The notes below the pieces were generated by a model that saw only the letters and a list, made by a program, of their open reading frames with translations, was not told the DNA's origin and did not search any database. From Dokdonella fugitiva (GTDB lineage: Bacteria > Pseudomonadota > Gammaproteobacteria > Xanthomonadales > Rhodanobacteraceae), in contig NZ_JACGXL010000002.1 of the NCBI RefSeq assembly GCF_014138265.1, positions 310,001 to 374,000 of the forward strand: a stretch of 64,000 nt of DNA, given 5' to 3'. Below are positions 1-64,000 of this stretch, one piece after another. Made by a program: the position numbers and the translations under genes. Each line of letters starts with the position of its first letter. The first letter of the stretch is position 1.

Positions 1-757
1 GATGGCGTCGCAGCATCTCGCCGGCGAGACTCAGGTAGGCGACGGCGCCGCGCGATTCGCGGTCGTACAGGTTGATCGGCTTGCCGTGGCTCGGTGCCTC
101 GGCGAGGCGGATGTTGCGCGGGATGATCGAGCGCAGCACCTTGTCGCCGAAGTGCTTGGTCAGCTGCAGCGACACCTCGTTGCCGAGGTTGTTGCGCGCG
201 TCGTACATCGTGCGCAGCAGGCCTTCGACTTCGAGCTGCGGGTTGAGGCGCAGGCGCACCGCCTTGATCGTGTCGAGCAGGCTGGTCAGCCCCTCGAGCG
301 CGAAATACTCGCACTGCACGGGAATGAGCACGCCTTGCGCGGCGGTGAGCGCGTTGATCGTGAGCAGGTGCAGGGTCGGCGGGCAGTCGATGAGCACCGT
401 CTCGTAGCGGTCGCCGAGCTTGGCGACCTGCTCCTTGAGGCGCGATTCGCGCGCGAGCGCGTCCATGAGCTTGAGTTCGGCCGCGGTGAGGTCGCCGTTG
501 CCGGGCAGCAGGTCGAAACCGCCCTCGGTCGTCACGATCGCGCGTTCGATCGGCGCCTCGTCGAGCAGCACTTCGCAGCCGTTCGGCTTGGCCGTGCGCT
601 TGTCGATGCCGGACGCCATCGTCGCGTTGCCCTGCGGATCGAAATCGATCAGCAGCACGCGGTGCTTTTCCTCGGCGAGTGCCGCGGCCAGATTGACCGC
701 GGTCGTGGTCTTGCCGACCCCGCCCTTCTGGTTCGCGATCGCGATGATGCGCGTCAT
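1..757 (-). CDS. parA: Chromosome-partitioning ATPase ParA (Soj), 3' end cut off
   Basis: ParA/Soj-type ATPase that works with ParB bound at parS to segregate the origin region. The translation from 757 begins [18 protein letters not shown], which contains the deviant Walker A motif (KGGVGKT) at residues 11-17. Further on come [11 protein letters not shown] (the switch/Walker A' region) and [13 protein letters not shown] (Walker B-like). About 252 codons are visible, against roughly 260 for the family, so only the C-terminal tip and stop lie beyond base 1. The start ATG overlaps the rsmG stop (ATGA at 754-757), implying translational coupling. parB normally follows and would lie just outside the window. 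Two parS-type sites occur in recF of the same window. Identification is firm. Confidence 0.95.
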
Positions 758-1425
758 GCCCGTGCCACCCGTTCCTGTGGGTCCGGGCCGTCGGCGCCGG
801 AACCGCTGATTATGACCACGTGGCGCTCCGCCTCCAAACCGGGCACGACGAGCGGCTCGACCGCCTCGACCGTGAAGCCGGGCGGCAGCGCGTCGATTTC
901 GTCCTGCGGATGGCGCCCCTTGAGCGCGAGCCAGCGGCCGCCCGGCGCGAGCAGGTGGCCGCCCCAGGCGAGCATGTCGGCGAGCGTCGCGAACGCGCGC
1001 GCGGTGATGCAGTCGAACCGGCCCCGCACCGCCTCGACGCGCGCCTCGGCGACGCTCACGTTGGCCAGACGCAGTTCGCGCACGGCCGCGCGCAGGAAGC
1101 GCGTCTTCTTGCCGTTCGAATCGACCAGGGTCACCGCGCGTTCCGGCGCTACGATCGCGAGCGGGATGCCGGGCAGGCCGGCGCCCGTGCCGAGATCGGC
1201 GAGCGTCGCGCCGCGCACGTACGGCATGATCGCCAGCGAGTCGAGCAGGTGGCGGGTCACCATCTCGACCGGGTCGCGTACCGCGCTGAGGTTGTAGGTC
1301 GCGTTCCAGCGGTGCAGCAGCGCGAGGTAGTCGAGCAGGCGCGCGACGACGACGTCGGGCAGGTCGATTCGCAGGGCTGCGAGACCCGCGCCGAGGCGCT
1401 GCCGCAGCGGATCGCGGTCAGACAT
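754..1425 (-). CDS. rsmG: 16S rRNA (guanine(527)-N7)-methyltransferase RsmG (GidB)
   Basis: SAM-dependent methyltransferase that makes m7G527 in 16S rRNA. The 223-residue product starts [16 protein letters not shown] prefer this start because an upstream in-frame ATG at 1476 would add 17 residues not typical of the family. Seen motifs are [13 protein letters not shown] (family signature, about residues 55-67), [17 protein letters not shown] (SAM-binding motif I) and [15 protein letters not shown] (motif II). It lies directly upstream of parA with a 4-base ATGA overlap, the common gidB-parA-parB arrangement near bacterial origins. Length and motifs agree with the family. Confidence 0.95.
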
Positions 1426-1463
1426 GGCGGTCGCAACGATACGGGGGGCGCGCAGTATCCGCG

Positions 1464-1493
1464 CGCCCGCGCGCAAAATCCACCGCGCGGGCG
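1464..1493. repeat. Perfect 10-bp inverted repeat (stem-loop) between band-7 gene and rsmG
   Basis: CGCCCGCGCG at 1464-1473 pairs exactly with CGCGCGGGCG at 1484-1493 around a 10-base loop. It sits just after the stop of the band-7 gene on the minus strand. There is no T-run after the stem on either strand, so it may be a rho-independent terminator without a U tract, an mRNA-stabilising hairpin, or a by-product of high GC. Confidence 0.35.
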
Positions 1494-1497
1494 ATAT

Positions 1498-1953
1498 TCA
1501 GGCCGCGGCGAGGTCGACGCGGGCGACGAGCAAGCCGCGCTCGCGAAGCTCGCTGTTGAGCGACTGCTTGAGCCAGCGCCGGCGCGCCTCGGCCTCGTCG
1601 GGCAGCACGGCGTAGTCGAACAGGCGCCGCGTGGTGACCCGCAACAGTCCCTCGACGTCGTCGATGACGACGTCGGCGCGCTGCGGGTCGAGCACCTGGA
1701 AGTAGACGAGCGCGTGGTAGTCCTGCGCACCGCGGTGCAGCTGGTCGACCGCGACGGTCGCCCCGGCGAGGTCGATCTTGTGGGCGACGCGCTCGAGCAG
1801 CGGCAGGACGACGTGCAATCCCGCGCCGACCGTACGGATGCGGCCGCCACGGCTGCGCAATGTGTAGACCTGGCCCTGGGGGATGCGGCGGACGCACGCG
1901 GCGACGAGCAAGGCCATCCCGCACAGCGCGGCGATCAGGATCGGGGAACTCAC
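1498..1953 (-). CDS. Small SPFH/band-7 (stomatin-like) membrane protein
   Basis: A 151-residue protein starting MSSPILIAALCGMALLVAACV, a single N-terminal membrane anchor (about residues 4-20). Then comes a short SPFH/band-7 core: IPQGQVYTLRSRGGRIRTVGAGLHVVLPLLERV, in which the 'G..v...Gr....pGlh..iP' pattern is typical, followed by DYHALVYFQVLDPQRADV. It is about half the length of stomatin/HflK proteins and lacks the long C-terminal coiled coil, so it is either a truncated family member or a minimal SPFH protein. A Cys at residue 20 could suggest a lipobox (LVAAC), but the fit is loose. It is transcribed toward rsmG-parA; no partner NfeD gene is adjacent. The exact role is unknown. Confidence 0.7.
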   Translation of the reverse strand: MSSPILIAALCGMALLVAACVRRIPQGQVYTLRSRGGRIRTVGAGLHVVLPLLERVAHKIDLAGATVAVDQLHRGAQDYHALVYFQVLDPQRADVVIDDVEGLLRVTTRRLFDYAVLPDEAEARRRWLKQSLNSELRERGLLVARVDLAAA

Positions 1954-2042
1954 GTTTTCTTCTCTGCGACGTTCTTGTTATCGGGACAGCAACTACGGAG
2001 CACTTGACCACGATACGCCCCGAAGGACTAACGATTGCTTAA

Positions 2043-3140
<1,098 letters not shown>

Positions 3141-3167
3141 CGACGGCAACCGTCCTCGGGCGACCGC

Positions 3168-3971
3168 ATGAACCGCTACGCCGTATTCGGGCAGCCGATC
3201 GCGCATTCGCTGTCGCCGCGCATCCACGCTGCGTTCGCCGCGCAGTTCGACATCGCGCTCGACTACCGTGCGATCGAAGCAGGGCGCGACACGTTCGCAC
3301 CCGCGCTCGCCGCGTTCACGCGCGACGGCGGCTGCGGCGCGAACGTGACCCTGCCGCTGAAGGAAGATGCCGGCGCGCTGTGCGCCGCGCTCTCCGATCG
3401 CGCGCGTCGGTGCGGCAGCGTCAATACGCTGGTCCGCGTGGGCGACGCCTGGCACGGCGACAGTACGGACGGGGCCGGCCTGCTGCACGATCTCACCCGC
3501 CACGGGATCGAGGCGCGTGACGCGCGCGTGCTGCTGCTCGGCGCCGGCGGTGCCGCACGCGCCGTCGCGTTCGCGCTCGCCGACGCCGGCGCACGAGAAC
3601 TCTTCGTCGCGAACCGCACGCAGGCGCGCGCGCAGGCGCTCGCCGATGCGCTCGACGCACCGGCGCGCGCGCGCGCCTGGGATACGTTGCAGCGCGAGCC
3701 TGCATTCGACCTCGTCGTCAACGCGACCTCCGCCGGCCATTCCGGCGACGCGTTCGTGTTGCCGTGCGCGGCGATCGGCGCGACGACCGCGTGCTACGAC
3801 CTTTCCTACGGCAACGCAGCGCGAGCGTTCCTCGCCGCCGCGCGGGCGGCGGGCGCGCGCGTCGCGTGCGACGGTCTCGGCATGCTGGTCGAACAGGCGG
3901 CCGAATCGTTCGCGCTCTGGCATGGCCGGCACCCGCACACGACGCCGGTCCTGGCAGCGCTGCGTGGCTGA
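3168..3971 (+). CDS. aroE: Shikimate dehydrogenase (NADP+)
   Basis: Reduces 3-dehydroshikimate to shikimate with NADPH in the aromatic amino acid pathway. It is 267 residues, the usual AroE length. The N-terminal substrate domain shows [14 protein letters not shown] (shikimate-binding SxS) and [15 protein letters not shown] (catalytic Lys in NVTLPLK). The Rossmann part shows [16 protein letters not shown] (about residues 122-137), the NRT segment that reads the NADP phosphate ([10 protein letters not shown]), and [11 protein letters not shown]. The C-terminal [13 protein letters not shown] is also typical. It lies 27 bases after hemB. Confidence 0.95.
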
Positions 3972-4086
3972 GTGGTCGCTGTGCTGATCGCCGGCTCGCC
4001 CGGCGGGTATCGCCGTTCGCAACCCACGGCACAAACATCCGTCGCCTCGCGTTCCTCGCTGTGGCCTACGCCTCGAGGATTCGACG

Positions 4087-5895
4087 ATGCATTCCTTCCC
4101 TGCGCACCGCACGACCACGACCCGCGCTCTACGCGACACCCCGAGCTGGCTCGCCGCCGTCGCCGCCCTCCTCGCCTCGGCGTCGCAGCCGGCGCTCGCG
4201 TTCAACGTGTACAAGGTCGGCGGCGACGCCGCATGCCCCTACGGCACCATCCAGGACGCGGTCGCCGCCGCCGCCGCGAACCCGGGCGTGGACTACGTCT
4301 GGATCGCCAACAACAAGACCTACACCAACCAGCGCGTCGTGGTCGCCAACCAGGACGTCATCATCGAGGGCGGGTTCGCGAGTTGCGAGAGCGTCGACGT
4401 CGACTCGACGCCGACCGCGATCGACGGGCCGAACAACGACTCCGCCTTCATCGTCGCCGGCAACAGCAACGTCCAGCTCGGTTATCTCGAGATCAGCGGC
4501 GGCAGCGGCGACTTCGGCTACGGCGGCGGTGTCGTCTTCGAAGGCAATGGCAGCCTCGTGATCGACCACGCCTGGCTGCACGGCAATGTCGCCGACTACG
4601 GTGGCGGGCTCGCGATAGTGCCGACCGGGAGCGCGGTGGTGCAGGTGCACAATTCCACGCTGTCGCTCAATCACGCGACGAACCGCGGTGGCGCGATCTA
4701 CGTCGGACCGAACACGACGTTCTTCTCCGACAGCCACACCTACATCACCCACAACGACACGGGCACCGGCGCGGCCGGCAGCGGCGGGGGCATCTACGTC
4801 GCCGGCGGTGCGACCGCCAGCGTCAGCTCGAACCTCAACAACAACGTGTCCGACTACGGTGGCGGCATCGCGGCATCGCTCAACGACGCACCGACGCGCA
4901 TCAACCTCTACACGACCGACGCGGGTGCGGCGGCGACCCTCTACGCGAACGTCGCGACACAGAACGGCGGCGGCCTCTACCTCGACGCGAGTTCCCAGCC
5001 GGTGACGCTCTGCGCGCAGGATTTCGCGATCGATGCGAACTCCGCGCAGAACGGCGCCGCGTTCATGGCGACCGGGCCGCTGGCGGACGTGCACCTCAAC
5101 GATGCGACGTTCGGCGACTGCGCCCCGGGTAACGCGCCGGTGCCTGCGGTGGCCTGCACGACGGGCCCGTTCTGCAACGAGATCGCCGACAACGTGTCCC
5201 AGCAGAGCGACGCGACGCCGACCGGCGGGTCCACGCTCGTGCTCGGCGCGTTCGGCAGCCAGAGCGCCGGCAACCTGCGCGCAGCGCGCTTCGCCGCGCG
5301 CCGCAACCATGCCGGCGCGCTCCTCTACGTCAACGACGAGAACGCGCCGGCGAGCGGGGACCACATCGCATCGATGTCCGATTGCCTGATCGCCGACAAC
5401 GTCAACGCCTACTACGACATCTGGGCGCACGGCGGCGCGACCGGCACGCTGCTCACGCTGCAGAACTGCACGCTCGCCCACGACGGCGGCACGCTCGCCG
5501 CCGCGATCCGCGCCGAAGTGGACCTCGTCACGATCGCGGGCTCGATCGTCGACGAATCCGTGCCCGTCCTCGACGCGACCGGCCTCGGTTCGCTCGTCGC
5601 GCAATACGACCTGCTCGGCGACGGCGCCGGTTTTTCTTCCGGCACCGGCATCACCGTGGGCCGGCCGACGTTCGTCGATGCGGCGAATGCGGACTACCAC
5701 CTGCAGCGCACGTCGCCCGGGGTCGACTACGCGCCGGCGGGCAGCGGCATCGACCTCGACGGCCATCCGCGCGTGGTCGACCTCGCCGATGTCGCCAACG
5801 TGCACGGCCCCATGGATCTCGGTGCGTACGAGATCCCGGGCGCCGCGTGCGGGCGTGACGACACGGTGTACTGCAATGGCTTCGATCCACCCTGA
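4087..5895 (+). CDS. Secreted right-handed parallel beta-helix protein with C-terminal GFD motif
   Basis: A 602-residue protein with an N-terminal signal peptide (hydrophobic WLAAVAALLASASQPALA, cleavage expected after residue ~38). The mature part begins with TIQDAVAAAAANPG, the pectin-lyase-fold entry, followed by irregular repeats rich in G-G-G and N-x-S/N ladders (YGGGVVFEGNGSLVIDHA, RGGAIYVG, GGGIYVAGG, NGGGLYLDASS), characteristic of right-handed beta-helices. The tail is DDTVYCNGFDPP. The two genes at 9916 and 11869 encode the same architecture and a similar tail. No catalytic residues could be assigned; it may be an extracellular polysaccharide-active enzyme, adhesin or surface protein. 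Export by Sec is inferred from the signal peptide. Confidence 0.75.
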   Translation: MHSFPAHRTTTTRALRDTPSWLAAVAALLASASQPALAFNVYKVGGDAACPYGTIQDAVAAAAANPGVDYVWIANNKTYTNQRVVVANQDVIIEGGFASCESVDVDSTPTAIDGPNNDSAFIVAGNSNVQLGYLEISGGSGDFGYGGGVVFEGNGSLVIDHAWLHGNVADYGGGLAIVPTGSAVVQVHNSTLSLNHATNRGGAIYVGPNTTFFSDSHTYITHNDTGTGAAGSGGGIYVAGGATASVSSNLNNNVSDYGGGIAASLNDAPTRINLYTTDAGAAATLYANVATQNGGGLYLDASSQPVTLCAQDFAIDANSAQNGAAFMATGPLADVHLNDATFGDCAPGNAPVPAVACTTGPFCNEIADNVSQQSDATPTGGSTLVLGAFGSQSAGNLRAARFAARRNHAGALLYVNDENAPASGDHIASMSDCLIADNVNAYYDIWAHGGATGTLLTLQNCTLAHDGGTLAAAIRAEVDLVTIAGSIVDESVPVLDATGLGSLVAQYDLLGDGAGFSSGTGITVGRPTFVDAANADYHLQRTSPGVDYAPAGSGIDLDGHPRVVDLADVANVHGPMDLGAYEIPGAACGRDDTVYCNGFDPP

Positions 5896-5999
5896 GCGGA
5901 TGCGGGTGCGCGCGCCGGGGCGTCGCCGCATCGCGCGACGCCGGCGCGCATCGGTGGAACGAGCGACAATCCGCGCATGGACCCGCGCCGGCACGTCCC

Positions 6000-6278
6000 A
6001 TGACGCCCGATCCCGAGCCGACCGTGGTCGCTTGCCGGGAAGGCTGCGGCGCGTGCTACATCGCGCCGTCGATCAGTTCGCCGATCCCGGGCATGCCGCA
6101 CGGCAAGCCGGCTGGAATTCCGTGCGTGCAACTGACCGACGACCTGCGCTGCCGGCTGTTCGGGCGACCCGAACGACCCGTGGTCTGCGCGCGCCTGCGG
6201 CCCGATCGGTCGATGCGCGGCGACGATCGTGGCGAGGCGCTCGCGATCCTGTCGCGGCTGGAACGCGACACCGCCTGA
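6000..6278 (+). CDS. YkgJ-family cysteine cluster protein
   Basis: A 92-residue protein with CREGCGACYIAPSISS near the N terminus (the C-x3-C-x2-C cluster) and two further cysteines (IPCVQL, LRCRLFG), followed by RPVVCARLRPD. This spacing is that of the YkgJ/UPF0153 family, small proteins thought to bind zinc or an Fe-S cluster through CxxxCxxC. The molecular function is unknown. It sits alone between the first beta-helix gene and the sigma factor gene, 105 bases after the former. No strong ribosome binding site is seen. Confidence 0.75.
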   Translation: MTPDPEPTVVACREGCGACYIAPSISSPIPGMPHGKPAGIPCVQLTDDLRCRLFGRPERPVVCARLRPDRSMRGDDRGEALAILSRLERDTA

Positions 6279-6338
6279 GCACGACTCGCCCTCTGGCGGC
6301 GCACGGCGCGGACGCGCACACTCCCGCCCGGAGGCCGC

Positions 6339-6872
6339 ATGAATCCGAATCCGTCGGTTCCTGCGCAGAGCGCGCAGGAAATATTCGCCGAAGTCTACGC
6401 GCGCCTGAAGGCGATGGCCGCGCACCATCTCGCCGCCGTCGGGCCGGCCGCGCGCGTCGATCCGACCGTCCTCGTTCACGAGCTGTTCCTGCGCATGGAC
6501 GCGCAGGATGGGCTCGTGTTCGAGCATCCGGCGCAGTTCTTCAGCTACGCCGCCCAAGCGATGCGACACCTGCTGCTCGACCTCGCGCGCAGCCACCGCA
6601 GCCAGCGTGCCGGTGGCCTCTGGCAGCACGTGACCTTGACCGCGAACAACGAGACGCTCGTGCTGGAGAGCGCCGACCAGGTGATCGCGCTGGACCGCGC
6701 GCTCGAAAGCCTGGCCGAGGTCGACGCGCGAGCCGCGCGCGTCATCGAGTTGCGCTATTTCGCGGGCTTGACTTCGGAGCGCGCGGCCGAAGCCCTCGGC
6801 ATCAGCAAGCGCACGGCTGACCGGGACTGGACGTTCGCCCTCGCGTTCCTCAAGTCCGAACTCGACGGATGA
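6339..6872 (+). CDS. ECF-subfamily RNA polymerase sigma factor (Sigma70_ECF, TIGR02999-like)
   Basis: A 177-residue sigma factor with a GGAGG ribosome site at 6330-6334. Region 2: EIFAEVYARLKAMAAHHLAA, VDPTVLVHELFLRM and FFSYAAQAMRHLLLDLARSHRSQR (-10 recognition). Region 4: RAARVIELRYFAGLTSERAAEALGISKRTADRDWTFALAFLKSEL (-35 recognition HTH). The combination 'LVHE.FLR.....F.....FF..AA..MR..L.D.AR' marks the sigma-70 ECF group that in Xanthomonadales and Planctomycetes often pairs with a Ser/Thr kinase. That kinase gene starts 54 bases downstream here, so the pair is probably one operon. No anti-sigma gene is adjacent, which suggests the kinase controls it (inference). Confidence 0.9.
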   Translation: MNPNPSVPAQSAQEIFAEVYARLKAMAAHHLAAVGPAARVDPTVLVHELFLRMDAQDGLVFEHPAQFFSYAAQAMRHLLLDLARSHRSQRAGGLWQHVTLTANNETLVLESADQVIALDRALESLAEVDARAARVIELRYFAGLTSERAAEALGISKRTADRDWTFALAFLKSELDG

Positions 6873-6925
6873 CACGAAGCGTGCCGGACCGGCGTTACCC
6901 GGTCTGATCGACGACGGACGCACCG

Positions 6926-9850
6926 ATGGCCGAGCCGGCACCGACGCTGCGGGAACTGTTCGAGGCCGCGCTCGCGATCGAGTCGCCGGCCGAGCGTTCG
7001 CGCTTCCTCGACGCGCACTGCGACGCGGGTACGCGCGCGCGCGTCGAACGCATGGTCGAATTCGCGCGCGACGAGGCGGTGCCGGCGCCGTCGGTCGCTG
7101 CGGTCGCGGCGGTACTCGCCGAGAACGCGCCGGGCTGGGCGCTGCCGCCCGGAACCGGCGTCGGACCGTTCACGCTCGGCGCGGCGATCGGCGAGGGCGG
7201 CTCGTCGATCGTGTTCCGCGCGACGCGCCTCGTCGACGGCGTGCGCCAGGAGGTCGCGTTGAAGCTCCTGCGGCGCGGCCTGCATTCGGCCGACTCGCAG
7301 CGACAGTACCGGCGCGAACTGCAGGCGCTGTCGCAACTGCGTCATCCGGGCATCGCGCGGCTGATCGACGGCGGCGTGACCGAATCAGGCGCGGCGTATC
7401 TCGCGCTCGAACTCGTCGAGGGCCTGCCGATCATCGAGTTCGCGCGCGCGCACCGCCTCGATCTGCGGCCACGGCTCGCGTTGTTCCTCGAGGTCTGCCG
7501 TGTCGTCGAGGCGGCGCATCGCGCACTGATCGTGCACCGCGACCTGAAGCCGTCGAACGTGCTCGTCGACGTCGAAGGCCGACCGCGCCTGCTCGACTTC
7601 GGCGTCGCCAAGCTGCTCATGTCCGACGACGAGACGCACACGCGGCACGCCGCGTTCACGCCCGCGTACGCGTCGCCGGAGCAGCGCAGCGGGGAGCCGA
7701 TCACGACCGCGACCGACGTCTACGCGCTCGGCGTCGTGCTCGGCGAGTTGATGACCGGCGAGCGTCTCGGCGACGGCGACCCGCGCACGCCTTCGGGCAG
7801 CGTCGTCGAGGGGGCCGACGCCGGCGTGCTGCCCGCATCCGCTCCTGCGACGCGGCGCATGCTCAAGGGCGACCTCGACAACATCGTGCTGAAGGCACTG
7901 CAGCACGATCCGGCCGACCGATACGCCTCGGCGGGCCGCCTCGCCGACGACGTCGAGCGGCTGCTCGAGGGCCGACCGGTCTGCGCGCATCCGCCGTCGC
8001 GCTGGTATCGCGCGCGCAAGTTCGTCGTGCGCCACAAGGGCGGTGTGGCGACGACCGTCGCATTCCTGCTGGCGGTCCTCGCCGCGCTCGGCATCGCCGT
8101 GTGGCAAGCCGACGTCGCGCGCCGGCAGGCGCGCGCGGCACGCGAGCAGGCCGAGCGCGCCGACACGATCCGCGCGTTCCTCGTCGGCGTGTTCGACCAG
8201 GCGGAGCCGGACGCGAACCGCGGCCAGCCGATCGCCGCGCAGCAGCTGCTCGCGCTCGGCGAGCAGCAGTTGTCCGCCGGTGCGGAACTGCAGCCTGCCA
8301 CGCGCCTCGACCTCACCGCGCTGATCGCGCGCCTGTACTGGGACCTCGGCGACTACGAGCGCGCCGAAGCGTTGCTGAAGAAGGCCGTCACCGCGGCGGC
8401 GGACCCCGCGATTCCCGGCGAAGTCCGCGCCCGCACGCTCACCACGGTCGCGAAGACGGAATCGGAAAAGCGCGCGTTCGCCGACGCGCTCACGCACGCG
8501 AGGGCGGCGATCGCGATCGCGCGCGAGGTGGGCGCGGCCGCGTACGACAGCGAATCGGAAGCACGGCGGGTCGTCGGCGAAGCGCTGCACGGCCAGGACG
8601 ATTCCAAGGATGCCGAGCCCGTGCTGCGCGAAGCGCTGGCGACCGACCTCGCCGTCTACGGCGATCGCCATCCGTCGGTCGTCGACGACTGGACCAACCT
8701 CGGTTCGGCGCTGATCGAACTGTCCCGCTTCGAGGAGGCACGCACGGCGCTTCGCAATGCGCTCGATCTCGCCCATGCGCTGCACGGGCCCGTGCACAGC
8801 CGCGTCGCGGCGATTCTCCAGCTCATGTCAGCGGTCTCGGGCTACACCGGCGATTACGCGGCGTCGGAACGCGAGCAACGCGAGTCGCTGGAGATCTACG
8901 AGAAGGTGTATGGCCCCGACCATCGCGAGACGCTCACCGCGCGCGGCAACCTGCTGTGGACGATCGAGCACCAGGGCCGCTACGAGGAAGCGCTGCCCGA
9001 CCGCCTGCGGATGCTGGCCGCGCTCGAACGCATGTCGCGCACGCAGCCGGACCCGTTCGCGTACACCTATGCCGCGATCGGCAACGACTACTTCAAGCTC
9101 GGCCGGCTCACCGAGGCGGAGCAGGCGCTGCGGCAGGCGCTCGCGAGCTGGGCCCGCTTCGAAGGCTCGAACGACGAGTGGGACAGCGCCGATCCGCTCG
9201 GCATCCTCGCCGACGTGCTGCGCTGGGAAGGTCGCTACGCGGAGGCGGAGTCGACGATGCGCAAGGCGGTCGAGATCGAGCGCAAACACGAACCGGCGGA
9301 CTCGGGCTGGCTCAACCGCGATGTCGCGGCGCTCGGCGACATCATCCGGCAGCAGCATCGCCACGACGAAGCGTTGCGGCTCGTCGAGTCCGCCGCGGCA
9401 GCGCGGCATGACGCCAAACCCGATCCGATCCAGTGCCACATCCTGTCCCGGCTCGCGATGGCGCGGCTCGATGCCGGCGACGCGGAGGCGGCCTATCGGA
9501 TCGCGAGCGAAAGCGTCGCGACGGCGCGCGCCGTGTTTCCGCCGCACCACTTCAATCTCGGATCGCCGTTGTTCGCGCTCGCGAGCGCCGCGCTGGCGAC
9601 GAACCGAGCGGCCGATGCGGAGCCGCTGCTGCGCGAGGCGCTCGCGGTACGCAGTCCACCGATTCCGCGTGACGACCTGCGCGTGCTCGAAATCGAGGCC
9701 GCGCTCGTGCGCGCACGCGACGCGCTCGGCCGCAACGAGGAGGCTGGCCGCCTGCGCGCCGAGATCGAACCGCCGCTGAAGGCAAATCCGTCGCCGTACG
9801 CGGCGGAACTGCTCGCGTCGATGGCCAGGGCGCGCGGCGCCGGCCACTAG
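6926..9850 (+). CDS. Membrane Ser/Thr protein kinase with C-terminal TPR repeats
   Basis: A 974-residue Hanks-type (PknB-like) kinase. A helical N-terminal region (1-75) precedes the kinase domain (about 80-350): glycine loop IGEGGSSIVFRA (~87), VALK lysine (~112), HRDLKPSN catalytic loop (~205), DFG (~225) and YASPEQ (~250). All catalytic residues are present. One transmembrane helix follows (about 373-393, TVAFLLAVLAALGIAV). Residues 400-970 form tetratricopeptide repeats of the kinesin-light-chain/NB-ARC-associated type (for example DLAVYGDRHPSVVDDWTNLGSAL and YEKVYGPDHRETLTARGNLL). The kinase is expected in the cytoplasm and the TPR part in the periplasm. It lies 54 bases after the ECF sigma gene, its likely partner. 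Target unknown. Confidence 0.9.
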   Translation: MAEPAPTLRELFEAALAIESPAERSRFLDAHCDAGTRARVERMVEFARDEAVPAPSVAAVAAVLAENAPGWALPPGTGVGPFTLGAAIGEGGSSIVFRATRLVDGVRQEVALKLLRRGLHSADSQRQYRRELQALSQLRHPGIARLIDGGVTESGAAYLALELVEGLPIIEFARAHRLDLRPRLALFLEVCRVVEAAHRALIVHRDLKPSNVLVDVEGRPRLLDFGVAKLLMSDDETHTRHAAFTPAYASPEQRSGEPITTATDVYALGVVLGELMTGERLGDGDPRTPSGSVVEGADAGVLPASAPATRRMLKGDLDNIVLKALQHDPADRYASAGRLADDVERLLEGRPVCAHPPSRWYRARKFVVRHKGGVATTVAFLLAVLAALGIAVWQADVARRQARAAREQAERADTIRAFLVGVFDQAEPDANRGQPIAAQQLLALGEQQLSAGAELQPATRLDLTALIARLYWDLGDYERAEALLKKAVTAAADPAIPGEVRARTLTTVAKTESEKRAFADALTHARAAIAIAREVGAAAYDSESEARRVVGEALHGQDDSKDAEPVLREALATDLAVYGDRHPSVVDDWTNLGSALIELSRFEEARTALRNALDLAHALHGPVHSRVAAILQLMSAVSGYTGDYAASEREQRESLEIYEKVYGPDHRETLTARGNLLWTIEHQGRYEEALPDRLRMLAALERMSRTQPDPFAYTYAAIGNDYFKLGRLTEAEQALRQALASWARFEGSNDEWDSADPLGILADVLRWEGRYAEAESTMRKAVEIERKHEPADSGWLNRDVAALGDIIRQQHRHDEALRLVESAAAARHDAKPDPIQCHILSRLAMARLDAGDAEAAYRIASESVATARAVFPPHHFNLGSPLFALASAALATNRAADAEPLLREALAVRSPPIPRDDLRVLEIEAALVRARDALGRNEEAGRLRAEIEPPLKANPSPYAAELLASMARARGAGH

Positions 9851-9862
9851 CCGCGTGGCACA

Positions 9863-9878
9863 CGCGCGCGCGCGCGCG
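9863..9878. repeat. Alternating (CG)8 dinucleotide run
   Basis: Sixteen bases of strictly alternating C and G in the 65-base space between the kinase stop and the next start. Such a run could adopt Z-DNA or be slippage-prone, but in DNA of this composition it may be neutral. Confidence 0.5.
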
Positions 9879-9915
9879 TTCCTCGACGGTGCCTGCGTCA
9901 ATTCCGGGTACCGCC

Positions 9916-11832
9916 ATGAACCGTCGTGTTCCGCTCGCGCCCACCGCGCTCATCCTCGCGCTCGCCGGCAAGGCGTTCGCCGCATGCTCGATCAATCCCA
10001 TCGTGCTGCCGCTGCATTACCGCGTCGGCGCCGACCCCCAGGCTTGCCAGTACGGTGACATCCAGTCCGCGATCGACGCGGTCGGCGAATGCCCGACGAT
10101 CATCGACATCACGCGCGAGCACCTGTACACGCACCAGCATCTGGGCATCGCCGACAAGGCGAACCTCACCCTGCAGGGCTGGGGCGACGGCGTCACCTGC
10201 GCCGATGTCCCGGGGCCTTTCACGTTCCCGCCGTACGCACCGCCCGAGGCTACCGCGCCGTTGGTCACGATCACCGGCAGCAGCGACGGTGGCGGCAGCG
10301 TGCTCTACGTGACCGGCACGACCCACCTGAGCGTGCGCAACCTCACCCTCTCCGGCGGTCTGACCTGCACCGGCTGCAGCGGCGGCGGCATCTACTTCTC
10401 GGGCCAGGGTTCGCTGGCGCTGACCCGCAGCACGGTCAGCTTCAACGAGTCCGGCTACGGCGCCGGCATCGAGGTCGACGGCAGCAGCGGGCCGGCGACG
10501 CTGACGCTCGGCAGCGACACGCTCGTGCTCAGCAATACCGCGGACACGTCGGGCGGCGGCCTTCGCATCGAAGGCGACGCGCGCCTCTACGCGCTGGAGC
10601 GGAACACGCTGGTCGCGTACAACCACGCGCCGAACGGCTACGGCGGCGGCCTCGAGGTGCTCGGCCCCGCGCGCGCGGACATCGGTTCGTCCGGCTACAA
10701 CGGTCTCGGCGTGATCTACGGCAACGATGCCGCCTACGGCGGTGGCGTCGACATCCTCAACTTCGGCGACTCCGCGGAGGCGATCGTGCGCGTGTTCACG
10801 ACCGACCCCGCGCAGCCGGTGCAGATCGCGCAGAACTTCGCATCGCACACCGGTGGCGCGTTCTATCTGCGACCGTACGAAGCGCTCGGCAGCGCGGGCG
10901 GCGGTGCGATCCTGTGCGCCTACGATTTTCGCATCGAAGGCAACGCCGCACAGGAAGGCGCGGCGATCTACGCCGATGCCGACTACGACGGCTTGGGCAA
11001 TCCGCTCGGCGGCGCGGTCGCTCTCAATGCCAATCCCGCGCCCTACAACGATCCGGCCGGCCGGCCGTGCGTGAAGACCGAGCCGCCGACCGCGCTCGGC
11101 GCGGTCGCCTGCGCGGCCGACTCCCCCTGCAATACGCTGGCTGCGAACAAGGCGGAGGACGCGGGCGGAAACCCGACCGGTGGCTCCATCGTTCTCATGC
11201 AGAACGCGGCCCAGCTGGTCGGCGATCGCGTGAACATCCGGCACAACACCGGCGCGCACCTGCTGCGTCAGATCGGCGACATCGACATCGGCCCGCCGCG
11301 GGCCACGCTGACCAACTGCCTGCTCGCCGGCAACACCGTGAGCGGCGAGGTGATCGCCCAGACCGACGGCGAAGACTCGGTCGTTACGCTCGCATCCTGC
11401 ACCATCGCCGGCAACAGCATCGGCGCACCGTACGCGTTCCTCGCCCCCGGCGCGCTCGGCTTGTACGACAGCATCATCGACCAGCCCGGGCGCGCGACTG
11501 CCGATCCGGCGATCAGCAGTCCCGGCAGCGCCCAGAACGTGCTCAGCAACGACCGCAGCACGTTGCCCGACCGGCCCGACATCCGCGAGGGTGAGCCGAG
11601 CTTCGTCGACGCCGTGCACGGCGACTACCACCTGACGCACGCGTCGCTCGGGGTCGACTTCGCGCCACCGAATACCTATACGCCGCATGCCGATCTCGAC
11701 CGCAAGCCGCGGGTCGTCGATCTGGTGAACGTACCCGACCAGTACGGCCCGATGGATCTCGGCGCCTACGAAATCCAGCCGGCGTGTTCGAGCGCGGACA
11801 CGGTCTTCTGCGACGGCTTCGATCTCGACTGA
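9916..11832 (+). CDS. Secreted right-handed parallel beta-helix protein with C-terminal GFD motif
   Basis: A 638-residue protein starting MNRRVPLAPTALILALAGKAFA, a signal peptide with cleavage expected after AFA. An in-frame ATG at 9889 would put nine residues before the basic n-region and is less likely. The body has ADPQACQYGDIQSAIDAV (beta-helix entry) and stacked Gly-rich turns (CSGGGIYFSGQGSLALTRS, SGGGLRIEGDARLYAL, YGGGLEVLG, YGGGVDILN), plus VDFAPP and a late PRVVDLVNVPDQYGPMDLGAYEIQP block. A nearly identical block (PRVVDLADVANVHGPMDLGAYEIPG) closes the protein at 4087, so the two are paralogues. The tail is CSSADTVFCDGFDLD. No enzyme residues recognised. The (CG)8 run lies just upstream. 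Confidence 0.75.
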   Translation: MNRRVPLAPTALILALAGKAFAACSINPIVLPLHYRVGADPQACQYGDIQSAIDAVGECPTIIDITREHLYTHQHLGIADKANLTLQGWGDGVTCADVPGPFTFPPYAPPEATAPLVTITGSSDGGGSVLYVTGTTHLSVRNLTLSGGLTCTGCSGGGIYFSGQGSLALTRSTVSFNESGYGAGIEVDGSSGPATLTLGSDTLVLSNTADTSGGGLRIEGDARLYALERNTLVAYNHAPNGYGGGLEVLGPARADIGSSGYNGLGVIYGNDAAYGGGVDILNFGDSAEAIVRVFTTDPAQPVQIAQNFASHTGGAFYLRPYEALGSAGGGAILCAYDFRIEGNAAQEGAAIYADADYDGLGNPLGGAVALNANPAPYNDPAGRPCVKTEPPTALGAVACAADSPCNTLAANKAEDAGGNPTGGSIVLMQNAAQLVGDRVNIRHNTGAHLLRQIGDIDIGPPRATLTNCLLAGNTVSGEVIAQTDGEDSVVTLASCTIAGNSIGAPYAFLAPGALGLYDSIIDQPGRATADPAISSPGSAQNVLSNDRSTLPDRPDIREGEPSFVDAVHGDYHLTHASLGVDFAPPNTYTPHADLDRKPRVVDLVNVPDQYGPMDLGAYEIQPACSSADTVFCDGFDLD

Positions 11833-11868
11833 CGCGCGGACACGAACACGTTCCTCCGGAGACCCGCC

Positions 11869-13281
11869 ATGGCCGCCAACCCGTATCGCCGCTTGATCTC
11901 CGCTTTCGTCGCGACCGCGTTGTCCATGGGCGCGCCGCTCGGGGCTGCCGCAACGCCCGCGCCGCGCGGCGGCACGGTCGTCGCGGTCACCACCTGCGAC
12001 GACGCCGGCAACGGCAGCCTGCGCGACGCAGTGCAGGACGCGCCGGACGGGGCCGTGATCGACCTCGGCGCGCTGCCGTGTTCAGACCGCACGATCCATC
12101 TCACGAGCGGCGAGATCGCGTTCACGAATGCGGGCACGCTCTCGATTCGCGGCGTGCCGATCGTGTTCGCCTCGACGCCGGGCGCGTCACCCGCAGCCGT
12201 CACGATCGACGCCGGCGGGACGAGCCGCGTCTTCTCGCAGAGTGGAACCGGCTTGCTCGCGATCGTCGGCGTCGCGCTGCGCAACGGGCGTTCCGACGAG
12301 CCCGGCGGTTGCCTCGCGTCCGAAGGCGACGTCCGGCTCGAGGACTCCGTCGTCGGCGATTGCGTGGTCGCCGCAACCACGTTCGGCAGCGGCGTCGGCG
12401 GTGGCCTCTACGTCGCGCATGCGCTGACGCTGGTGAACAGCATCGTCGTCGGCAATGCCGCGCGCGGGGACTCGGCCGTCTCCGGTGGTGGCTTCGCCGT
12501 CGGTGGTGCCCTCGACGTCGCCTACAGCACGATCGCCGGCAACTCGGCGATCGCGACGGGCGTGTTCGGCGACGGCGGCGGCCTGTCCGCGAACGGCGAC
12601 GTGCTGATCGAGCACTCGACGATTTCCGGCAATACGGCGACCGACATCGGTGGCGCCTACCTCCTCGGCGCCGACGGCGTCGCGACCTTGCGCATCGTCG
12701 ACAGCACGATCTCCGGCAACAGCGGCGCGCAGGTCGGCGGCATGATGGCACTGCAGTCGCCGGTCGCGATCGCATCCTCGACGATCGCGTTCAACTCGGC
12801 CAGCGGAGCCGGCGGCGTCGGCGGACTCGCGGTCGCGAACTCGCCGACGCTCGAAAGTACGATCGTCTCCGGCAACCTCGCGGCCAACGTGGCCGCGGAC
12901 GTCTCCACGAGTTGCTTCGGCGGCGGCGATTGCGGCTTGCACGTGGACGGCCATGCGAACCTCTTCGGTGCCGCGAACCTGCCGGTTCCGGTGGACACGC
13001 TGTCCGTCGACCCCCGGCTGCTCGCGCTCGCGGACAACGGCGGCCCGACGCGGACGCATGCGCTGCAGCCGGGGAGCCCGGCAATCGATGCCGGCAACGC
13101 GACGGGCGCAGGTTCCGGAACGCTCGACTCGGACCAGCTCGGCGCGGACTATGCGCGCATCGTCGGGACCGCCGCCGACATCGGCGCCTACGAGAGCGGT
13201 GCGGGGCCGCAACGGATCTTCGAAGACGGTTTCGACTGCATCGTCACGCCGGCATTTCCGGTGGCGAAGGTCGAATGCTGA
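11869..13281 (+). CDS. Secreted beta-helix protein of the choice-of-anchor Q type, with internal GFD motif
   Basis: A 470-residue protein with a signal peptide (LISAFVATALSMGAPLGAAA). The mature start VVAVTTCDDAGNGSLRDAV is the hallmark opening of choice-of-anchor Q/CSLREA-type secreted proteins ('tcdd.gngSLRdAv'). The middle has the repeated 'STIsGNsA' ladder (YSTIAGNSAIATG, HSTISGNTATDIGG, DSTISGNSGAQVGG). The end has DNGGPTRTHALQPGSPAIDAGN, the choice-of-anchor Q domain. Then come ADIGAYESG and QRIFEDGFDCIV; here the GFD motif is followed by 13 more residues ending in Cys. It lies 36 bases after the preceding beta-helix gene, so the two probably share a transcript. Surface or adhesin role is inferred only. 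Confidence 0.75.
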   Translation: MAANPYRRLISAFVATALSMGAPLGAAATPAPRGGTVVAVTTCDDAGNGSLRDAVQDAPDGAVIDLGALPCSDRTIHLTSGEIAFTNAGTLSIRGVPIVFASTPGASPAAVTIDAGGTSRVFSQSGTGLLAIVGVALRNGRSDEPGGCLASEGDVRLEDSVVGDCVVAATTFGSGVGGGLYVAHALTLVNSIVVGNAARGDSAVSGGGFAVGGALDVAYSTIAGNSAIATGVFGDGGGLSANGDVLIEHSTISGNTATDIGGAYLLGADGVATLRIVDSTISGNSGAQVGGMMALQSPVAIASSTIAFNSASGAGGVGGLAVANSPTLESTIVSGNLAANVAADVSTSCFGGGDCGLHVDGHANLFGAANLPVPVDTLSVDPRLLALADNGGPTRTHALQPGSPAIDAGNATGAGSGTLDSDQLGADYARIVGTAADIGAYESGAGPQRIFEDGFDCIVTPAFPVAKVEC

Positions 13282-13288
13282 GGCCGGG

Positions 13289-13828
13289 TCAGGCCTGGGC
13301 GGCCGCGAGGTAGCGGTCCTTAAGGCGCATGTAGTGCTGCGCCGAGTAGTACAGGCGCTCGATCTCCTGCGCGGACAACTTGCGCACGCAGCGCGCGGGA
13401 TTGCCGACCCAGAGCTCGCCTTCGCCGACGACCTTGCCCGGCGCGACGAGCGCACCGGCGCCGATCATGCTGTGGCGATGCACGACCGCGCCGTCGAGCA
13501 CGGTTGCATGCATGCCGATGAGGCAGGCGTCGTGGATCGTGCACGCATGCACGACCGCGGCGTGGCCGATCGTGACGTCGCTGCCGATGACCAGCGGGAA
13601 GCCCTCGTCGGTGTATTCGCCCGCGTGCGTGACGTGCAGGATCGACCCGTCCTGCACGTTCGTGCGCGCGCCGATGCGGATGTAGTGCACGTCGCCGCGC
13701 GCGACCACGCCCGGCCACAGCGACGCGTCGTCGCCGAGTTCGACGTCGCCGATCAGGTGCGCACCCGGATCGACGTAGACGTTCGCGCCGAGGCGCGGAA
13801 GGATGCCCTGGTACGGCCGGATGTTCAT
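13289..13828 (-). CDS. Gamma-class carbonic anhydrase family protein (YrdA/PaaY-like)
   Basis: A 179-residue left-handed parallel beta-helix (hexapeptide repeat) protein. Residues 15-130 show repeated [LIV]-G-x4 turns (LIGDVELGDDASLWPGVVARGDVHYIRIGARTNVQDG). The zinc-ligand histidines of the gamma-CA family are visible as ILHVTH, TIGHAAVVH and the following helix-turn. The tail KLSAQEIERLYYSAQHYMRLKDRYL matches the family's C-terminal helix. It belongs to the YrdA/CaiE/PaaY group; whether it hydrates CO2 cannot be told from sequence. It is convergent with the beta-helix gene (7 bases apart) and divergent from prlC. Confidence 0.9.
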   Translation of the reverse strand: MNIRPYQGILPRLGANVYVDPGAHLIGDVELGDDASLWPGVVARGDVHYIRIGARTNVQDGSILHVTHAGEYTDEGFPLVIGSDVTIGHAAVVHACTIHDACLIGMHATVLDGAVVHRHSMIGAGALVAPGKVVGEGELWVGNPARCVRKLSAQEIERLYYSAQHYMRLKDRYLAAAQA

Positions 13829-13942
13829 GGCGGAGCCTCGTTGAGACGCGCAAGCCTAGCATCGGCGCGCCGCGCGCGGACGCTTGATTTCGGTCGCGCG
13901 ACGCGCCACGTTGTCGGACCGCCCCGCACGATTTCCGCTCCG

Positions 13943-15988
13943 ATGACCAACCCCAATCCCCTGCTCGCCGCATCCGGCCTGCCGTCGTTCTCGGCGATCC
14001 GGCCAGAACACGTCGAGCCCGCGATCGACGCGATCCTCGCCGACTACCGCGCGCGCATCGACGCGCTGCTCGCCTCCGACGCGCCACGCGACTTCGCCGG
14101 CGTGCTGCTGCTCGGCGAGGAACTCGAGGATCGCCTCAACCGCGCCTGGGCGCCGGTGTCGCACCTGCACGGCGTCGCCGACTCGGAAGAGCTGCGCAAG
14201 GCCTACGCGGCCGCGCAGGAGAGGATCGTCGAACATGCGAGCGAACTCGGCCAGAACCGCGCGCTGTACGCGGCGGTCGATGCGGTCGCGCGACGCGGCG
14301 ACAGCGCGAACCTGCCGCGCGCCGCGCGCACGCTGATCGAACACGAGCTGCGCGACTTCCGCCTGTCCGGCGTCGCGCTGGAAGAGCCGGCGCGCTCGCG
14401 CTTCCGCGAGATCGCGAGCGAACTCGCCAAGCTCGCGACCGAGTTCGAGGAAGCGGTGCTCGACGCGACCGACGCGTGGAGCGAGACGATCGCCGACGAT
14501 CGCGCGCTCGCCGGCATTCCCGAATCGGGGCGAGCGGTGTTGCGCGCGTACGCCGAGGAGACGTCGCAGGACGGCTGGCTCGTCACGCTGAAGCAGCCGA
14601 GCGTGCAGGCCGTGCTCACCTACGCCGACGATCGCGCGCTGCGCGAACGCGTCTATCGCGCGTACCAGACGCGCGCGTCGGACCAGGGTCCGAACGCGGG
14701 CGAGTACGACAATTCCGCGCGCATCGACCGCATCCTCGCGCTGCGCCACGAGGCGGCGCAGCTGCTCGGCTTCCGCGACGCCGCGGAGGAATCGCTCGCG
14801 ACCAAGATGGCACCGGCGCCGGACGCGGTGTTCGCGTTCCTGCACGACCTCGCCGCGCGCGCGAAACCGGTCGCGCAGCGCGAGCTGGCCGAATTGCGCG
14901 CGTTCGCCGCCGCCGAATTCGGCCTCGCCACGCTCGAACCATGGGACGTCGGCTACGCCGCGGAGAAGTTGCGCGAGCGCAAGTACGCGCTCAACGAAGA
15001 GGAACTCAAGCCGTACTTCGCGCTCGATCCGGTCATCGACGGCCTGTTCGCGATCACCGCGCGCGTGTTCGGCGTGTCGCTGCGCCGTCGCGACGGTGTC
15101 GATACCTGGCATCCGGACGTGCGCTACTACGATCTCGTCGACGCCGACGGGCGCGTGTTCGCGGGCGCGTACGTCGACCTCTACGCGCGCAGCGGCAAGC
15201 GCGGCGGCGCCTGGATGGACGTCTGCGTGAATCGCTTCGTACGCGGCGACGCCGTGCAGCTGCCGGTCGCGTTCCTCACCTGCAACTTCGCACCGCCGAC
15301 GGCGACGACGCCGTCGCTGCTCACGCACGACGACGTGCTCACGCTGTTCCACGAGTTCGGCCACGGCCTCCACCACCTGCTCACCGAGGTCGGCCTGCCG
15401 GGCGTCGGCGGCATCAATGGCGTCGAGTGGGACGCGGTCGAGCTGCCGAGCCAGTTCATGGAGAACTTCGGCTGGCAGCGCGAGGCGCTCGACCTGTTCG
15501 CGCGCCACTGGCGCACCGGCGAGCGCCTGCCCGACGCGCTGTTCGAGCGCATGCAGGCGGCACGCCATTTCCATGCGGGACTGTTCCTCGTGCGCCAGCT
15601 CGAGTTCGGCCTGTTCGATTTCCGCATCCATCGCGAGTTCGATCCCGCGCGCGGCGCGCGCGCGCTCGAGATCCTCGACGAGGTGCGCGACGACGTCGCG
15701 GTGATCCGCCCGCCCGCGTGGCAGCGCTTCCCGCACGCGTTCACGCACATCTTCGCGGGCGGCTACGCGGCCGGTTACTACAGCTACCTGTGGGCCGAAG
15801 TGCTGTCCGCGGACGCGTTCTCGCGCTTCGAGGACGCGGGTGTATTCGACCGCGCGACCGGCGAGGCGTACCGCCGCTCGATCCTCGCCGTCGGCGGCTC
15901 GCGTCCCGCGCTCGAGTCGTTCATCGAGTTCCGCGGCCGCGAGCCGCGACCGGACGCGCTGCTGCGCAGCTACGGCCTCGCCGCGTGA
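13943..15988 (+). CDS. prlC: Oligopeptidase A (M3 metallopeptidase)
   Basis: Cytoplasmic zinc peptidase that degrades oligopeptides and cleaved signal peptides. The product is 681 residues, the same as E. coli PrlC. I chose the ATG at 13943 (MTNPNPLLAASGLPSFSAIRPEHVEPAI) because the frame upstream runs through other genes. The catalytic motif LFHEFGHGLHHLL (HExxH, about residues 470-480) and the third ligand region ELPSQFMENFGWQ are present. RKYALNEEELKPYF and MDVCVNRF also match the family. xthA starts 40 bases after its stop. Confidence 0.95.
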   Translation: MTNPNPLLAASGLPSFSAIRPEHVEPAIDAILADYRARIDALLASDAPRDFAGVLLLGEELEDRLNRAWAPVSHLHGVADSEELRKAYAAAQERIVEHASELGQNRALYAAVDAVARRGDSANLPRAARTLIEHELRDFRLSGVALEEPARSRFREIASELAKLATEFEEAVLDATDAWSETIADDRALAGIPESGRAVLRAYAEETSQDGWLVTLKQPSVQAVLTYADDRALRERVYRAYQTRASDQGPNAGEYDNSARIDRILALRHEAAQLLGFRDAAEESLATKMAPAPDAVFAFLHDLAARAKPVAQRELAELRAFAAAEFGLATLEPWDVGYAAEKLRERKYALNEEELKPYFALDPVIDGLFAITARVFGVSLRRRDGVDTWHPDVRYYDLVDADGRVFAGAYVDLYARSGKRGGAWMDVCVNRFVRGDAVQLPVAFLTCNFAPPTATTPSLLTHDDVLTLFHEFGHGLHHLLTEVGLPGVGGINGVEWDAVELPSQFMENFGWQREALDLFARHWRTGERLPDALFERMQAARHFHAGLFLVRQLEFGLFDFRIHREFDPARGARALEILDEVRDDVAVIRPPAWQRFPHAFTHIFAGGYAAGYYSYLWAEVLSADAFSRFEDAGVFDRATGEAYRRSILAVGGSRPALESFIEFRGREPRPDALLRSYGLAA

Positions 15989-16028
15989 AGGCGACGGGCG
16001 CGTCGGAGGCTTGCGCTAAGATGGCCGG

Positions 16029-16802
16029 ATGAAGATCGCGAGCTGGAACGTCAATTCGCTCAACGTGCGCCTGCCGCACGTCGAGCGCTGGTGCGCGGAG
16101 GCGATGCCGGACATCCTCGCGTTGCAGGAAACCAAGCTCGAGGACGCGAAGTTCCCGGTCGCGGCACTCGAGGCGGCCGGTTACCACAGCGTGTACTCGG
16201 GACAGAAGACCTACAACGGCGTCGCGATCCTCGCGCGCACGCCGATCAGCGAGGTCGAGCACGGCATCGCCGGCTTCGACGATCCGCAGCGGCGCATCCT
16301 CGCCGCGACGGTCGGCGACCTGCGCATCGTCAACCTGTACGTCGTCAACGGCCAGGCGGTCGGCAGCGAGAAGTACGCCTACAAGCTCGACTGGCTCGCC
16401 AAGGTCGGCGCATTCCTCGCCGAGGAGATCCGCCGCCATCCGCGCCTCGTCGTGATGGGTGACTTCAACATCGCGCCCGACGATCGCGACGTGCACGACC
16501 CGGCCGCGTGGCACGAGCAGATCCTCTGTTCCACGCCAGAGCGCGACGCGCTCAGGCGCGTGCTCGACATCGGCCTCGTCGACAGTTTCCGCCTGTTCAA
16601 TCAGGATGGCGGACACTACAGCTGGTGGGACTACCGGCAAGGCGCGTTCCGGCGCAACCTCGGCCTGCGCATCGACCTCGTGCTCGCATCGGAGGCGCTG
16701 CGCGCGCATTGCCGCGCTGCCTCGATCGAGCGCGAGCCGCGCACGTGGGAGCGCGCGTCCGACCACACTCCCGTCGTCCTGGAACTCGAAGATGGCCGCT
16801 GA
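16029..16802 (+). CDS. xthA: Exodeoxyribonuclease III (AP endonuclease)
   Basis: Cleaves 5' to abasic sites and acts as a 3'-5' exonuclease in base-excision repair. It is 257 residues. Endonuclease/exonuclease/phosphatase-fold motifs: KIASWNVNSLNVRL (residues 2-15), ILALQETKLED (metal-binding Glu), GVAILAR, VMGDFNIAPDDRDVHDP (catalytic Asp/Asn), YSWWDYRQGAFRRNLGLRIDLVLAS and ERASDHTPVVLEL (catalytic Asp-His). It overlaps the start of the next gene by 11 bases. Confidence 0.95.
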   Translation: MKIASWNVNSLNVRLPHVERWCAEAMPDILALQETKLEDAKFPVAALEAAGYHSVYSGQKTYNGVAILARTPISEVEHGIAGFDDPQRRILAATVGDLRIVNLYVVNGQAVGSEKYAYKLDWLAKVGAFLAEEIRRHPRLVVMGDFNIAPDDRDVHDPAAWHEQILCSTPERDALRRVLDIGLVDSFRLFNQDGGHYSWWDYRQGAFRRNLGLRIDLVLASEALRAHCRAASIEREPRTWERASDHTPVVLELEDGR

Positions 16803-17439
16803 CTGGATGGTGTCGCCGAGCGACAGCGAACTGGAGGAGCTCGACAAGTTCCTGCGCGCGCACGCGGGCGACGAGGACATGCTGCTCGACGGCGTGCACG
16901 GCTTCCTCACCGCGCTCGCGATCGGCCCGGTGCCGGCGAAACCCGAGGAATGGTTGCCCGAGATCCTGCACGAGCCGTTCGTCGACGCGAACGAAGGCGA
17001 ACGCGTGCTGACCTTGCTCGCGCGCCTCAACGACGCGATCACCCCCGAGCTCGAAACCGGCAGCTACGAACCGATCCTCGGCGAACTCGACGTCGAGGAA
17101 GGGCCGCCCGCGTTCACGGCGCGCGGCTGGTGCGAGGGCTTCTCGCGTGGCATCGACCTGCGCGCGCCGTCGTGGGAAGGTCGCCTCGGGCAGGATTCGG
17201 AGCTCATGGAGCTGCTCTCGCCGATCATCGCGCTGGCGATCGACGACGGCGTGTTCGAGAGCGACGCCGAGTTCGCGCCGCTCGGCGACGAGGACTACGA
17301 CGAGTGCCTCGCGCAGATCCCGAACGCGGTCGGCGCGGTCGCCGAGTACTGGCGCTCGAATCCGCTGGGTGCCGACGAGACGCCGCGCGAGGGCGGCGGA
17401 TTGCCGCCGCGCCGACGCGGCGGCCGCTGGGTGCACTGA
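16792..17439 (+). CDS. UPF0149 (YecA/YgfB) family protein
   Basis: A 215-residue protein starting MAADWMVSPSDSELEEL, with an alternative ATG at 16807. The N-terminal half has LDKFLRAHAGDEDMLLDGVHGFLTALAIGP and WLPEILHE, the signature of the YgfB/YecA family ('dGfltAl..gP....p.eWlp.i'). The acidic core is RGWCEGFSRGIDLRAPSW. It lacks the C-terminal SEC-C zinc motif of E. coli YecA; instead it ends in a basic tail, RRRGGRWVH. The 11-base overlap with xthA suggests translational coupling. Function is not established. Confidence 0.85.
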   Translation: MAADWMVSPSDSELEELDKFLRAHAGDEDMLLDGVHGFLTALAIGPVPAKPEEWLPEILHEPFVDANEGERVLTLLARLNDAITPELETGSYEPILGELDVEEGPPAFTARGWCEGFSRGIDLRAPSWEGRLGQDSELMELLSPIIALAIDDGVFESDAEFAPLGDEDYDECLAQIPNAVGAVAEYWRSNPLGADETPREGGGLPPRRRGGRWVH

Positions 17440-17479
17440 ACCCGCGCGGCGCGGTGCACGACCGCGCCGCGCGCATCGC

Positions 17480-19540
17480 TCACGGCGCGTCGAAGCCGTC
17501 GTCGAAGATCGCATCGACCGGTGTCGCCGTGCAGTCGCGGTACCACGGCGTGATGCCGGTGATCGCATCCCACGCAGGCGCGTCGACGTGGTCGAATGCA
17601 TTCGGGCACAGCGAGGCGCCGTATTCGCCGAGGCTCGCCGGCGGCATGGGCAACGCGCCGCTCAACGCGTTCGCGTCGACGTAGAAGCCGGTCAGCGCGG
17701 TGAGCCCGTCGAGCGGTGGCAGCGATCCCGAGAGCTGGTTGCCCGACGCGGAGAACCAAGTCAGCGCGGGCAGCGCGCCGAACGGCGGGATCGCACCTTC
17801 GAAGCGGTCGGCGAGAAACACGACGCTCTGCAGGTTCGACAGGCCGGCGAGCGAGGGCAGGTTGCCGCCGATCGAGGTGTTGCGCACGTCGATCGACTGC
17901 AACCGCGCGAGGCCGGTGAGCGCGGGGAACGTACCTGCGAGCTGCGGCTGGTCGCTGATCTGCAGGCTCGTGAGCGCGGTGAGCTGGTTCAGCGTCGCCG
18001 GCAGCGCGCCGACCATGTTGGTGAATGCGAAGGTGAGGCCGGTCACGTGCGAGCCGCTCTCGTCGCACATCACGCCGGACCAGCTGCATTCGGTGCCGGG
18101 CGCGCCGAGCCAGCCGGTCTGGTCCCACCAGCCTGAACCGTTGGTGCCGTCGTAGATGTCGACGAGCACGGCGCGCTCGGACGCGGGAATGCCGTCCGAC
18201 ACGAAATGGTAGAAGTACGCCTCGCCCTGCTGGTAGTGATCCCAGTCGGGTGAGTAGCCGAAGACGCCCGCGAGCACGCTGTCGCCGTCGAGCGCGACGG
18301 CCGAGCCGAACGCCGGCGGCACGACGCCCTCGTTCGCGGTGAATGTGTGCGACCCGGCGAAGCTTCCGCCCGCGCGCGTGAACAGGTACGCCGCGCCCTG
18401 GCCGTCGTTGCCTTCGATCGTCACGTTGCTCGCGCCGACGAGCGCACGGTCGCCCTGCAAGGCGACCGCGATGCCGAAGTTGTCGCTTGGGGGCAGGCCG
18501 ATGCCGTCGGTGCCGCTCGCGCCGGCGCCGTCCGCGCGTTCGGCGCCGTCGGTGGCGGCAAGGCGTTGCGTCTGGGTCCAGCCGCTGCCGGTGTCGTCGT
18601 ACACGTAGACGACACCTTGCCCGCCCGTGCGCCACATCGTGCCGATCAGCGCGGTGCCGCCGTCGAGCGCGAGCGACGTGCCGAGCTGGTCGCTCTCGAC
18701 GCCTTCGGCGACGACGATCTTCTGCGCCTGCGTCCAACTGCCGGCCGTGCGCGTGTAGCGATACACCGCGCCCTGCGCGTAGTTGGCGCCGACCGTCGCG
18801 CCCGGAGCACTCGCGATGAGCGTGTCGCCCGACAGCGCGATCGCCTGGCCGAACGCATCGCCGCCGTCGCCGTCGTCGGCGACGAGCTGCTGTGCCTGCG
18901 TCCACGTGCCCCCGGCCGCGGTGTAGACGTACAGCGAGCCGCGCATCGCCTGGTCGGCGTAGTGCGCGCCGTACGCGCCGACGACGATCGTGTCGCCGGC
19001 GATCGCGACCGCGTTGCCGAACCAGTCGACCGGCCTGCCGTCGGCGGCGACGAGCTTCTGCGTCTCGCTCCAGTGGCCGTCGCTGCCGCGCGTGAAGACG
19101 TACGCCGCGCCCTGCGAGTTGTTGCCGCCGATGTTCGCGTTGATCGCGCCGATCACCGCGACGTCGCCGTCGAGCGCGACCGACCAGCCGAACTCGTTGT
19201 AGGCGCCGCCGTCGCTCGCGACGAGCGTCTGCACGAGGTTCCAGCTGCCGTCGGCCGCGCGTTCGTAGGCGAGCACCTTGCCTTGCGTCTCGTTGGCGCC
19301 GATCGGTGCTTCGGATGCGCAGACGAGCGCGACATCGCCGTCGAGCGCGACCGCGCGACCGAACTTGTCGAAGCCGAGCCCTTGCGGGTCAAGCACGCGC
19401 TGGGCGGTCCAGCTCGTTACGTGCGGCACGGCCGCGTGCGCGCGGCCGGCGGCGGCGAGCGCGAGCAGCAGCGCGACCGCGGCGGCGCCGAGCAGGACAC
19501 CGCTCGCCAGGCGATGGAAGGATTCGGTACGGGTGGCCAT
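17480..19540 (-). CDS. Secreted FG-GAP beta-propeller protein fused to plant-type leucine-rich repeats, GFD tail
   Basis: A 686-residue protein. Residues 1-36 are a signal peptide (GVLLGAAAVALLLALAAAGRAHA). Residues 37-430 carry about seven FG-GAP-like blades, each with 'LVA.DG...D.FG.avALdGd...vGa' (for example VASDGGAYNEFGWSVALDGDVAVIGA). Residues 440-640 contain DGTNGSGWWDQTGWL, ECSWSGVMCDESG (an LRR N-cap pattern common in plant receptors) and then LRRs of the 'L..L..L..L.l..N.lsG.lP' type (SASGNQLSGSLPPLDGLTAL). The tail is DAIFDDGFDAP. It is the last gene of a leftward group; the regulator at 19725 ends 184 bases upstream. Likely an extracellular binding protein. Confidence 0.8.
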   Translation of the reverse strand: MATRTESFHRLASGVLLGAAAVALLLALAAAGRAHAAVPHVTSWTAQRVLDPQGLGFDKFGRAVALDGDVALVCASEAPIGANETQGKVLAYERAADGSWNLVQTLVASDGGAYNEFGWSVALDGDVAVIGAINANIGGNNSQGAAYVFTRGSDGHWSETQKLVAADGRPVDWFGNAVAIAGDTIVVGAYGAHYADQAMRGSLYVYTAAGGTWTQAQQLVADDGDGGDAFGQAIALSGDTLIASAPGATVGANYAQGAVYRYTRTAGSWTQAQKIVVAEGVESDQLGTSLALDGGTALIGTMWRTGGQGVVYVYDDTGSGWTQTQRLAATDGAERADGAGASGTDGIGLPPSDNFGIAVALQGDRALVGASNVTIEGNDGQGAAYLFTRAGGSFAGSHTFTANEGVVPPAFGSAVALDGDSVLAGVFGYSPDWDHYQQGEAYFYHFVSDGIPASERAVLVDIYDGTNGSGWWDQTGWLGAPGTECSWSGVMCDESGSHVTGLTFAFTNMVGALPATLNQLTALTSLQISDQPQLAGTFPALTGLARLQSIDVRNTSIGGNLPSLAGLSNLQSVVFLADRFEGAIPPFGALPALTWFSASGNQLSGSLPPLDGLTALTGFYVDANALSGALPMPPASLGEYGASLCPNAFDHVDAPAWDAITGITPWYRDCTATPVDAIFDDGFDAP

Positions 19541-19568
19541 CGGACAGCGTCTCCAGGATGCGAAGGGG

Positions 19569-19590
19569 CCGCACCGATGCGTCGGTGCGG
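19569..19590. repeat. Perfect 9-bp hairpin in the leader of the FG-GAP/LRR gene
   Basis: CCGCACCGA (19569-19577) and TCGGTGCGG (19582-19590) pair perfectly around a TGCG loop, 29 bases before the start of the minus-strand gene at 19540. No T-run follows, so a 5' UTR hairpin or terminator remnant is possible. The 184-base interval 19541-19724 holds nothing else I can name. Confidence 0.4.
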
Positions 19591-19724
19591 TCGACCACGC
19601 ACGTTGCCGAGGCGGGCGCCGAACGGCACTCCCGCTCCGTTAGCGCTGCGTTTCCGATCCGTGAATCGCCGTCGAAGCAAAGACTTGCGATGCGACTGCC
19701 CGCACGGCGCGGCACTCGCGGGCG

Positions 19725-22106
19725 TCAGCGCGCAGCGTCGGGCGCGCGAATCGGCGCGGCGCTGCCGCTCGCCGCGGGCGGGACCGGCCGCTCGCCCGCG
19801 AGCGCCTGCGCGCGCGCCAGCGCCTCGCGCCACGGCTGTTCGCGCCCGAGCGCGCGGTACAGCCGCGCCTGCGCGACGCTGCACGCGAAGTCCACCTCGG
19901 CCCAGCGCGCGACGCGGCCGAGCACGGCACTCGCGTGGTCGAGTTCGCCTGCGTCGAGCAGGCGCTCACCCCAGCCGATCGCGACCGCACCGATGTCGAG
20001 CGGGATGCCGGTCGCTTCCGCCGAGGCGAGCGCGCGCGCATACGCGGCATCCGCGCGCGACGGATCGCGTTCGCCCTCGGCGTCGGCGAGCGCCACCCAG
20101 GTCGCGACCGAGGCGATCGTGCGTGGCGCGGCCCAGGTCGCGAACGCCGCCTGTTGCGCGGCGACGTCGGCGGGCGCGGCGCCACGCAGCGCGCGCAGGT
20201 ACGTGTGCCAGGCGATCGCGCGCTGGCGCGCGTCGTCGGGATTGGCGAGCGCGTCGACCGCCGCGCGCGCATGCTCGACCGCGGCCTGCGGGCGACCGCT
20301 CGCGAGTTCGATCTCCGCCTGCGCCGTGCGGGCGCGGCCGAGCACGGGCTTCTCCTGCGCCGGATCGGCTTCCGCGACGACGCGCGCGAGCAACGCGCCC
20401 GCCTCGCCGAGCCGGCCGTTCGCGGCGAGTGCGCGCGCGTGCTGCACCTGCAGGCCGTGGCGCACTTCCGCATTCGCGGTCTGCGGCAGCAGCTGCCAGC
20501 CGCGTTCGCTCGCCGCGAGCGCGTCGAGCGGCTGGCGCAAGGCGAGATGCGCCTCGATCTGGTCGTTCACCGCCATGATGACTTCGATGCGCCCGCCGAG
20601 GCGCTTGAAGTGCTGCTCCGAGCGGCGCATCACGTCGAGTCCTTCGGCGTAGCGCCCGCGCGTGATCTCCACGAGGCCTTCGTTCGCCTCGATGCGCGCG
20701 AGCGAGAGCGCGTCGCCGGTGATCTCGAACGCGATGCGCGCCTGCGCGAATTCGGTCATCGCCGCATCGAAGCGACCGACGCTCGCGTACGCGACGCCGC
20801 AGGCGGAGCGTGCGCGACCGAGCGCGGCGGGCTCGTTGCGCCCTTCGAGCAATGCGGCCGCGGCCGCGCAGGCGCGCAGCGCCGCATCGAGGTCGCCGAG
20901 GTGCACCGCGGCCGAACTCGCGACGACGAGGATGCGCGCGCGCAGTACCGGATCTCCCTCCGCACCGACGTCGCTCAGCAGACGCTCGAGGCGCGCGCGC
21001 GCGGCTCCGATGCGCCCGTCGCGCAAGTCGATCTGGGCGAGGCGATAGCGCAGTTCGGGCGCGTCGCGCACGTCGGCCGACGCGGTCTCGATCGCGCGCC
21101 GCGCGCCGGCGAGGTCGTCGACGAGCATCGCCGCCTCCGCGCGCTGGCGTACCTCGTCGAGCGAGGCGGGCGCGCGCGCATCGACTTGCGCGACCTGCCG
21201 GCCGAGCCGCTGCAGCAGCAACGCGACGCTCGCGCGCGTCGCCGCGACCGGATCCGCGCCGGGCGCCTCGACTTCGATCACGTCCGCCTCCGCGTGCAGC
21301 ACGAGGCGCGTGCGCCAGCCGTCGCCGTCGCGTCGCGCACGCGCATCGAGCCAGCGCTGCACGCCGGTCGCGTCGCGCAGGCGCCGCGCCGCGGCTTCGG
21401 CGTCGCCGTCGCGATCGCCGACGACGGCGACGATGTTGTCGCTCGGCATCACGGCGAGCCCCGCATGGCGCAGGTGCTGCGCGACGAGATCCATGAGGCC
21501 GAGGCGCAACCACGACCACGACGCATCGGCGTCGATGCCGACCGGCAGGACCGCGACGATGTCGGCGCCGGGCGCGGCGCGCGGCGCCGGCGGCGCGTGA
21601 TCGTGCAGCCACCATGCGAGCGCGAACAGCGCGGCGACGACGAGGCCGCCGACGAGCACGGCGATGCGCGAACGATGTCGCGGCGCAGGCGCGGGCATCG
21701 ATGCCGGTGTCGCTTCGGGCACGGGTGTCGCGACCACGGGTTCCGTGGCCACCGCCGCATCCCCCGGCGTGGACGCGTCGGCGCGATCCTCGGCCACGAC
21801 GTCGGCGATCCAGCGATAGCCGAACCGCGGCACGGTGCGGATCGCACGCTGCTCTTCGCCGGTGTCGCCGATCGCGCGCCGCGCCTTCAGCACGGCTTGG
21901 CCGAGCAGTGCGTCGGTGACGTCGGCGCGGCCCCAAACGGCCGCGATGAGTTCATCGCGGCCGACCGCGCGATCACGATGCTCGATGAGGTAGGCGAGGC
22001 AGTCGAAGATCTTCGGCGACAGCACGACGAGCACGCCGTCGCGCTGCAGTTCGCGCGCGGCAGGATCAACGCTGCAGTCGCCGAAGCGGTAGATCACGCG
22101 GGCCAT
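19725..22106 (-). CDS. CadC/ToxR-like membrane regulator: winged helix, one TM segment, TPR region
   Basis: A 793-residue protein. Residues 1-105 are an OmpR/PhoB-type winged-helix DNA-binding domain: YRFGDCSVDPAARELQRDGVLVVLSPKIFDCLAYLIEHRDRAVGRDELIAAVWG, then VLKARRAIGD and IRTVPRFGYRWIADV. A single membrane helix follows at about 150-170 (IAVLVGGLVVAALFALAWWL). The remainder is a periplasmic region starting with a TolB/FlgO-like fold (VAVLPVGIDADASWSWLRLGLMDLVAQHL) and then TPR-like helical repeats rich in Ala and Arg. This is the CadC-type one-component architecture common in Xanthomonadales. Its targets are unknown; the flanking peptidase gene (26 bases away, same strand) and the FG-GAP gene are candidates. 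Confidence 0.85.
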   Translation of the reverse strand: MARVIYRFGDCSVDPAARELQRDGVLVVLSPKIFDCLAYLIEHRDRAVGRDELIAAVWGRADVTDALLGQAVLKARRAIGDTGEEQRAIRTVPRFGYRWIADVVAEDRADASTPGDAAVATEPVVATPVPEATPASMPAPAPRHRSRIAVLVGGLVVAALFALAWWLHDHAPPAPRAAPGADIVAVLPVGIDADASWSWLRLGLMDLVAQHLRHAGLAVMPSDNIVAVVGDRDGDAEAAARRLRDATGVQRWLDARARRDGDGWRTRLVLHAEADVIEVEAPGADPVAATRASVALLLQRLGRQVAQVDARAPASLDEVRQRAEAAMLVDDLAGARRAIETASADVRDAPELRYRLAQIDLRDGRIGAARARLERLLSDVGAEGDPVLRARILVVASSAAVHLGDLDAALRACAAAAALLEGRNEPAALGRARSACGVAYASVGRFDAAMTEFAQARIAFEITGDALSLARIEANEGLVEITRGRYAEGLDVMRRSEQHFKRLGGRIEVIMAVNDQIEAHLALRQPLDALAASERGWQLLPQTANAEVRHGLQVQHARALAANGRLGEAGALLARVVAEADPAQEKPVLGRARTAQAEIELASGRPQAAVEHARAAVDALANPDDARQRAIAWHTYLRALRGAAPADVAAQQAAFATWAAPRTIASVATWVALADAEGERDPSRADAAYARALASAEATGIPLDIGAVAIGWGERLLDAGELDHASAVLGRVARWAEVDFACSVAQARLYRALGREQPWREALARAQALAGERPVPPAASGSAAPIRAPDAAR

Positions 22107-22132
22107 GCGTCATGCTACCCGCTCGCGCGGTT

Positions 22133-24406
22133 TCAGCGCGCGGCGGCTGCGGCCGCCGTTGGCGCCGGCGGCGACGCCATGGCTTGCGCGTGCGCGAGCT
22201 TCTCGTCGAAGTACGCGGCGATCATCGCGTAGACGTGCTTCTTCAGGGCCGGCGTCGACAGCCCGTGCTTCGCGCCCGGATAGGTCATGAGGCGGAACGG
22301 TACGCCACGCTGCTGCAGCGCGGCCATGAGCTTGGTGGAGTTCGAGAACAGCACGTTGTCGTCGGCCATGCCGTGCACGAGCAGCAGCTTGTCGGCCGGC
22401 AGGCCGTCGAGCCAGTGCAGCACGTCGGAGGCGACGTAGCCCTGCGCGTTCGTCTGCGGCGCGTCGAGGTAGCGCTCGGTGTAGTGCGTGTCGTAGAGCG
22501 ACCAGTCGGTCACCGGTGCGACCGCGACACCCGCCGCGAACGCGGCCGGTGCCTTGGCCAGCAGCATGAGCGTCTGGTAGCCGCCGTAGCTCCAGCCGAA
22601 GATGCCGATGCGCTGCGCGTCGACCCAAGGCTGCGCCTTGAGCCAGGCGACGCCGGCGAGCTGGTCGGCGACTTCGGCCTTGCCGAGCTGGCGGAAGATC
22701 GCATCGGAGAAGCGCCGGCCGCGGCGCGGCGTGCCGCGGTTGTCGAGCGCGAACACGACGTAGCCGTGCTGCGCCATGTACTGCTCGAAATGCGCACCCC
22801 ATGCGCGGTTCACGTACTGCCGGCCGGGACCGCCGTAGTAGGTCATGAACACCGGGTAGCGCTTGCCTTCCTCGTAGCCGAGCGGCTTGTACACGCGGTA
22901 ATAGAGGTCCTGGCCGTCCTCGCCCGCGAGGTGCCCGAACGCGGGCTCGACGAGGCTGTCGCGATACGGCCAGTACGGATGGCCGGCCTTGAGTTCGTTC
23001 TGCTCGATCCACGCGATGCGGCTGCCGTCGGGCTTGCGCAGCGACACCTGCGGTGGCGTGCGTGGATCGGAATAAGTATCGACCCACGCGGTGGCGTTGT
23101 CGCCGAACACCGCGTCGTGCCAGCCGTCGCCTTCGCTGATGCGTCGCGCGCGATCGGCTTCGCTGCCGTCGAGGCGCGCCGCGTACACCTGCGCCTGCAG
23201 CGGGTCGTCGCGGTTCGCCGCGAAGTAGGCGGCGCCGCCCTTCTCGTCGATCGCGAGCAGCTTGTCGACGTCCCACGTGCCGCGCGTGAGCGCGCGACGC
23301 AGGCGGCCGTCGAGCCCGAACACGTACAGATGCTTGTGGCCGTCGCGTTCGGACGCCCACACGAACGCGTCCTCGTTCTTCAGCCAGCGCAGATCGTCGT
23401 GCAGGTTGACCCAGGTCGGACTGGTTTCGCTGAGCACGGTGGTCTGGCGTTGCGTCGCGAGGTCGGCGACGACGAGGTCGAGCACGCGCTGGTTGCGGCT
23501 CTCGCGCTGGAAGCTCAACCGCTTGCCGTCCGGCAACCAGTCGACGCGCGCGAGGTAGATGTCGGTGTCGTGGCCGAGGTCGACCCAGTGCGTGCGGCCG
23601 CCGCGCGGCGCGACGACGCCGAGGCGCACGGACACGTTCGGCCGGCCCGCCGCGGGATAGCGCTGGCGGACGGTCGCGCTGTGGTCGGCATACACCTCGG
23701 TGCGTTCGACCTCGTCGACCTTCGCTTCGTCGTAGCGCTCGAACGCGATCGCGCTGTCGTCGGGCGCCCACCAGTAGCCGGTCGGGCGATCCATCTCTTC
23801 CTGCGCGACGAACTCCGCCTCGCCGTTGTGCACGGTGCCGTTGCCGTCGTGGGTGAGCTGGTAGTTGAGGTTACGCTCGAGGTCGATCACGTAGAGGTTC
23901 TGCCGGCTCACGAACGAAACGAAGCCGCCGCGCGGCGACACCTTCGCGTCGTTCACCTCGAATCCCTGCGGAGTGAGCGCACGCAGGTTCGCGCCGGGTT
24001 TGCCGTCGAGGTCGTACAGCCACAGGCGCTCGTCGACGCTGAACAGCAGCTTGCGGCTGTCGGGCGACCAGCGATACGAGACGATGCCCTTGAGCTGCGC
24101 GATGCGTTCGCGTTCGCGCCGCGCCTTCTCCGCGTCGGACAGTTCCCTGTGTTCGCCGAGCGCGGCGGAGTCGACGAGGCGCTGCATCGTTCCCGCCGCG
24201 ACGTCGTACTGCCACAGGTCGAGCTGGTTCTGGTCGTCCTCGCGGCCACGCAGGAAGCCGACGCGCGTACCGTCCGGGGCGATCTTCAGCGCGCGCGGAC
24301 TCGGCCCGTTGAGGTCGGGGTCGGCGTAGATGCGTTCGATGCTCAGGCGTTCGGCGTGCACGAGGGGACTCAACGCCAGCAGGGCCGGCAGCAACAGGCG
24401 GTACAT
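22133..24406 (-). CDS. Secreted S9 family peptidase (dipeptidyl-peptidase IV type)
   Basis: A 757-residue serine peptidase beginning MYRLLLPALLALSPLVHA, a signal peptide; the frame is open 20 codons further up but those residues do not look real. An eight-bladed propeller (DPPIV_N) covers about residues 60-480, with RYDEAKVDEVERTEVYAD containing a double-Glu-like acidic segment. The alpha/beta hydrolase domain has YGGPGRQYVNRAWG, the nucleophile FGWSYGGYQTLMLL (Ser ~605), GMADDNVLFSNS (Asp ~681) and PGAKHGLSTP (His ~713), a complete triad. It would remove X-Pro or similar dipeptides in the periplasm. The CadC-like regulator follows 26 bases downstream. Confidence 0.92.
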   Translation of the reverse strand: MYRLLLPALLALSPLVHAERLSIERIYADPDLNGPSPRALKIAPDGTRVGFLRGREDDQNQLDLWQYDVAAGTMQRLVDSAALGEHRELSDAEKARRERERIAQLKGIVSYRWSPDSRKLLFSVDERLWLYDLDGKPGANLRALTPQGFEVNDAKVSPRGGFVSFVSRQNLYVIDLERNLNYQLTHDGNGTVHNGEAEFVAQEEMDRPTGYWWAPDDSAIAFERYDEAKVDEVERTEVYADHSATVRQRYPAAGRPNVSVRLGVVAPRGGRTHWVDLGHDTDIYLARVDWLPDGKRLSFQRESRNQRVLDLVVADLATQRQTTVLSETSPTWVNLHDDLRWLKNEDAFVWASERDGHKHLYVFGLDGRLRRALTRGTWDVDKLLAIDEKGGAAYFAANRDDPLQAQVYAARLDGSEADRARRISEGDGWHDAVFGDNATAWVDTYSDPRTPPQVSLRKPDGSRIAWIEQNELKAGHPYWPYRDSLVEPAFGHLAGEDGQDLYYRVYKPLGYEEGKRYPVFMTYYGGPGRQYVNRAWGAHFEQYMAQHGYVVFALDNRGTPRRGRRFSDAIFRQLGKAEVADQLAGVAWLKAQPWVDAQRIGIFGWSYGGYQTLMLLAKAPAAFAAGVAVAPVTDWSLYDTHYTERYLDAPQTNAQGYVASDVLHWLDGLPADKLLLVHGMADDNVLFSNSTKLMAALQQRGVPFRLMTYPGAKHGLSTPALKKHVYAMIAAYFDEKLAHAQAMASPPAPTAAAAAAR

Positions 24407-24484
24407 GGGGAGACTCCGCTGGATCGGAGCATTAAACCGCAGCGCACGCGCAGCGCCAAGACGCAAACGTCATGGGCGCAGACG

Positions 24485-26791
24485 TCACCGTGGCGACTCG
24501 ACGCCGTGAGCCCCGGCGAAGTCGTCGAGCAGGCGTCCGAGTTCGGCGAGGTCGTCGGCCATCGGCGCCGGCGGCGATGCGTGTGCGGCGTTTTCGATCT
24601 GCGCCGCGCGGGTGGCGACGGCATCGGCACCGACGAGGCCGCTCGCGCCCTTGATGCGATGCGCTTCGCGCGCGATCGCGCCCGCGTCCCGTGCGGCGAC
24701 GGCCGCGGCGAGCGCGGCGAGATCCTGGCGCGTGCTGCCGACATAGTCGCGCAGCAGGTCCGCGTCGACCGCGAGCGGCGCCACGGTCGGCGCCGACGTG
24801 GCCGCGCGATCGAATGGCAGGTAGCGCTGCAACGCCGCGGCGAGCAGCTGCAGCGGCGCGGGCTTGGCGATGAAGTCGTCGATCCCCGCGGCACGGCTGC
24901 GCTCGACTTCCTCGGTGCTCACGTTCGCGCTCATCGCGACGATCGGCCGGCGCGGGCGCAGGCCCGCGCGTTCGTCCGCGCGCACCGCTTCGGCGAGCGA
25001 GTATCCGTCCCGCCGCGGCATGTGCAGGTCGGTGAGCAGCAGCGCGTAGCGCGCGGCGCGCCAGCGCTCGAGGGCGGATTCACCGTCGCCGGCGACGTCG
25101 CAGGCGTAGCCGAGCTGGCGCAGCTGGCGCGAGATCACCGCGCGGTTGGTCGGATGGTCGTCGACGAGCAGGATCAGGCGCCCGGTGCGCTCGGCTTCGT
25201 CGATGCTCGGCGCGACGCGCGCAGGCACGCTCGCGGCCGGCGAAGCGCGCGCGGCCGCGGTCGCGTCGGCGAGCGGCAGCTGCACGACCAGGCTCATTGT
25301 CGTGCCGACGCCGAGGCGGCTTTCGACCGTGATCTCTCCGCCCATGAGCTCGGCCAGGCGACGACAGATCGTCAGGCCGAGGCCGCTGCCGTCCGCGCGT
25401 TGCGCGCCGCCGTCGCGCGCCTGCACGAACGGCTGGAACAGGCGCGCCTGGTCCTCGGCGCCGATGCCGATGCCGCTGTCGCGCACGCGCAGCGCGACGA
25501 GTTCGCGATGGCCGGCCGCGGCGAGGCGGTCGAGCGCGACGACGACGCTGCCGCGCTCGGTGAACTTCAGCGCGTTCGAGAGGAAGTTGCTGAGGATCTG
25601 CCGCAGGCGCAGCGGATCGGCGAGATGCGCCGGCGCGAGGCGCGCGTCGATCGTGCAGTCGAGGCGCAGCCCCTTCGCCGAGGCGGTCGCGAGGAAGTTG
25701 CCGGTCGAGGCGCGCACGAGTTCGCGCAGGTCGACCGGCACCGGCATCAGTTCGAGCCGGCCCGCTTCGATCTTCGAGAAGTCGAGGATGTCGCCGATGA
25801 TCTGCAGCAGGCTCTGCGCCGAGCCCTGCACGATCTCGACCTGCTGGCGCTGGTCGGCATCGAGGTCGGTGCGGGCGAGCAGTTCGAGCATGCTCGCCAC
25901 GCCGACCATCGGCGTGCGGATCTCGTGGCTCATCGAGGCGAGGAACGAGGATTTCGCGCGGCTTGCCGCCTGCGCGCGCGCTTCGCTCTCGCGCAGGCTA
26001 CCCTCGTAGCGGAGCAGATCCTGCCGCATCGTCGACAGTGCTTCGTGCACTTCGCCGAGTTCGCCGTCGGGCACGTGTCCGCCCGGCTCGTAGTCGCGTT
26101 CGCGCGCGTGCCGGGCGAGATGCTTCAGGCTCTCGACGCCCTTGTAGATGTTGCGCAGCATGCTGCGCCCGACCACGAGCACGATCGCGAGCGTGATCAG
26201 GCTGAGGATCACCCGCCAGCGGCCGACGCGACGCGCGGTGTCGAGGTGCGCGTCGATCATGCGCTCGGTGTCGAACATCTTGAGGTCGGCGAGGAACTTC
26301 AGGCGCGACGCGACCGGGTCCATCGCCGGATACAACTCGGTGTCGGCGAAGCGGCCGAGCGCGCCGATGTCCGCCGCGTGGAAGATCGCCAGCAGCTTCT
26401 CCGCGGCGCGGTCGGCGCTGACGCGCGCGCGCGCGATCTCGTCGACGACCGCACGCTGCTCGGGCGGCAGCTCGGACGCGACGAGCTCCTTCCAGTCGCG
26501 ATCGATCGCGCGACGCGCACCTTCGACGACCTCGACGCCCTGGTCCCAGCCCATGAGGTTGTTGCGCACGCGGAACACCGCGCTGACGATGTCGAGGCCG
26601 TACGCGTCGGATATCGATTTCGCCAGTCGCAATCCCGCGAGCGACTGCCGCTGCACGCTCTGGAACGTCGCGACGTCGGAGCGCTGGTTGATCTCGTCGA
26701 GCACCAGCACGGTCAGCCCGGTCAGCAGCAACAGGCCGAACAGTGCCTGCAACTGCACGCGGATGCGGACGCGGCGGTACAGCGGGATCAT
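24485..26791 (-). CDS. Hybrid sensor histidine kinase with receiver and Hpt domains
   Basis: A 768-residue tripartite kinase starting MIPLYRRVRIRVQ. TM1 is at about 15-33 and TM2 at about 194-214 (VILSLITLAIVLVVGRSML). Between them is a helical periplasmic sensor region. The HisKA domain has SMSHEIRTPMVGVASML (phospho-His ~287). The HATPase has LRQILSNFLSNALKFTERG (N box), VRDSGIGIG and GSGLGLTICRRL. The receiver starts LILLVDDHPTNRAVIS (~537) with phospho-Asp in LLLTDLHMPRRDG. The Hpt domain has AREAHRIKGASGLVGA (His ~709). This His-Asp-His layout is of the BvgS/EvgS/ArcB type. Its start overlaps the stop of the EAL regulator gene (ATGA), so that regulator is its likely partner. Confidence 0.93.
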   Translation of the reverse strand: MIPLYRRVRIRVQLQALFGLLLLTGLTVLVLDEINQRSDVATFQSVQRQSLAGLRLAKSISDAYGLDIVSAVFRVRNNLMGWDQGVEVVEGARRAIDRDWKELVASELPPEQRAVVDEIARARVSADRAAEKLLAIFHAADIGALGRFADTELYPAMDPVASRLKFLADLKMFDTERMIDAHLDTARRVGRWRVILSLITLAIVLVVGRSMLRNIYKGVESLKHLARHARERDYEPGGHVPDGELGEVHEALSTMRQDLLRYEGSLRESEARAQAASRAKSSFLASMSHEIRTPMVGVASMLELLARTDLDADQRQQVEIVQGSAQSLLQIIGDILDFSKIEAGRLELMPVPVDLRELVRASTGNFLATASAKGLRLDCTIDARLAPAHLADPLRLRQILSNFLSNALKFTERGSVVVALDRLAAAGHRELVALRVRDSGIGIGAEDQARLFQPFVQARDGGAQRADGSGLGLTICRRLAELMGGEITVESRLGVGTTMSLVVQLPLADATAAARASPAASVPARVAPSIDEAERTGRLILLVDDHPTNRAVISRQLRQLGYACDVAGDGESALERWRAARYALLLTDLHMPRRDGYSLAEAVRADERAGLRPRRPIVAMSANVSTEEVERSRAAGIDDFIAKPAPLQLLAAALQRYLPFDRAATSAPTVAPLAVDADLLRDYVGSTRQDLAALAAAVAARDAGAIAREAHRIKGASGLVGADAVATRAAQIENAAHASPPAPMADDLAELGRLLDDFAGAHGVESPR

Positions 26792-27987
26792 CGCGGCGGC
26801 GCATCCTCCGGCTGGTGCCAGTCGCGGATCGCCCCGGGCAACGCATGGCCCGGTACCGCGGCGCTGACGAGGAAACCCTGCACCTGCTGGCAACCGAGTT
26901 CGGCGAGCATCTGCCATTCCTCGACCGTCTCGACGCCTTCGGCGACGACGGTGAGGTGCAGCTTGCGCGCGAGGTCGAGGCTCGCTTCGACCACCGCGCG
27001 CTTGCGCGGTTGGGTCGGTGCGCCACTGACGAAGCCGCGATCGATCTTCAGTTCGGTGAACGGAATCTGCGACAGCTGCGCGAGCGACGAGTAACCCGTG
27101 CCGAAGTCGTCGATCGCCAGGCCGAAGCCCTTGAGGCGCAGCCGCGCGAGCACGTTGAGCACGTGCGCGGCTTCGCTCATGACCGAGCTTTCGGTGACTT
27201 CGATGACGAGATCGCGCGGGCGCGCGCCGTGGTCGGCGACGATCTGCTGGTAGCGGTCGGCGGTGGCGACGTCGGCGAGGTTGAGCATCGATACGTTGAC
27301 CGACAGGCCGAGTTCGAGGCCTTCGTCGGCCCAGCGCCTGCGCCAGCAGCACGTCTGCTCGAGCATGCGCTCGGTGAGCTGGCCGATCATGCCTTCGCGC
27401 TCGAGCAACGGGATGAAGCGCGCGGGGCCGATCATGCGTCCGTCGTGCGGCCAGCGCGCGAGCGCCTCCACGCCGATCACGTGGCCGGTGCTGATCGCGA
27501 CCTTCGGCTGGAACCACGCTTCGAATTCACCCGCAGCGAGCGCGCGGCGCAACGCGTCGGGACCGATCTCGACGTCGGGCTCCGCCGCCGGGCTTTCCTC
27601 CTCGTTGTGGAAGCGGCCGAGCACTTCGGCGAGCTTGAACGTGGTCAGCGGCTTCTCGACGACGCCGAGCACGCGCAGGCCGTACGCGCGCGCCATGCCC
27701 TGCACGGTGTTGAGCAGTGCCGGGTCGAGCGCGCTCGTCAGCACGATCGCACCGGCGCGCTTGTGCGATGCGACGTGGCCGATGAATTCGATGCCGTCCA
27801 TCTCGGGCAGATCGAGGTCGACGAGCACGACGTCGGCCGGCCTCGTTTGCAGCGCTGCGAGCGCGGCGCGGCCGTCCGCAGCTGCCTCGACGTGGCGCAG
27901 CCCGAGTTCCTCGAGCAGGCGCAATGCGACGCGGCGCTGGAAGCCGTGATCCTCGACGACCAGCACCGACAATTCCGACAAGCGCAT
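26788..27987 (-). CDS. Response regulator with EAL (c-di-GMP phosphodiesterase) output
   Basis: A 399-residue protein starting MRLSELSVLVVEDHGFQRRVALRLL. The receiver (1-125) has the acidic pair VVEDH and the phospho-Asp in VLVDLDLPEMDGIEF, near residue 52. The EAL domain (about 145-390) keeps the catalytic set: VIGVEALARW, LSVNVSMLN, DLVIEVTES, AIDDFGTGYSSLAQL, ELKIDRGFV and VAEGVETVEEW, so it should hydrolyse c-di-GMP. It is the first gene of a two-gene unit; its TGA overlaps the ATG of the hybrid kinase. The pair is an RpfG- or RocR-like route from signal to c-di-GMP level (inference). Confidence 0.93.
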   Translation of the reverse strand: MRLSELSVLVVEDHGFQRRVALRLLEELGLRHVEAAADGRAALAALQTRPADVVLVDLDLPEMDGIEFIGHVASHKRAGAIVLTSALDPALLNTVQGMARAYGLRVLGVVEKPLTTFKLAEVLGRFHNEEESPAAEPDVEIGPDALRRALAAGEFEAWFQPKVAISTGHVIGVEALARWPHDGRMIGPARFIPLLEREGMIGQLTERMLEQTCCWRRRWADEGLELGLSVNVSMLNLADVATADRYQQIVADHGARPRDLVIEVTESSVMSEAAHVLNVLARLRLKGFGLAIDDFGTGYSSLAQLSQIPFTELKIDRGFVSGAPTQPRKRAVVEASLDLARKLHLTVVAEGVETVEEWQMLAELGCQQVQGFLVSAAVPGHALPGAIRDWHQPEDAPPR

Positions 27988-28072
27988 CGTCAGCCCTCCC
28001 CCGGGGCGCCAGACTAGCGCAAACACCACGAAGTACAGAAGGCGCGGGGTCGATCGCGCGCCGTTCGCCCAG

Positions 28073-28771
28073 CTAGCGCCGCGTCTCCTGGCCGAACAGC
28101 ACGCGCCGCGCTTCGTCGCTGAGCGGCTGGTCGGTCGGCGGATTCACTTCGACGCCGCGTGCGTAGGCGCGTTGCGTCGCCGGGCGCGCGGCGATCGCGG
28201 CGTGCCAGCGGCGGATCTCGGGATAGGCGGCGAGATCGATCGGCGCCTTGCCGTACGGGCTGATCCACGGATAGCAGGCGATGTCGGCGATCGTGTAGTC
28301 GTCGCCGGCGATGAACGCGCGTCCGGCGAGCTGGCGTTCGAGCACGCCGAGCAGGCGATGCGCCTCCTTCGTGTAGCGTTCGATCGCGTACGGGATCGGC
28401 TCGGGTGCGTAGACGCGGAAGTGGCCGTACTGGCCGGTCATCGGGCCGAGGCCTGCCATCTGCCAGAACAGCCACTGCAGCACGGTTTCGCGACCGCGCA
28501 GGTCGGTCGGCATCATGCGACCGGTCTTGTCGGCGAGGTAGAGCAGGATCGCGCCCGACTCGAACAGGCTCAGCGGCGCGCCGCCGTCAGCCGGCGCGTG
28601 GTCGACGATCGCCGGCATGCGGTTGTTCGGCGCGATCGCGAGGAATTCCGGGCGGAACTGCTCGCCGGCGCCGATGTTCACCGGCTTGATCGTGTAGTCG
28701 AGCCCGGTTTCCTCGAGGAACAGGGTGATCTTGTGGCCATTCGGCGTCGGCCAGTAGTGCAGGTCGATCAT
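28073..28771 (-). CDS. Glutathione S-transferase family protein (YfcG/Nu-class-like)
   Basis: A 232-residue protein starting MIDLHYWPTPNGHKITLFLEE. The thioredoxin-like N domain shows NNRMPAIVDHAP (cis-Pro) and LFESGAILLYLADK (the ESxAI glutathione-binding turn). The helical C domain shows FWQMAGLGPMTGQYGHF, ERQLAGRAFIAGDDYTIADIACYPW and a long terminal arm. The N-P/T-GxK start and 'MAGLGPM.GQ..HF' are typical of YfcG/YghU disulfide-reductase GSTs. It stands alone, 85 bases before the EAL regulator and 157 bases past mnmE. Confidence 0.9.
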   Translation of the reverse strand: MIDLHYWPTPNGHKITLFLEETGLDYTIKPVNIGAGEQFRPEFLAIAPNNRMPAIVDHAPADGGAPLSLFESGAILLYLADKTGRMMPTDLRGRETVLQWLFWQMAGLGPMTGQYGHFRVYAPEPIPYAIERYTKEAHRLLGVLERQLAGRAFIAGDDYTIADIACYPWISPYGKAPIDLAAYPEIRRWHAAIAARPATQRAYARGVEVNPPTDQPLSDEARRVLFGQETRR

Positions 28772-28928
28772 GGATCGCGTCTCCGTGTGCGGTCGCCCCG
28801 TGGTTGGGTCGCGCGGGTGCGTTCTCAATGCGGTCCGCTCGTAACATTGCGTCCCGTAGCGGACGGTTCGGGCACCGGGCGGTCCCGCGCATCGTCGTCG
28901 TGCGAGGTCGACCGCACGCGATGCGTGG

Positions 28929-30275
28929 TCATTTGCCGATGCAGAACGACGAGAAGATCTCGCCGAGCAGATCGTCGGCGCTGACTTCACCGGTGATCTC
29001 GCCGAGCGCGTCGTGCGCGCGACGCAGGTCCTCCGCGGCGAGTTCGCCGGCATTGTGCTCGGCGAGCGCGGCGAGCGCCGCGTCGAAATGCGTGCGTGTG
29101 CGTTCGAGTGCGGCGACGTGGCGCGCGCGCGCGCTGAACGCGCCGGCATCGCCTTCTTCCGCGCCGGCGTGGCGGCGCAGCTCGGCGACGAGCGCGTCGA
29201 GGCCTTCGCGCGAAAGCGCCGACAGCCACAGGTGCACGACGCCGTCGTGTTCCTCGCGGCGCGCGCGCGCGCCCGCGAGATCGATCTTGTTGTGCACGAC
29301 GATGCGCGCGGCGCGCGGCGGCACGGCGCGCAGCAGGTCTGCGTCGAGCCGCGCGTGTTCGTCGTCGCTGACGAGCACCGCGAGGTCGGCGCGCTCGAGT
29401 TCGCCGCGTGCACGACGGATGCCTTCGCGCTCGACGACGTCCGCGGCTTCGCGCAGGCCCGCGGTGTCGACCAGGGTGAGGGCGACGCCGTCGAGGTCGA
29501 TCGTCTCGCGCAGGACGTCGCGCGTGGTGCCGGCGACGTCCGTGACGATCGCGCGTTCGCTCGCCGCGAGCGCATTGAGCAGGCTCGACTTGCCGACGTT
29601 CGGCCGGCCGACGATGACGACGTGCAGGCCGTCGGCTAGGCGCACGCCGCGGCGTGCGGCGCGCAGGAGCGCGAGCAGGTCGGCGTGCGTCGCGTCGACT
29701 TCGGTCGCGAGTTCGGGCGCGGCGAGGAAGTCGATCTCCTCCTCGGGAAAATCGATCGCCGCCTCGATCCAGACGCGCAGGCGCACGACGCGCTCGGCGA
29801 GCGCGTGCACGCGCGCGGAGAACTCGCCGTCGAGGCTGCGCTGTGCCGCGCGCGCGGCGGCTTCCGATCCGCTCGCGATGAGGTCGGCGACGGCTTCGGC
29901 CTGGGCGAGGTCGATGCGACCGTTGAGGAACGCGCGTTCGGAGAATTCGCCCGCGCGCGCATGGCGCGCGCCGAGTTCGACCAGGCGCGCGAGCAGCACG
30001 CGCAGCACGACCGGACTGCCGTGCGCCTGCAGCTCGAGCACGTCTTCCCCGGTGTACGAACGCGGAGCGGGAAACCACAGCAGCAAGCCGCGATCGATGA
30101 CGCCGCCGTCGGCGGCGCGGAACGCCGCGTAGTGCGCGTGGCGGGCGCGCGGCGGGCGACCGAGCATCGCCTTCGCGATCGCCGCGGCGCGATCGCCGGA
30201 CACGCGCAGCACGCCGACACCGCCCGCGCCGGGCGCGCTCGCCACGGCAGCGATCGTGTCGGCGCGCGCGTTCAT
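28929..30275 (-). CDS. mnmE: tRNA modification GTPase MnmE (TrmE)
   Basis: With MnmG it forms the carboxymethylaminomethyl group at U34 of certain tRNAs. The 448-residue product starts MNARADTIAAVASAPGAGGVGVLRVSG (tetrahydrofolate-binding N domain). The G domain at about 215-375 has GRPNVGKSSLLNAL (G1), IVTDVAGTTRDVLRE (G2), LVDTAGLREA (G3) and VHNKIDL (G4). It ends SFCIGK, the invariant C-terminal Cys-[IL]-G-K motif. It is 4 bases downstream of yidC, so it belongs to the rpmH-rnpA-yidC-mnmE unit. mnmG is not in this window. Confidence 0.97.
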   Translation of the reverse strand: MNARADTIAAVASAPGAGGVGVLRVSGDRAAAIAKAMLGRPPRARHAHYAAFRAADGGVIDRGLLLWFPAPRSYTGEDVLELQAHGSPVVLRVLLARLVELGARHARAGEFSERAFLNGRIDLAQAEAVADLIASGSEAAARAAQRSLDGEFSARVHALAERVVRLRVWIEAAIDFPEEEIDFLAAPELATEVDATHADLLALLRAARRGVRLADGLHVVIVGRPNVGKSSLLNALAASERAIVTDVAGTTRDVLRETIDLDGVALTLVDTAGLREAADVVEREGIRRARGELERADLAVLVSDDEHARLDADLLRAVPPRAARIVVHNKIDLAGARARREEHDGVVHLWLSALSREGLDALVAELRRHAGAEEGDAGAFSARARHVAALERTRTHFDAALAALAEHNAGELAAEDLRRAHDALGEITGEVSADDLLGEIFSSFCIGK

Positions 30276-30279
30276 GGCA

Positions 30280-32007
30280 TCAGGCCGCGGCCGCCTTCTC
30301 GCCCGCGTCGATGCGGCGCGTGATGATCCACTGCTGCAGCAGGCCGAGGCCGCCGTTGACCGTGTAGTACAGCACGAGGCCGGCCGGGAAGAACGCGAAC
30401 AGCACCGAGAAGACGACCGGCATGATCTTCATCATCTTCGCCTGGGTCGGATCCATGCCCGCGCTCGGCGTGAGCATCGTCGTCGCGATCATGACGAGAC
30501 CGTTGAGCACGGGCAGCACGTAGTACGGATCGGGCGCGGTGAGGTTCTGGATCCAGCCGATGAACGGCGCCTGGCGCAGCTCGACGCTCTCGAGCAGCAC
30601 CCAGTACAGCGCGAAGAACACCGGGATCTGCACCAGCATCGGCAGGCAGCCCGCGAGCGGGTTCACCTTTTCCTTCTGGTACAACTCCATCATCGCCATG
30701 TTCATCTTCTGGCGATCGTCGCCGTAGCGCTCCTTCAGCGCCTGCATCCGCGGCTGCAGCTTGCGCATCTTCGCGCCGGAGCGGTACTGCGTCTCGCTGA
30801 GCTTGAAGAACAACGCCTTGATGATCAGCACGAGCAGGATGATCGCGAAGCCCCAGTTGCCGGTGAGCTTGTGCAGCTGCGCGAGCAGCCAGTGCAGCGG
30901 CTCGGCGATCACCGTGAACATGCCGTAGTCGACGGTGAGGCTGAGACCGGGCGCGATCTGGTCGAGCGTGCTCTGCAGCTTAGGACCGACGTACAGGCGC
31001 GCGGCGTCGGTGTACGTCGCGCCCGGCGCGACGTTGATCGCGGGCGACTGCGTGCGGACGAGGTAGCGGTTCACCGCGCTGCCGTCGGCCGCGTGCGCGA
31101 CGTAGGTCTTGGTCGAGTACTGGTCGCTCTCGCCCTGCGCCGGGATCCACGCCGCGAAGAAGTAGTGCTGCAGCATCGCCGCCCAGCCGTCGGCGATCGT
31201 CTTGTCGAGCGGGTCCTTCGCGAACTGGTCGAACTTGAGCTTCTGGAACTTGTCCGCCGGGCTGTACCACGCGGCGCCGACGAAGCTGTAGCGCTCGATG
31301 TTGCTGTAACCCTTGATGCCGCTCGTGTCGATGACAGGCGGCACGCGCTGCAACTGCCGATAGGCGTTGCCGGTCCACGCCGCGCTGCTCTTGTTGTTGA
31401 TTTCCTGGCGTTGCTCGACGACGTAGCTGCCGCGCTTGAACACGAACACCTTGCGCACGGCGACGCCGGACGCGTCGCTCCAGCTCAGCGGGACTTCGAC
31501 CGCATCGCTGCCGTCGGCGAGCGAGTAGGCGGTCTTCTCGGCGGTGTATTGCGCCTGGTGGTCGGGCGCGGCGCCGCTCGCACTGACGAGACCGCTCTGT
31601 GCTTCGAAGAAGTCCGCGTCACTGCTGTCGAGCAGGCGTTTGGGATGGGCGTAGTCCTTCGGCTGCAGCGGATAGGCGAGCAGGTCGGCGACGACGACGT
31701 TGCCGCCGCGCGTGTCGATCTCGACGCGCAAGACGTCGGTGGTGACGACGACGCGCTGGCCGGGCGTGCCTGCCGCGGATTCCTTGCCGCTCGGCGACTG
31801 TGCAGGCGTGGCGCCGCTGCTCGCACTCGGCACGTCGGCGCCGTTCGAGGCGGACGCCGCCGCCGGCGTCGCGGCGCCCGGCGTGGTCGCGGTCGCTACC
31901 GGCGTGGCGACGGCAGGCACCTTGCCGTAGTCGTCCTGCCACTGCATCCAGAGCAGGTAGCCGATGAACAGCAGGGCGATCAGCAGGAAATTACGCGGAC
32001 TCGTCAT
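30280..32007 (-). CDS. yidC: Membrane protein insertase YidC
   Basis: Inserts and folds inner-membrane proteins with or without Sec. The 575-residue product starts MTSPRNFLLIALLFIGYLLWMQW (TM1). It then has a low-complexity Ala/Thr linker and the large periplasmic domain (about 70-340). The conserved core has LHKLTGNWGFAIILLVLIIKALFF (TM2, with the intramembrane Arg shortly before or after the KLSETQYRSGAKMRKLQPRM loop), LAGCLPMLVQIPVFFALYWVL (TM3), YYVLPVLNGLVMIATTML, and FPAGLVLYYTVNGGLGLLQQW (TM5). rnpA is 122 bases upstream; no yidD fits in that space. Confidence 0.97.
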   Translation of the reverse strand: MTSPRNFLLIALLFIGYLLWMQWQDDYGKVPAVATPVATATTPGAATPAAASASNGADVPSASSGATPAQSPSGKESAAGTPGQRVVVTTDVLRVEIDTRGGNVVVADLLAYPLQPKDYAHPKRLLDSSDADFFEAQSGLVSASGAAPDHQAQYTAEKTAYSLADGSDAVEVPLSWSDASGVAVRKVFVFKRGSYVVEQRQEINNKSSAAWTGNAYRQLQRVPPVIDTSGIKGYSNIERYSFVGAAWYSPADKFQKLKFDQFAKDPLDKTIADGWAAMLQHYFFAAWIPAQGESDQYSTKTYVAHAADGSAVNRYLVRTQSPAINVAPGATYTDAARLYVGPKLQSTLDQIAPGLSLTVDYGMFTVIAEPLHWLLAQLHKLTGNWGFAIILLVLIIKALFFKLSETQYRSGAKMRKLQPRMQALKERYGDDRQKMNMAMMELYQKEKVNPLAGCLPMLVQIPVFFALYWVLLESVELRQAPFIGWIQNLTAPDPYYVLPVLNGLVMIATTMLTPSAGMDPTQAKMMKIMPVVFSVLFAFFPAGLVLYYTVNGGLGLLQQWIITRRIDAGEKAAAA

Positions 32008-32129
32008 AGGGAACCGGTTCGGCGGGGGCGGGCGTCGCCTGGCGGCCGGCGGTCGCGTCTGGCGCTGCCGTCACGCTGCCCGGGACAAGGGGGTCGAAGT
32101 TGGTCGCGCAGGAAGCGCTGGGCTGGAAG

Positions 32130-32510
32130 TCAGTCGCGCATTGTGCCGGTGGCATCCGCGGCGTTCAACGCCGCGATGCGTTGCCAGAGGCGCACGAACT
32201 CCGCATGCAGGCTCGGATTGTCCTCATGGTCGGCGCTGCCGCGCGCGATCACGAGGATGTCGACCGCCGGCAACGTGCCACGATGGCGACGGAAGCTGTC
32301 GCGCGCGATGCGCTTGATCCGGTTGCGGTGGACCGCGCTCTTGGAGACGCGACGGGAAACCGCGAGGCCGAGGCGCGCGCCGCCCGTGTCGCGCACGGCG
32401 ACCTCCGCGGTGAGATGGCGGGTACCGATGCGCCGGCTCGCGTTGCGCAGCCGGGCGAAATCGCGGGGAGTCAGCAGGCGCGCCGCGCGCGGGAAGGTTG
32501 CGGGCGCCAT
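32130..32510 (-). CDS. rnpA: Ribonuclease P protein component
   Basis: Basic protein subunit of RNase P, which binds the 5' leader of pre-tRNA. It is 126 residues. The signature is LGLAVSRRVSKSAVHRNRIKRIARDSFRRH (the RNR motif, about residues 48-75), preceded by LLTPRDFARLRNASRRIGTRH and followed by DILVIARGSA. The gene starts 19 bases after the rpmH stop, the usual rpmH-rnpA arrangement. The 122 bases to yidC contain no open frame that resembles yidD. Confidence 0.96.
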   Translation of the reverse strand: MAPATFPRAARLLTPRDFARLRNASRRIGTRHLTAEVAVRDTGGARLGLAVSRRVSKSAVHRNRIKRIARDSFRRHRGTLPAVDILVIARGSADHEDNPSLHAEFVRLWQRIAALNAADATGTMRD

Positions 32511-32529
32511 CCGGGGTTCGCTGCCGGCG

Positions 32530-32670
32530 TCAGACCGCCAGGCGCTTGCGGCCCTTGGCGCGACGCGCGTTGATGACTTTGCGGCCGCCGCGGGTCTTCA
32601 TGCGCGCACGGAAGCCGTGGTCGCGGACGCGCTTGAGGTTGCTCGGCTGGTAGGTGCGCTTGGTGGCCAT
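32530..32670 (-). CDS. rpmH: 50S ribosomal protein L34
   Basis: A 46-residue basic protein: [20 protein letters not shown], then [20 protein letters not shown] and RKRLAV. It matches L34 along its whole length ('KRTyQPs..kR.r.hGFr.Rm.t..Gr.vl..RR.kGR..L'). It is the first gene of the leftward rpmH-rnpA-yidC-mnmE unit and diverges from dnaA. Confidence 0.98.
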
Positions 32671-32707
32671 AACGGTACGCCAACTTGCTGAATGGAAAAG
32701 GGCGCGG

Positions 32708-32737
32708 ATGTTAGGCGCCGGCTGCGGTCCGTGTCAA
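32708..32737 (-). promoter_or_regulatory. Sigma-70 promoter of rpmH-rnpA-yidC-mnmE
   Basis: On the minus strand, a consensus -35 TTGACA (32737-32732) and a -10 TAACAT (32713-32708) are separated by 18 bases. The -10 ends 38 bases before the rpmH start. A near-perfect -35 fits a strongly expressed ribosomal protein gene. Confidence 0.75.
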
Positions 32738-32874
32738 GGCGCGCCGGTGGCGCCCGTTCCCGGCGCGGGCCGCCCGGCACCGGCGTGCTGCTAGACTTTC
32801 GCATCTTGCCCCCTATTCGCGCGAGCCCGCCGTCCCGGCCGGCTCGCTGCCCGCATCCGGAAACGCACCCTGCA

Positions 32875-34200
32875 ATGAGCGAACTTTGGCGCCGCTGTCT
32901 CTCCCGCCTCGAGGCGGAGTTCAGCGCAGAGGATCTTCACACCTATCTAGCCCCCCTGCAGGTCAGCGAGGAGGAATCCGGCTTCACGCTGTGGGCGCCG
33001 AATGCGTACACGATGGAGACGGTGCGCGAGCGCTTCCTCGCTCCGATCGTCGAGGTGCTCGAACACCTCTGCGACGGCCCGGTCGCGGTCGAGGTGCAGG
33101 TCGGAGCGCGCTCGCCGGACCGCGGCGTCGGCAAGCCCGCCACGCGCACGCGCACCGCGCCGGAACGCGTGGCCGGTTCGGATTCCAGTCTCGATCCGAA
33201 CTACACGTTCGAGAATTTCGTCGAAGGCAAATCGAACCAGCTCGGCAAGGCGGCCGCGACGCAGGTCGCGATGAATCCGGGACGCGCCTACAACCCGCTG
33301 CTGCTGTACGGCGGCACCGGCCTCGGCAAGACGCACCTGATGCACGCCGCGGGCAACCTCATGCGCGCGAACAAGCCGGACGTGAAGATCCTGTATCTGC
33401 GTTCGGAACAGTTCGTGAGCGGCATGGTGCGCGCGTTGCAGCAGAAGGGCATGGACGATTTCAAGCGGCGTTTCCGCTCGGTCGACGCGCTGCTCATCGA
33501 CGACATCCAGTTCTTCGCCGGCAAGAACACGACGCAGGAAGAGTTCTTCCACACCTTCAACGCGCTGTTCGAAGGCAAGCAGCAGATCATCCTGACCTGC
33601 GATCGTTATCCCAAGGAGGTCGACAACCTCGAGCCGCGCCTGAAGTCGCGCCTCGGCTGGGGATTGTCGGTCGCGATCGAGCCGCCGGACTTCGAGACGC
33701 GCGCGGCGATCGTGCTCGCGAAGGCGCAGGCGAAAGGGGTGGAGCTGCCGGAAGACGTCGCGACGCTGATGGCCAAGCGCATGCGCTCGAACGTGCGCGA
33801 TCTCGAGGGCGCGTTGAACACGCTCGTCGCCCGCGCGAACTTCGAAGGGCGCCGCATCAGCAGCGAGTTCGCGCAGGAAACACTGCGCGATCTGCTCACC
33901 GTGCACGCGCAGGCGATCACCATCCCTAACATCCAGAAGACCGTGGCAGACTACTACCAGCTGCGTCTCGCGGACCTGCTGTCGAAGAAGCGCAGCCGAT
34001 CGATCGCACGCCCACGGCAGATGGCGATGGGGCTCGCCAAGGAGCTAACCGAGCACAGCCTGCCGGAGATCGGCGACGCCTTCGGCGGCCGCGACCATAC
34101 GACGGTGCTACACGCCTGCCGCACGATTCGCGACCTGCGCGAAACCGACGGCAAACTGAGACAGGATTGGGAAAAGCTGGTGCGCACGCTGACCGAGTGA
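32875..34200 (+). CDS. dnaA: Chromosomal replication initiator protein DnaA
   Basis: AAA+ initiator that binds DnaA boxes and melts oriC. It is 441 residues from the ATG at 32875 ([16 protein letters not shown], domain I). The frame is open upstream to 32692 but would cross the rpmH promoter. After a short linker comes [16 protein letters not shown] (domain III start), [16 protein letters not shown] (Walker A), [13 protein letters not shown] (Walker B), [11 protein letters not shown] (arginine finger region) and the domain IV signature [19 protein letters not shown]. The 204 bases before it are the divergent region with rpmH; I see no DnaA box there. Confidence 0.98.
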
Positions 34201-34413
34201 AACCGTACGGACAGGCTGTGGACAAGCTGTGCTGAACGCGCGACGCGAATATTATCCACAGATGACCCACAGGCGAGGCGTTTCGTTCTACAGCGCCTAA
34301 GCTACGCGTAAACGATTGATTTACAAGTGCTTTTAAGGGCTTCCGCGCTTATGCACAAGCCCAGCTACCACCAACGCTCCACATAAAGAAACCAAAGACA
34401 GGAACGGCAGACC
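34201..34413. other. Probable oriC: dnaA-dnaN intergenic region with DnaA boxes
   Basis: A perfect DnaA box TTATCCACA lies at 34252-34260. An inverted one-mismatch box TGTGGACAA (reverse of TTGTCCACA) is at 34217-34225. A weaker TGACCCACA is at 34263-34271. An unusually AT-rich stretch for this genome follows (about 34300-34345, with gattgatttacaag and cttttaaggg), a candidate unwinding element. Gene polarity switches around dnaA, as expected at an origin. I know of experimentally placed oriC in the dnaA-dnaN gap for related Xanthomonadales. Direct proof would need origin mapping. Confidence 0.75.
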
Positions 34414-35514
34414 ATGCGATTCAGCATCCAGCGCGAAGCTCTACTCAAGCGGCTGCAACATGTGGTGGGCGTGGTGGAGCGGAGGCAGACACTGCCTGTG
34501 TTGGCGAACCTCTTGGTCGTCGTCGATGCCAGCGGTGTCGCGCTGACGGGTACGGACCTCGAAGTGGAAATGGTCGCGCGCACGGCAGCGGACGATCTCG
34601 ATGCAGGCGAAGTCACCGTTCCCGCGCGGAAGCTGTTCGACATCTGCCGCGCGCTGCCCGATGGCTGCCGGATCAAGTTCGAGCAGAACGGCGAGCGAGT
34701 CACCGTGAGTGCAGGGCGCAGTCGTTTCACGCTGGCGACGCTGCCGGCGACAGAATTCCCGACGATCGATTCGATCGAGCTCGTCGAACGCGTCGCGCTG
34801 CCCGAAGCGACGTTGAAGGAACTGATGGATCGCACCAGTTTCGCGATGGCGCATCAGGACGTGCGCTACTACCTCAACGGCATGCTGCTCGACCTGCGTG
34901 AACAGGCGTTGCGGTGCGTCGCGACCGATGGTCACCGTCTTGCACTCGCCGAGGCGAAGCTCGAGGCGAAGGTCGGCTCACCGCGCCAGGTGATCGTCCC
35001 GCGCAAGGGCATCAACGAGCTGCAGGGGCTGTTCGAAACCGGCGACGGCGTGGTCGAGCTCGAGTTCGCGCGCAATCACCTGCGCGTGCGCCGTGGCGAC
35101 GTCACGTTCACGTCGAAGCTCATCGACGGGCGCTTCCCGGACTACGAGGCCGTGATCCCGATCGGTGCCGACAAGGAAGTTCGCTTGCAGCGCGACGAAA
35201 TGCGCGCAGCGCTGCAGCGCGCGGCGATCCTCTCCAACGAGAAGTACCGTGGGGTGAAGATCGAAGTCGCGCCGAATCGCGTTCGCGTCGTCGCACACAA
35301 TCCGGAACAGGAAGAAGCAGTCGAGGAAGTCGAGGCGCGTACCGGTGTCTCGGACCTCAGCGTCGGTTTCAACGTGAACTACCTGCTCGACGCGCTCGGC
35401 GCGATCGGTAGCGAGGAAGTCCTGTTGTGCCTGCGCGACGGCCAGTCGAGCTGCCTGGTGCGCAAACCCGATTCCGACGACACGCGGCATGTGATCATGC
35501 CGCTGCGCCTCTGA
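34414..35514 (+). CDS. dnaN: DNA polymerase III beta subunit (sliding clamp)
   Basis: Ring-shaped processivity clamp. It is 366 residues, as in E. coli. It starts MRFSIQREALLKRLQHVVGVVERRQTLPVLANLLV, with the family pattern 'L...L..v.gvverr.tlPiLan.l'. Three clamp domains are visible from LTGTDLEVEMVA, RCVATDGHRLALAE and the third domain ending CLVRKPDSDDTRHVIMPLRL ('y.yviMPmRl'). The upstream region contains the putative origin. recF starts 60 bases downstream. Confidence 0.98.
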   Translation: MRFSIQREALLKRLQHVVGVVERRQTLPVLANLLVVVDASGVALTGTDLEVEMVARTAADDLDAGEVTVPARKLFDICRALPDGCRIKFEQNGERVTVSAGRSRFTLATLPATEFPTIDSIELVERVALPEATLKELMDRTSFAMAHQDVRYYLNGMLLDLREQALRCVATDGHRLALAEAKLEAKVGSPRQVIVPRKGINELQGLFETGDGVVELEFARNHLRVRRGDVTFTSKLIDGRFPDYEAVIPIGADKEVRLQRDEMRAALQRAAILSNEKYRGVKIEVAPNRVRVVAHNPEQEEAVEEVEARTGVSDLSVGFNVNYLLDALGAIGSEEVLLCLRDGQSSCLVRKPDSDDTRHVIMPLRL

Positions 35515-35574
35515 CGCACGCGCGAACGCGTCCCGCGTGCGCGGCGGCGACCGTGTGAGCCTGCGCCGCCTCGC

Positions 35575-36651
35575 ATGAACCTGCTCGAACTGCGGATCGA
35601 GAACCTGCGTGTGCTCGCGCAGGTCGAGCTGGCGCCGACCGCCGGCTGGAACGTCTTCACGGGCCCCAATGGCGCCGGCAAGACGTCGCTGCTCGAAGCC
35701 GCCTATCTGCTCTCCCATGGCCGCAGCTTCCGCAGCGCGTCTCGCGAAGCGCTCGCCCGTGACGGCAGCGGCGGGTATTCGGTGTTCGGTGAGGTCGGAC
35801 GCGCCGACCGGCGATTTCGCGTCGGGCTCGCTCGCACTGCGCGTGGACTCGAGGCGCGCGTCGATGGGGTGGAGGCGCCGATTGGCGATCTGTTGCGCCA
35901 GGCGGCCGTGGTCTGTTTCGAACCGGGATCGCATGAATTGATTGCCGGCGCGTCGGACGAGCGCCGCCGCTACCTCGATTGGGGTGTGTTCCACGTGGAA
36001 CATGCCTTCCTTCCGGCGTGGCGGCGTTATCAGCGCATCCTCAAGCAGCGCAATGTCCTGCTACGACGACTCGTCGACGCGAGCGAACTCCAACCTTGGG
36101 ACCACGAGCTTGCCCGCGCGGCAGCGCCGCTCGCGGCGATGCGGCGCAGCTACTTCGACGCGCTCGTTCCCTACGCACAGGAGTTGCTTGGCGATTTGTT
36201 GCCCGAGCTGGGCGACGCTGCCATCACGTTCGACCCCGGCTATGACGACACGCAATCACTGGCGCCGATCCTGACCGAACGGCTCGATCGCGATCTCGCG
36301 CGCGGCCATACGGGGCGCGGACCGCACCGGGCCGACTGGTCGCTCGGCTTCGCGGCAGCGCGTCGTCGTGACCATCTGTCGCGCGGGCAGCAGAAACTGA
36401 GCGCCTTCGCGTTCGTGCTTGCCCAAGCCCGATTGTTCGCGGAACGGGCCGGGGAGTGGCCCGTCATCTGTCTGGATGACCTCGCCTCGGAAATCGATGC
36501 GGAACACCAGCGGCGCGTGCTGCATGCGGTCGCGGCGAGCGGAGCGCAGGTGTTCTTGACGGGTACGGAAGAGCCTGCTGCGCTCGCCGAGGTCGTCGTC
36601 GAAGCCGCAAGGTTCCACGTGGAACACGGCCGCGTAACGCGGTTGCGCTAG
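35575..36651 (+). CDS. recF: DNA replication and repair protein RecF
   Basis: SMC-like ATPase that helps load RecA on gapped DNA with RecO and RecR. It is 358 residues. Motifs: LLELRIENLRVLAQVEL, FTGPNGAGKTSLLEAAYLLSHGRSFR (Walker A, about residues 27-37), YLDWGVFHVEH, SRGQQKLSAFAFVLAQA (signature motif, 'sRGqqK') and VICLDDLASEID (Walker B, D-loop). Two parS-type palindromes lie within the coding sequence, each read as the residues FHVEH (about residues 140 and 344). The gene is tightly placed between dnaN and gyrB. Confidence 0.97.
   Translation: MNLLELRIENLRVLAQVELAPTAGWNVFTGPNGAGKTSLLEAAYLLSHGRSFRSASREALARDGSGGYSVFGEVGRADRRFRVGLARTARGLEARVDGVEAPIGDLLRQAAVVCFEPGSHELIAGASDERRRYLDWGVFHVEHAFLPAWRRYQRILKQRNVLLRRLVDASELQPWDHELARAAAPLAAMRRSYFDALVPYAQELLGDLLPELGDAAITFDPGYDDTQSLAPILTERLDRDLARGHTGRGPHRADWSLGFAAARRRDHLSRGQQKLSAFAFVLAQARLFAERAGEWPVICLDDLASEIDAEHQRRVLHAVAASGAQVFLTGTEEPAALAEVVVEAARFHVEHGRVTRLR
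35987..36002. promoter_or_regulatory. parS site (perfect 16-bp palindrome) inside recF
   Basis: TGTTCCACGTGGAACA is a perfect palindrome and identical to the parS sequence I know from Pseudomonas (Bacillus differs by one base). It lies about 1.7 kb from the putative oriC and would be the ParB loading site used with the parA in this window. Confidence 0.85.
36611..36626. promoter_or_regulatory. Second parS-type site near the 3' end of recF
   Basis: GGTTCCACGTGGAACA differs from the perfect site at 35987 by only its first base, keeping the central 14-bp palindrome. It lies 609 bases further on, within the last codons of recF. Confidence 0.75.
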
Positions 36652-36658
36652 CTGCGGC

Positions 36659-36667
36659 TGCTATAAT
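36659..36667 (+). promoter_or_regulatory. Extended -10 promoter of gyrB
   Basis: TGCTATAAT gives a TGn extension followed by a consensus TATAAT, 66 bases before the gyrB start. No good -35 lies at the right distance, which is common for extended -10 promoters. Confidence 0.6.
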
Positions 36668-36678
36668 CCGTGGATTGA

Positions 36679-39141
<2,463 letters not shown>

Positions 39142-39150
39142 GCACGCATC

Positions 39151-39177
39151 GCGCCGCCGCCACAGCGGCGGCGCTTC
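39151..39177 (+). terminator. Stem-loop terminator after gyrB
   Basis: GCGCCGCCGC (39151-39160) pairs perfectly with GCGGCGGCGC (39165-39174) around a CACA loop, ten bases after the gyrB stop. Only a short TT follows, so the U tract is weak. Confidence 0.55.
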
Positions 39178-39214
39178 ATGCTGCGAAGCAACATGTGAAG
39201 TCCTGCATGCGCGC

Positions 39215-39244
39215 TTGTGCAGTTCGCGCGCGCAGGGGTACCCT
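39215..39244 (+). promoter_or_regulatory. Possible promoter of the TPR protein gene at 39308
   Basis: TTGTGC (39215-39220) and TACCCT (39239-39244) are separated by 18 bases, about 65 bases before the start. The hexamers are only partial matches to the sigma-70 consensus. Confidence 0.4.
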
Positions 39245-39307
39245 CTGCGCCCCGTTTTCGTCCCGCCAAGTGGACGACGTCCTTCGTATGTTCAGGAGTG
39301 AATCGAC

Positions 39308-40582
39308 ATGAAACTCTCGAAGTGGCTCATCGTCGCGGTCTGCAGCGCCGCCATGGTCTGCGGCACGGTCGCTTTCGCCAAGGACAAGAAGGAAGAGAAC
39401 AAGTATCCGAACGCGACGCGCCAGGAGCCGAAGGTGAGCATGTCGCCGGGCGACCAGCGCGCGCTCAACAAGGCGGCCGACCTCGTCAACGACAACAAGT
39501 CCGACGAAGCGTTGCCGCTGATCCAGAAGGTCGTCGACAACGGCAGCGCGAGCAAGTACGCGCAGGCGTTCGCGCACCAGCTGCTCGCGCAGATCTACTG
39601 GGACCAGGAGAAGGGCGCGCAGTCGATCGACGAATACAAGAAGGCGATCGCGTTCGACGCGCTGCCGAACGACAGCCAGTTCCAGCTCGTGTTCGCGCTC
39701 GCGCAGACGCAGATCCAGGAAGAGAAGTACCAGGACGCGCTCGCGACGCTCGCCGACTGGGAGAAGCTGACCGGCGCGCAGACCGCCGACGAACTCGCGC
39801 TGAAGGCGAACGCGTACTACCGCGTCGATCAGTTCCAGCCGGCCGTCGACGCGATGAAGAAGGCGCTGTCGATGACCGACAAGCCGAACGACAGCTGGAC
39901 GCAGATCCTCATGGCGAGCTATTTCGAACTGAACCAGTTCGACCAGGCCGCCGAGCTCATCAAGGGCCAGCTCGCCAAGGACCCGAACAACAAGAAGCTG
40001 ATCAACCAGCTCGCGACCGTCTACATCCAGGGCGACAAGGACCAGATGGCGCTCGACCTCATGGCGAAGGCGAAAAGCCAGGGCCTGGTCACGACCAACG
40101 ACGACTACGTCCAGCTCGCCAAGCTGTATGCACAGGCCGACAAGCCGAAGGACGCCGCGGCGACGATCAAGGAAGGCTTCGCCAAGGGCGCGCTGCAAGG
40201 CACGTACGACAACTACAAGCTGCAGGGCGACGTCTGCACGCAGGCCGAGGACGATCCGTGCGCGATCGAGGGCTATACCAAGGCCGCGCCGATGTCGAAG
40301 GACGGCAACGTCGATTACCAGCTCGGCTACCTGCTGTTCTATTCGGGCAAGTCGAAGGAAGCGGTCGATTCGCTAAACAAGGCGATCTCGCGCGGCGGCC
40401 TGCGCCAGGAAGGCGAAGCCTACCTGCTGCGCGGCGACGCGCAGAACGACCTCGGCCAGGGCGCGGCTGCGAACGCCGACTGGCAGAAGGCGGCCGGCTA
40501 TGCCAGCACGAAGACGATGGCCGAACAGCGCCTCAAGGCCGCCAAGAGCGGCGTCAAGATCAACCGCGCCAAGAAGAAGTAA
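39308..40582 (+). CDS. Exported tetratricopeptide repeat protein
   Basis: A 424-residue protein with a signal peptide (MKLSKWLIVAVCSAAMVCGTVAFA). The mature part is charged and helical with TPR-like units: EALPLIQKVVDNGSASKYAQAFAHQLLAQIYW, YQDALATLADWEKLTGAQTADELALKANAYYRV, FDQAAELIKGQLAKDPNNKKLINQLATVY, and AVDSLNKAISRGGLRQEGEAYLLRGDAQNDLGQ. Codon usage is unusually Lys-rich (AAG) for the window, ending AKSGVKINRAKKK. Related Xanthomonadales have a homologous gene between gyrB and tonB, which suggests a periplasmic role linked to TonB-dependent transport; that link is inference. tonB starts 297 bases downstream. Confidence 0.8.
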   Translation: MKLSKWLIVAVCSAAMVCGTVAFAKDKKEENKYPNATRQEPKVSMSPGDQRALNKAADLVNDNKSDEALPLIQKVVDNGSASKYAQAFAHQLLAQIYWDQEKGAQSIDEYKKAIAFDALPNDSQFQLVFALAQTQIQEEKYQDALATLADWEKLTGAQTADELALKANAYYRVDQFQPAVDAMKKALSMTDKPNDSWTQILMASYFELNQFDQAAELIKGQLAKDPNNKKLINQLATVYIQGDKDQMALDLMAKAKSQGLVTTNDDYVQLAKLYAQADKPKDAAATIKEGFAKGALQGTYDNYKLQGDVCTQAEDDPCAIEGYTKAAPMSKDGNVDYQLGYLLFYSGKSKEAVDSLNKAISRGGLRQEGEAYLLRGDAQNDLGQGAAANADWQKAAGYASTKTMAEQRLKAAKSGVKINRAKKK

Positions 40583-40878
40583 GGATGCGTTCCGCGCACG
40601 CACTGCAACCCGCGGTCGCGTGCGCGGAACCATAATGAGCTCCAAGGGCCGTAACCCCGGGGAGGGGTCCAGGCCGTTGGAACCTAAGGTTCCACCGAAG
40701 AACGTCACACAACTCCATAATCACGTGCAGGTCGCCCGCTGCAACCGCTTGTCCTGAGGGCATCCGCTGTTGTACCGTGGCCAGCTCTCGCGCCTACGCC
40801 TCTCGGGGTTTGCAATCGGGGCGAAGCGACGGCGTCGCCACGACGGCCGCACAGACACAATCTCGTTGGTCAATACTG

Positions 40879-41535
<657 letters not shown>

Positions 41536-41544
41536 GGTAACGCC

Positions 41545-42342
41545 ATGCAGCAAGATGCCTCTCAGACCCCCGCAGCGGCTCAGCCTGCTGTCGTTCCCGC
41601 TCCCGGCGGCGGCAGCAATGCCGCGGCCATGAGCCAGATGGGCTTCCACGATCTGATCCAGAACTTCGACGCGCTCGGCTGGATCGTCTTCATCACGCTC
41701 TGCGTGATGTCGATCTCGTCGATCTACTTCGTGGTCGCCAACTTCCTGCGCAACGGCATGATCCGCGCGCGCATGGAGAAGGTCATCAACACGTTCTGGG
41801 ACACGCCGTCCGCGCAGGACGCCGTGCGCTTCCTCGAGGAGCAGCCGAAGGGTGAGCCGTTCTCGAAGATCGCGCTCGACGCCGCGCAGGCTGCCGCGCA
41901 CCACCAGCGCAACGAAGGCAGCCGCCTCGTCGAGGCACTGAATCGTTCCGAGTTCATCGATCGCTCGCTGCGCCAGGCCGTCGCCCGCGAAAGCTTGCGC
42001 CTCGAAGGCGGCATGACGGTGCTCGCCACGGTCGGTTCGTCGGCGCCGTTCGTCGGTCTGCTCGGTACCGTGTGGGGCATCTACCACGCGCTGATCAAGA
42101 TCGCCGCGTCGGGCAACGCCTCGATGGAAGCGGTCGCCGGCCCGGTCGGTGAAGCGCTGATCATGACCGCGTTCGGTCTGTTCGTCGCGATCCCGGCGGT
42201 GCTCGCGTACAACTTCTTCGTGCGCCAGAACCGCGTGATCTACGCGCGCTTCGACGAGTTCGCGCACGACCTGCACGATTTCTTTGCGACCGGTTCGCGC
42301 GTCGACGGTGGCGCTGCTCCGGTTGCCGTCGCGAGGAAGTAA
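41545..42342 (+). CDS. exbB: TonB-system proton channel protein ExbB
   Basis: Inner-membrane pentameric proton channel subunit (MotA/TolQ/ExbB family). It is 265 residues. A periplasmic/cytoplasmic start rich in Gln and Ala precedes TM1 (DALGWIVFITLCVMSISSIYFVV, about 46-68). The cytoplasmic loop has the acidic-helical stretch RMEKVINTFWDTPSAQDAV. TM2 and TM3 are TVGSSAPFVGLLGTVWGIYHAL (conserved G-L-x-G-T-V-W-G) and GPVGEALIMTAFGLFVAIPAVLAYN. It sits between tonB and exbD with gaps of 9 and 3 bases, clearly one operon. Confidence 0.96.
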   Translation: MQQDASQTPAAAQPAVVPAPGGGSNAAAMSQMGFHDLIQNFDALGWIVFITLCVMSISSIYFVVANFLRNGMIRARMEKVINTFWDTPSAQDAVRFLEEQPKGEPFSKIALDAAQAAAHHQRNEGSRLVEALNRSEFIDRSLRQAVARESLRLEGGMTVLATVGSSAPFVGLLGTVWGIYHALIKIAASGNASMEAVAGPVGEALIMTAFGLFVAIPAVLAYNFFVRQNRVIYARFDEFAHDLHDFFATGSRVDGGAAPVAVARK

Positions 42343-42345
42343 GCC

Positions 42346-42762
42346 ATGGCAATGAGCACGGGTTCGGGCGGCGGCCCGATGGCGGAAATCAACGTCACGC
42401 CGCTCGTCGACGTGATGCTGGTGCTGCTGATCATCTTCATGATCACGGCGCCCCTGATGTCGCACAAGATCCGGATCGACCTCCCGCAGGCCAATCCGAA
42501 CGTGCAGCAGGAAAACCCGCCGGAGCCGATCGATCTGGCGATCAAGGAAAACGGCGACCTGTTCTGGAACGACGAACCGGTCACCGATGCGATCCTGCAG
42601 GCCCAGCTGCGCGTCGCCGCGCAGAAGAGCCCGCAGCCGGAGCTGCAGATCCGCGCCGACAAGCCGACGCAGTGGCAGAAGATCGCCACCGTCATGGCCG
42701 AGGCGAAGGCAGCCGGCATGGTCAAGCTCGGCTTCATGACCACCGGCGGCAACGACCAGTAA
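42346..42762 (+). CDS. exbD: Biopolymer transport protein ExbD (first copy)
   Basis: A 138-residue single-pass protein that pairs with ExbB. The N terminus MAEINVTPLVDVMLVLLIIFMITAPLM contains the membrane-embedded Asp (in PLVDVML) needed for proton transfer. The periplasmic domain ends ADKPTQWQKIATVMAEAKAAGMVKLGFMTTG, typical of ExbD/TolR. It starts 3 bases after exbB, and a strong terminator lies 29 bases after its stop, separating it from the second exbD at 43057. In Xanthomonas the two are called exbD1 and exbD2. Confidence 0.95.
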   Translation: MAMSTGSGGGPMAEINVTPLVDVMLVLLIIFMITAPLMSHKIRIDLPQANPNVQQENPPEPIDLAIKENGDLFWNDEPVTDAILQAQLRVAAQKSPQPELQIRADKPTQWQKIATVMAEAKAAGMVKLGFMTTGGNDQ

Positions 42763-42790
42763 TCCGGTCGGCTGACGCGAGAAGCAATGG

Positions 42791-42824
42791 AACGGCGCCG
42801 CGGCAACGCGGCGCCGTTTTTTCT
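42791..42824 (+). terminator. Strong rho-independent terminator after exbD1
   Basis: AACGGCGCCGCG (42791-42802) and CGCGGCGCCGTT (42807-42818) form a perfect 12-bp stem with a GCAA tetraloop, followed by a T-rich tail (TTTTC, then TTT). It splits the tonB-exbB-exbD1 unit from exbD2. The remaining space up to 43056 has no gene I can support. Confidence 0.9.
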
Positions 42825-43056
42825 TTGCCATGCGATGCTCCTTGATCGCAGCTTCGGCGAACGATGGGACGGGCGCGAGCGTCTCGGGTTCGCGGGGTCA
42901 GAGCGACCATCCATGGCCGCGCTTGTTACAAACAGCCTGCTCCACAAACAGCCCGCTCCGTTTGGGGGTCGCCTGGAGGGCGCGCGGCGCGGATTGCGTG
43001 ACCGCGATCGGCAGGCGTAGGCTGGGGTCGCCCGACCACAGCCGACGGAGACGACG

Positions 43057-43464
43057 ATGACGACCGATGCGTTTCGTTCCCATGCCGCTGCGACCCAGGC
43101 CGAGATCAACGTCACGCCGCTCATCGACGTGTTGCTCGCTCTCGTCGTGATCCTCATGGTCACCGCGCCGCTCGCGATCAAGCGCCTGCCGCTGCCGCTC
43201 GGCAGCGACGGCACTGTCGCGCCACCGCCGCGCACGCTCGGTTTGTCCGTGCTGTCGACCGGCGAGCTTTATCTGGAAGGTCACGCCGTGTCGCGCGCCG
43301 AGCTCGCCTCCGCGCTCGCGATCGAAGCGCAGAAGCCGAAGCCGCCCGTGCTCGAGATCCGCTCGGATGCCGACACGCCGTACGCGAGAGTCGTCGACGC
43401 GCTTGCCGTCGCGCGCAGCAGCGGCATCGAGGGTATCCAGATCGAAGGAACCCGCGCGAAGTAG
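43057..43464 (+). CDS. Biopolymer transport protein ExbD (second copy)
   Basis: A 135-residue ExbD/TolR family protein. The N-terminal AEINVTPLIDVLLALVVILMVTAPLAI keeps the transmembrane Asp (PLIDVLL). The C-terminal domain ISxxGxxYL pattern is seen as LSVLSTGELYLEGHAVSRAEL, then VLEIRSDADTPYARVVDALAVARSSGIEGIQI. It diverges strongly from the first copy outside the TM segment, so it is an old paralogue (the exbD2 of Xanthomonas, needed there for some but not all TonB tasks). An ACGGAG ribosome site precedes it. It stands 294 bases after exbD1, past a terminator, so it may have its own promoter. Confidence 0.93.
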   Translation: MTTDAFRSHAAATQAEINVTPLIDVLLALVVILMVTAPLAIKRLPLPLGSDGTVAPPPRTLGLSVLSTGELYLEGHAVSRAELASALAIEAQKPKPPVLEIRSDADTPYARVVDALAVARSSGIEGIQIEGTRAK

Positions 43465-43477
43465 GCGTGCGTTCGCT

Positions 43478-43500
43478 GCGGCCGCTGAGGTCGCGGCCGC
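43478..43500. terminator. Stem-loop between convergent exbD2 and pdxJ
   Basis: GCGGCCGC at 43478-43485 and 43493-43500 pair perfectly (7-base loop), with partial extension on both sides (CGCT/GAGCG). It lies between two converging stops and could act on both strands, but neither side has a T-run. Confidence 0.45.
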
Positions 43501-43522
43501 GAGCGATCCCGTGGCGCCTCGC

Positions 43523-44293
43523 TCAGTCCGCGAGGATCGCGAGATACGCGCGCACGGTCGGCGCGAGCCCCGCGTAAAGCGCTTCGCCGATCAGCGCGTG
43601 GCCGATCGAGACTTCGGCGAGAAACGGAATCGCGCGCTTGAGCGCACCCAGGTTGAGCTGGTTGAGGTCGTGCCCCGCGTTCACGCCGAGTCCGCAGTCG
43701 CGCGCGGCTTCCGCGGTGCGCACGCAGGCTTCCAGTTCGCGCGCGTGGTCGCCGCTCGCATGCGCCCGCGCGTACGGTTCGGTGTAGATCTCGATGCGGT
43801 CGGCGCCTGCCGCGACAGCCCGTTCGAGGTCGGCTGCGCCCGTGCCGGCGTCGACGAACAGGCTGACGCGGCAACCGAGTGCTTTCAGCTCGCCGACGAG
43901 CGGCGCGAGGCGCGCCGCGTCGGCGGCGAGATCGAAACCGTGGTCCGAGGTGATCTGCGCATCGCCGTCGGGCACGAGCGTCGCTTGCGCGGGGCGCGTG
44001 CGACGCACGAGTTCGACGAAGCCGGGATAGCTGCCGCGCGACGGCGCGAACGGATTGCCCTCGAGGTTGTACTCGACGGCGCGGTCGCGCGCGTTCCACG
44101 CAGCGACTTCCGCACCGACGCGCGCGACATCGTCGACGCGGATGTGGCGTTGATCCGGGCGGGGATGCACGGTGATCCCGTGTGCGCCGGCCCCGATCGC
44201 GATGCGCGACGCAAGCACGGGATCGGGTTCGGCATGTCCGCGCGAATTGCGCAGGACGGCGATTTTGTTGACGTTGACGCTGAGCGCGGTCAT
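43523..44293 (-). CDS. pdxJ: Pyridoxine 5'-phosphate synthase PdxJ
   Basis: Condenses 1-deoxyxylulose 5-phosphate with 3-amino-2-oxopropyl phosphate in the DXP-dependent vitamin B6 pathway. It is 256 residues from [19 protein letters not shown] ('LsVNvnkiA.lRn.RG'). TIM-barrel motifs: [17 protein letters not shown] (catalytic His), FNLEGNPF-like [14 protein letters not shown] (catalytic Glu), [33 protein letters not shown] (phosphate binding), [13 protein letters not shown]. Two upstream codons' worth of frame (to 44311) is ignored. It is convergent with exbD2, as in the Xanthomonas ton locus. Confidence 0.96.
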
Positions 44294-44345
44294 CCGACGA
44301 TGATCGCGCAAGCGCGCGCGTGTGTCGACGCGCGCGCCACGCGGA

Positions 44346-45350
44346 TCAGCGGCAGCTTTCGGTCGTCTGCTTCCAGGCCACCGGATCCCAGTACGCGCCG
44401 TCCTTCCACTCGTTGCGCTTGTCCTCGTTGAGGCGCGCCGCGATCAATACGGTCGTGTCCGGCGGCACGTCGACGTCGAGGGTCTTGTAACGGTCGTTGC
44501 CGATCGCCGAATTGCGCGCGCGATCGTTGAACGACAGGTAGCGACCCTCGATCTGCTCGGTCACCTTGATCGCGTGCCGACCCGCGCTCACGCGGTACGC
44601 GCGCGTGCCGGTCGGCCCCGGCGAAACGCCGTCGATGCTGATGATCTTCGCCGCGTGCAGGTGGTCGCCGCGCGGCGCGACGTCGAAATCGCTGACGCGA
44701 CCGCAACCGCCGGTGCTCGCTGGCGTAGTGCCGCCGCCACCGCCGCCTGCCGCAACCTGCGCGCCGTCACCGACGGTGAGGTGCATCGCCGGCAAGTACA
44801 CGCTCGACGGCGTGCCGGCGAGCGTCTGCCGGCGACCATCGCGTTGCACGTCGAACGCGAGCTGCGCGCCGTCGGGCAGCTGGTCGACCGAGCGGCGCAA
44901 CGCCGCCGCCGCGCCGTCCGTGTTCGCGAGCGCCGTGCCGTTCACCGCGACGAGCACGTCGCCGCTGCGCAGGCCCATCTTCTCGGCGGCGCCGCCCGGC
45001 GTGATCGCGAGCACGTGCACGCCGTCGCGATCGTCGCGCGCGCTGTCGACGAGCAGGCCGAGGTTGCTCACGCGTTGCGCCGGCGCATCGATGTCGAGAC
45101 GGATCTCGTGCGGGGGCGCCGCGCCGAATGCGCCGCTCTCGACGAGTTCGGTCATCACGGCGCGCAGTTCCGCGCGCAGGCGCTGCTCGGCGCCGGCGCT
45201 CGCGCCCGCTTCGCCGCGCAAGGCGGCCGCGGCGACGCTGCCGGCGAGCGGCGTCGCGCTGTCCGCATAGGCGCCGCCGGTGGCGAGCGCGAGTGCCAGG
45301 GCGAGCGAACGTACCGCGCGCGGTACCGTGTTGTGCATCTGCCTGCTCAT
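44346..45350 (-). CDS. Exported PDZ-domain protein
   Basis: A 334-residue protein with a signal peptide ([15 protein letters not shown]). A helical segment ([22 protein letters not shown]) precedes a PDZ domain at about residues 80-160: [49 protein letters not shown]. No protease domain follows. Instead a Gly linker leads to a C-terminal beta-rich domain ([42 protein letters not shown]) with two Cys that could pair. It follows the putative anti-sigma gene by 22 bases, so sigma, anti-sigma and PDZ protein probably form one operon. Role unknown; a periplasmic envelope-stress input is a guess. Confidence 0.75.
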
Positions 45351-45372
45351 TTCGTTACCTCTGCCTCGTCAT

Positions 45373-45846
45373 TCACAACTGCGTGATGCTCGACGCGCGC
45401 CCGTAGGCGCCGTCCTGCATCGCCGCGATCAATCCGCGCAGCGCCCGGTTGCGCTGCTGCCACAACGACGCGAGTTCGTCCGTGGCTGCGCCACGATCGT
45501 AAGCGGCCTGCAGCTCCGCGTCGATCGCGCGCAGGCGCGTCGAGCCGAGCGCGGCCGCCCGTGTGCCGGCGAGCCGGTGCCATTCGCCCTCGAGCGTGCG
45601 CGATTCGTCCTGCATCGCAGCCGTCGCGGCCGGTGCCACGGGTGCGACGCCGAACCGGCCGGCGACCAGCACGGCTGCGGCGACCGACGCGGCGAGCGCG
45701 CCGCCGAACGCGGCACGCTGCCAGCGGCGCACCGACACGCGGCGCTGCTGGGCCGCGGCGATGCGCGACCACAGTGCCGGGTCCGGAGCGAATTCCGGCA
45801 GGCGTCGCGGATCGAATCCGCGCGCCGTCGCACGTTCATGTTTCAT
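45373..45846 (-). CDS. Putative membrane anti-sigma factor
   Basis: A 157-residue protein starting MKHERATARGFDPRRLPEF. One transmembrane segment is at about residues 47-67 (AAFGGALAASVAAAVLVAGRFG); the rest is helical and Ala/Arg-rich (EGEWHRLAGTRAAALGSTRLRAIDAELQAAYDRG). I see no zinc anti-sigma motif (HxxxCxxC). The call rests on its place: it overlaps the 3' end of the ECF sigma gene by 11 bases, the usual sigma/anti-sigma coupling. Otherwise it is a hypothetical membrane protein. Confidence 0.55.
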   Translation of the reverse strand: MKHERATARGFDPRRLPEFAPDPALWSRIAAAQQRRVSVRRWQRAAFGGALAASVAAAVLVAGRFGVAPVAPAATAAMQDESRTLEGEWHRLAGTRAAALGSTRLRAIDAELQAAYDRGAATDELASLWQQRNRALRGLIAAMQDGAYGRASSITQL

Positions 45847-46432
45847 CCTGCACCTCCGCTGATCCGCCCGCGTCGTCATTGAGCCGCTTCAGTGCGCGCG
45901 CGAGGATCGACTTCGAATAACTCTCGCTCTGCCCGAACAGTTCCGCCATTTCCTTGTGCGTGTAGCCTTCGACCTCGTGCAGCACGACCACGGCGCGCGC
46001 GCGCGGCGGCAACCGCATCAACAGCGACCACGCGTCGACCCCGTCCTCCGCATCCGCGGCGACCGCGGGCATCGCTTCGAACAACGCCTCGACGTCGTCG
46101 CCCTGGTAGCGCTGGCGCGCGCGCAGCACGTCGATCGTCGCATTCGCGGTCAGCCGCTTGAGCCACGCGCCGAACGGGGCATCGCCGCGGAAGCCACGCA
46201 CCGTCGAAAACATCTTGAGAAACACGTCCTGCACGATGTCCTCCGCAGCCGCCGGCTCACCGAGTACGCGCAACGCGAGCGTGTAGCAGGCACCGCCGAA
46301 GCGGTCGTAGATCGCCGCGAACGCGGTCATGTCGCCGCGCCGCGCGCGCTCCAGGGTCACCCGGTCGAGCGTCTGGCCGAAGCCCGATCCCGAGGGTACC
46401 GCGTCCACGTAGCTGGTCTGTCCGTCGGCCAT
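45836..46432 (-). CDS. ECF RNA polymerase sigma factor (RpoE-like)
   Basis: A 198-residue sigma factor from MADGQTSYVDAVPSG. Region 2: DMTAFAAIYDRFGGACYTLALRVLGEPAAAEDIVQDVFLKMFSTVRGFRGDAPFGAWLKRLTANATIDVLRAR ('A.D..QevFlk......f.....f..Wl..ia.N...d.lR'). Region 4: LLMRLPPRARAVVVLHEVEGYTHKEMAELFGQSESYSKSILARALKRL. It heads a three-gene unit with the putative anti-sigma factor and the PDZ protein. It is of a different ECF group from the sigma at 6339. Confidence 0.92.
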   Translation of the reverse strand: MADGQTSYVDAVPSGSGFGQTLDRVTLERARRGDMTAFAAIYDRFGGACYTLALRVLGEPAAAEDIVQDVFLKMFSTVRGFRGDAPFGAWLKRLTANATIDVLRARQRYQGDDVEALFEAMPAVAADAEDGVDAWSLLMRLPPRARAVVVLHEVEGYTHKEMAELFGQSESYSKSILARALKRLNDDAGGSAEVQDET

Positions 46433-46479
46433 CTGCTGCAAAGGACGGTCCACCGCGCCGGAACGTCGCGATTCCGTCG

Positions 46480-47148
46480 TCACGACACGAGTCGTAACGG
46501 TTGCACCACGCGTGGCGCGCCTCGCCAGGCGAGGCAGCCGACCACCCCGGGCACCGGCTCGAACGGCCGCAGCTGCCAGTCGGACGGGTGGCCGGCTTCG
46601 GCGGCGAGGCGACCGAGGCGGGCTACGTGTCCGTCGTCGGCAAGGTCGAATTCGATGCGATCGAGGCCGAAGCCGAGGCCGTCGCCGAGCGCTTTCAACA
46701 CGGCTTCCTTGTGCGTCCACAGGCGCAGGAACGCAGGCTGGCGGGCGCCGGGTTCGATGCGGTCGAGCGCCGCCGTTTCGGCCGCTCCGAAAAATCGCGC
46801 CGCGACCCCGTCGACGGCGACGCGGCGATCGAGCGGCTCGATGTCGATGCCGAGCGGTTGGCCGCGTGCGAACGCGATGGCGACGTACGGGCCGGCATGG
46901 CTGAGGTTGAAGTCGAGCCACGGCAGCGCCGGTGCGAACGGCTTGCCATGGGCGCCGGTTTCGATCACCGGCGCGCGGTCGTCGCCCGCATAGCCACCGA
47001 GCAAGCGGTCGAGCGTCGCGCGCGCGGCGTCGCGCACCGCGCGCGGCCGCGTTTCACCGGTGTCGTGGATCCACACGTGGATCGCCTCGCGATCGAGCAG
47101 TGGCGGCGCGGGAAGCGGCAGGAAGGCATCGGCATCGGTCGATCGCAT
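46480..47148 (-). CDS. 4'-phosphopantetheinyl transferase (Sfp family)
   Basis: Moves phosphopantetheine from CoA to a Ser of carrier proteins. It is 222 residues from MRSTDADAFLPLPAPPLL. Motifs in order: ETGAHGKPFAPALPWLDFNLSHAGPYVAIAF (P-box 'gkP......fNlSHs'), QPLGIDIEPLDRRV (Mg-binding GID-E) and LRLWTHKEAVLKALGDGL (W-x-K-E-A with catalytic Glu/Lys). It belongs to the Sfp/Gsp type used for fatty-acid, polyketide or peptide synthases. No carrier protein or synthase gene is in this window. It ends 47 bases before the ECF sigma gene. Confidence 0.93.
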   Translation of the reverse strand: MRSTDADAFLPLPAPPLLDREAIHVWIHDTGETRPRAVRDAARATLDRLLGGYAGDDRAPVIETGAHGKPFAPALPWLDFNLSHAGPYVAIAFARGQPLGIDIEPLDRRVAVDGVAARFFGAAETAALDRIEPGARQPAFLRLWTHKEAVLKALGDGLGFGLDRIEFDLADDGHVARLGRLAAEAGHPSDWQLRPFEPVPGVVGCLAWRGAPRVVQPLRLVS

Positions 47149-47203
47149 GCACCGATGCTTGGCGCGTCGGCGCGCGGCGTCAAGTCGCCGAGCGGGGGGA
47201 ACG

Positions 47204-47227
47204 AAAAAGGCCGGCTTGCGCCGGCCC
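47204..47227 (-). terminator. Rho-independent terminator of the GlsB-type gene
   Basis: On the minus strand, GGCCGG-loop CGCAAG-CCGGCC (47226-47209) is followed by five T (47208-47204), 22 bases after the stop of the gene at 47249. Confidence 0.8.
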
Positions 47228-47248
47228 GGATTCACCCCTGGCGTGCAT

Positions 47249-47506
47249 TCACGTCGCGCGTTTGAACAGGCCGATGAGCACGAGCAGGATGATCGCGCCG
47301 ATCGCCGCGTTGATGATCGCCGCGACGAGGCCGCCACCGATCATGAGTCCCAGGCGCGGCAGCAGGAAGCCGGCGAGGAACGCGCCGACGATGCCGACCA
47401 CGATGTTGCCGACCAGGCCGAAGCCGTGGCCCTTCACGATCTGCCCGGCGAGCCAGCCGGCGACCGCACCCACGATCAGAAAGATGAGCAGCGATTCGAT
47501 GGTCAC
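47249..47506 (-). CDS. GlsB/YeaQ/YmgE family stress-response membrane protein
   Basis: An 85-residue, very hydrophobic protein with three membrane segments. It uses a GTG start (GTG ACC ATC GAA TCG) preceded by GGGAG. Sequence marks: LLIFLIVGAVAGWLAGQIVKGHGFGLVGNIVVGIVGAFLAGFLL, then GGLVAAIINAAIGAIILLVLIGL, the 'G..aGwlag.i..G.g.Gl.gniivGivGa.igg.l' pattern of transglycosylase-associated (DUF Pfam Transgly_assoc) proteins. Function is unclear; members respond to acid or general stress in enterics. A clear terminator follows. Confidence 0.9.
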   Translation of the reverse strand: MTIESLLIFLIVGAVAGWLAGQIVKGHGFGLVGNIVVGIVGAFLAGFLLPRLGLMIGGGLVAAIINAAIGAIILLVLIGLFKRAT

Positions 47507-47605
47507 GCCAAATCTCCCGTCATGGCGTCGCAGGACGCGACCACGGGATTCTGCGTCAACCCGCGTTGGGGCGCACGACGCGGTGCGGCGCGACGCCCCG
47601 CGACT

Positions 47606-47905
47606 TCAACGCGGCGCCGAAGGCGGCGACGTTTGGCCCGACGACGGCGCCGAAGCGGGCGGCCGCGGCGCAGGTGGCAGCGGCCGCGTCGCGGGCTTGC
47701 GCATCGCTGCGAGATCCGTCGGCGATGCCATCGCGGTATCCGGACGCGAACTCGCCGACACGCGATCGGCGGCGAGCGAGAACACGAAGCCGATGAAACC
47801 GACGATGCCGAGCACCAGTCCAACGCCGAGCAACGTCGGGCTGCGCGTGGTGAAGACGAAAATGAATCCGAGTATCGTGGCGGCGAGCAGGAGCCAGCGG
47901 ATCAT
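47606..47905 (-). CDS. Small membrane protein with Pro-rich tail, unknown function
   Basis: A 99-residue protein starting MIRWLLLAATILGFIFVF. Two membrane helices (about 3-19 and 26-46: LLGVGLVLGIVGFIGFVFSLA) are followed by a disordered tail rich in Pro, Ser and Arg (RPLPPAPRPPASAPSSG). I do not recognise the family. The start is 120 bases from the divergent gene at 48026. Confidence 0.6.
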   Translation of the reverse strand: MIRWLLLAATILGFIFVFTTRSPTLLGVGLVLGIVGFIGFVFSLAADRVSASSRPDTAMASPTDLAAMRKPATRPLPPAPRPPASAPSSGQTSPPSAPR

Positions 47906-48025
47906 GGAGCACCTGGAACGACAGCAATGGCCAAGGCGCCACGCTAGCAGAAACGGCGCCGCAGGCGGATGTCCACTGGTCGGGCGATCCCGGCCGGTCG
48001 CTGCACGGGAGCGCTCGGAGGCGTG

Positions 48026-48640
48026 ATGGATTCGTTGTCGCAACTCGCGCTCGCCGGAGGCCTTGCCTGGGCCAGCGGGATCCGCCTGTACGTGACGATC
48101 CTCGTGGTCGGCCTGCTCGGCCGCTACGGCTACCTGCACCTGCCCGAACCCCTGCTCGTCCTGCAGCATACGTGGGTGCTCGCGGCGGCCGGCATCATGA
48201 CGGTCGGTGAATTCCTCGCCGACAAGATTCCCGCGTTCGACTCGTTCTGGGACGCGCTGCATACGTTCATCCGCATCCCGGCCGGCGCGTTCCTCGCCTG
48301 GGGCGCGATGGGTGACGCGACGCCGGCGGCGCAGATGGCCGCCGCGATCGTCGGTGGCCTCATCACGAGCGGCACGCATCTGGCGAAAAGCGGCGGGCGC
48401 GCCGCGATCAACACGTCGCCGGAGCCGTTCACCAACTGGACCGCGAGCGCGAGCGAGGACGGCCTCGTACTCGGCGGGCTCTGGCTCGCGATCGCGCACC
48501 CGTTCGCGTTCCTCGTCGCGCTCGTGCTGTTCCTCGGCGTCGTCGCGTGGCTGCTGCCGAAGCTGTTCCGCTTCGCCGCGCGCATGCTGCGCCGCCTGCG
48601 TGGGCGCGGTCCGCCGGCGTTGCCGATCGCGCAGCGCTGA
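48026..48640 (+). CDS. DUF4126 family membrane protein
   Basis: A 204-residue integral membrane protein from MDSLSQLALAGGLAWASGIRLYVTILVVGLLGR, with a GGAGG ribosome site just upstream. The family pattern 'a.GiRly......gl..r.g...lP' and the later FDSFWDALHTFIRIPAGAFLAWGAM, KSGGRAAINTSPEPFTNWTASASED are clear DUF4126 marks. Five or six hydrophobic stretches and a basic C-terminal tail (KLFRFAARMLRRLRGRG) are present. Function unknown. It is convergent with the gene at 48655 (14 bases between stops). Confidence 0.85.
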   Translation: MDSLSQLALAGGLAWASGIRLYVTILVVGLLGRYGYLHLPEPLLVLQHTWVLAAAGIMTVGEFLADKIPAFDSFWDALHTFIRIPAGAFLAWGAMGDATPAAQMAAAIVGGLITSGTHLAKSGGRAAINTSPEPFTNWTASASEDGLVLGGLWLAIAHPFAFLVALVLFLGVVAWLLPKLFRFAARMLRRLRGRGPPALPIAQR

Positions 48641-48654
48641 GCGCGGTCCGCCGG

Positions 48655-49119
48655 TCAGCGCATCCGGCGGTAATCGCCGCGCATGAACTCGACGTAGTCG
48701 TCCTGCCCGGCGAAGCGGTTCTCGATGCGCAAGCGCAGCGCGTCGCCGTCGAGCACGAACGTGTAGCGCGCGGCGCCGCGCGGCGTGTGCTTCTCCATGC
48801 GCAAGGTGTCGCCGTCCCAGCGGCCGCGCGCGGGCGGATCCGGCGCGAAACCGAAGCTGTCGAACCACCACCACGCGATGTCGTGTGACATGGGGTCGAC
48901 GATGAACACGCCGTGGCCGCGGAAAGCGACCTGTCCTTCCTTCTCCTCCTCGTAGTCCTGCAGCAGCGCCGTGCCGTCAACGCCGACGCGGAACGCGAAG
49001 CGCCCGATCGCGACGCCGCCTGCGCCCCAGGGCGAAGGCGACAGCTGTTCGTCGCCGCTCCACGCACCGACGAAGCGCGTAAGGCGCGCGTGATCCGGAC
49101 CAGGCTTGGGCATTTCCAT
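48655..49119 (-). CDS. DUF1579-like lipocalin-type protein
   Basis: A 154-residue soluble protein, MEMPKPGPDHARLTRFVGAWSGDEQL. The pattern 'L..fvGtW.gee....w.......G......dG...lqdY' followed by GHGVFIVDPMSHDIAWWWFDSFG and YTFVLDGDALRLRIENRFAGQDDYVEFMRGDYRR suggests a calycin/lipocalin-like beta-barrel of the DUF1579 type. No signal peptide. Function unknown; the assignment to DUF1579 is from pattern only. Confidence 0.65.
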   Translation of the reverse strand: MEMPKPGPDHARLTRFVGAWSGDEQLSPSPWGAGGVAIGRFAFRVGVDGTALLQDYEEEKEGQVAFRGHGVFIVDPMSHDIAWWWFDSFGFAPDPPARGRWDGDTLRMEKHTPRGAARYTFVLDGDALRLRIENRFAGQDDYVEFMRGDYRRMR

Positions 49120-49155
49120 CGGGGCGCTCCGCGGGAGGGCGCCATCGTACGCCGC

Positions 49156-50229
49156 TCAGCGTTCGGAATGTCCTGCCTCCCAGTAGTCACGGCGCGTGAA
49201 CAGGCCGGGCCGCACGAGGTCGATGAATGCCCGCGCCTCGCTGCTGAGGTACTTGCCCTTGCGCACGACGACACCGTAGCTGCGCTGCGGGAAGTACGCG
49301 CTCATGTTGCGCACGGCGAGGCGCGCGCGGTCCTCGTCGCCGATGCAGATGCCCGTCACGATCGAGATGCCGAGGCCGAGGGAGACGTACTGCTTGATCA
49401 CCTCCCAGCCGCCGACTTCGATCGCGACGCGGAACGGCACCTTGCGCTGCTGGAAGATGAGGTCGACGAGGCGATACGTCGTCAGGCGCTGTGGCGGCAG
49501 GATCAGGCCGTATGGCGACAGGTCCTCGAGGCGCACGTCGCGCAGCTTCGCGAGCGGATGGTCGGGCGGTGCGATCAGCATCGGATCGTACGACTGCACC
49601 GGCTCGTAGCTGAGGTCGTTCGGCACGTCGAGCATCGAGCCGATCGCGAAATCGACGTGGTCCGAGCGCAGCAGGGCGAGCCCGTCCTTGCCGGTCACGT
49701 TGTGCAGCTGCAGCTTCACACCGGGATGCTGCTCGCGGAACGCGGCGACGAAGCCCGGCAGCAGGTACTGGATCGTCGAGGTGCCGGCCGCGACGTGCAG
49801 CTCGCCGCCGGCGAGCCCCGAGCGCAGCGCGCGGAACCGCTGGTCGAGCTGGTCGAGTCCCTCGATGAGCGGCAGCGCGAGGTCGTATAACGCCTGCCCC
49901 TCTCGCGTCGGCGCGACGCGCCGGCGGCGGCGCTCGATCAGGGTCGCCCCGAGTTCCTGTTCGAGCGCGCGCAACTGCAGGCTGACCGACGGTTGCGACA
50001 GGAACAATGCTTCCGCCGCGCGCGACAGCGTGCCGAGCTTCACGATCATGCAGAACGCGCGCAACTGCTTGAGCCGGCTGCCTTTGTAATAGAACCGCGG
50101 TGGTTGCGCCGGCTCACTGCCACGACTCGAGCGCGCCGCTTTGCGGCGCTCCGGCTTGGGCGCATCGCGCGATGGGTCACGGCTGGATCGATCGGCCTGC
50201 TTCATCCGTGGATTCAAACACTTGGTCAT
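49156..50229 (-). CDS. LysR-type transcriptional regulator divergent from aceB
   Basis: A 357-residue LTTR. The winged-helix domain (about residues 49-110) reads YKGSRLKQLRAFCMIVKLGTLSRAAEALFLSQPSVSLQLRALEQELGATLIERRRRRVAPTREGQ. The effector domain follows (about 140-340). Residues 1-47 are an unusual basic, probably disordered extension (RSSRDPSRDAPKPERRKAARSSRG); starts at 50229 or 50205 are both possible. The FYYKGSRLKQLRAF start of the fold resembles CysB/Cbl-like regulators of the 'K..rLqqLraf' type. It faces aceB across 96 bases with a palindrome at 50242, so it probably controls the glyoxylate shunt. Confidence 0.9.
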   Translation of the reverse strand: MTKCLNPRMKQADRSSRDPSRDAPKPERRKAARSSRGSEPAQPPRFYYKGSRLKQLRAFCMIVKLGTLSRAAEALFLSQPSVSLQLRALEQELGATLIERRRRRVAPTREGQALYDLALPLIEGLDQLDQRFRALRSGLAGGELHVAAGTSTIQYLLPGFVAAFREQHPGVKLQLHNVTGKDGLALLRSDHVDFAIGSMLDVPNDLSYEPVQSYDPMLIAPPDHPLAKLRDVRLEDLSPYGLILPPQRLTTYRLVDLIFQQRKVPFRVAIEVGGWEVIKQYVSLGLGISIVTGICIGDEDRARLAVRNMSAYFPQRSYGVVVRKGKYLSSEARAFIDLVRPGLFTRRDYWEAGHSER

Positions 50230-50241
50230 GTTTTGAATAAG

Positions 50242-50258
50242 TCAATGTATCGCATTGA
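50242..50258. promoter_or_regulatory. Candidate LysR operator between the LysR gene and aceB
   Basis: TCAATGTATCGCATTGA is a perfect 6-bp inverted repeat (TCAATG/CATTGA) with a 5-base centre. It contains T-N11-A spacings typical of LTTR sites and sits in the middle of the divergent 96-base region. A TTGTCA (50269-50274) with TAGGCT 18 bases on is a possible aceB promoter. Confidence 0.5.
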
Positions 50259-50325
50259 AACGTTTGCTTTGTCAAAGTCAAGTTTCCGCGCCTAGGCTTG
50301 CCGCATCGCACCACGGAATCGGTCC

Positions 50326-51945
50326 ATGAGCGCTACCGTCGAAGACCTGTCGCAGGCCCGCCTCAGCCATCGCCTCGACGCCCGCCAGGCCGAAGTGCTC
50401 GACGCCGGCGCGCTCGCGTTCCTCGCCGACCTCCACGAGCGCTTCGATGCGCGCCGACGCGCACTGCTCGCGGCGCGCCGCGAACGCCAGGCGCGCTTCG
50501 ACGCGGGCGAGCTGCCGGATTTCCTGCCCGGGACGCGCGCGATCCGTGAAATGGACTGGCGCGTCGCGCCGATCCCCGCGGCGCTGCAGGACCGCCGCGT
50601 CGAAATCACCGGCCCGGTCGACCGCAAGATGATCATCAACGCGCTCAACTCGGGCGCGAACGTGTTCATGGCCGACTTCGAGGACTCGACCGCGCCGACG
50701 TTCGCCAATCTCGTCGACGGCCAGCTCAACCTGCGCGATGCGGTCGCCGGCACGATCGACTACCGCGCCGTCGACGGTCGTGCGTACGCGGTCGGTGCCG
50801 ATCCCGCCGTGCTCGTCGTGCGCCCACGCGGCTGGCATTTGCCCGAGCGCCACGTCGAAGTTCGCGGCAAGGCGATGTCCGGCGCGCTGTTCGACTTCGG
50901 CGTGTTCGCGTACCACAACGCGGTCGCGCTGCACGCGCGCGACCGCGGCCCGTATTTCTACCTCCCGAAGATGGAGAGTCATCGCGAGGCGGCCTTGTGG
51001 AACGACGTGATGGATCACGCCGAGGCCGTGCTCGGACTGCCGCAGGGCGCGATGAAGGCGACCGTGCTGATCGAGACCCTGCCGGCCGTGTTCGAGATGG
51101 ACGAGATCCTGCACGCGCTGCGCACGCGTGTCGCCGGCCTCAACTGCGGCCGCTGGGACTACATCTTCTCGTACCTCAAGACGCTGCGCGCGCATCGCGA
51201 TCGCGTGTTGCCCGAGCGCGGCCAGGTGCTCATGACCGTGCCGTTCCTGCGCCACTACTCGGAACTGCTGATCCGCACCTGCCACCGTCGCGGCGCGTTC
51301 GCGATGGGCGGCATGGCCGCGCAGATCCCGATCAACCACGACGCCGCGGCGAACGCTGCCGCGTTCGCGAAGGTGCGCGCGGACAAGTTGCGTGAGGTCA
51401 CCGCCGGACACGACGGTACCTGGGTCGCGCATCCCGCGCTCGTCGCGGTCGCGCGCGAGGTGTTCGACGCGCATATGCCGATGCCGAACCAGCTGCAGGT
51501 CACGCGCGACGACGTCGTCGCCGATCGCGACACGCTGCTCGCGCCGAGCCCGGGCACGATCACGCGTGCCGGCTTCGACGGCAACATCGAGATCTGCCTG
51601 CGCTACCTCGCCGCATGGATCGACGGCCAGGGCTGCGTGCCGATCCACCATCTCATGGAAGACGCCGCGACCGCGGAGATTTCTCGAGCGCAGCTGTGGC
51701 AATGGTTGCATCGCGCCGACGACGGCGTTTCCACGCCGCTCGCGTTCGACGACGGTGCGCCGATCGACTTCGCGGCGTTCGACGCGTCGCTCGCGACCGC
51801 GCGCGCGCTACTCGCCGCCACCGCGATGCCCGGCCAGGCGCGCGTCAGCGAAGCCGCGACCCTGCTCGCTCGCCTCACGCGCGCCGACGCGCTGGCCGAT
51901 TTCCTCACCCTCGAGGCGTACGAATACCTGTGCGATCGTCCCTGA
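50326..51945 (+). CDS. aceB: Malate synthase A
   Basis: Condenses glyoxylate and acetyl-CoA to malate, the second glyoxylate shunt step. It is 539 residues, typical of the A isoform. Motifs: [17 protein letters not shown] (catalytic region, 'D.EDs.aPtw'), [51 protein letters not shown] and [15 protein letters not shown] (malate synthase signature), then GGMAAQIPI and THPDLV-like [14 protein letters not shown] seen as [15 protein letters not shown]. aceA starts 71 bases downstream. The divergent LysR gene is the likely regulator. Confidence 0.97.
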
Positions 51946-52016
51946 TCGCATGGCAAAAGCGGCCGTCCAGGGCCGCATATCTCACCACAAGCCCCTTCCA
52001 CTGCTACGAGGTTGCC

Positions 52017-53318
<1,302 letters not shown>

Positions 53319-53341
53319 CCGGCGCCCGGCGAACAGGCACA

Positions 53342-53380
53342 CGAAGACCGCCGCGGGGAGAGCGGCGGGCTTCGTGTTTC
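53342..53380 (+). terminator. Terminator after aceA
   Basis: CGAAGACCGCCGC (53342-53354) pairs with GCGGCGGGCTTCG (53362-53374) with one mismatch, followed by TGTTT. It lies 23 bases after the aceA stop. Confidence 0.7.
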
Positions 53381-53793
53381 CGGGAGAGAGGGCCGGAAGG
53401 TGCAGCCGACCGGCATCGGAACAGGCCGGGAGAGAGGGGACCCGGGCAGCTGGGGAGTGCGCCGGGTCGAGCCGTTCCGATGCCGGCCATGCCCTGGATC
53501 GCCGCGGGAGCGGCCGGGAGCCAGGGCGGCTGGCAAGTCAGGCCAAGCAAGAACCGGGCCTAACCTCCTCCAGCTTGCCCGTGCGGCATGACAGCACGGA
53601 GACGCCACCCGCGCCGCCACGTCGCCTGCGGCGCCCTCGCGCAATCCGTGCAACAGGCTTCGCACGCTCGAAGGGCGCTTGGCTCACAGCCGGAATAGCT
53701 GTTTTCTTACGACACTCCTTGTCACTCCGTGCCAGCCCGTCGGCCACATGGGTTACCATGACCCATTGATCGGGCCCCTAGGGGGAGGTTCGA
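53381..53793. other. Intergenic region without a supported gene
   Basis: The interval from the aceA stop to the next start is 475 bases, the longest gene-free stretch here. It begins with purine-rich GGGAGAGAGGG-type blocks (53380-53440) with two GGGAGAG copies, and later has an AT-richer stretch (about 53694-53725). Short open frames occur on both strands, but none has a ribosome site or recognisable content. It probably holds the promoter for the gene at 53794; I cannot place it. Confidence 0.5.
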
Positions 53794-54849
53794 GTGTCCA
53801 GCGACAAGGCAGAGTCGACCAGCGAACTCGCGCACGCGCTCTCCGCGACCCCGCTGCGCCCATCCCTGTTGCCCCGTCAACTGTCGGAAGACGAGTTCGC
53901 GCTGTTCGCCCGCGTCGGCGTCGCGCGCGAGGTGAGCCAGGGCGAGGTGATCTTCCGCCGCGGCGAGCTCGGCCGCAGCATGTTCATCGTCGAGGCCGGC
54001 CAGGTGCAGCTCGAATTCGGCGACGGCCTGCCCGACAAGATCATCGGCGCGCGCGAGTTCTTCGGCGAACTCGTGTTGTTCATCGGCAGCCATACGCGCG
54101 TGGCCAACGCGGTCGCATTCGGCCCCACGACCCTGCGTATCGTCGACCAGGAAACCTTCGAACACCTCATCTCGACGGAACCGCGTTTGCTCGCCCAGTT
54201 CATGCGCCGCTCGTTCTCCTACCTCGTCGCGAGCGAGCAGCAGCTCATCCAGAGCCTGAAGCGCCGCAACGAGGACCTCATGGTCACGCTCGATTCGCTG
54301 CGCCAGACGCGCACCCAGCTGTCCACCGCGCAACGCCTCGTGCAGACCGACGAACTCTCGGGCTTGTGCAACCGGCGCGGCCTCTACATGTTCCTCGAGC
54401 GGCTCGGCGAGCACCGCCTGCCCGGTACCGTGCTCGCGCTGCTGCTCGTCGATCTCGACCGCTTCAAGCAGATCAACGACCGCTGCGGCCACCTCGTCGG
54501 CGACCAGGTGTTGCGCGCGATCGCCGAAGAGGTGCAGAACGCAGCCTCGTCGGTCGATGTCCCCTGTCGTCTCGGCGGCGACGAATTCGCGCTGCTCATG
54601 CAGGTCACCGGCGAAGAGGAGCTCTGCGCGCGCGCGACCCAGATCATCGGCGCGGTACGCGCACTGCGCTTCCCGGGTTGCAAGGACGGCCTCGCGATCA
54701 CCGTCAGCGTCGGTGGCAGCCTGTGCGGCGAGCATGCGGACTGGGCGGTCTGGTACAGCGACGCCGATGCGGCGTTGTACGAAGCAAAGGGCCGCGGCGG
54801 CGACGGTTATCATGTGGCGATACCCGGCAGCGTGCGCTGCGTGGTCTGA
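53794..54849 (+). CDS. Diguanylate cyclase with N-terminal cyclic-nucleotide-binding domain
   Basis: A 351-residue cytoplasmic protein with a GTG start after GGGGGAGG. Residues 30-145 are a CRP-like cNMP-binding fold: SQGEVIFRRGELGRSMFIVEAGQVQLEFGD, then REFFGELVLFIGSHTRVANAVAFG (phosphate-binding cassette region). A helix follows (ASEQQLIQSLKRRNEDLMVTLDSLRQTRTQL). The GGDEF domain (about 185-345) has DELSGLCNRRGLYMFL, LLVDLDRFKQINDRCGHLVGDQVL and CRLGGDEFALLMQ, so the active site is intact. The inhibitory I-site RxxD upstream of GGDEF reads SSVD here, without the Arg, so feedback inhibition is probably absent. It lies 179 bases before a nucleotide cyclase gene that could supply its ligand. 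Confidence 0.92.
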   Translation: MSSDKAESTSELAHALSATPLRPSLLPRQLSEDEFALFARVGVAREVSQGEVIFRRGELGRSMFIVEAGQVQLEFGDGLPDKIIGAREFFGELVLFIGSHTRVANAVAFGPTTLRIVDQETFEHLISTEPRLLAQFMRRSFSYLVASEQQLIQSLKRRNEDLMVTLDSLRQTRTQLSTAQRLVQTDELSGLCNRRGLYMFLERLGEHRLPGTVLALLLVDLDRFKQINDRCGHLVGDQVLRAIAEEVQNAASSVDVPCRLGGDEFALLMQVTGEEELCARATQIIGAVRALRFPGCKDGLAITVSVGGSLCGEHADWAVWYSDADAALYEAKGRGGDGYHVAIPGSVRCVV

Positions 54850-55028
54850 ACCGAGAACACGGCTCCGGGCGCGCGGGAGCGAATGATGGACCAGCGCGCA
54901 CATGCGGCGAATCGCCCGGCCCCATGCCCCGCGGCCGTCGAAGCACGAATCCGGCGGCGACGCATGCCCCGTCGCACCTGGATCAGCAGGACGCGTCGCT
55001 CCCGCAGCGCGCTGGAAGGCAGTAAGGC

Positions 55029-57686
55029 ATGAACGCATTGCTTCATCCGTCAGCGCCGATACCGCAAGCCACGGCAATTCCGCTGTTGCGCACGCTCGTG
55101 CTCTGCGACCTCGTCGATTCGACCGCACTGACCCAGCGACTCGGTGACCAGCACGCCGCCGAGCTGTTCCGCAAGCACGACCGCCTCGCGCGCGCGCTGC
55201 TGCCGCTGCACGGCGGTCGCGAGATCGACAAGACCGACGGCTTCCTGCTCATGTTCGAGCGGCCGGTGCAGGCGGTCGCGTTCGCGATCGATTACCAGCG
55301 CGCTTTGCGCGAGCTCAACGCGACGGAAGGCAGCATGCTCGCCGCGCGCGTGGGCATCCATGTCGGAGACGTCGTCGCCTGGGACAACAGCGCCGAGGAC
55401 ATCGCGCGCGGCGCCAAGCCGATCGAGGTGGAAGGCCTCGTCAAGCCGATCACCTCACGTCTGACGCAACTCGCACTGCCGAACCAGATCCTGCTTTCCG
55501 GCGTCGCGCATGCGCTCGCCCATCGCGCGCAGGGCGAACTCGGCGAGCGCCTCGAAACCCTCCGCTGGCGCACGCACGGGCGCTACCGCTTCAAGGGCGT
55601 ACCCGATCCGATTCCCGTCTTCGAAGTCGGCGACGAGGGGTTCGCGCCGCTGAAAGCGCCGCCGTGGTCGGGCAAGGCGCACCGCGAAGTGCCGTTCTGG
55701 CGCCGTCCGGCGACGCTCGGTATCGAGGTGGCCGCACTGCTGCTGATGCTCGCGATACCCGCTTGGTATCTGCTCCGGCCCGCCCCGGCGATCGCGTTCG
55801 CCAATCGCGACTGGGTCGTCGTCGGCGATCTCAAGAACCTGACCGGCGACACGCGTTTCGACGATTCGATCCAGACCGCGTTCCGTATCGGCCTCGAGCA
55901 ATCCCGTTACGTCAACGTGCTGTCGAATCTCAAGGCGCGCGAGACGATCGGGTTGATGCGGAAGGACCCCGAGAAGACGTCGATCGACCGCGTCGTCGGC
56001 GCGGAGATCGCCTTGCGCGACGGCGCGCGCGCGTTGATATTGCCGACCGTCGCGGAAATCGGCGGTCGCGTCCGGGTCACCGCCGAGGTCGTCGATCCGA
56101 CCACGCAGACGACGGTGTACTCGGAATCGGCGGACGGTCTGGGCGTCAACTCCGTGTTGCCTTCGCTCGATACCGTATCCCAGAAGCTGCGCGTTCGCCT
56201 CGGCGAAGCACTCGCCACGGTGGCCAAGGAGACCCGGCCGCTCGCGAACGTGGCGACGGCGAACCTGGAGGCGCTGCGCGCGTACTCGCTCGCGATCGAT
56301 GCCTATGTGGGATATCGCTACAAGGATGCGTTGCCACTGTTCGAGCAGGCGATCAAGCTCGATGCGGATTTCACGCTGGCCAGGATCGGCATGGCGCGAG
56401 TGCTGTTCCTGATGGACCGGAACCAGGACGCGTCCGAGCAGCTGAAGCAGGCCGCCGCGAAAAGCGAGCGATTGTCGCCGCGCGATTCACTCTATCTGGA
56501 TGCCTGGAGCGCCTCGTTGGCGACGCCATCGGCTTCCCTGCAGAAATGGAAGGTATTGGCCGAACTGTATCCGGACTTCTTCGCCGCCACGGGATCGTAC
56601 GCGTACTTCCTCTGGCTGTCCGGCGGATCGTACGACGCCGCGATCGCTGCCGCGAAGAAGTCCGCCACGGAACAGAATCCCCATCGCGGCGTCAGCCATC
56701 AGTTGCTGGGCACGTTGTATCTGGGGACCGAACGATTCGGCGAAGCGGTCGACAGCTTCGAAAGGGCCAACGCCGCCGGTGTGTTGACGCAGAACGAATA
56801 CTACGCGGCGACATATGCGGCCCAGCGCAAGTTCGCCAAGGCGAAGGAATTGCTCGACAAGGGTTCGGCCCCCGGCCAGGACTCCGAAAAGTCCTGGGTC
56901 CGCGTCGCCATGGCCATCGATCAAGGGAAGCTCGACGACGTCATGCACGTTGCCGCGCCAGCGGGGGCCGCATCCGCTCCGTCGCGCGTGGATCGCCGAT
57001 CCCTCGGTGTCGACCTCGCGCTGCGAACCGCCGTCGGTTCATCCGATCCGCTGCTCGCCAAGGCGCTGACGAGCTATCGCGACGAGGGTGCCGCGTTGTT
57101 GAAGGCGTCCTCCGACGACGTCGATCGCGCCGATACCGAGTTCGAGTTGCTGCTCGCGGACTACCTGATGGCGCAGCGCGCGGAATCGGGCCAGGCACAC
57201 GCGCCTGCCCGCGCCAATCTCGCGGAAGCCGGCAAGGGCACCCATGCGGCGCTGGATCAGATGCTCGCGATCGCGCAGGCCGAGGAGCTGCGTGCGAACA
57301 ATCGACCCGACCAGGCCATCGAGCTGCTTCGATCGAAGGCGACGGGCGACGAGCTCTACCTTTCGCACGCCGCCCTGCTCGATGCGTACATCGCAGCGAA
57401 AAAGAACACGGAGGCGCTGGCCGAAGCCCGGTGGCTGACGGCGCACCGCGGTCGGGCCTACGCCGAGTACAACAGCCAGCGCGAACTGACTGCGTTGAAC
57501 GTGCTGCGCTCGAACCTCGCGCTGCTGTCGATCGCCGAGCTCACCGTCGCCACGGACAAGGATGCGGCGAGAACCGGCCTGGACGCCTTCCGACAGGCAT
57601 GGCCGGATGCCGAGCGCGTGCCGACGCTCGCCAAGCGGATGCAGAACGTACGGTCAGTGCTGGGCGGCGGCGGCCAAGCGCACTAA
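55029..57686 (+). CDS. Cassette 1: class III nucleotide cyclase with TM helix and TPRs (peptide-modification-associated)
   Basis: An 885-residue protein. The cyclase homology domain (residues 20-190) has RTLVLCDLVDSTALTQRLGDQHAAELF (first metal Asp in CDLVDST), GGREIDKTDGFLLMFERPVQAVAFA (second Asp in TDGF), AARVGIHVGDVV and AHRAQGEL...THGRYRFKGV. The usual K-[TS]-x-GD-G reads DKTDG, so the base-contacting Lys is displaced. A TM helix lies at about 224-250. A TolB/FlgO-like region follows (FANRDWVVVGDLKNLTGDTRFDDSIQTAFRIGLEQSRYVNVL), then TPRs (400-880). I recall a TIGRFAM 'putative peptide modification system cyclase' (TIGR04510) with this make-up; not looked up. Its stop overlaps that of the precursor peptide gene on the other strand. 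Confidence 0.85.
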   Translation: MNALLHPSAPIPQATAIPLLRTLVLCDLVDSTALTQRLGDQHAAELFRKHDRLARALLPLHGGREIDKTDGFLLMFERPVQAVAFAIDYQRALRELNATEGSMLAARVGIHVGDVVAWDNSAEDIARGAKPIEVEGLVKPITSRLTQLALPNQILLSGVAHALAHRAQGELGERLETLRWRTHGRYRFKGVPDPIPVFEVGDEGFAPLKAPPWSGKAHREVPFWRRPATLGIEVAALLLMLAIPAWYLLRPAPAIAFANRDWVVVGDLKNLTGDTRFDDSIQTAFRIGLEQSRYVNVLSNLKARETIGLMRKDPEKTSIDRVVGAEIALRDGARALILPTVAEIGGRVRVTAEVVDPTTQTTVYSESADGLGVNSVLPSLDTVSQKLRVRLGEALATVAKETRPLANVATANLEALRAYSLAIDAYVGYRYKDALPLFEQAIKLDADFTLARIGMARVLFLMDRNQDASEQLKQAAAKSERLSPRDSLYLDAWSASLATPSASLQKWKVLAELYPDFFAATGSYAYFLWLSGGSYDAAIAAAKKSATEQNPHRGVSHQLLGTLYLGTERFGEAVDSFERANAAGVLTQNEYYAATYAAQRKFAKAKELLDKGSAPGQDSEKSWVRVAMAIDQGKLDDVMHVAAPAGAASAPSRVDRRSLGVDLALRTAVGSSDPLLAKALTSYRDEGAALLKASSDDVDRADTEFELLLADYLMAQRAESGQAHAPARANLAEAGKGTHAALDQMLAIAQAEELRANNRPDQAIELLRSKATGDELYLSHAALLDAYIAAKKNTEALAEARWLTAHRGRAYAEYNSQRELTALNVLRSNLALLSIAELTVATDKDAARTGLDAFRQAWPDAERVPTLAKRMQNVRSVLGGGGQAH

Positions 57687-57973
57687 CTCCGGCTGCCGTA
57701 GTCGAGACGCAGATTGGGGATGATCATCTTGTCCACGCACTGGACGGCGCTGTCCCCCAGCTCTTTCATCGCGGACGAGAACTTGGCTTTTTCGGCCAAT
57801 TTCAGCGGCGCGAGGCAGGCCGCCCGGAGGTTGACGACGGTCTCATGGGGGATGCCCAGTTCGACCAGAGCCGCGGCCGGCTTCTCCTCGAAACGGGCGC
57901 GAAACCCGTCGTTGCTCGCCAGTTCCCGCAACAGCTTGATGGCCTGTTCGGTCGTGAGTGTGGCGTCGCTCAT
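57683..57973 (-). CDS. Cassette 1: NHLP-related RiPP precursor peptide
   Basis: A 96-residue peptide with a strong AAGGGGAA ribosome site. The N-terminal half is leader-like: TTEQAIKLLRELASNDGFRARFEEKPAAALVELGI. It matches the nitrile-hydratase-like leader pattern ('LL.kl..D..Fr..f...Pa.aL.e.Gi') and is shared with the peptide at 62178. The C-terminal half (HETVVNLRAACLAPLKLAEK to MIIPNLRLDYGSRS) is unrelated to the second peptide and holds two Cys. No GG or GA cleavage site is obvious, so the core cannot be marked. I recall TIGR04509 for this family; unverified. Its TAG stop (57683-57685) overlaps the cyclase TAA. A minus-strand promoter TTGCAT-17-TAAGTT is visible upstream. Confidence 0.8.
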   Translation of the reverse strand: MSDATLTTEQAIKLLRELASNDGFRARFEEKPAAALVELGIPHETVVNLRAACLAPLKLAEKAKFSSAMKELGDSAVQCVDKMIIPNLRLDYGSRS

Positions 57974-58022
57974 GGATTTCCCCTTCTGATGGCCGATGGC
58001 CGATACGGACGCGGTTTAACCG

Positions 58023-58059
58023 CGCGCCAAACTTAGTCATGCTGTTACTGAAATGCAAT
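58023..58059 (-). promoter_or_regulatory. Candidate promoter of the cassette 1 precursor peptide
   Basis: Read on the minus strand, TTGCAT and TAAGTT are separated by 17 bases in an AT-richer patch between about 58059 and 58023, roughly 55-85 bases upstream of the peptide start. The corresponding region of cassette 2 is only 88 bases long and contains a CTAAGCTTAG palindrome at 62475-62484 instead. Confidence 0.45.
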
Positions 58060-58237
58060 GCGAATTCCATGCCGATCGGCGGAGGCGGCCGCTCCCGGTT
58101 CCGCGGGCGGAGCGGCGGCACGTCCGTCGCGAAGGAGCGCGGTGCCCCATGCTCGACCCGGCCGCCGCCGGTGAACGGCAAGGTTCGGAGCGATTCTCCT
58201 CCGCACGTCCCCCTTTCCCGTTGATGCAAGGAAGTCG

Positions 58238-59398
58238 ATGCGCCTGCGCCGCTGTGCCCATTTGCTGATCGAGCCCCGCGAGAGGCTCGAATTCGATCTC
58301 GCCCTGCTCGCCGTCGGCGGCGACGGACTGCGCAAGCCGGTCGACCTGGTCGCCCTCGCCCCGCACCTCGCGGGCGAAGTCGTCGTGTCGCCCGCCGAAG
58401 CGGCGGTCGCGATGGCGGCATCGCCGACCGATTGGCGCCCGTACGACGCGTTCGAAGCGGACGCGGCGGTCGTCGAGGCTTTGCGCGCCAAGGCGTTGTT
58501 CGTCGTCGAAGGCAGCGACATGGACGCGCGCGACCGGCTGGTGCGCGTCACGCATTGGCGCGCCGTCGCCGCTGCAAACCACTACGCATCACGCTGGAGC
58601 GACATCGACACCGAAGCGGCGCAGGAACGCCTGGCCGAAATCACCCAGGACAGCCTGCTCGATCGCCTCGGGCCTTCGCCTCCGCCCGTGCGCGAGCGGA
58701 CCCCGCCATCGCAGCGCCGGAAGCTGACGGTTCCGGCACCGAGCGCGATCGATGCGCTGCTCGACCACCGCGTCACCTGCCGAAACTTCGACCGCACGCA
58801 CGCGCTGACGCGGGAGCAGTTGTCGGCCGTGCTATATCGCGCCTACGGCGCCCGTGTCGTGCACGACTATGCGCCCGGAGTCCAGCTGCTGAAGAAGGGA
58901 GTTCCTTCGGCGGGCGCGCTCCACCCGACCGAAGCCTACCTGCTGGTCCAGCACGTCGACGGCGTCGATCCCGGCTTGTACCACTATCACCCGGTCGACC
59001 ATGCGCTCGAACCCATCCGCGCGATGGACGCGGAGGAGGCGGCGTCGACCGCACGCCGCTTCGTCGCGGCGCAAGGCTACTTCGTCGATGCCCACGTGAT
59101 GGTCATGCCGACCACGCGCTTCCGCCGCACCTTCTGGAAATACCGCAATCACGCCAAGGCGTACCGCGCCGTGATCCTCGACGTCGGTCACCTGTCGCAG
59201 ACGATGTATCTCGCCGCCACCGAACTCGGCCTCGGCGCCTTCATCACCGCGGCGATCAACGAGGTCGACATCGAGCAGGCGTTCGGCCTCGATCCGCTCG
59301 AGGAAGGCCCGCTCGCCGTGACCGGATTCGGCGTGCGCGGAGCGGAACGCAACGAAATCGAGTTCGACCCGCTCAACGCGATCTGGCCGGCATCCTGA
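58238..59398 (+). CDS. Cassette 1: SagB-like flavin dehydrogenase (putative peptide maturation dehydrogenase)
   Basis: A 386-residue protein starting MRLRRCAHLLIEPRERLEFDL, with an AAGGAAG ribosome site. The C-terminal two thirds are a nitroreductase/SagB fold: LLDHRVTCRNFDRTHALTREQLSAVLYRAYG (about residues 170-200, 'l..R.s.R.f...pls...Ls.lL..a.G'), KKGVPSAGALHPTEAYLLVQHVDGVDPGLYHYHPVDHAL, and FWKYRNHAKAYRAVILDVGHLSQTMYLAATELGLGAFITAAI, ending DPLEEGPLAVTGFG. SagB-type enzymes use FMN to oxidise azolines to azoles, but no YcaO cyclodehydratase is nearby, so the substrate bond is open. I recall TIGR04511 'putative peptide maturation dehydrogenase'; unverified. The 264 bases upstream are shared with the divergent precursor gene. 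Confidence 0.85.
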   Translation: MRLRRCAHLLIEPRERLEFDLALLAVGGDGLRKPVDLVALAPHLAGEVVVSPAEAAVAMAASPTDWRPYDAFEADAAVVEALRAKALFVVEGSDMDARDRLVRVTHWRAVAAANHYASRWSDIDTEAAQERLAEITQDSLLDRLGPSPPPVRERTPPSQRRKLTVPAPSAIDALLDHRVTCRNFDRTHALTREQLSAVLYRAYGARVVHDYAPGVQLLKKGVPSAGALHPTEAYLLVQHVDGVDPGLYHYHPVDHALEPIRAMDAEEAASTARRFVAAQGYFVDAHVMVMPTTRFRRTFWKYRNHAKAYRAVILDVGHLSQTMYLAATELGLGAFITAAINEVDIEQAFGLDPLEEGPLAVTGFGVRGAERNEIEFDPLNAIWPAS

Positions 59399-59540
59399 CC
59401 GGGCCGGCCTAGCCGGCACGGGAGGGCTGGCGCGAGCGGCGGCAACGAAACGCCTTGTAATCGTTTTCGGGCGTATCGCTGGCCATCGTCGGGTATCCGG
59501 CGCAAAATGGTGCGAATGCAGCAAAGGGGCGGCAAGCAGG

Positions 59541-62192
59541 GTGACTGCAGACGAATCAGCGCGGATCGACGGCATGACCGGCAGCACGACGTCGGTGCTG
59601 CGCACGCTCGTCCTCAGCGACCTCGTCGATTCGACCGCACTCGTCGAACGCCTCGGTGACCAGCGGGCGGCCGACCTCATCCGCAAGCACGATCGTCTCG
59701 CGCGCTCGCTCATGCAGCAGCACGGTGGCCGCGAGATCGACAAGACCGACGGTTTCCTGCTCGTGTTCGAGCGGCCGATCCAGGCGGTCGCCTACGCACT
59801 CGATTACCAGCGCGAACTCAGCGAACTCGGCACGCAGGAGAAGACCGAACTCGCCGCGCGCATCGGCATCCACGTCGGTGACATCGTCGTCTGGGACAAC
59901 AGCGCCGACGACGTCCGCCGCGGCGCCAAGCAGACCGAGGTCGAAGGCCTCGTCAAGCCGATCGCGGCGCGCCTCATGGGTCTCGCGCTGCCGCGCCAGA
60001 TCCTGATGTCGGGCACCGCCTACGACATCGCGCACCGTGCGCAAGGCGAGCTCGGCGAAAAGCTCGCGCGGGTGCGCTGGCGCACGCACGGGCGCTACCG
60101 TTTCAAGGGCGTGCCGGACCTCGTGCCCGTGTTCGAGGTCGGCGAGGAAGGCTACGCACCGTTGCGCGCACCGGCCTGGTCCGGCAAGGCGTACCGCGAG
60201 ATGCCCGTCTGGCGTCGCCCGGTCGCGATCATCGGTGAAGCGCTCGCATTGGTGGTACTGCTCGCGGTTCCTGCGTGGTACCTGTTCAAGCCCGCGCCGG
60301 CGATCGCGTTCGCCAACCGCGACTGGGTCGTTGTCGGCGACCTCAGGAATCTGACCGGACACAAGGTTTTCGACGACTCGCTGGAAACGGCTTTCCGCAT
60401 CGGGCTCGAGCAGTCGCGCTACGTCAATGTCATGCCGGAACTGCAGGTCCGCGATGCGTTGAAACGCATGGAGCGCGATCCGTCGGCGACCGCGGTCGAT
60501 CGTGCGATTGGCTCCGAGGTCGCGCTGCGCGAAGGGGCACGTGCGGTCGTTCTGCCCACGGTCGCGGAAGTGGGTGGTCGCGTCCGATTGACGGCGGAGA
60601 TCGTCGATCCGAACACGCAGACGTCGGTCTACAGCGACTCGGTCGAAGGCGTCGGCGAGGCCGCGGTACTGCCGGCGATGGACGACCTATTGAAGAAGAT
60701 GCGCGGCCGTCTCGGCGAATCGATCGCGAGCATCGGTGAGACCAGCGCGCCGTTGGCCGAGGTGACGACGCGCAACTTCGATGCGCTGAAGGCGTACTCG
60801 CTCGGACTGCAGGCCGTCGCCGGAGGACGCGGAGGCGAGGCACTGACGCTGTTCAACCAGGCGATTTCGCTCGATCCGCAGTTCGCGCAGGCCTATCTCG
60901 GCCTCGCCAACGTCTACTACAGCACCAGCCAGAAGGCGAAGGCACACGAAGCCGTGACGAATGCGGTGCGCGACCTCAATCACCTGAGCGTTCGCGAGCG
61001 ACTGATCGCGCAGGGATACGCTGCGTTGTTCGGAACTCCGGACGCAATGCGCGAGAAATGGTCGATGCTCACCAGGCTGTATCCCGACGATCTGGTAGGT
61101 ACGCAGAACCTCGCGATGGTGCTATGGCAATACGACAACGACCTCGAGCAGGCCGCGCAGTACTTCCAGAAAGTGACCGCCAGCCAACATCCACGCCGCG
61201 GTTACGCATGGTTGTACCTAGGTGACATACAGGTCGCCAGGGGCGACTTCACGGCGGCGGCAAAGAGTTACGCGACCGCGCGCCAGGTGGGTTCGCCGCA
61301 GAACTACCTCGATCCCGTCAATCTCCCCATCGCACAGCGCGACGCTTCCGGCGCGACCGCCGCACTCGCGAAGGAAGACACCCATCACTACCCCTTCTTC
61401 GACGTGGAAGCGCAGCTTCGTAAGGCGGCCATCGAGGTCGGACGAGGGCATCTCGCGAGCGCGCGAGCAGCAGCGGACGCGGCAGTAGCGCTCGCCGACC
61501 ATGCGAAACTCGAGTCGTCGCGGCAGCGCGCGCGCCTCGCGGGCCTGGCGATCGCGTTCGCGCAAGGTGATGCCAAAGCCGGCGAGAGCCTCAAGGCATT
61601 TGTCGCCGACGAGCTGCGCCGCATGAAGAACGCGCCGGCGACCTACGATTTCAGCAGCTACGTTCATCTCGGCGTGGCCTCAATGCTCGCACTGCGCCAC
61701 GGCGATCCCGCACTGGCGGAGCGCGCGCTGGCGGCGTTGACGCCGGCTGCAGAGGCGAGCGGCTACGACAGCCTGCGGCAACTGACCCGCATAGCGGCCT
61801 GCGAAGCGCGCAGCAGCGCCGATGCGGCAGGTGCCGTCGCCTGCTTGGAGGCGCTGCCTGTGGAAAAGGCCTACTACCAGAAGCGGGTGGCAATGCTGCA
61901 CGCATACCGCGCAGCCGGCCGCGACGAGCAGGCGCTTGCGACGGCGCGCTGGTTGACCGAGCACCGCGGCCTCGCGACGGCTGATTTCGTCGGCGAGTTC
62001 GCGAGCCAGGTGCCGAACCTGCTAGCCAGCGACGCGGCCCTCGTGGACGTCGCGGAACTCGAGCTGAAAGCGGGGCACGCCGACACCGCGAGGAATGCAC
62101 TCGCCGAGTTCAAATCCGCTTGGAACTCCGCCGAGGGCGACCTCCCGCTGTCGCGGAAGGCCGCACGCCTCGAAGCGTCACTTGTTCAATAG
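59541..62192 (+). CDS. Cassette 2: class III nucleotide cyclase with TM helix and TPRs (peptide-modification-associated)
   Basis: An 883-residue paralogue of the protein at 55029 with the same order of parts: cyclase domain (VLRTLVLSDLVDSTALVERLGDQRAADLI, GGREIDKTDGFLLVFERPIQAVAYA, AARIGIHVGDIVVWDNSADD), TM helix at about 230-252 (LALVVLLAVPAWYLF), TolB/FlgO-like part (AIAFANRDWVVVGDLRNLTGHKVFDDSLETAFRIGLEQSRYVNVM) and TPRs. The GTG start at 59541 puts LRTL at residue 20, exactly as in the first copy; an ATG at 59574 is the alternative. Similarity is very high over the first ~400 residues and falls in the TPR part. Its TAG lies inside the 3' end of the opposite precursor gene (15-base overlap). 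Confidence 0.85.
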   Translation: MTADESARIDGMTGSTTSVLRTLVLSDLVDSTALVERLGDQRAADLIRKHDRLARSLMQQHGGREIDKTDGFLLVFERPIQAVAYALDYQRELSELGTQEKTELAARIGIHVGDIVVWDNSADDVRRGAKQTEVEGLVKPIAARLMGLALPRQILMSGTAYDIAHRAQGELGEKLARVRWRTHGRYRFKGVPDLVPVFEVGEEGYAPLRAPAWSGKAYREMPVWRRPVAIIGEALALVVLLAVPAWYLFKPAPAIAFANRDWVVVGDLRNLTGHKVFDDSLETAFRIGLEQSRYVNVMPELQVRDALKRMERDPSATAVDRAIGSEVALREGARAVVLPTVAEVGGRVRLTAEIVDPNTQTSVYSDSVEGVGEAAVLPAMDDLLKKMRGRLGESIASIGETSAPLAEVTTRNFDALKAYSLGLQAVAGGRGGEALTLFNQAISLDPQFAQAYLGLANVYYSTSQKAKAHEAVTNAVRDLNHLSVRERLIAQGYAALFGTPDAMREKWSMLTRLYPDDLVGTQNLAMVLWQYDNDLEQAAQYFQKVTASQHPRRGYAWLYLGDIQVARGDFTAAAKSYATARQVGSPQNYLDPVNLPIAQRDASGATAALAKEDTHHYPFFDVEAQLRKAAIEVGRGHLASARAAADAAVALADHAKLESSRQRARLAGLAIAFAQGDAKAGESLKAFVADELRRMKNAPATYDFSSYVHLGVASMLALRHGDPALAERALAALTPAAEASGYDSLRQLTRIAACEARSSADAAGAVACLEALPVEKAYYQKRVAMLHAYRAAGRDEQALATARWLTEHRGLATADFVGEFASQVPNLLASDAALVDVAELELKAGHADTARNALAEFKSAWNSAEGDLPLSRKAARLEASLVQ

Positions 62193-62432
62193 GAACCAAC
62201 CCATGCCGACGGCGCCATCTACCTTGGCGCGGATGGCGGTGCGCTGCGACTGCAGCGCTTCCTTCGAGGGAAGACTGCGCACCGCCGGCACCGCGGCCGG
62301 ATCCACCTGCACGCCGTGTTCGGCGAGCGCTGCCGCCGGATCGCCGAGGAATTTCTCGCGGAACTGATCGTCCGTGCCGAGGCGATCGAGCAACTGGTCG
62401 AGCTGCTCGGACGATGCGATGCCCTTGCCCAT
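62178..62432 (-). CDS. Cassette 2: NHLP-related RiPP precursor peptide
   Basis: An 84-residue peptide from MGKGIASSEQLDQLLDRLGTD, with a strong GAAAGGGGAAGGGGA ribosome site. The leader part LLDRLGTDDQFREKFLGDP, then AAALAEHGVQVDP, aligns without gaps to LLRELASNDGFRARFEEKP-AAALVELGI of the peptide at 57683. The C-terminal part (AVRSLPSKEALQSQRTAIRA to GAVGMGWFLLNK) has no Cys and no similarity to the first peptide. A hydrophobic VGMGWFLL patch at the very end could be core. It overlaps the 3' end of the cyclase gene and diverges from the dehydrogenase gene 88 bases away. Confidence 0.8.
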   Translation of the reverse strand: MGKGIASSEQLDQLLDRLGTDDQFREKFLGDPAAALAEHGVQVDPAAVPAVRSLPSKEALQSQRTAIRAKVDGAVGMGWFLLNK

Positions 62433-62520
62433 GGTCCCCTTCCCCTTTCGTGTGTGACGGAATCTGAAGCCCGGCTAAGCTTAGGGCGTCGCGCCGGACA
62501 ACTCCAGCGCCTGCACCCGG

Positions 62521-63723
62521 ATGTCCACGATGGAGAGCGATTCGCGCCTGCGCCGCTGCAGTGTCCTGTTCGTCGAACCGCGCGAGACGCTCGACCTCGA
62601 TCTTGCCGGACTGCTGGGCGGCCGTGACGTGGTGGCCTCGCATTGCCGCTGGGTCGCGCTGGCACCTCATCTCGACACCGAGGTCGACATCGACGACGAA
62701 GAGCTGGCCGTGCTCGGCCGGGTGGGAGAAACGCCGTGGCGTCGATATGAAGACCTCGCATCGACCGCCTCGCGCGCCGTCCTTGCGCGCCTGCTCGACT
62801 GCGGCCTGCTGATCAGCGATGCGCCCGCGCGCGAAGGCATGCGGCGACGCGACGAGATCGTGCGCGGAACGCATTGGCGCTCCCTATCGGCAGTCGCGCA
62901 CATGTTCAGCCGTTGGCGCGGCACCGACGTCGCGGACGATGCACGCATCACGCGTGACCGCACCCTCGTCGATCTCGTCGACGAGTACGGGCTGCCGCCG
63001 CCGCACCGCGTCCAATGCGGCGAAGCGCGCATCGACCTGCCGGATTGCGAGACGACGGCGCTCGATGGCCTGCTGCGTTCGCGTACGACCTGTCGCAATT
63101 TCGATCCTAGCAGCGAGCTCGCGCCGGCGGATTTCGCCGCGGTGCTGAAGCGCGTCTTCGCGGCGCACGCCGTCAGCGAGCCGCTCGCCGGTGTGCAGGT
63201 CATCAAGCGCGCCAACCCTTCCGGCGGCGGGCTGCACCCGCTGGAGGCATACCTGCTGCTGCGTGGCGTGCAAGGGGTTGCCGCCGGCTTGTATCACTAC
63301 GATGTCGTCGGTCACGCGCTCGAACCGCTTGCCTTGCTCGACGCCGCCACCGCGACGGCACTCGCCGAACGCTTCGTCGCAGGCCAGAAGTACCTGTCCG
63401 GCGCGCACGCGCTGGTCGTGATCGCGGCACGCTTCCAGCGAACCTTCTGGAAATACCGCAACCACGCAAAGGCTTATCGCGTGCTTCTGCTCGAAGCAGG
63501 CCATGTCTCGCAGAACATCTATCTGGCCGCGACCGAGCTCGGGCTCGGCGCGTTCATCACAGCGGCGATCAACGAGGGCGACATCGAGCAGGCGTTCGGC
63601 CTCGATCCCCTCGAGCAGGGACCGATCGCGGTTTGTGGCTTGGGGATCCGCGCACGGCGCTGCGACGTGACCGAATTCGATCCGCTCGGCGTCGTGTGGG
63701 ACGAATCCGGGACGCGGCGCTGA
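62521..63723 (+). CDS. Cassette 2: SagB-like flavin dehydrogenase (putative peptide maturation dehydrogenase)
   Basis: A 400-residue paralogue of the protein at 58238. It starts MSTMESDSRLRRCSVLFVEPRETLDLDL (ATG at 62521 or 62530; no strong ribosome site). Shared blocks: LLRSRTTCRNFDPSSELAPADFAAVLKRVF, KRANPSGGGLHPLEAYLLLRGVQGVAAGLYHYDVVGHALEPL, FWKYRNHAKAYRVLLLEAGHVSQNIYLAATELGLGAFITAAINEGDIEQAFGLDPLEQGPIAVCGLG. The N-terminal ~160 residues (a likely peptide-binding or winged-helix part, THWRSLSAVAHMFSRWRG) are more diverged than the flavin domain, in line with two different precursor peptides. Confidence 0.85.
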   Translation: MSTMESDSRLRRCSVLFVEPRETLDLDLAGLLGGRDVVASHCRWVALAPHLDTEVDIDDEELAVLGRVGETPWRRYEDLASTASRAVLARLLDCGLLISDAPAREGMRRRDEIVRGTHWRSLSAVAHMFSRWRGTDVADDARITRDRTLVDLVDEYGLPPPHRVQCGEARIDLPDCETTALDGLLRSRTTCRNFDPSSELAPADFAAVLKRVFAAHAVSEPLAGVQVIKRANPSGGGLHPLEAYLLLRGVQGVAAGLYHYDVVGHALEPLALLDAATATALAERFVAGQKYLSGAHALVVIAARFQRTFWKYRNHAKAYRVLLLEAGHVSQNIYLAATELGLGAFITAAINEGDIEQAFGLDPLEQGPIAVCGLGIRARRCDVTEFDPLGVVWDESGTRR

Positions 63724-63900
63724 CCGACGTGCCCGAAAGCCTGCGGGCGAGCCATCCCCAGCCACCCCCGATATCGGTGTCGACCGACACGGCCGGGACC
63801 GACGGCCAAGTTGCCCGACATGCCTAGGCAGATGCACGTGCTCGTTGCTAGGCTAGATGGCCCGATGTTCGGGCACCGCTCACCATAGAAGGGATCGAAG

Positions 63901-64000
63901 ATGACCAGCGAATCGCCGGAAAGCAAGGCCGTATTGACGTTCGAGGCGGCGAAGGGAAAGGCCCTGCCGGATCTTCCCGGTCAGGTGCAGCTCGCCTCCG
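63901..64000 (+). CDS. Start of an unidentified gene, cut by the window end
   Basis: ATG at 63901 opens a frame of 33 codons to the edge: MTSESPESKAVLTFEAAKGK, then ALPDLPGQVQLAS. An AGAAGGGATCGAAG stretch upstream can serve as ribosome site. It follows the second dehydrogenase by 177 bases on the same strand. I do not recognise it; it could be a further member of the peptide system or unrelated. Confidence 0.5.
   Translation, partial: MTSESPESKAVLTFEAAKGKALPDLPGQVQLAS

Follow-up and report, generated by a model that had tools for sequence, protein, structure and literature searches.

The window, a 64,000-nucleotide stretch of Dokdonella fugitiva DNA, carries two tandem cyclase (+), peptide (−), dehydrogenase (+) triplets at positions 55029–63723. 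Cassette 1 consists of a receptor-type class III cyclase of 885 aa with a TPR match (55029..57686, +; TIGR04510, 884.8 bits), a 96-aa precursor peptide with an NHLP-type leader and a variable C-terminal tail (57683..57973, −; TIGR04509, 53.7 bits), and a SagB-type FMN dehydrogenase of 386 aa, presumed to modify the peptide (58238..59398, +; TIGR04511, 450.4 bits; PF00881). Cassette 2 repeats this order with a receptor-type class III cyclase of 883 aa and a GTG start (59541..62192, +; TIGR04510, 823.3 bits), an 84-aa precursor peptide (62178..62432, −; TIGR04509, 63.7 bits; NF038399, 46.9 bits) and a SagB-type FMN dehydrogenase of 400 aa (62521..63723, +; TIGR04511, 479.1 bits). All six genes passed the NCBIfam cut-offs in a profile search (400 bits for TIGR04510, 34 for TIGR04509 and 240 for TIGR04511), in agreement with the three families named in an earlier note on this DNA. 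The six reading frames, strands and coordinates given there were recovered, as was the overlap of each peptide gene with the stop of the opposing cyclase gene (4 bases in cassette 1, 15 in cassette 2), but its description of the locus overlooked an upstream gene for a 351-aa cNMP-binding and GGDEF protein (53794..54849, +; PF00027 and PF00990). Identity between the cassettes is 74% over the cyclase domain, 63% over the TolB-like part, 30% over the TPR part and 49% over the dehydrogenase, with 41% between the peptides over one 41-aa stretch; by these alignments the cassettes are paralogues, as had been proposed.

Across 299 genomes of the order, 83 contained an over-cut-off member of any of the three families, and 79 of these contained all three. 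The exact order was found at 54 of 88 over-cut-off cyclase matches, most others showing a variant of it, and of 108 over-cut-off peptide matches, 92 had a cyclase on the opposite strand no more than 3 kb away, 1 had one on its own strand and 15 had no cyclase at that distance, so the arrangement is not due to chance. Neither outcome that the earlier note had named in advance as refuting it, peptides lacking an HMM match or genes failing to co-occur, was observed, and it was right to call the presence of a class III cyclase at a RiPP locus unusual. An over-cut-off cyclase was present in 29 of 35 genomes of the genus taken as Xanthomonas (in pieces in 1 of the 29) and in 90 of 91 of the genus taken as Stenotrophomonas. 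The cNMP-GGDEF gene lies directly upstream in 72 of 82 loci of one set and in 68 of 74 non-actinobacterial loci of another; the Xanthomonadales unit thus usually includes this fourth gene, and in the window two cassettes adjoin a single copy. Six Streptomyces and Kribbella genomes carry the peptide/dehydrogenase pair, with no TIGR04510 match in any of the six.

Cyclase 1 comprises a cyclase domain (residues ∼18–203), a single hydrophobic, putatively transmembrane segment (∼230–248; ∼223–241 in cyclase 2) whose positive side faces the N terminus, and a sensor half with TPRs; no other segment of the cyclases varies as much as the TPR parts. Such a segment occurs at residues 180–300 in 79 of 80 cyclases, with the more positive side N-terminal in 79/79 and a second hydrophobic segment in 8/80, and hydropathy accordingly predicts an extracytoplasmic sensor half. 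Both metal-binding Asp residues and the Arg are kept in 82 of 82 cyclases, and the catalytic Asn is replaced by Pro in 81 of the 82. A class III domain with metal-binding residues followed by a membrane segment and a TPR half is also the architecture of XC_0250 of Xanthomonas campestris, described in the main text of PMC3770947 as an 886-aa guanylate cyclase that makes cGMP from GTP and regulates biofilm formation and gene expression, and whose TPR domain is there termed uncharacterised. The XC_0250 residues under discussion, six in number, can all be placed at one offset on the TIGR04510 protein from a genome taken as Xanthomonas (G190); TIGR04510 thus has a characterised member, XC_0250, assigned to the family by residue positions and not by its own sequence. 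The window cyclases appear related to this enzyme, the position of its essential Leu73 being Phe in the window cyclase, and cGMP synthesis is published for XC_0250 only.

The same source describes XC_0249 of X. campestris as a cGMP-activated diguanylate cyclase and shows both cGMP synthesis and cGMP-stimulated c-di-GMP synthesis in that relative (PMC3770947). The best PDB match of the window's cNMP-GGDEF protein is 5h5o_A, to whose sequence 7/7 published cGMP-contact residues of XC_0249 fit at one offset. Over 123 aa, 5h5o shares 96.7% identity with the X. hortorum counterpart of XC_0249, whose gene adjoins TIGR04510 cyclase, peptide and dehydrogenase genes. Of the guanine contacts Asn145 and Glu146, the window protein keeps Glu (as do 141/141 matches compared) and has Ser for Asn145. 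Judged by these matches, the protein is an XC_0249 homologue. The locus shares cyclase architecture, residue positions and the adjacent cNMP-GGDEF gene with the XC_0250/XC_0249 pathway, although the cNMP domain is 43% identical to 5h5o over 123 aa, and the main text of PMC3770947 contains no words beginning with "peptide" or "operon".

Among 127 representative peptides the leader is conserved and the tail variable, with Cys in 35% of tails and at least one Cys, Ser or Thr in 99%. The tail of peptide 2 reads GMGWFLLNK (GMGWFLLK in a congener, G110), and only this peptide exceeded the cut-off of 40 for NF038399, the Os17-type NHLP model, or matched TIGR03793 (21.5 bits, below the cut-off of 50.9). 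PDB profile matches of dehydrogenase 1 include CyaGox, BmdC and McbC, and its WKYR motif aligns with the Lys-Tyr of CyaGox. The fold family is that of the TOMM/azoline dehydrogenases (SagB, McbC, CyaGox), but no YcaO was found in the nine Xanthomonadales genomes searched, the window's own included, and Cys stands in only 35% of the tails; YcaO occurs somewhere in five of the six actinobacterial genomes with the pair. Sequence searches gave no match to a PqqD-like winged helix (RRE) in the N-terminal part of the dehydrogenase. The PflD/PosD clusters, described in a preprint (PMC12636437) as combining NHLP precursors with a nitroreductase fused to MNIO, a HEXXH enzyme and transporters, resemble the locus in the NHLP-type leader, in a nitroreductase acting on a peptide without YcaO and in the Os17 match of peptide 2, but the dehydrogenase here stands alone.

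The new finding here is that, between closely related loci, the sensor half, the peptide and the dehydrogenase change as a unit while the cyclase domain and flanks remain nearly identical, so that the locus behaves like a set of alleles. Genomes G175 and G243 are 97% identical over 7.77 kb, unalignable over ∼3.6 kb, and then 99% identical over 6.64 kb. We compared 132 pairs whose cyclase domains were 85% or more identical at the DNA level: the alignment continued to beyond the dehydrogenase in 37 and broke down within the sensor half in 92, and 3 pairs could not be assigned to either class. It most often breaks off just past the membrane segment, at residues 260–299 (42 of 92, the other 50 further on); the sensor half of cyclase 1 that corresponds to the exchanged part spans 55794..57683 (+). 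Homology resumes in 78 of the 92, mostly inside or just past the dehydrogenase (5–95% range, relative to the dehydrogenase end, −879 to +1473 bases). Flank identity in a second set was similar whether or not the sensors matched: 85.1% upstream and 87.6% downstream for same-sensor pairs, against 86.0% and 84.3% for different-sensor pairs. G+C content of the block is below that of the flanks in 47 of 62 loci (0.519 versus ∼0.65 in G175). Cassette 1 is variable in the window's genus and cassette 2 is not, and a single sensor allele was found in a group of six and a group of eight Stenotrophomonas-type loci.

Sensor and tail also co-vary. In a first set of 121 close pairs, rho was 0.95 between TPR2 and tail and 0.13 between cyclase domain and tail; in the second (63 loci, 169 pairs) the values were 0.83 for sensor and tail and 0.24 for cyclase domain and tail, the pairs sharing ancestry and not being independent in either set. 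Pairs alike in both sensor and tail, alike in sensor only, alike in tail only and different in both numbered 58, 1, 4 and 58 in the first set and 70, 1, 10 and 88 in the second, leaving 5/121 and 11/169 discordant; in one pair (L191/L198) the sensor differs (0.62, 0.71) and the tail little (0.23).

In the pherotype loci ComQXP of Bacillus and agr of Staphylococcus, the modifying enzyme, the peptide and the sensor half of the receptor form a contiguous variable block before a conserved output. The related loci studied here likewise exchange putative signal, enzyme and sensor half before a conserved output, but here a class III cyclase takes the place of the histidine kinase as receptor output, the enzyme is a SagB-type flavoprotein and the hosts are Gram-negative. 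We put at about an even chance that the peptide is a RiPP signal, matured by its own enzyme and perceived by a receptor guanylate cyclase that works through cGMP, in a locus built like the pherotype loci. The dehydrogenase would bind the NHLP-type leader and oxidise the C-terminal tail, most probably forming a dehydro-amino acid there by analogy with a published enzyme; the modified tail would be exported and then detected by the TolB-like/TPR half of the membrane guanylate cyclase, which is predicted to be extracytoplasmic. Binding would alter cGMP synthesis by the cytoplasmic domain, and cGMP would act on the neighbouring cNMP-GGDEF protein to change c-di-GMP. Sensor half, peptide and dehydrogenase would be inherited together and exchanged as a single polymorphic unit, possibly under selection for specificity, so that cells would respond to their own peptide type; the window organism would have two channels of this kind next to its one cNMP-GGDEF gene. 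The scheme does not account for how the peptide would cross the membrane, because neither a transporter nor a protease is a general neighbour in the loci surveyed, the commonest such gene being an S9 peptidase (10/80 loci). The actinobacterial pairs that lack a TIGR04510 receptor also count against a signal role, as do the Pro in place of the catalytic Asn, the Phe at the Leu73 position, the second hydrophobic segment of some cyclases, the discordant pairs, the groups with one sensor allele, and the correlation of cyclase domain and tail (0.29 and 0.53) where the dehydrogenase is constant.

Co-variation could be obtained from linkage alone, because the block is carried as one unit. We consider it unlikely that the locus is merely a recombination hot spot in which adjacency makes sensor and tail co-vary and the cyclase senses something unrelated, although the contiguity of the block and its lower G+C suit this idea. 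The raw dehydrogenase–tail correlation is as good as that of sensor and tail (rho 0.88 and 0.85 in the two sets) and persists where the sensor is nearly constant (0.69 and 0.75). Partial correlations by which the tail would follow the sensor (0.72) and the leader the dehydrogenase (0.51) weaken to 0.40 and 0.20 without the S. maltophilia group, dehydrogenase–tail going up to 0.27. Against linkage as the sole cause stand the left ends clustered just past the membrane segment; the recombinants with a nearly constant dehydrogenase, in which the tail still changes with the sensor (rho 0.79 in 43 pairs and 0.81 in 36); and a partial correlation with the tail of 0.58 for TPR1 versus 0.03 for the dehydrogenase N-part, although TPR1 lies farther from the tail in window coordinates.

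Toxin and immunity diversification would equally suit block exchange and variable tails, and peptide arrays in two genomes (9 matches in G237, 5 in G091) fit a narrow-spectrum bacteriocin whose variable sensor half confers immunity or detects rival peptides, with cGMP as the alarm. This is doubtful, given a single peptide gene in 68 of 80 loci, no exporter or separate immunity gene as a general neighbour in the loci surveyed, a variable part fused to the cyclase, and a known family member that regulates biofilm formation and gene expression. There is a similarly small chance that the peptide never leaves the cell and serves there as a modified regulatory subunit or redox reporter, oxidised according to flavin or oxygen state and tuning the cyclase; the conserved leader, the lack of export machinery in the loci surveyed and the full-length NHLP precursor in lysates of Pseudomonas sp. 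Os17, from work cited in the preprint (PMC12636437), agree with this, but the co-varying cyclase part lies beyond the predicted membrane segment and not in the cytoplasmic domain. Very improbable is the earlier note's view of a three-gene RiPP biosynthetic cassette with the cyclase among the modification machinery. NCBIfam family names and the fixed co-occurrence across the order Xanthomonadales favour it; however, a biosynthetic role of the cyclase is improbable, because the six actinobacterial genomes keep the pair without TIGR04510 and the cyclase matches the cGMP-making XC_0250.

The putative peptide modification system of NCBIfam, to which all six window genes belong, carries putative names only, and the model names record neither the cGMP link nor the fourth gene nor block exchange. 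The descriptions of the Xanthomonas cGMP pathway consulted here, PMC3770947 among them, give no input for it. Block exchange links the maturation triad with this pathway and names a candidate ligand for its receptor. That the whole forms a peptide-hormone system of polymorphic self-recognition in genera taken as Xanthomonas and Stenotrophomonas, with a modified ribosomal peptide, a receptor guanylate cyclase and a cGMP-activated diguanylate cyclase, is a tentative proposal to which we give somewhat less than an even chance. If true, it would provide the XC_0250 pathway with its missing input, open the product of a stand-alone SagB-type dehydrogenase to direct testing, and add to bacterial signalling a further receptor type, a peptide-sensing guanylate cyclase. 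It would also mean a pherotype system in which cGMP has the role otherwise held by a histidine kinase, and widespread peptide-based self-recognition in Xanthomonadales.

The six open reading frames of the two cassettes lie where the earlier note had placed them, and the NCBIfam search that it proposed assigns every one above the curated cut-off: both cyclases (55029–57686 and 59541–62192, forward strand) to TIGR04510, both precursor peptides (57683–57973 and 62178–62432, reverse strand) to TIGR04509, and both SagB-type dehydrogenases (58238–59398 and 62521–63723, forward strand) to TIGR04511. These are the only two over-cut-off matches per model in the genome. The proposed neighbourhood survey bears out the triad as a unit: among 299 genomes of the order, 83 carry at least one over-cut-off member and 79 of these carry all three families, each family being found in 81 genomes. 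The order cyclase forward, peptide reverse, dehydrogenase forward surrounds 54 of 88 over-cut-off cyclase matches; most remaining arrangements are variants with two peptides, an extra cyclase or tandem cassettes, and the dehydrogenase is inverted with a peptide present in six. TIGR04511 is narrowly distributed, exceeding its cut-off in 5 of 299 genomes of a phylum-wide sample, every one from the order, and in 1 of 246 genomes of the class around a Streptomyces centre, namely that centre. We regard the gene content and co-occurrence of the triad as practically beyond doubt.

Peptide arrays occur at two loci: L088 (genome G237) has nine TIGR04509 matches around one cyclase, one with an in-frame TAG, and L059 (G091) has five near-identical tandem peptides. 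Genome G278 (L111) holds an over-cut-off cyclase and a gene for a cNMP-binding and GGDEF protein, with no over-cut-off peptide or dehydrogenase match in that genome; it may be a listener that makes no signal itself, or a case of loss.

A cNMP-GGDEF gene (53794–54849), absent from the earlier note's account, is the single such gene preceding both window cassettes, and an isocitrate lyase gene (51615–53318) lies directly upstream. A cNMP-GGDEF homologue is found directly upstream of the cyclase, on the same strand, in 72/82 loci of one set and 68/74 non-actinobacterial loci of another. Contig ends cut four of the six exceptions in the latter (L121, L167, L192, and L193); several of the ten in the former have kilobases of upstream sequence yet no such gene (L045, L055, L059, L083, and L088), so the gene is usual rather than universal. 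We surveyed the 22 most widespread neighbouring gene clusters in 80 oriented loci of the 82, named by Pfam from one member per cluster. The locus keeps its position next to glyoxylate-shunt genes (isocitrate lyase cluster in 62 loci, malate synthase cluster in 65), and a LysR regulator cluster occurs in 61. Downstream clusters comprise Mg-chelatase-like, P-II, acyl-CoA dehydrogenase, carboxylase, BMFP, and spermidine synthase genes, together with TetR, cytochrome c, decarboxylase, acyltransferase, and DUF3182; a Na/H exchanger (six loci) and a 168-aa gene without family (seven loci) are rarer. No transporter, protease or additional modifying enzyme was a general neighbour among the named clusters of these 22. 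An S9 prolyl-oligopeptidase gene (L039:4680–6818), found in 10/80 loci downstream of the dehydrogenase and on the other strand, is the sole protease candidate near the peptide.

The pair of cNMP-GGDEF gene and cyclase resembles a published pathway of Xanthomonas campestris. According to the original paper, cGMP synthesis requires XC_0250, an 886-aa protein that combines TPRs with a class III cyclase domain, and this domain produces cGMP; cGMP also binds to the linked XC_0249 and increases the c-di-GMP synthesis of that protein, and mutants of either gene show reduced biofilm and reduced plant virulence (PMC3770947). The main text of that paper contains no word beginning with "peptide", and in a 2019 review the TPR domain is still described as uncharacterised (PMC8042644). 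A TIGR04510 protein of genome G190 fits 6/6 of the discussed XC_0250 residues, taken by their published positions, at a single offset of 7, the next best offset fitting four. PDB chain 5h5o fits 7/7 cGMP-contact residues of XC_0249 at a single offset of 27, and over 123 aa it shares 96.7% identity with an X. hortorum protein encoded before a TIGR04510 cyclase, peptide, and dehydrogenase. From these residue matches, the upstream cNMP-GGDEF gene and the cyclase would be the neighbourhood of XC_0249/XC_0250. Membership in this pathway is highly probable for the order; cGMP specificity is predicted for the window proteins with less confidence. The triad is already named in NCBIfam, and cyclase and effector are published, each separately; our searches of the open-access literature found no paper joining the peptide or the dehydrogenase to XC_0250, nor one describing the block exchange set out below.

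All 82 aligned cyclases keep both metal-binding Asp residues and the Arg of the transition-state pair, and 81 have Pro in place of the Asn of that pair, the roles being those that we take these residues to have. The more positively charged flank of a membrane segment generally faces the cytoplasm. A hydrophobic segment starts at a median of residue 224 within 180–300 in 79/80 cyclases, its N side being more positive in 79/79, an asymmetry by which the cyclase domain is predicted to be cytoplasmic and the C-terminal half to lie outside; counting all hydrophobic segments, 71 of the 80 have one, eight have two and one has none. Pfam places TPRs in the C-terminal half of the window cyclases, which with a TolB-like part forms the sensor half. 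Among residues 27, 40 and 70 of the 55029–57686 cyclase, residue 40, the Asp of an RLGD motif, is where D41 of XC_0250 falls, a residue described as a metal ligand (PMC3770947); we read residue 27, which is conserved in 82/82, as the canonical first metal Asp.

Elsewhere in the same genome, a 1092-aa ORF (L302:2256–5534; G000:C1, about 1052755–1056033) joins a cyclase domain of the same type to a protein kinase domain and TPRs; it matches TIGR04510 over HMM positions 7–203 with 169 bits, below the cut-off, and is another class III cyclase with a different sensor. At L060 (9857–11974), L081 (10047–11984), and also in genome G892, a second TIGR04510 match without a cyclase domain lies just downstream of the dehydrogenase. 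Those of L060 and L081 hold only the membrane segment, TolB-like, and TPR parts, and such free sensor halves are perhaps displaced alleles or decoys.

Variation across the locus is uneven. Averaged over the 55 of 82 loci kept by a one-of-each filter, protein sequences differ by 0.13 in isocitrate lyase, 0.34 in the cyclase domain, and 0.67 and 0.74 in the two TPR parts. Among close relatives the change is abrupt. Genomes G175 and G243 share 97% identity over 7.77 kb as far as about cyclase codon 269, cannot be aligned for the next ∼3.6 kb, and return to 99% identity over 6.64 kb; their cyclase domains differ by 0.00, their TPR parts by 0.72 and 0.81 and their dehydrogenases, inverted in G175, by 0.75 and 0.61. 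At 0.519, the G+C content of the exchanged block of G175 (L075) is below that of its flanks (about 0.65), a hint that the block is foreign, and the block lies below its flanks in 47/62 loci.

From 135 mappable loci (119 unique) we drew 132 pairs whose cyclase domains are ≥ 85% identical in DNA; in 37 of them homology continues through the whole dehydrogenase, in 92 it breaks off within the sensor half, and three are unplaceable. Breaks fall at residues 260–299, just after the membrane segment, in 42 pairs and later, up to about residue 560, in 50; homology is regained in 78/92, the median point of return lying 606 bases short of the end of the dehydrogenase ORF (5–95% range −879 to +1473). Thus, the exchanged block comprises the sensor half, the peptide and the whole or N-terminal part of the dehydrogenase. 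A backbone group of 11 Xanthomonas loci holds three sensor alleles, a backbone group of eight loci holds four, and two of four loci hold four and three; a group of six Stenotrophomonas loci and two groups of three have one allele only. Simple divergence is not supported as the reason why homology is lost, because flank identities are alike in a second set of loci (80 loci, genera taken as Xanthomonas and Stenotrophomonas, sharing part of its species with the 74-locus set; 63 single-cassette loci, 169 pairs): 86.0% upstream and 84.3% downstream with different sensors (downstream alignable in 96/98), and 85.1% and 87.6% with the same sensor (alignable in 71/71). We hold block exchange in related loci with very high confidence.

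In the window, cassette 1 is matched at the same position in both compared congeners, and it varies among them (sensor 47–49% vs cyclase domain 76–81% identity). For cassette 2 a counterpart occurs in one of the two (sensor 65%, cyclase domain 84%, with the tail GMGWFLLNK vs GMGWFLLK), and the other, G279, has one over-cut-off cyclase only. The case for block exchange therefore comes not from the window but from related loci, which belong mainly to other families of the order.

Within the block, the peptide tail varies with the sensor and with the dehydrogenase. In a first set (162 loci, 115 single-cassette by filter, 101 non-redundant), 121 close pairs (cyclase domain distance <0.10, GGDEF <0.15) gave high rank correlations of tail distance with TPR2 (0.95), TPR1 (0.92), dehydrogenase (0.88), and the TolB-like part (0.79), and low ones with the cyclase domain (0.13), cNMP (0.28), and GGDEF (0.30); second-set values were 0.83 for TPR2, 0.85 for dehydrogenase and 0.24 for the cyclase domain. 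Cross-tabulating sensor same/different by tail same/different gave 58, 1, 4, and 58 pairs in the first set and 70, 1, 10, and 88 in the second. The strong result comes from close pairs; over all pairs of the 55/82 loci (one-of-each filter), partial correlations with the tail are 0.42 for TPR1 (the highest), 0.41 for TPR2 and both dehydrogenase parts, and 0.23 for the cyclase domain.

Partial correlations in the first and second sets were 0.72 and 0.38 for sensor–tail, 0.51 and 0.47 for leader–dehydrogenase, 0.03 and 0.13 for dehydrogenase–tail, and 0.14 and 0.10 for TPR2–leader. That the tail pairs with the sensor and the leader with the dehydrogenase is suggestive, not robust: without the S. 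maltophilia group the values become 0.40, 0.20, 0.27, and 0.22, respectively, among near-same-sensor pairs dehydrogenase and tail still correlate (0.69; 0.75), and pairs are not independent. Natural recombinants likewise suggest sensor–tail pairing. In L153/L159 the dehydrogenases are near-identical (0.01) while sensor (0.40, 0.52) and tail (0.46) differ. Eight second-set pairs keep the sensor (0.18–0.19, 0.28–0.30) and exchange the dehydrogenase (0.53–0.54, 0.45), with a fairly similar tail (0.25–0.39) and leader distances of 0.33–0.39; they are four loci against two, and therefore perhaps one event. L191/L198 is a counter-example.

By fold the dehydrogenase is a nitroreductase of the SagB branch, and its invariant WKYR lines up with the WKY of CyaGox and the KY of BmdC. 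In azoline oxidases the Lys-Tyr pair is catalytic. Azole formation (TOMM) is disfavoured: YcaO was found in 0/9 Xanthomonadales genomes (its own and eight others), and Cys occurs in 35% of 127 representative tails. A preprint describes a YcaO-free nitroreductase domain converting Phe to Z-dehydrophenylalanine in an NHLP-leader peptide, that Phe adjoining an Asp hydroxylated by the fused MNIO (PMC12636437). Phe/Leu followed by Asp/Glu/Asn occurs within the last 26 residues of 81% of the 127 representative peptides vs 42% in shuffles. From this enrichment and the Phe precedent, desaturation of the tail is the chemistry that we tentatively prefer, and it may well be wrong. In a sequence-based search for an RRE, Pfam gave one weak HHA match only across five dehydrogenase N-terminal parts, and the PDB one weak unrelated match. 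A divergent dehydrogenase subgroup (about 286–313 bits; L048, L053, L066, L075, L079, L095, and L110) lies opposite to the cyclase and therefore on the peptide's strand, with tails such as GWVVFCR or VVVVFTI.

Five Streptomyces loci and one Kribbella locus carry dehydrogenases 59–66% identical to a Xanthomonas-group query, with one to five TIGR04509-like peptides on the opposite strand, and none of these six genomes has a TIGR04510 match. The peptide/dehydrogenase pair is thus kept without need of the cyclase, and the cyclase is therefore probably not a biosynthetic enzyme. Among the most serious alternatives for the role of the peptide in the order, the association of tail and sensor would stem from linkage in a recombination hot spot; the peptide might instead be a modified regulator acting inside the cell, or an antimicrobial accompanied by immunity. 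Set beside these, the peptide as candidate ligand of the sensor half has, in our judgement, about an even chance of being right. Under this favoured reading, the modified peptide would be a signal sensed by a receptor guanylate cyclase, and the locus would resemble pherotype loci in kind, differing from them in having the receptor guanylate cyclase as its unusual part.
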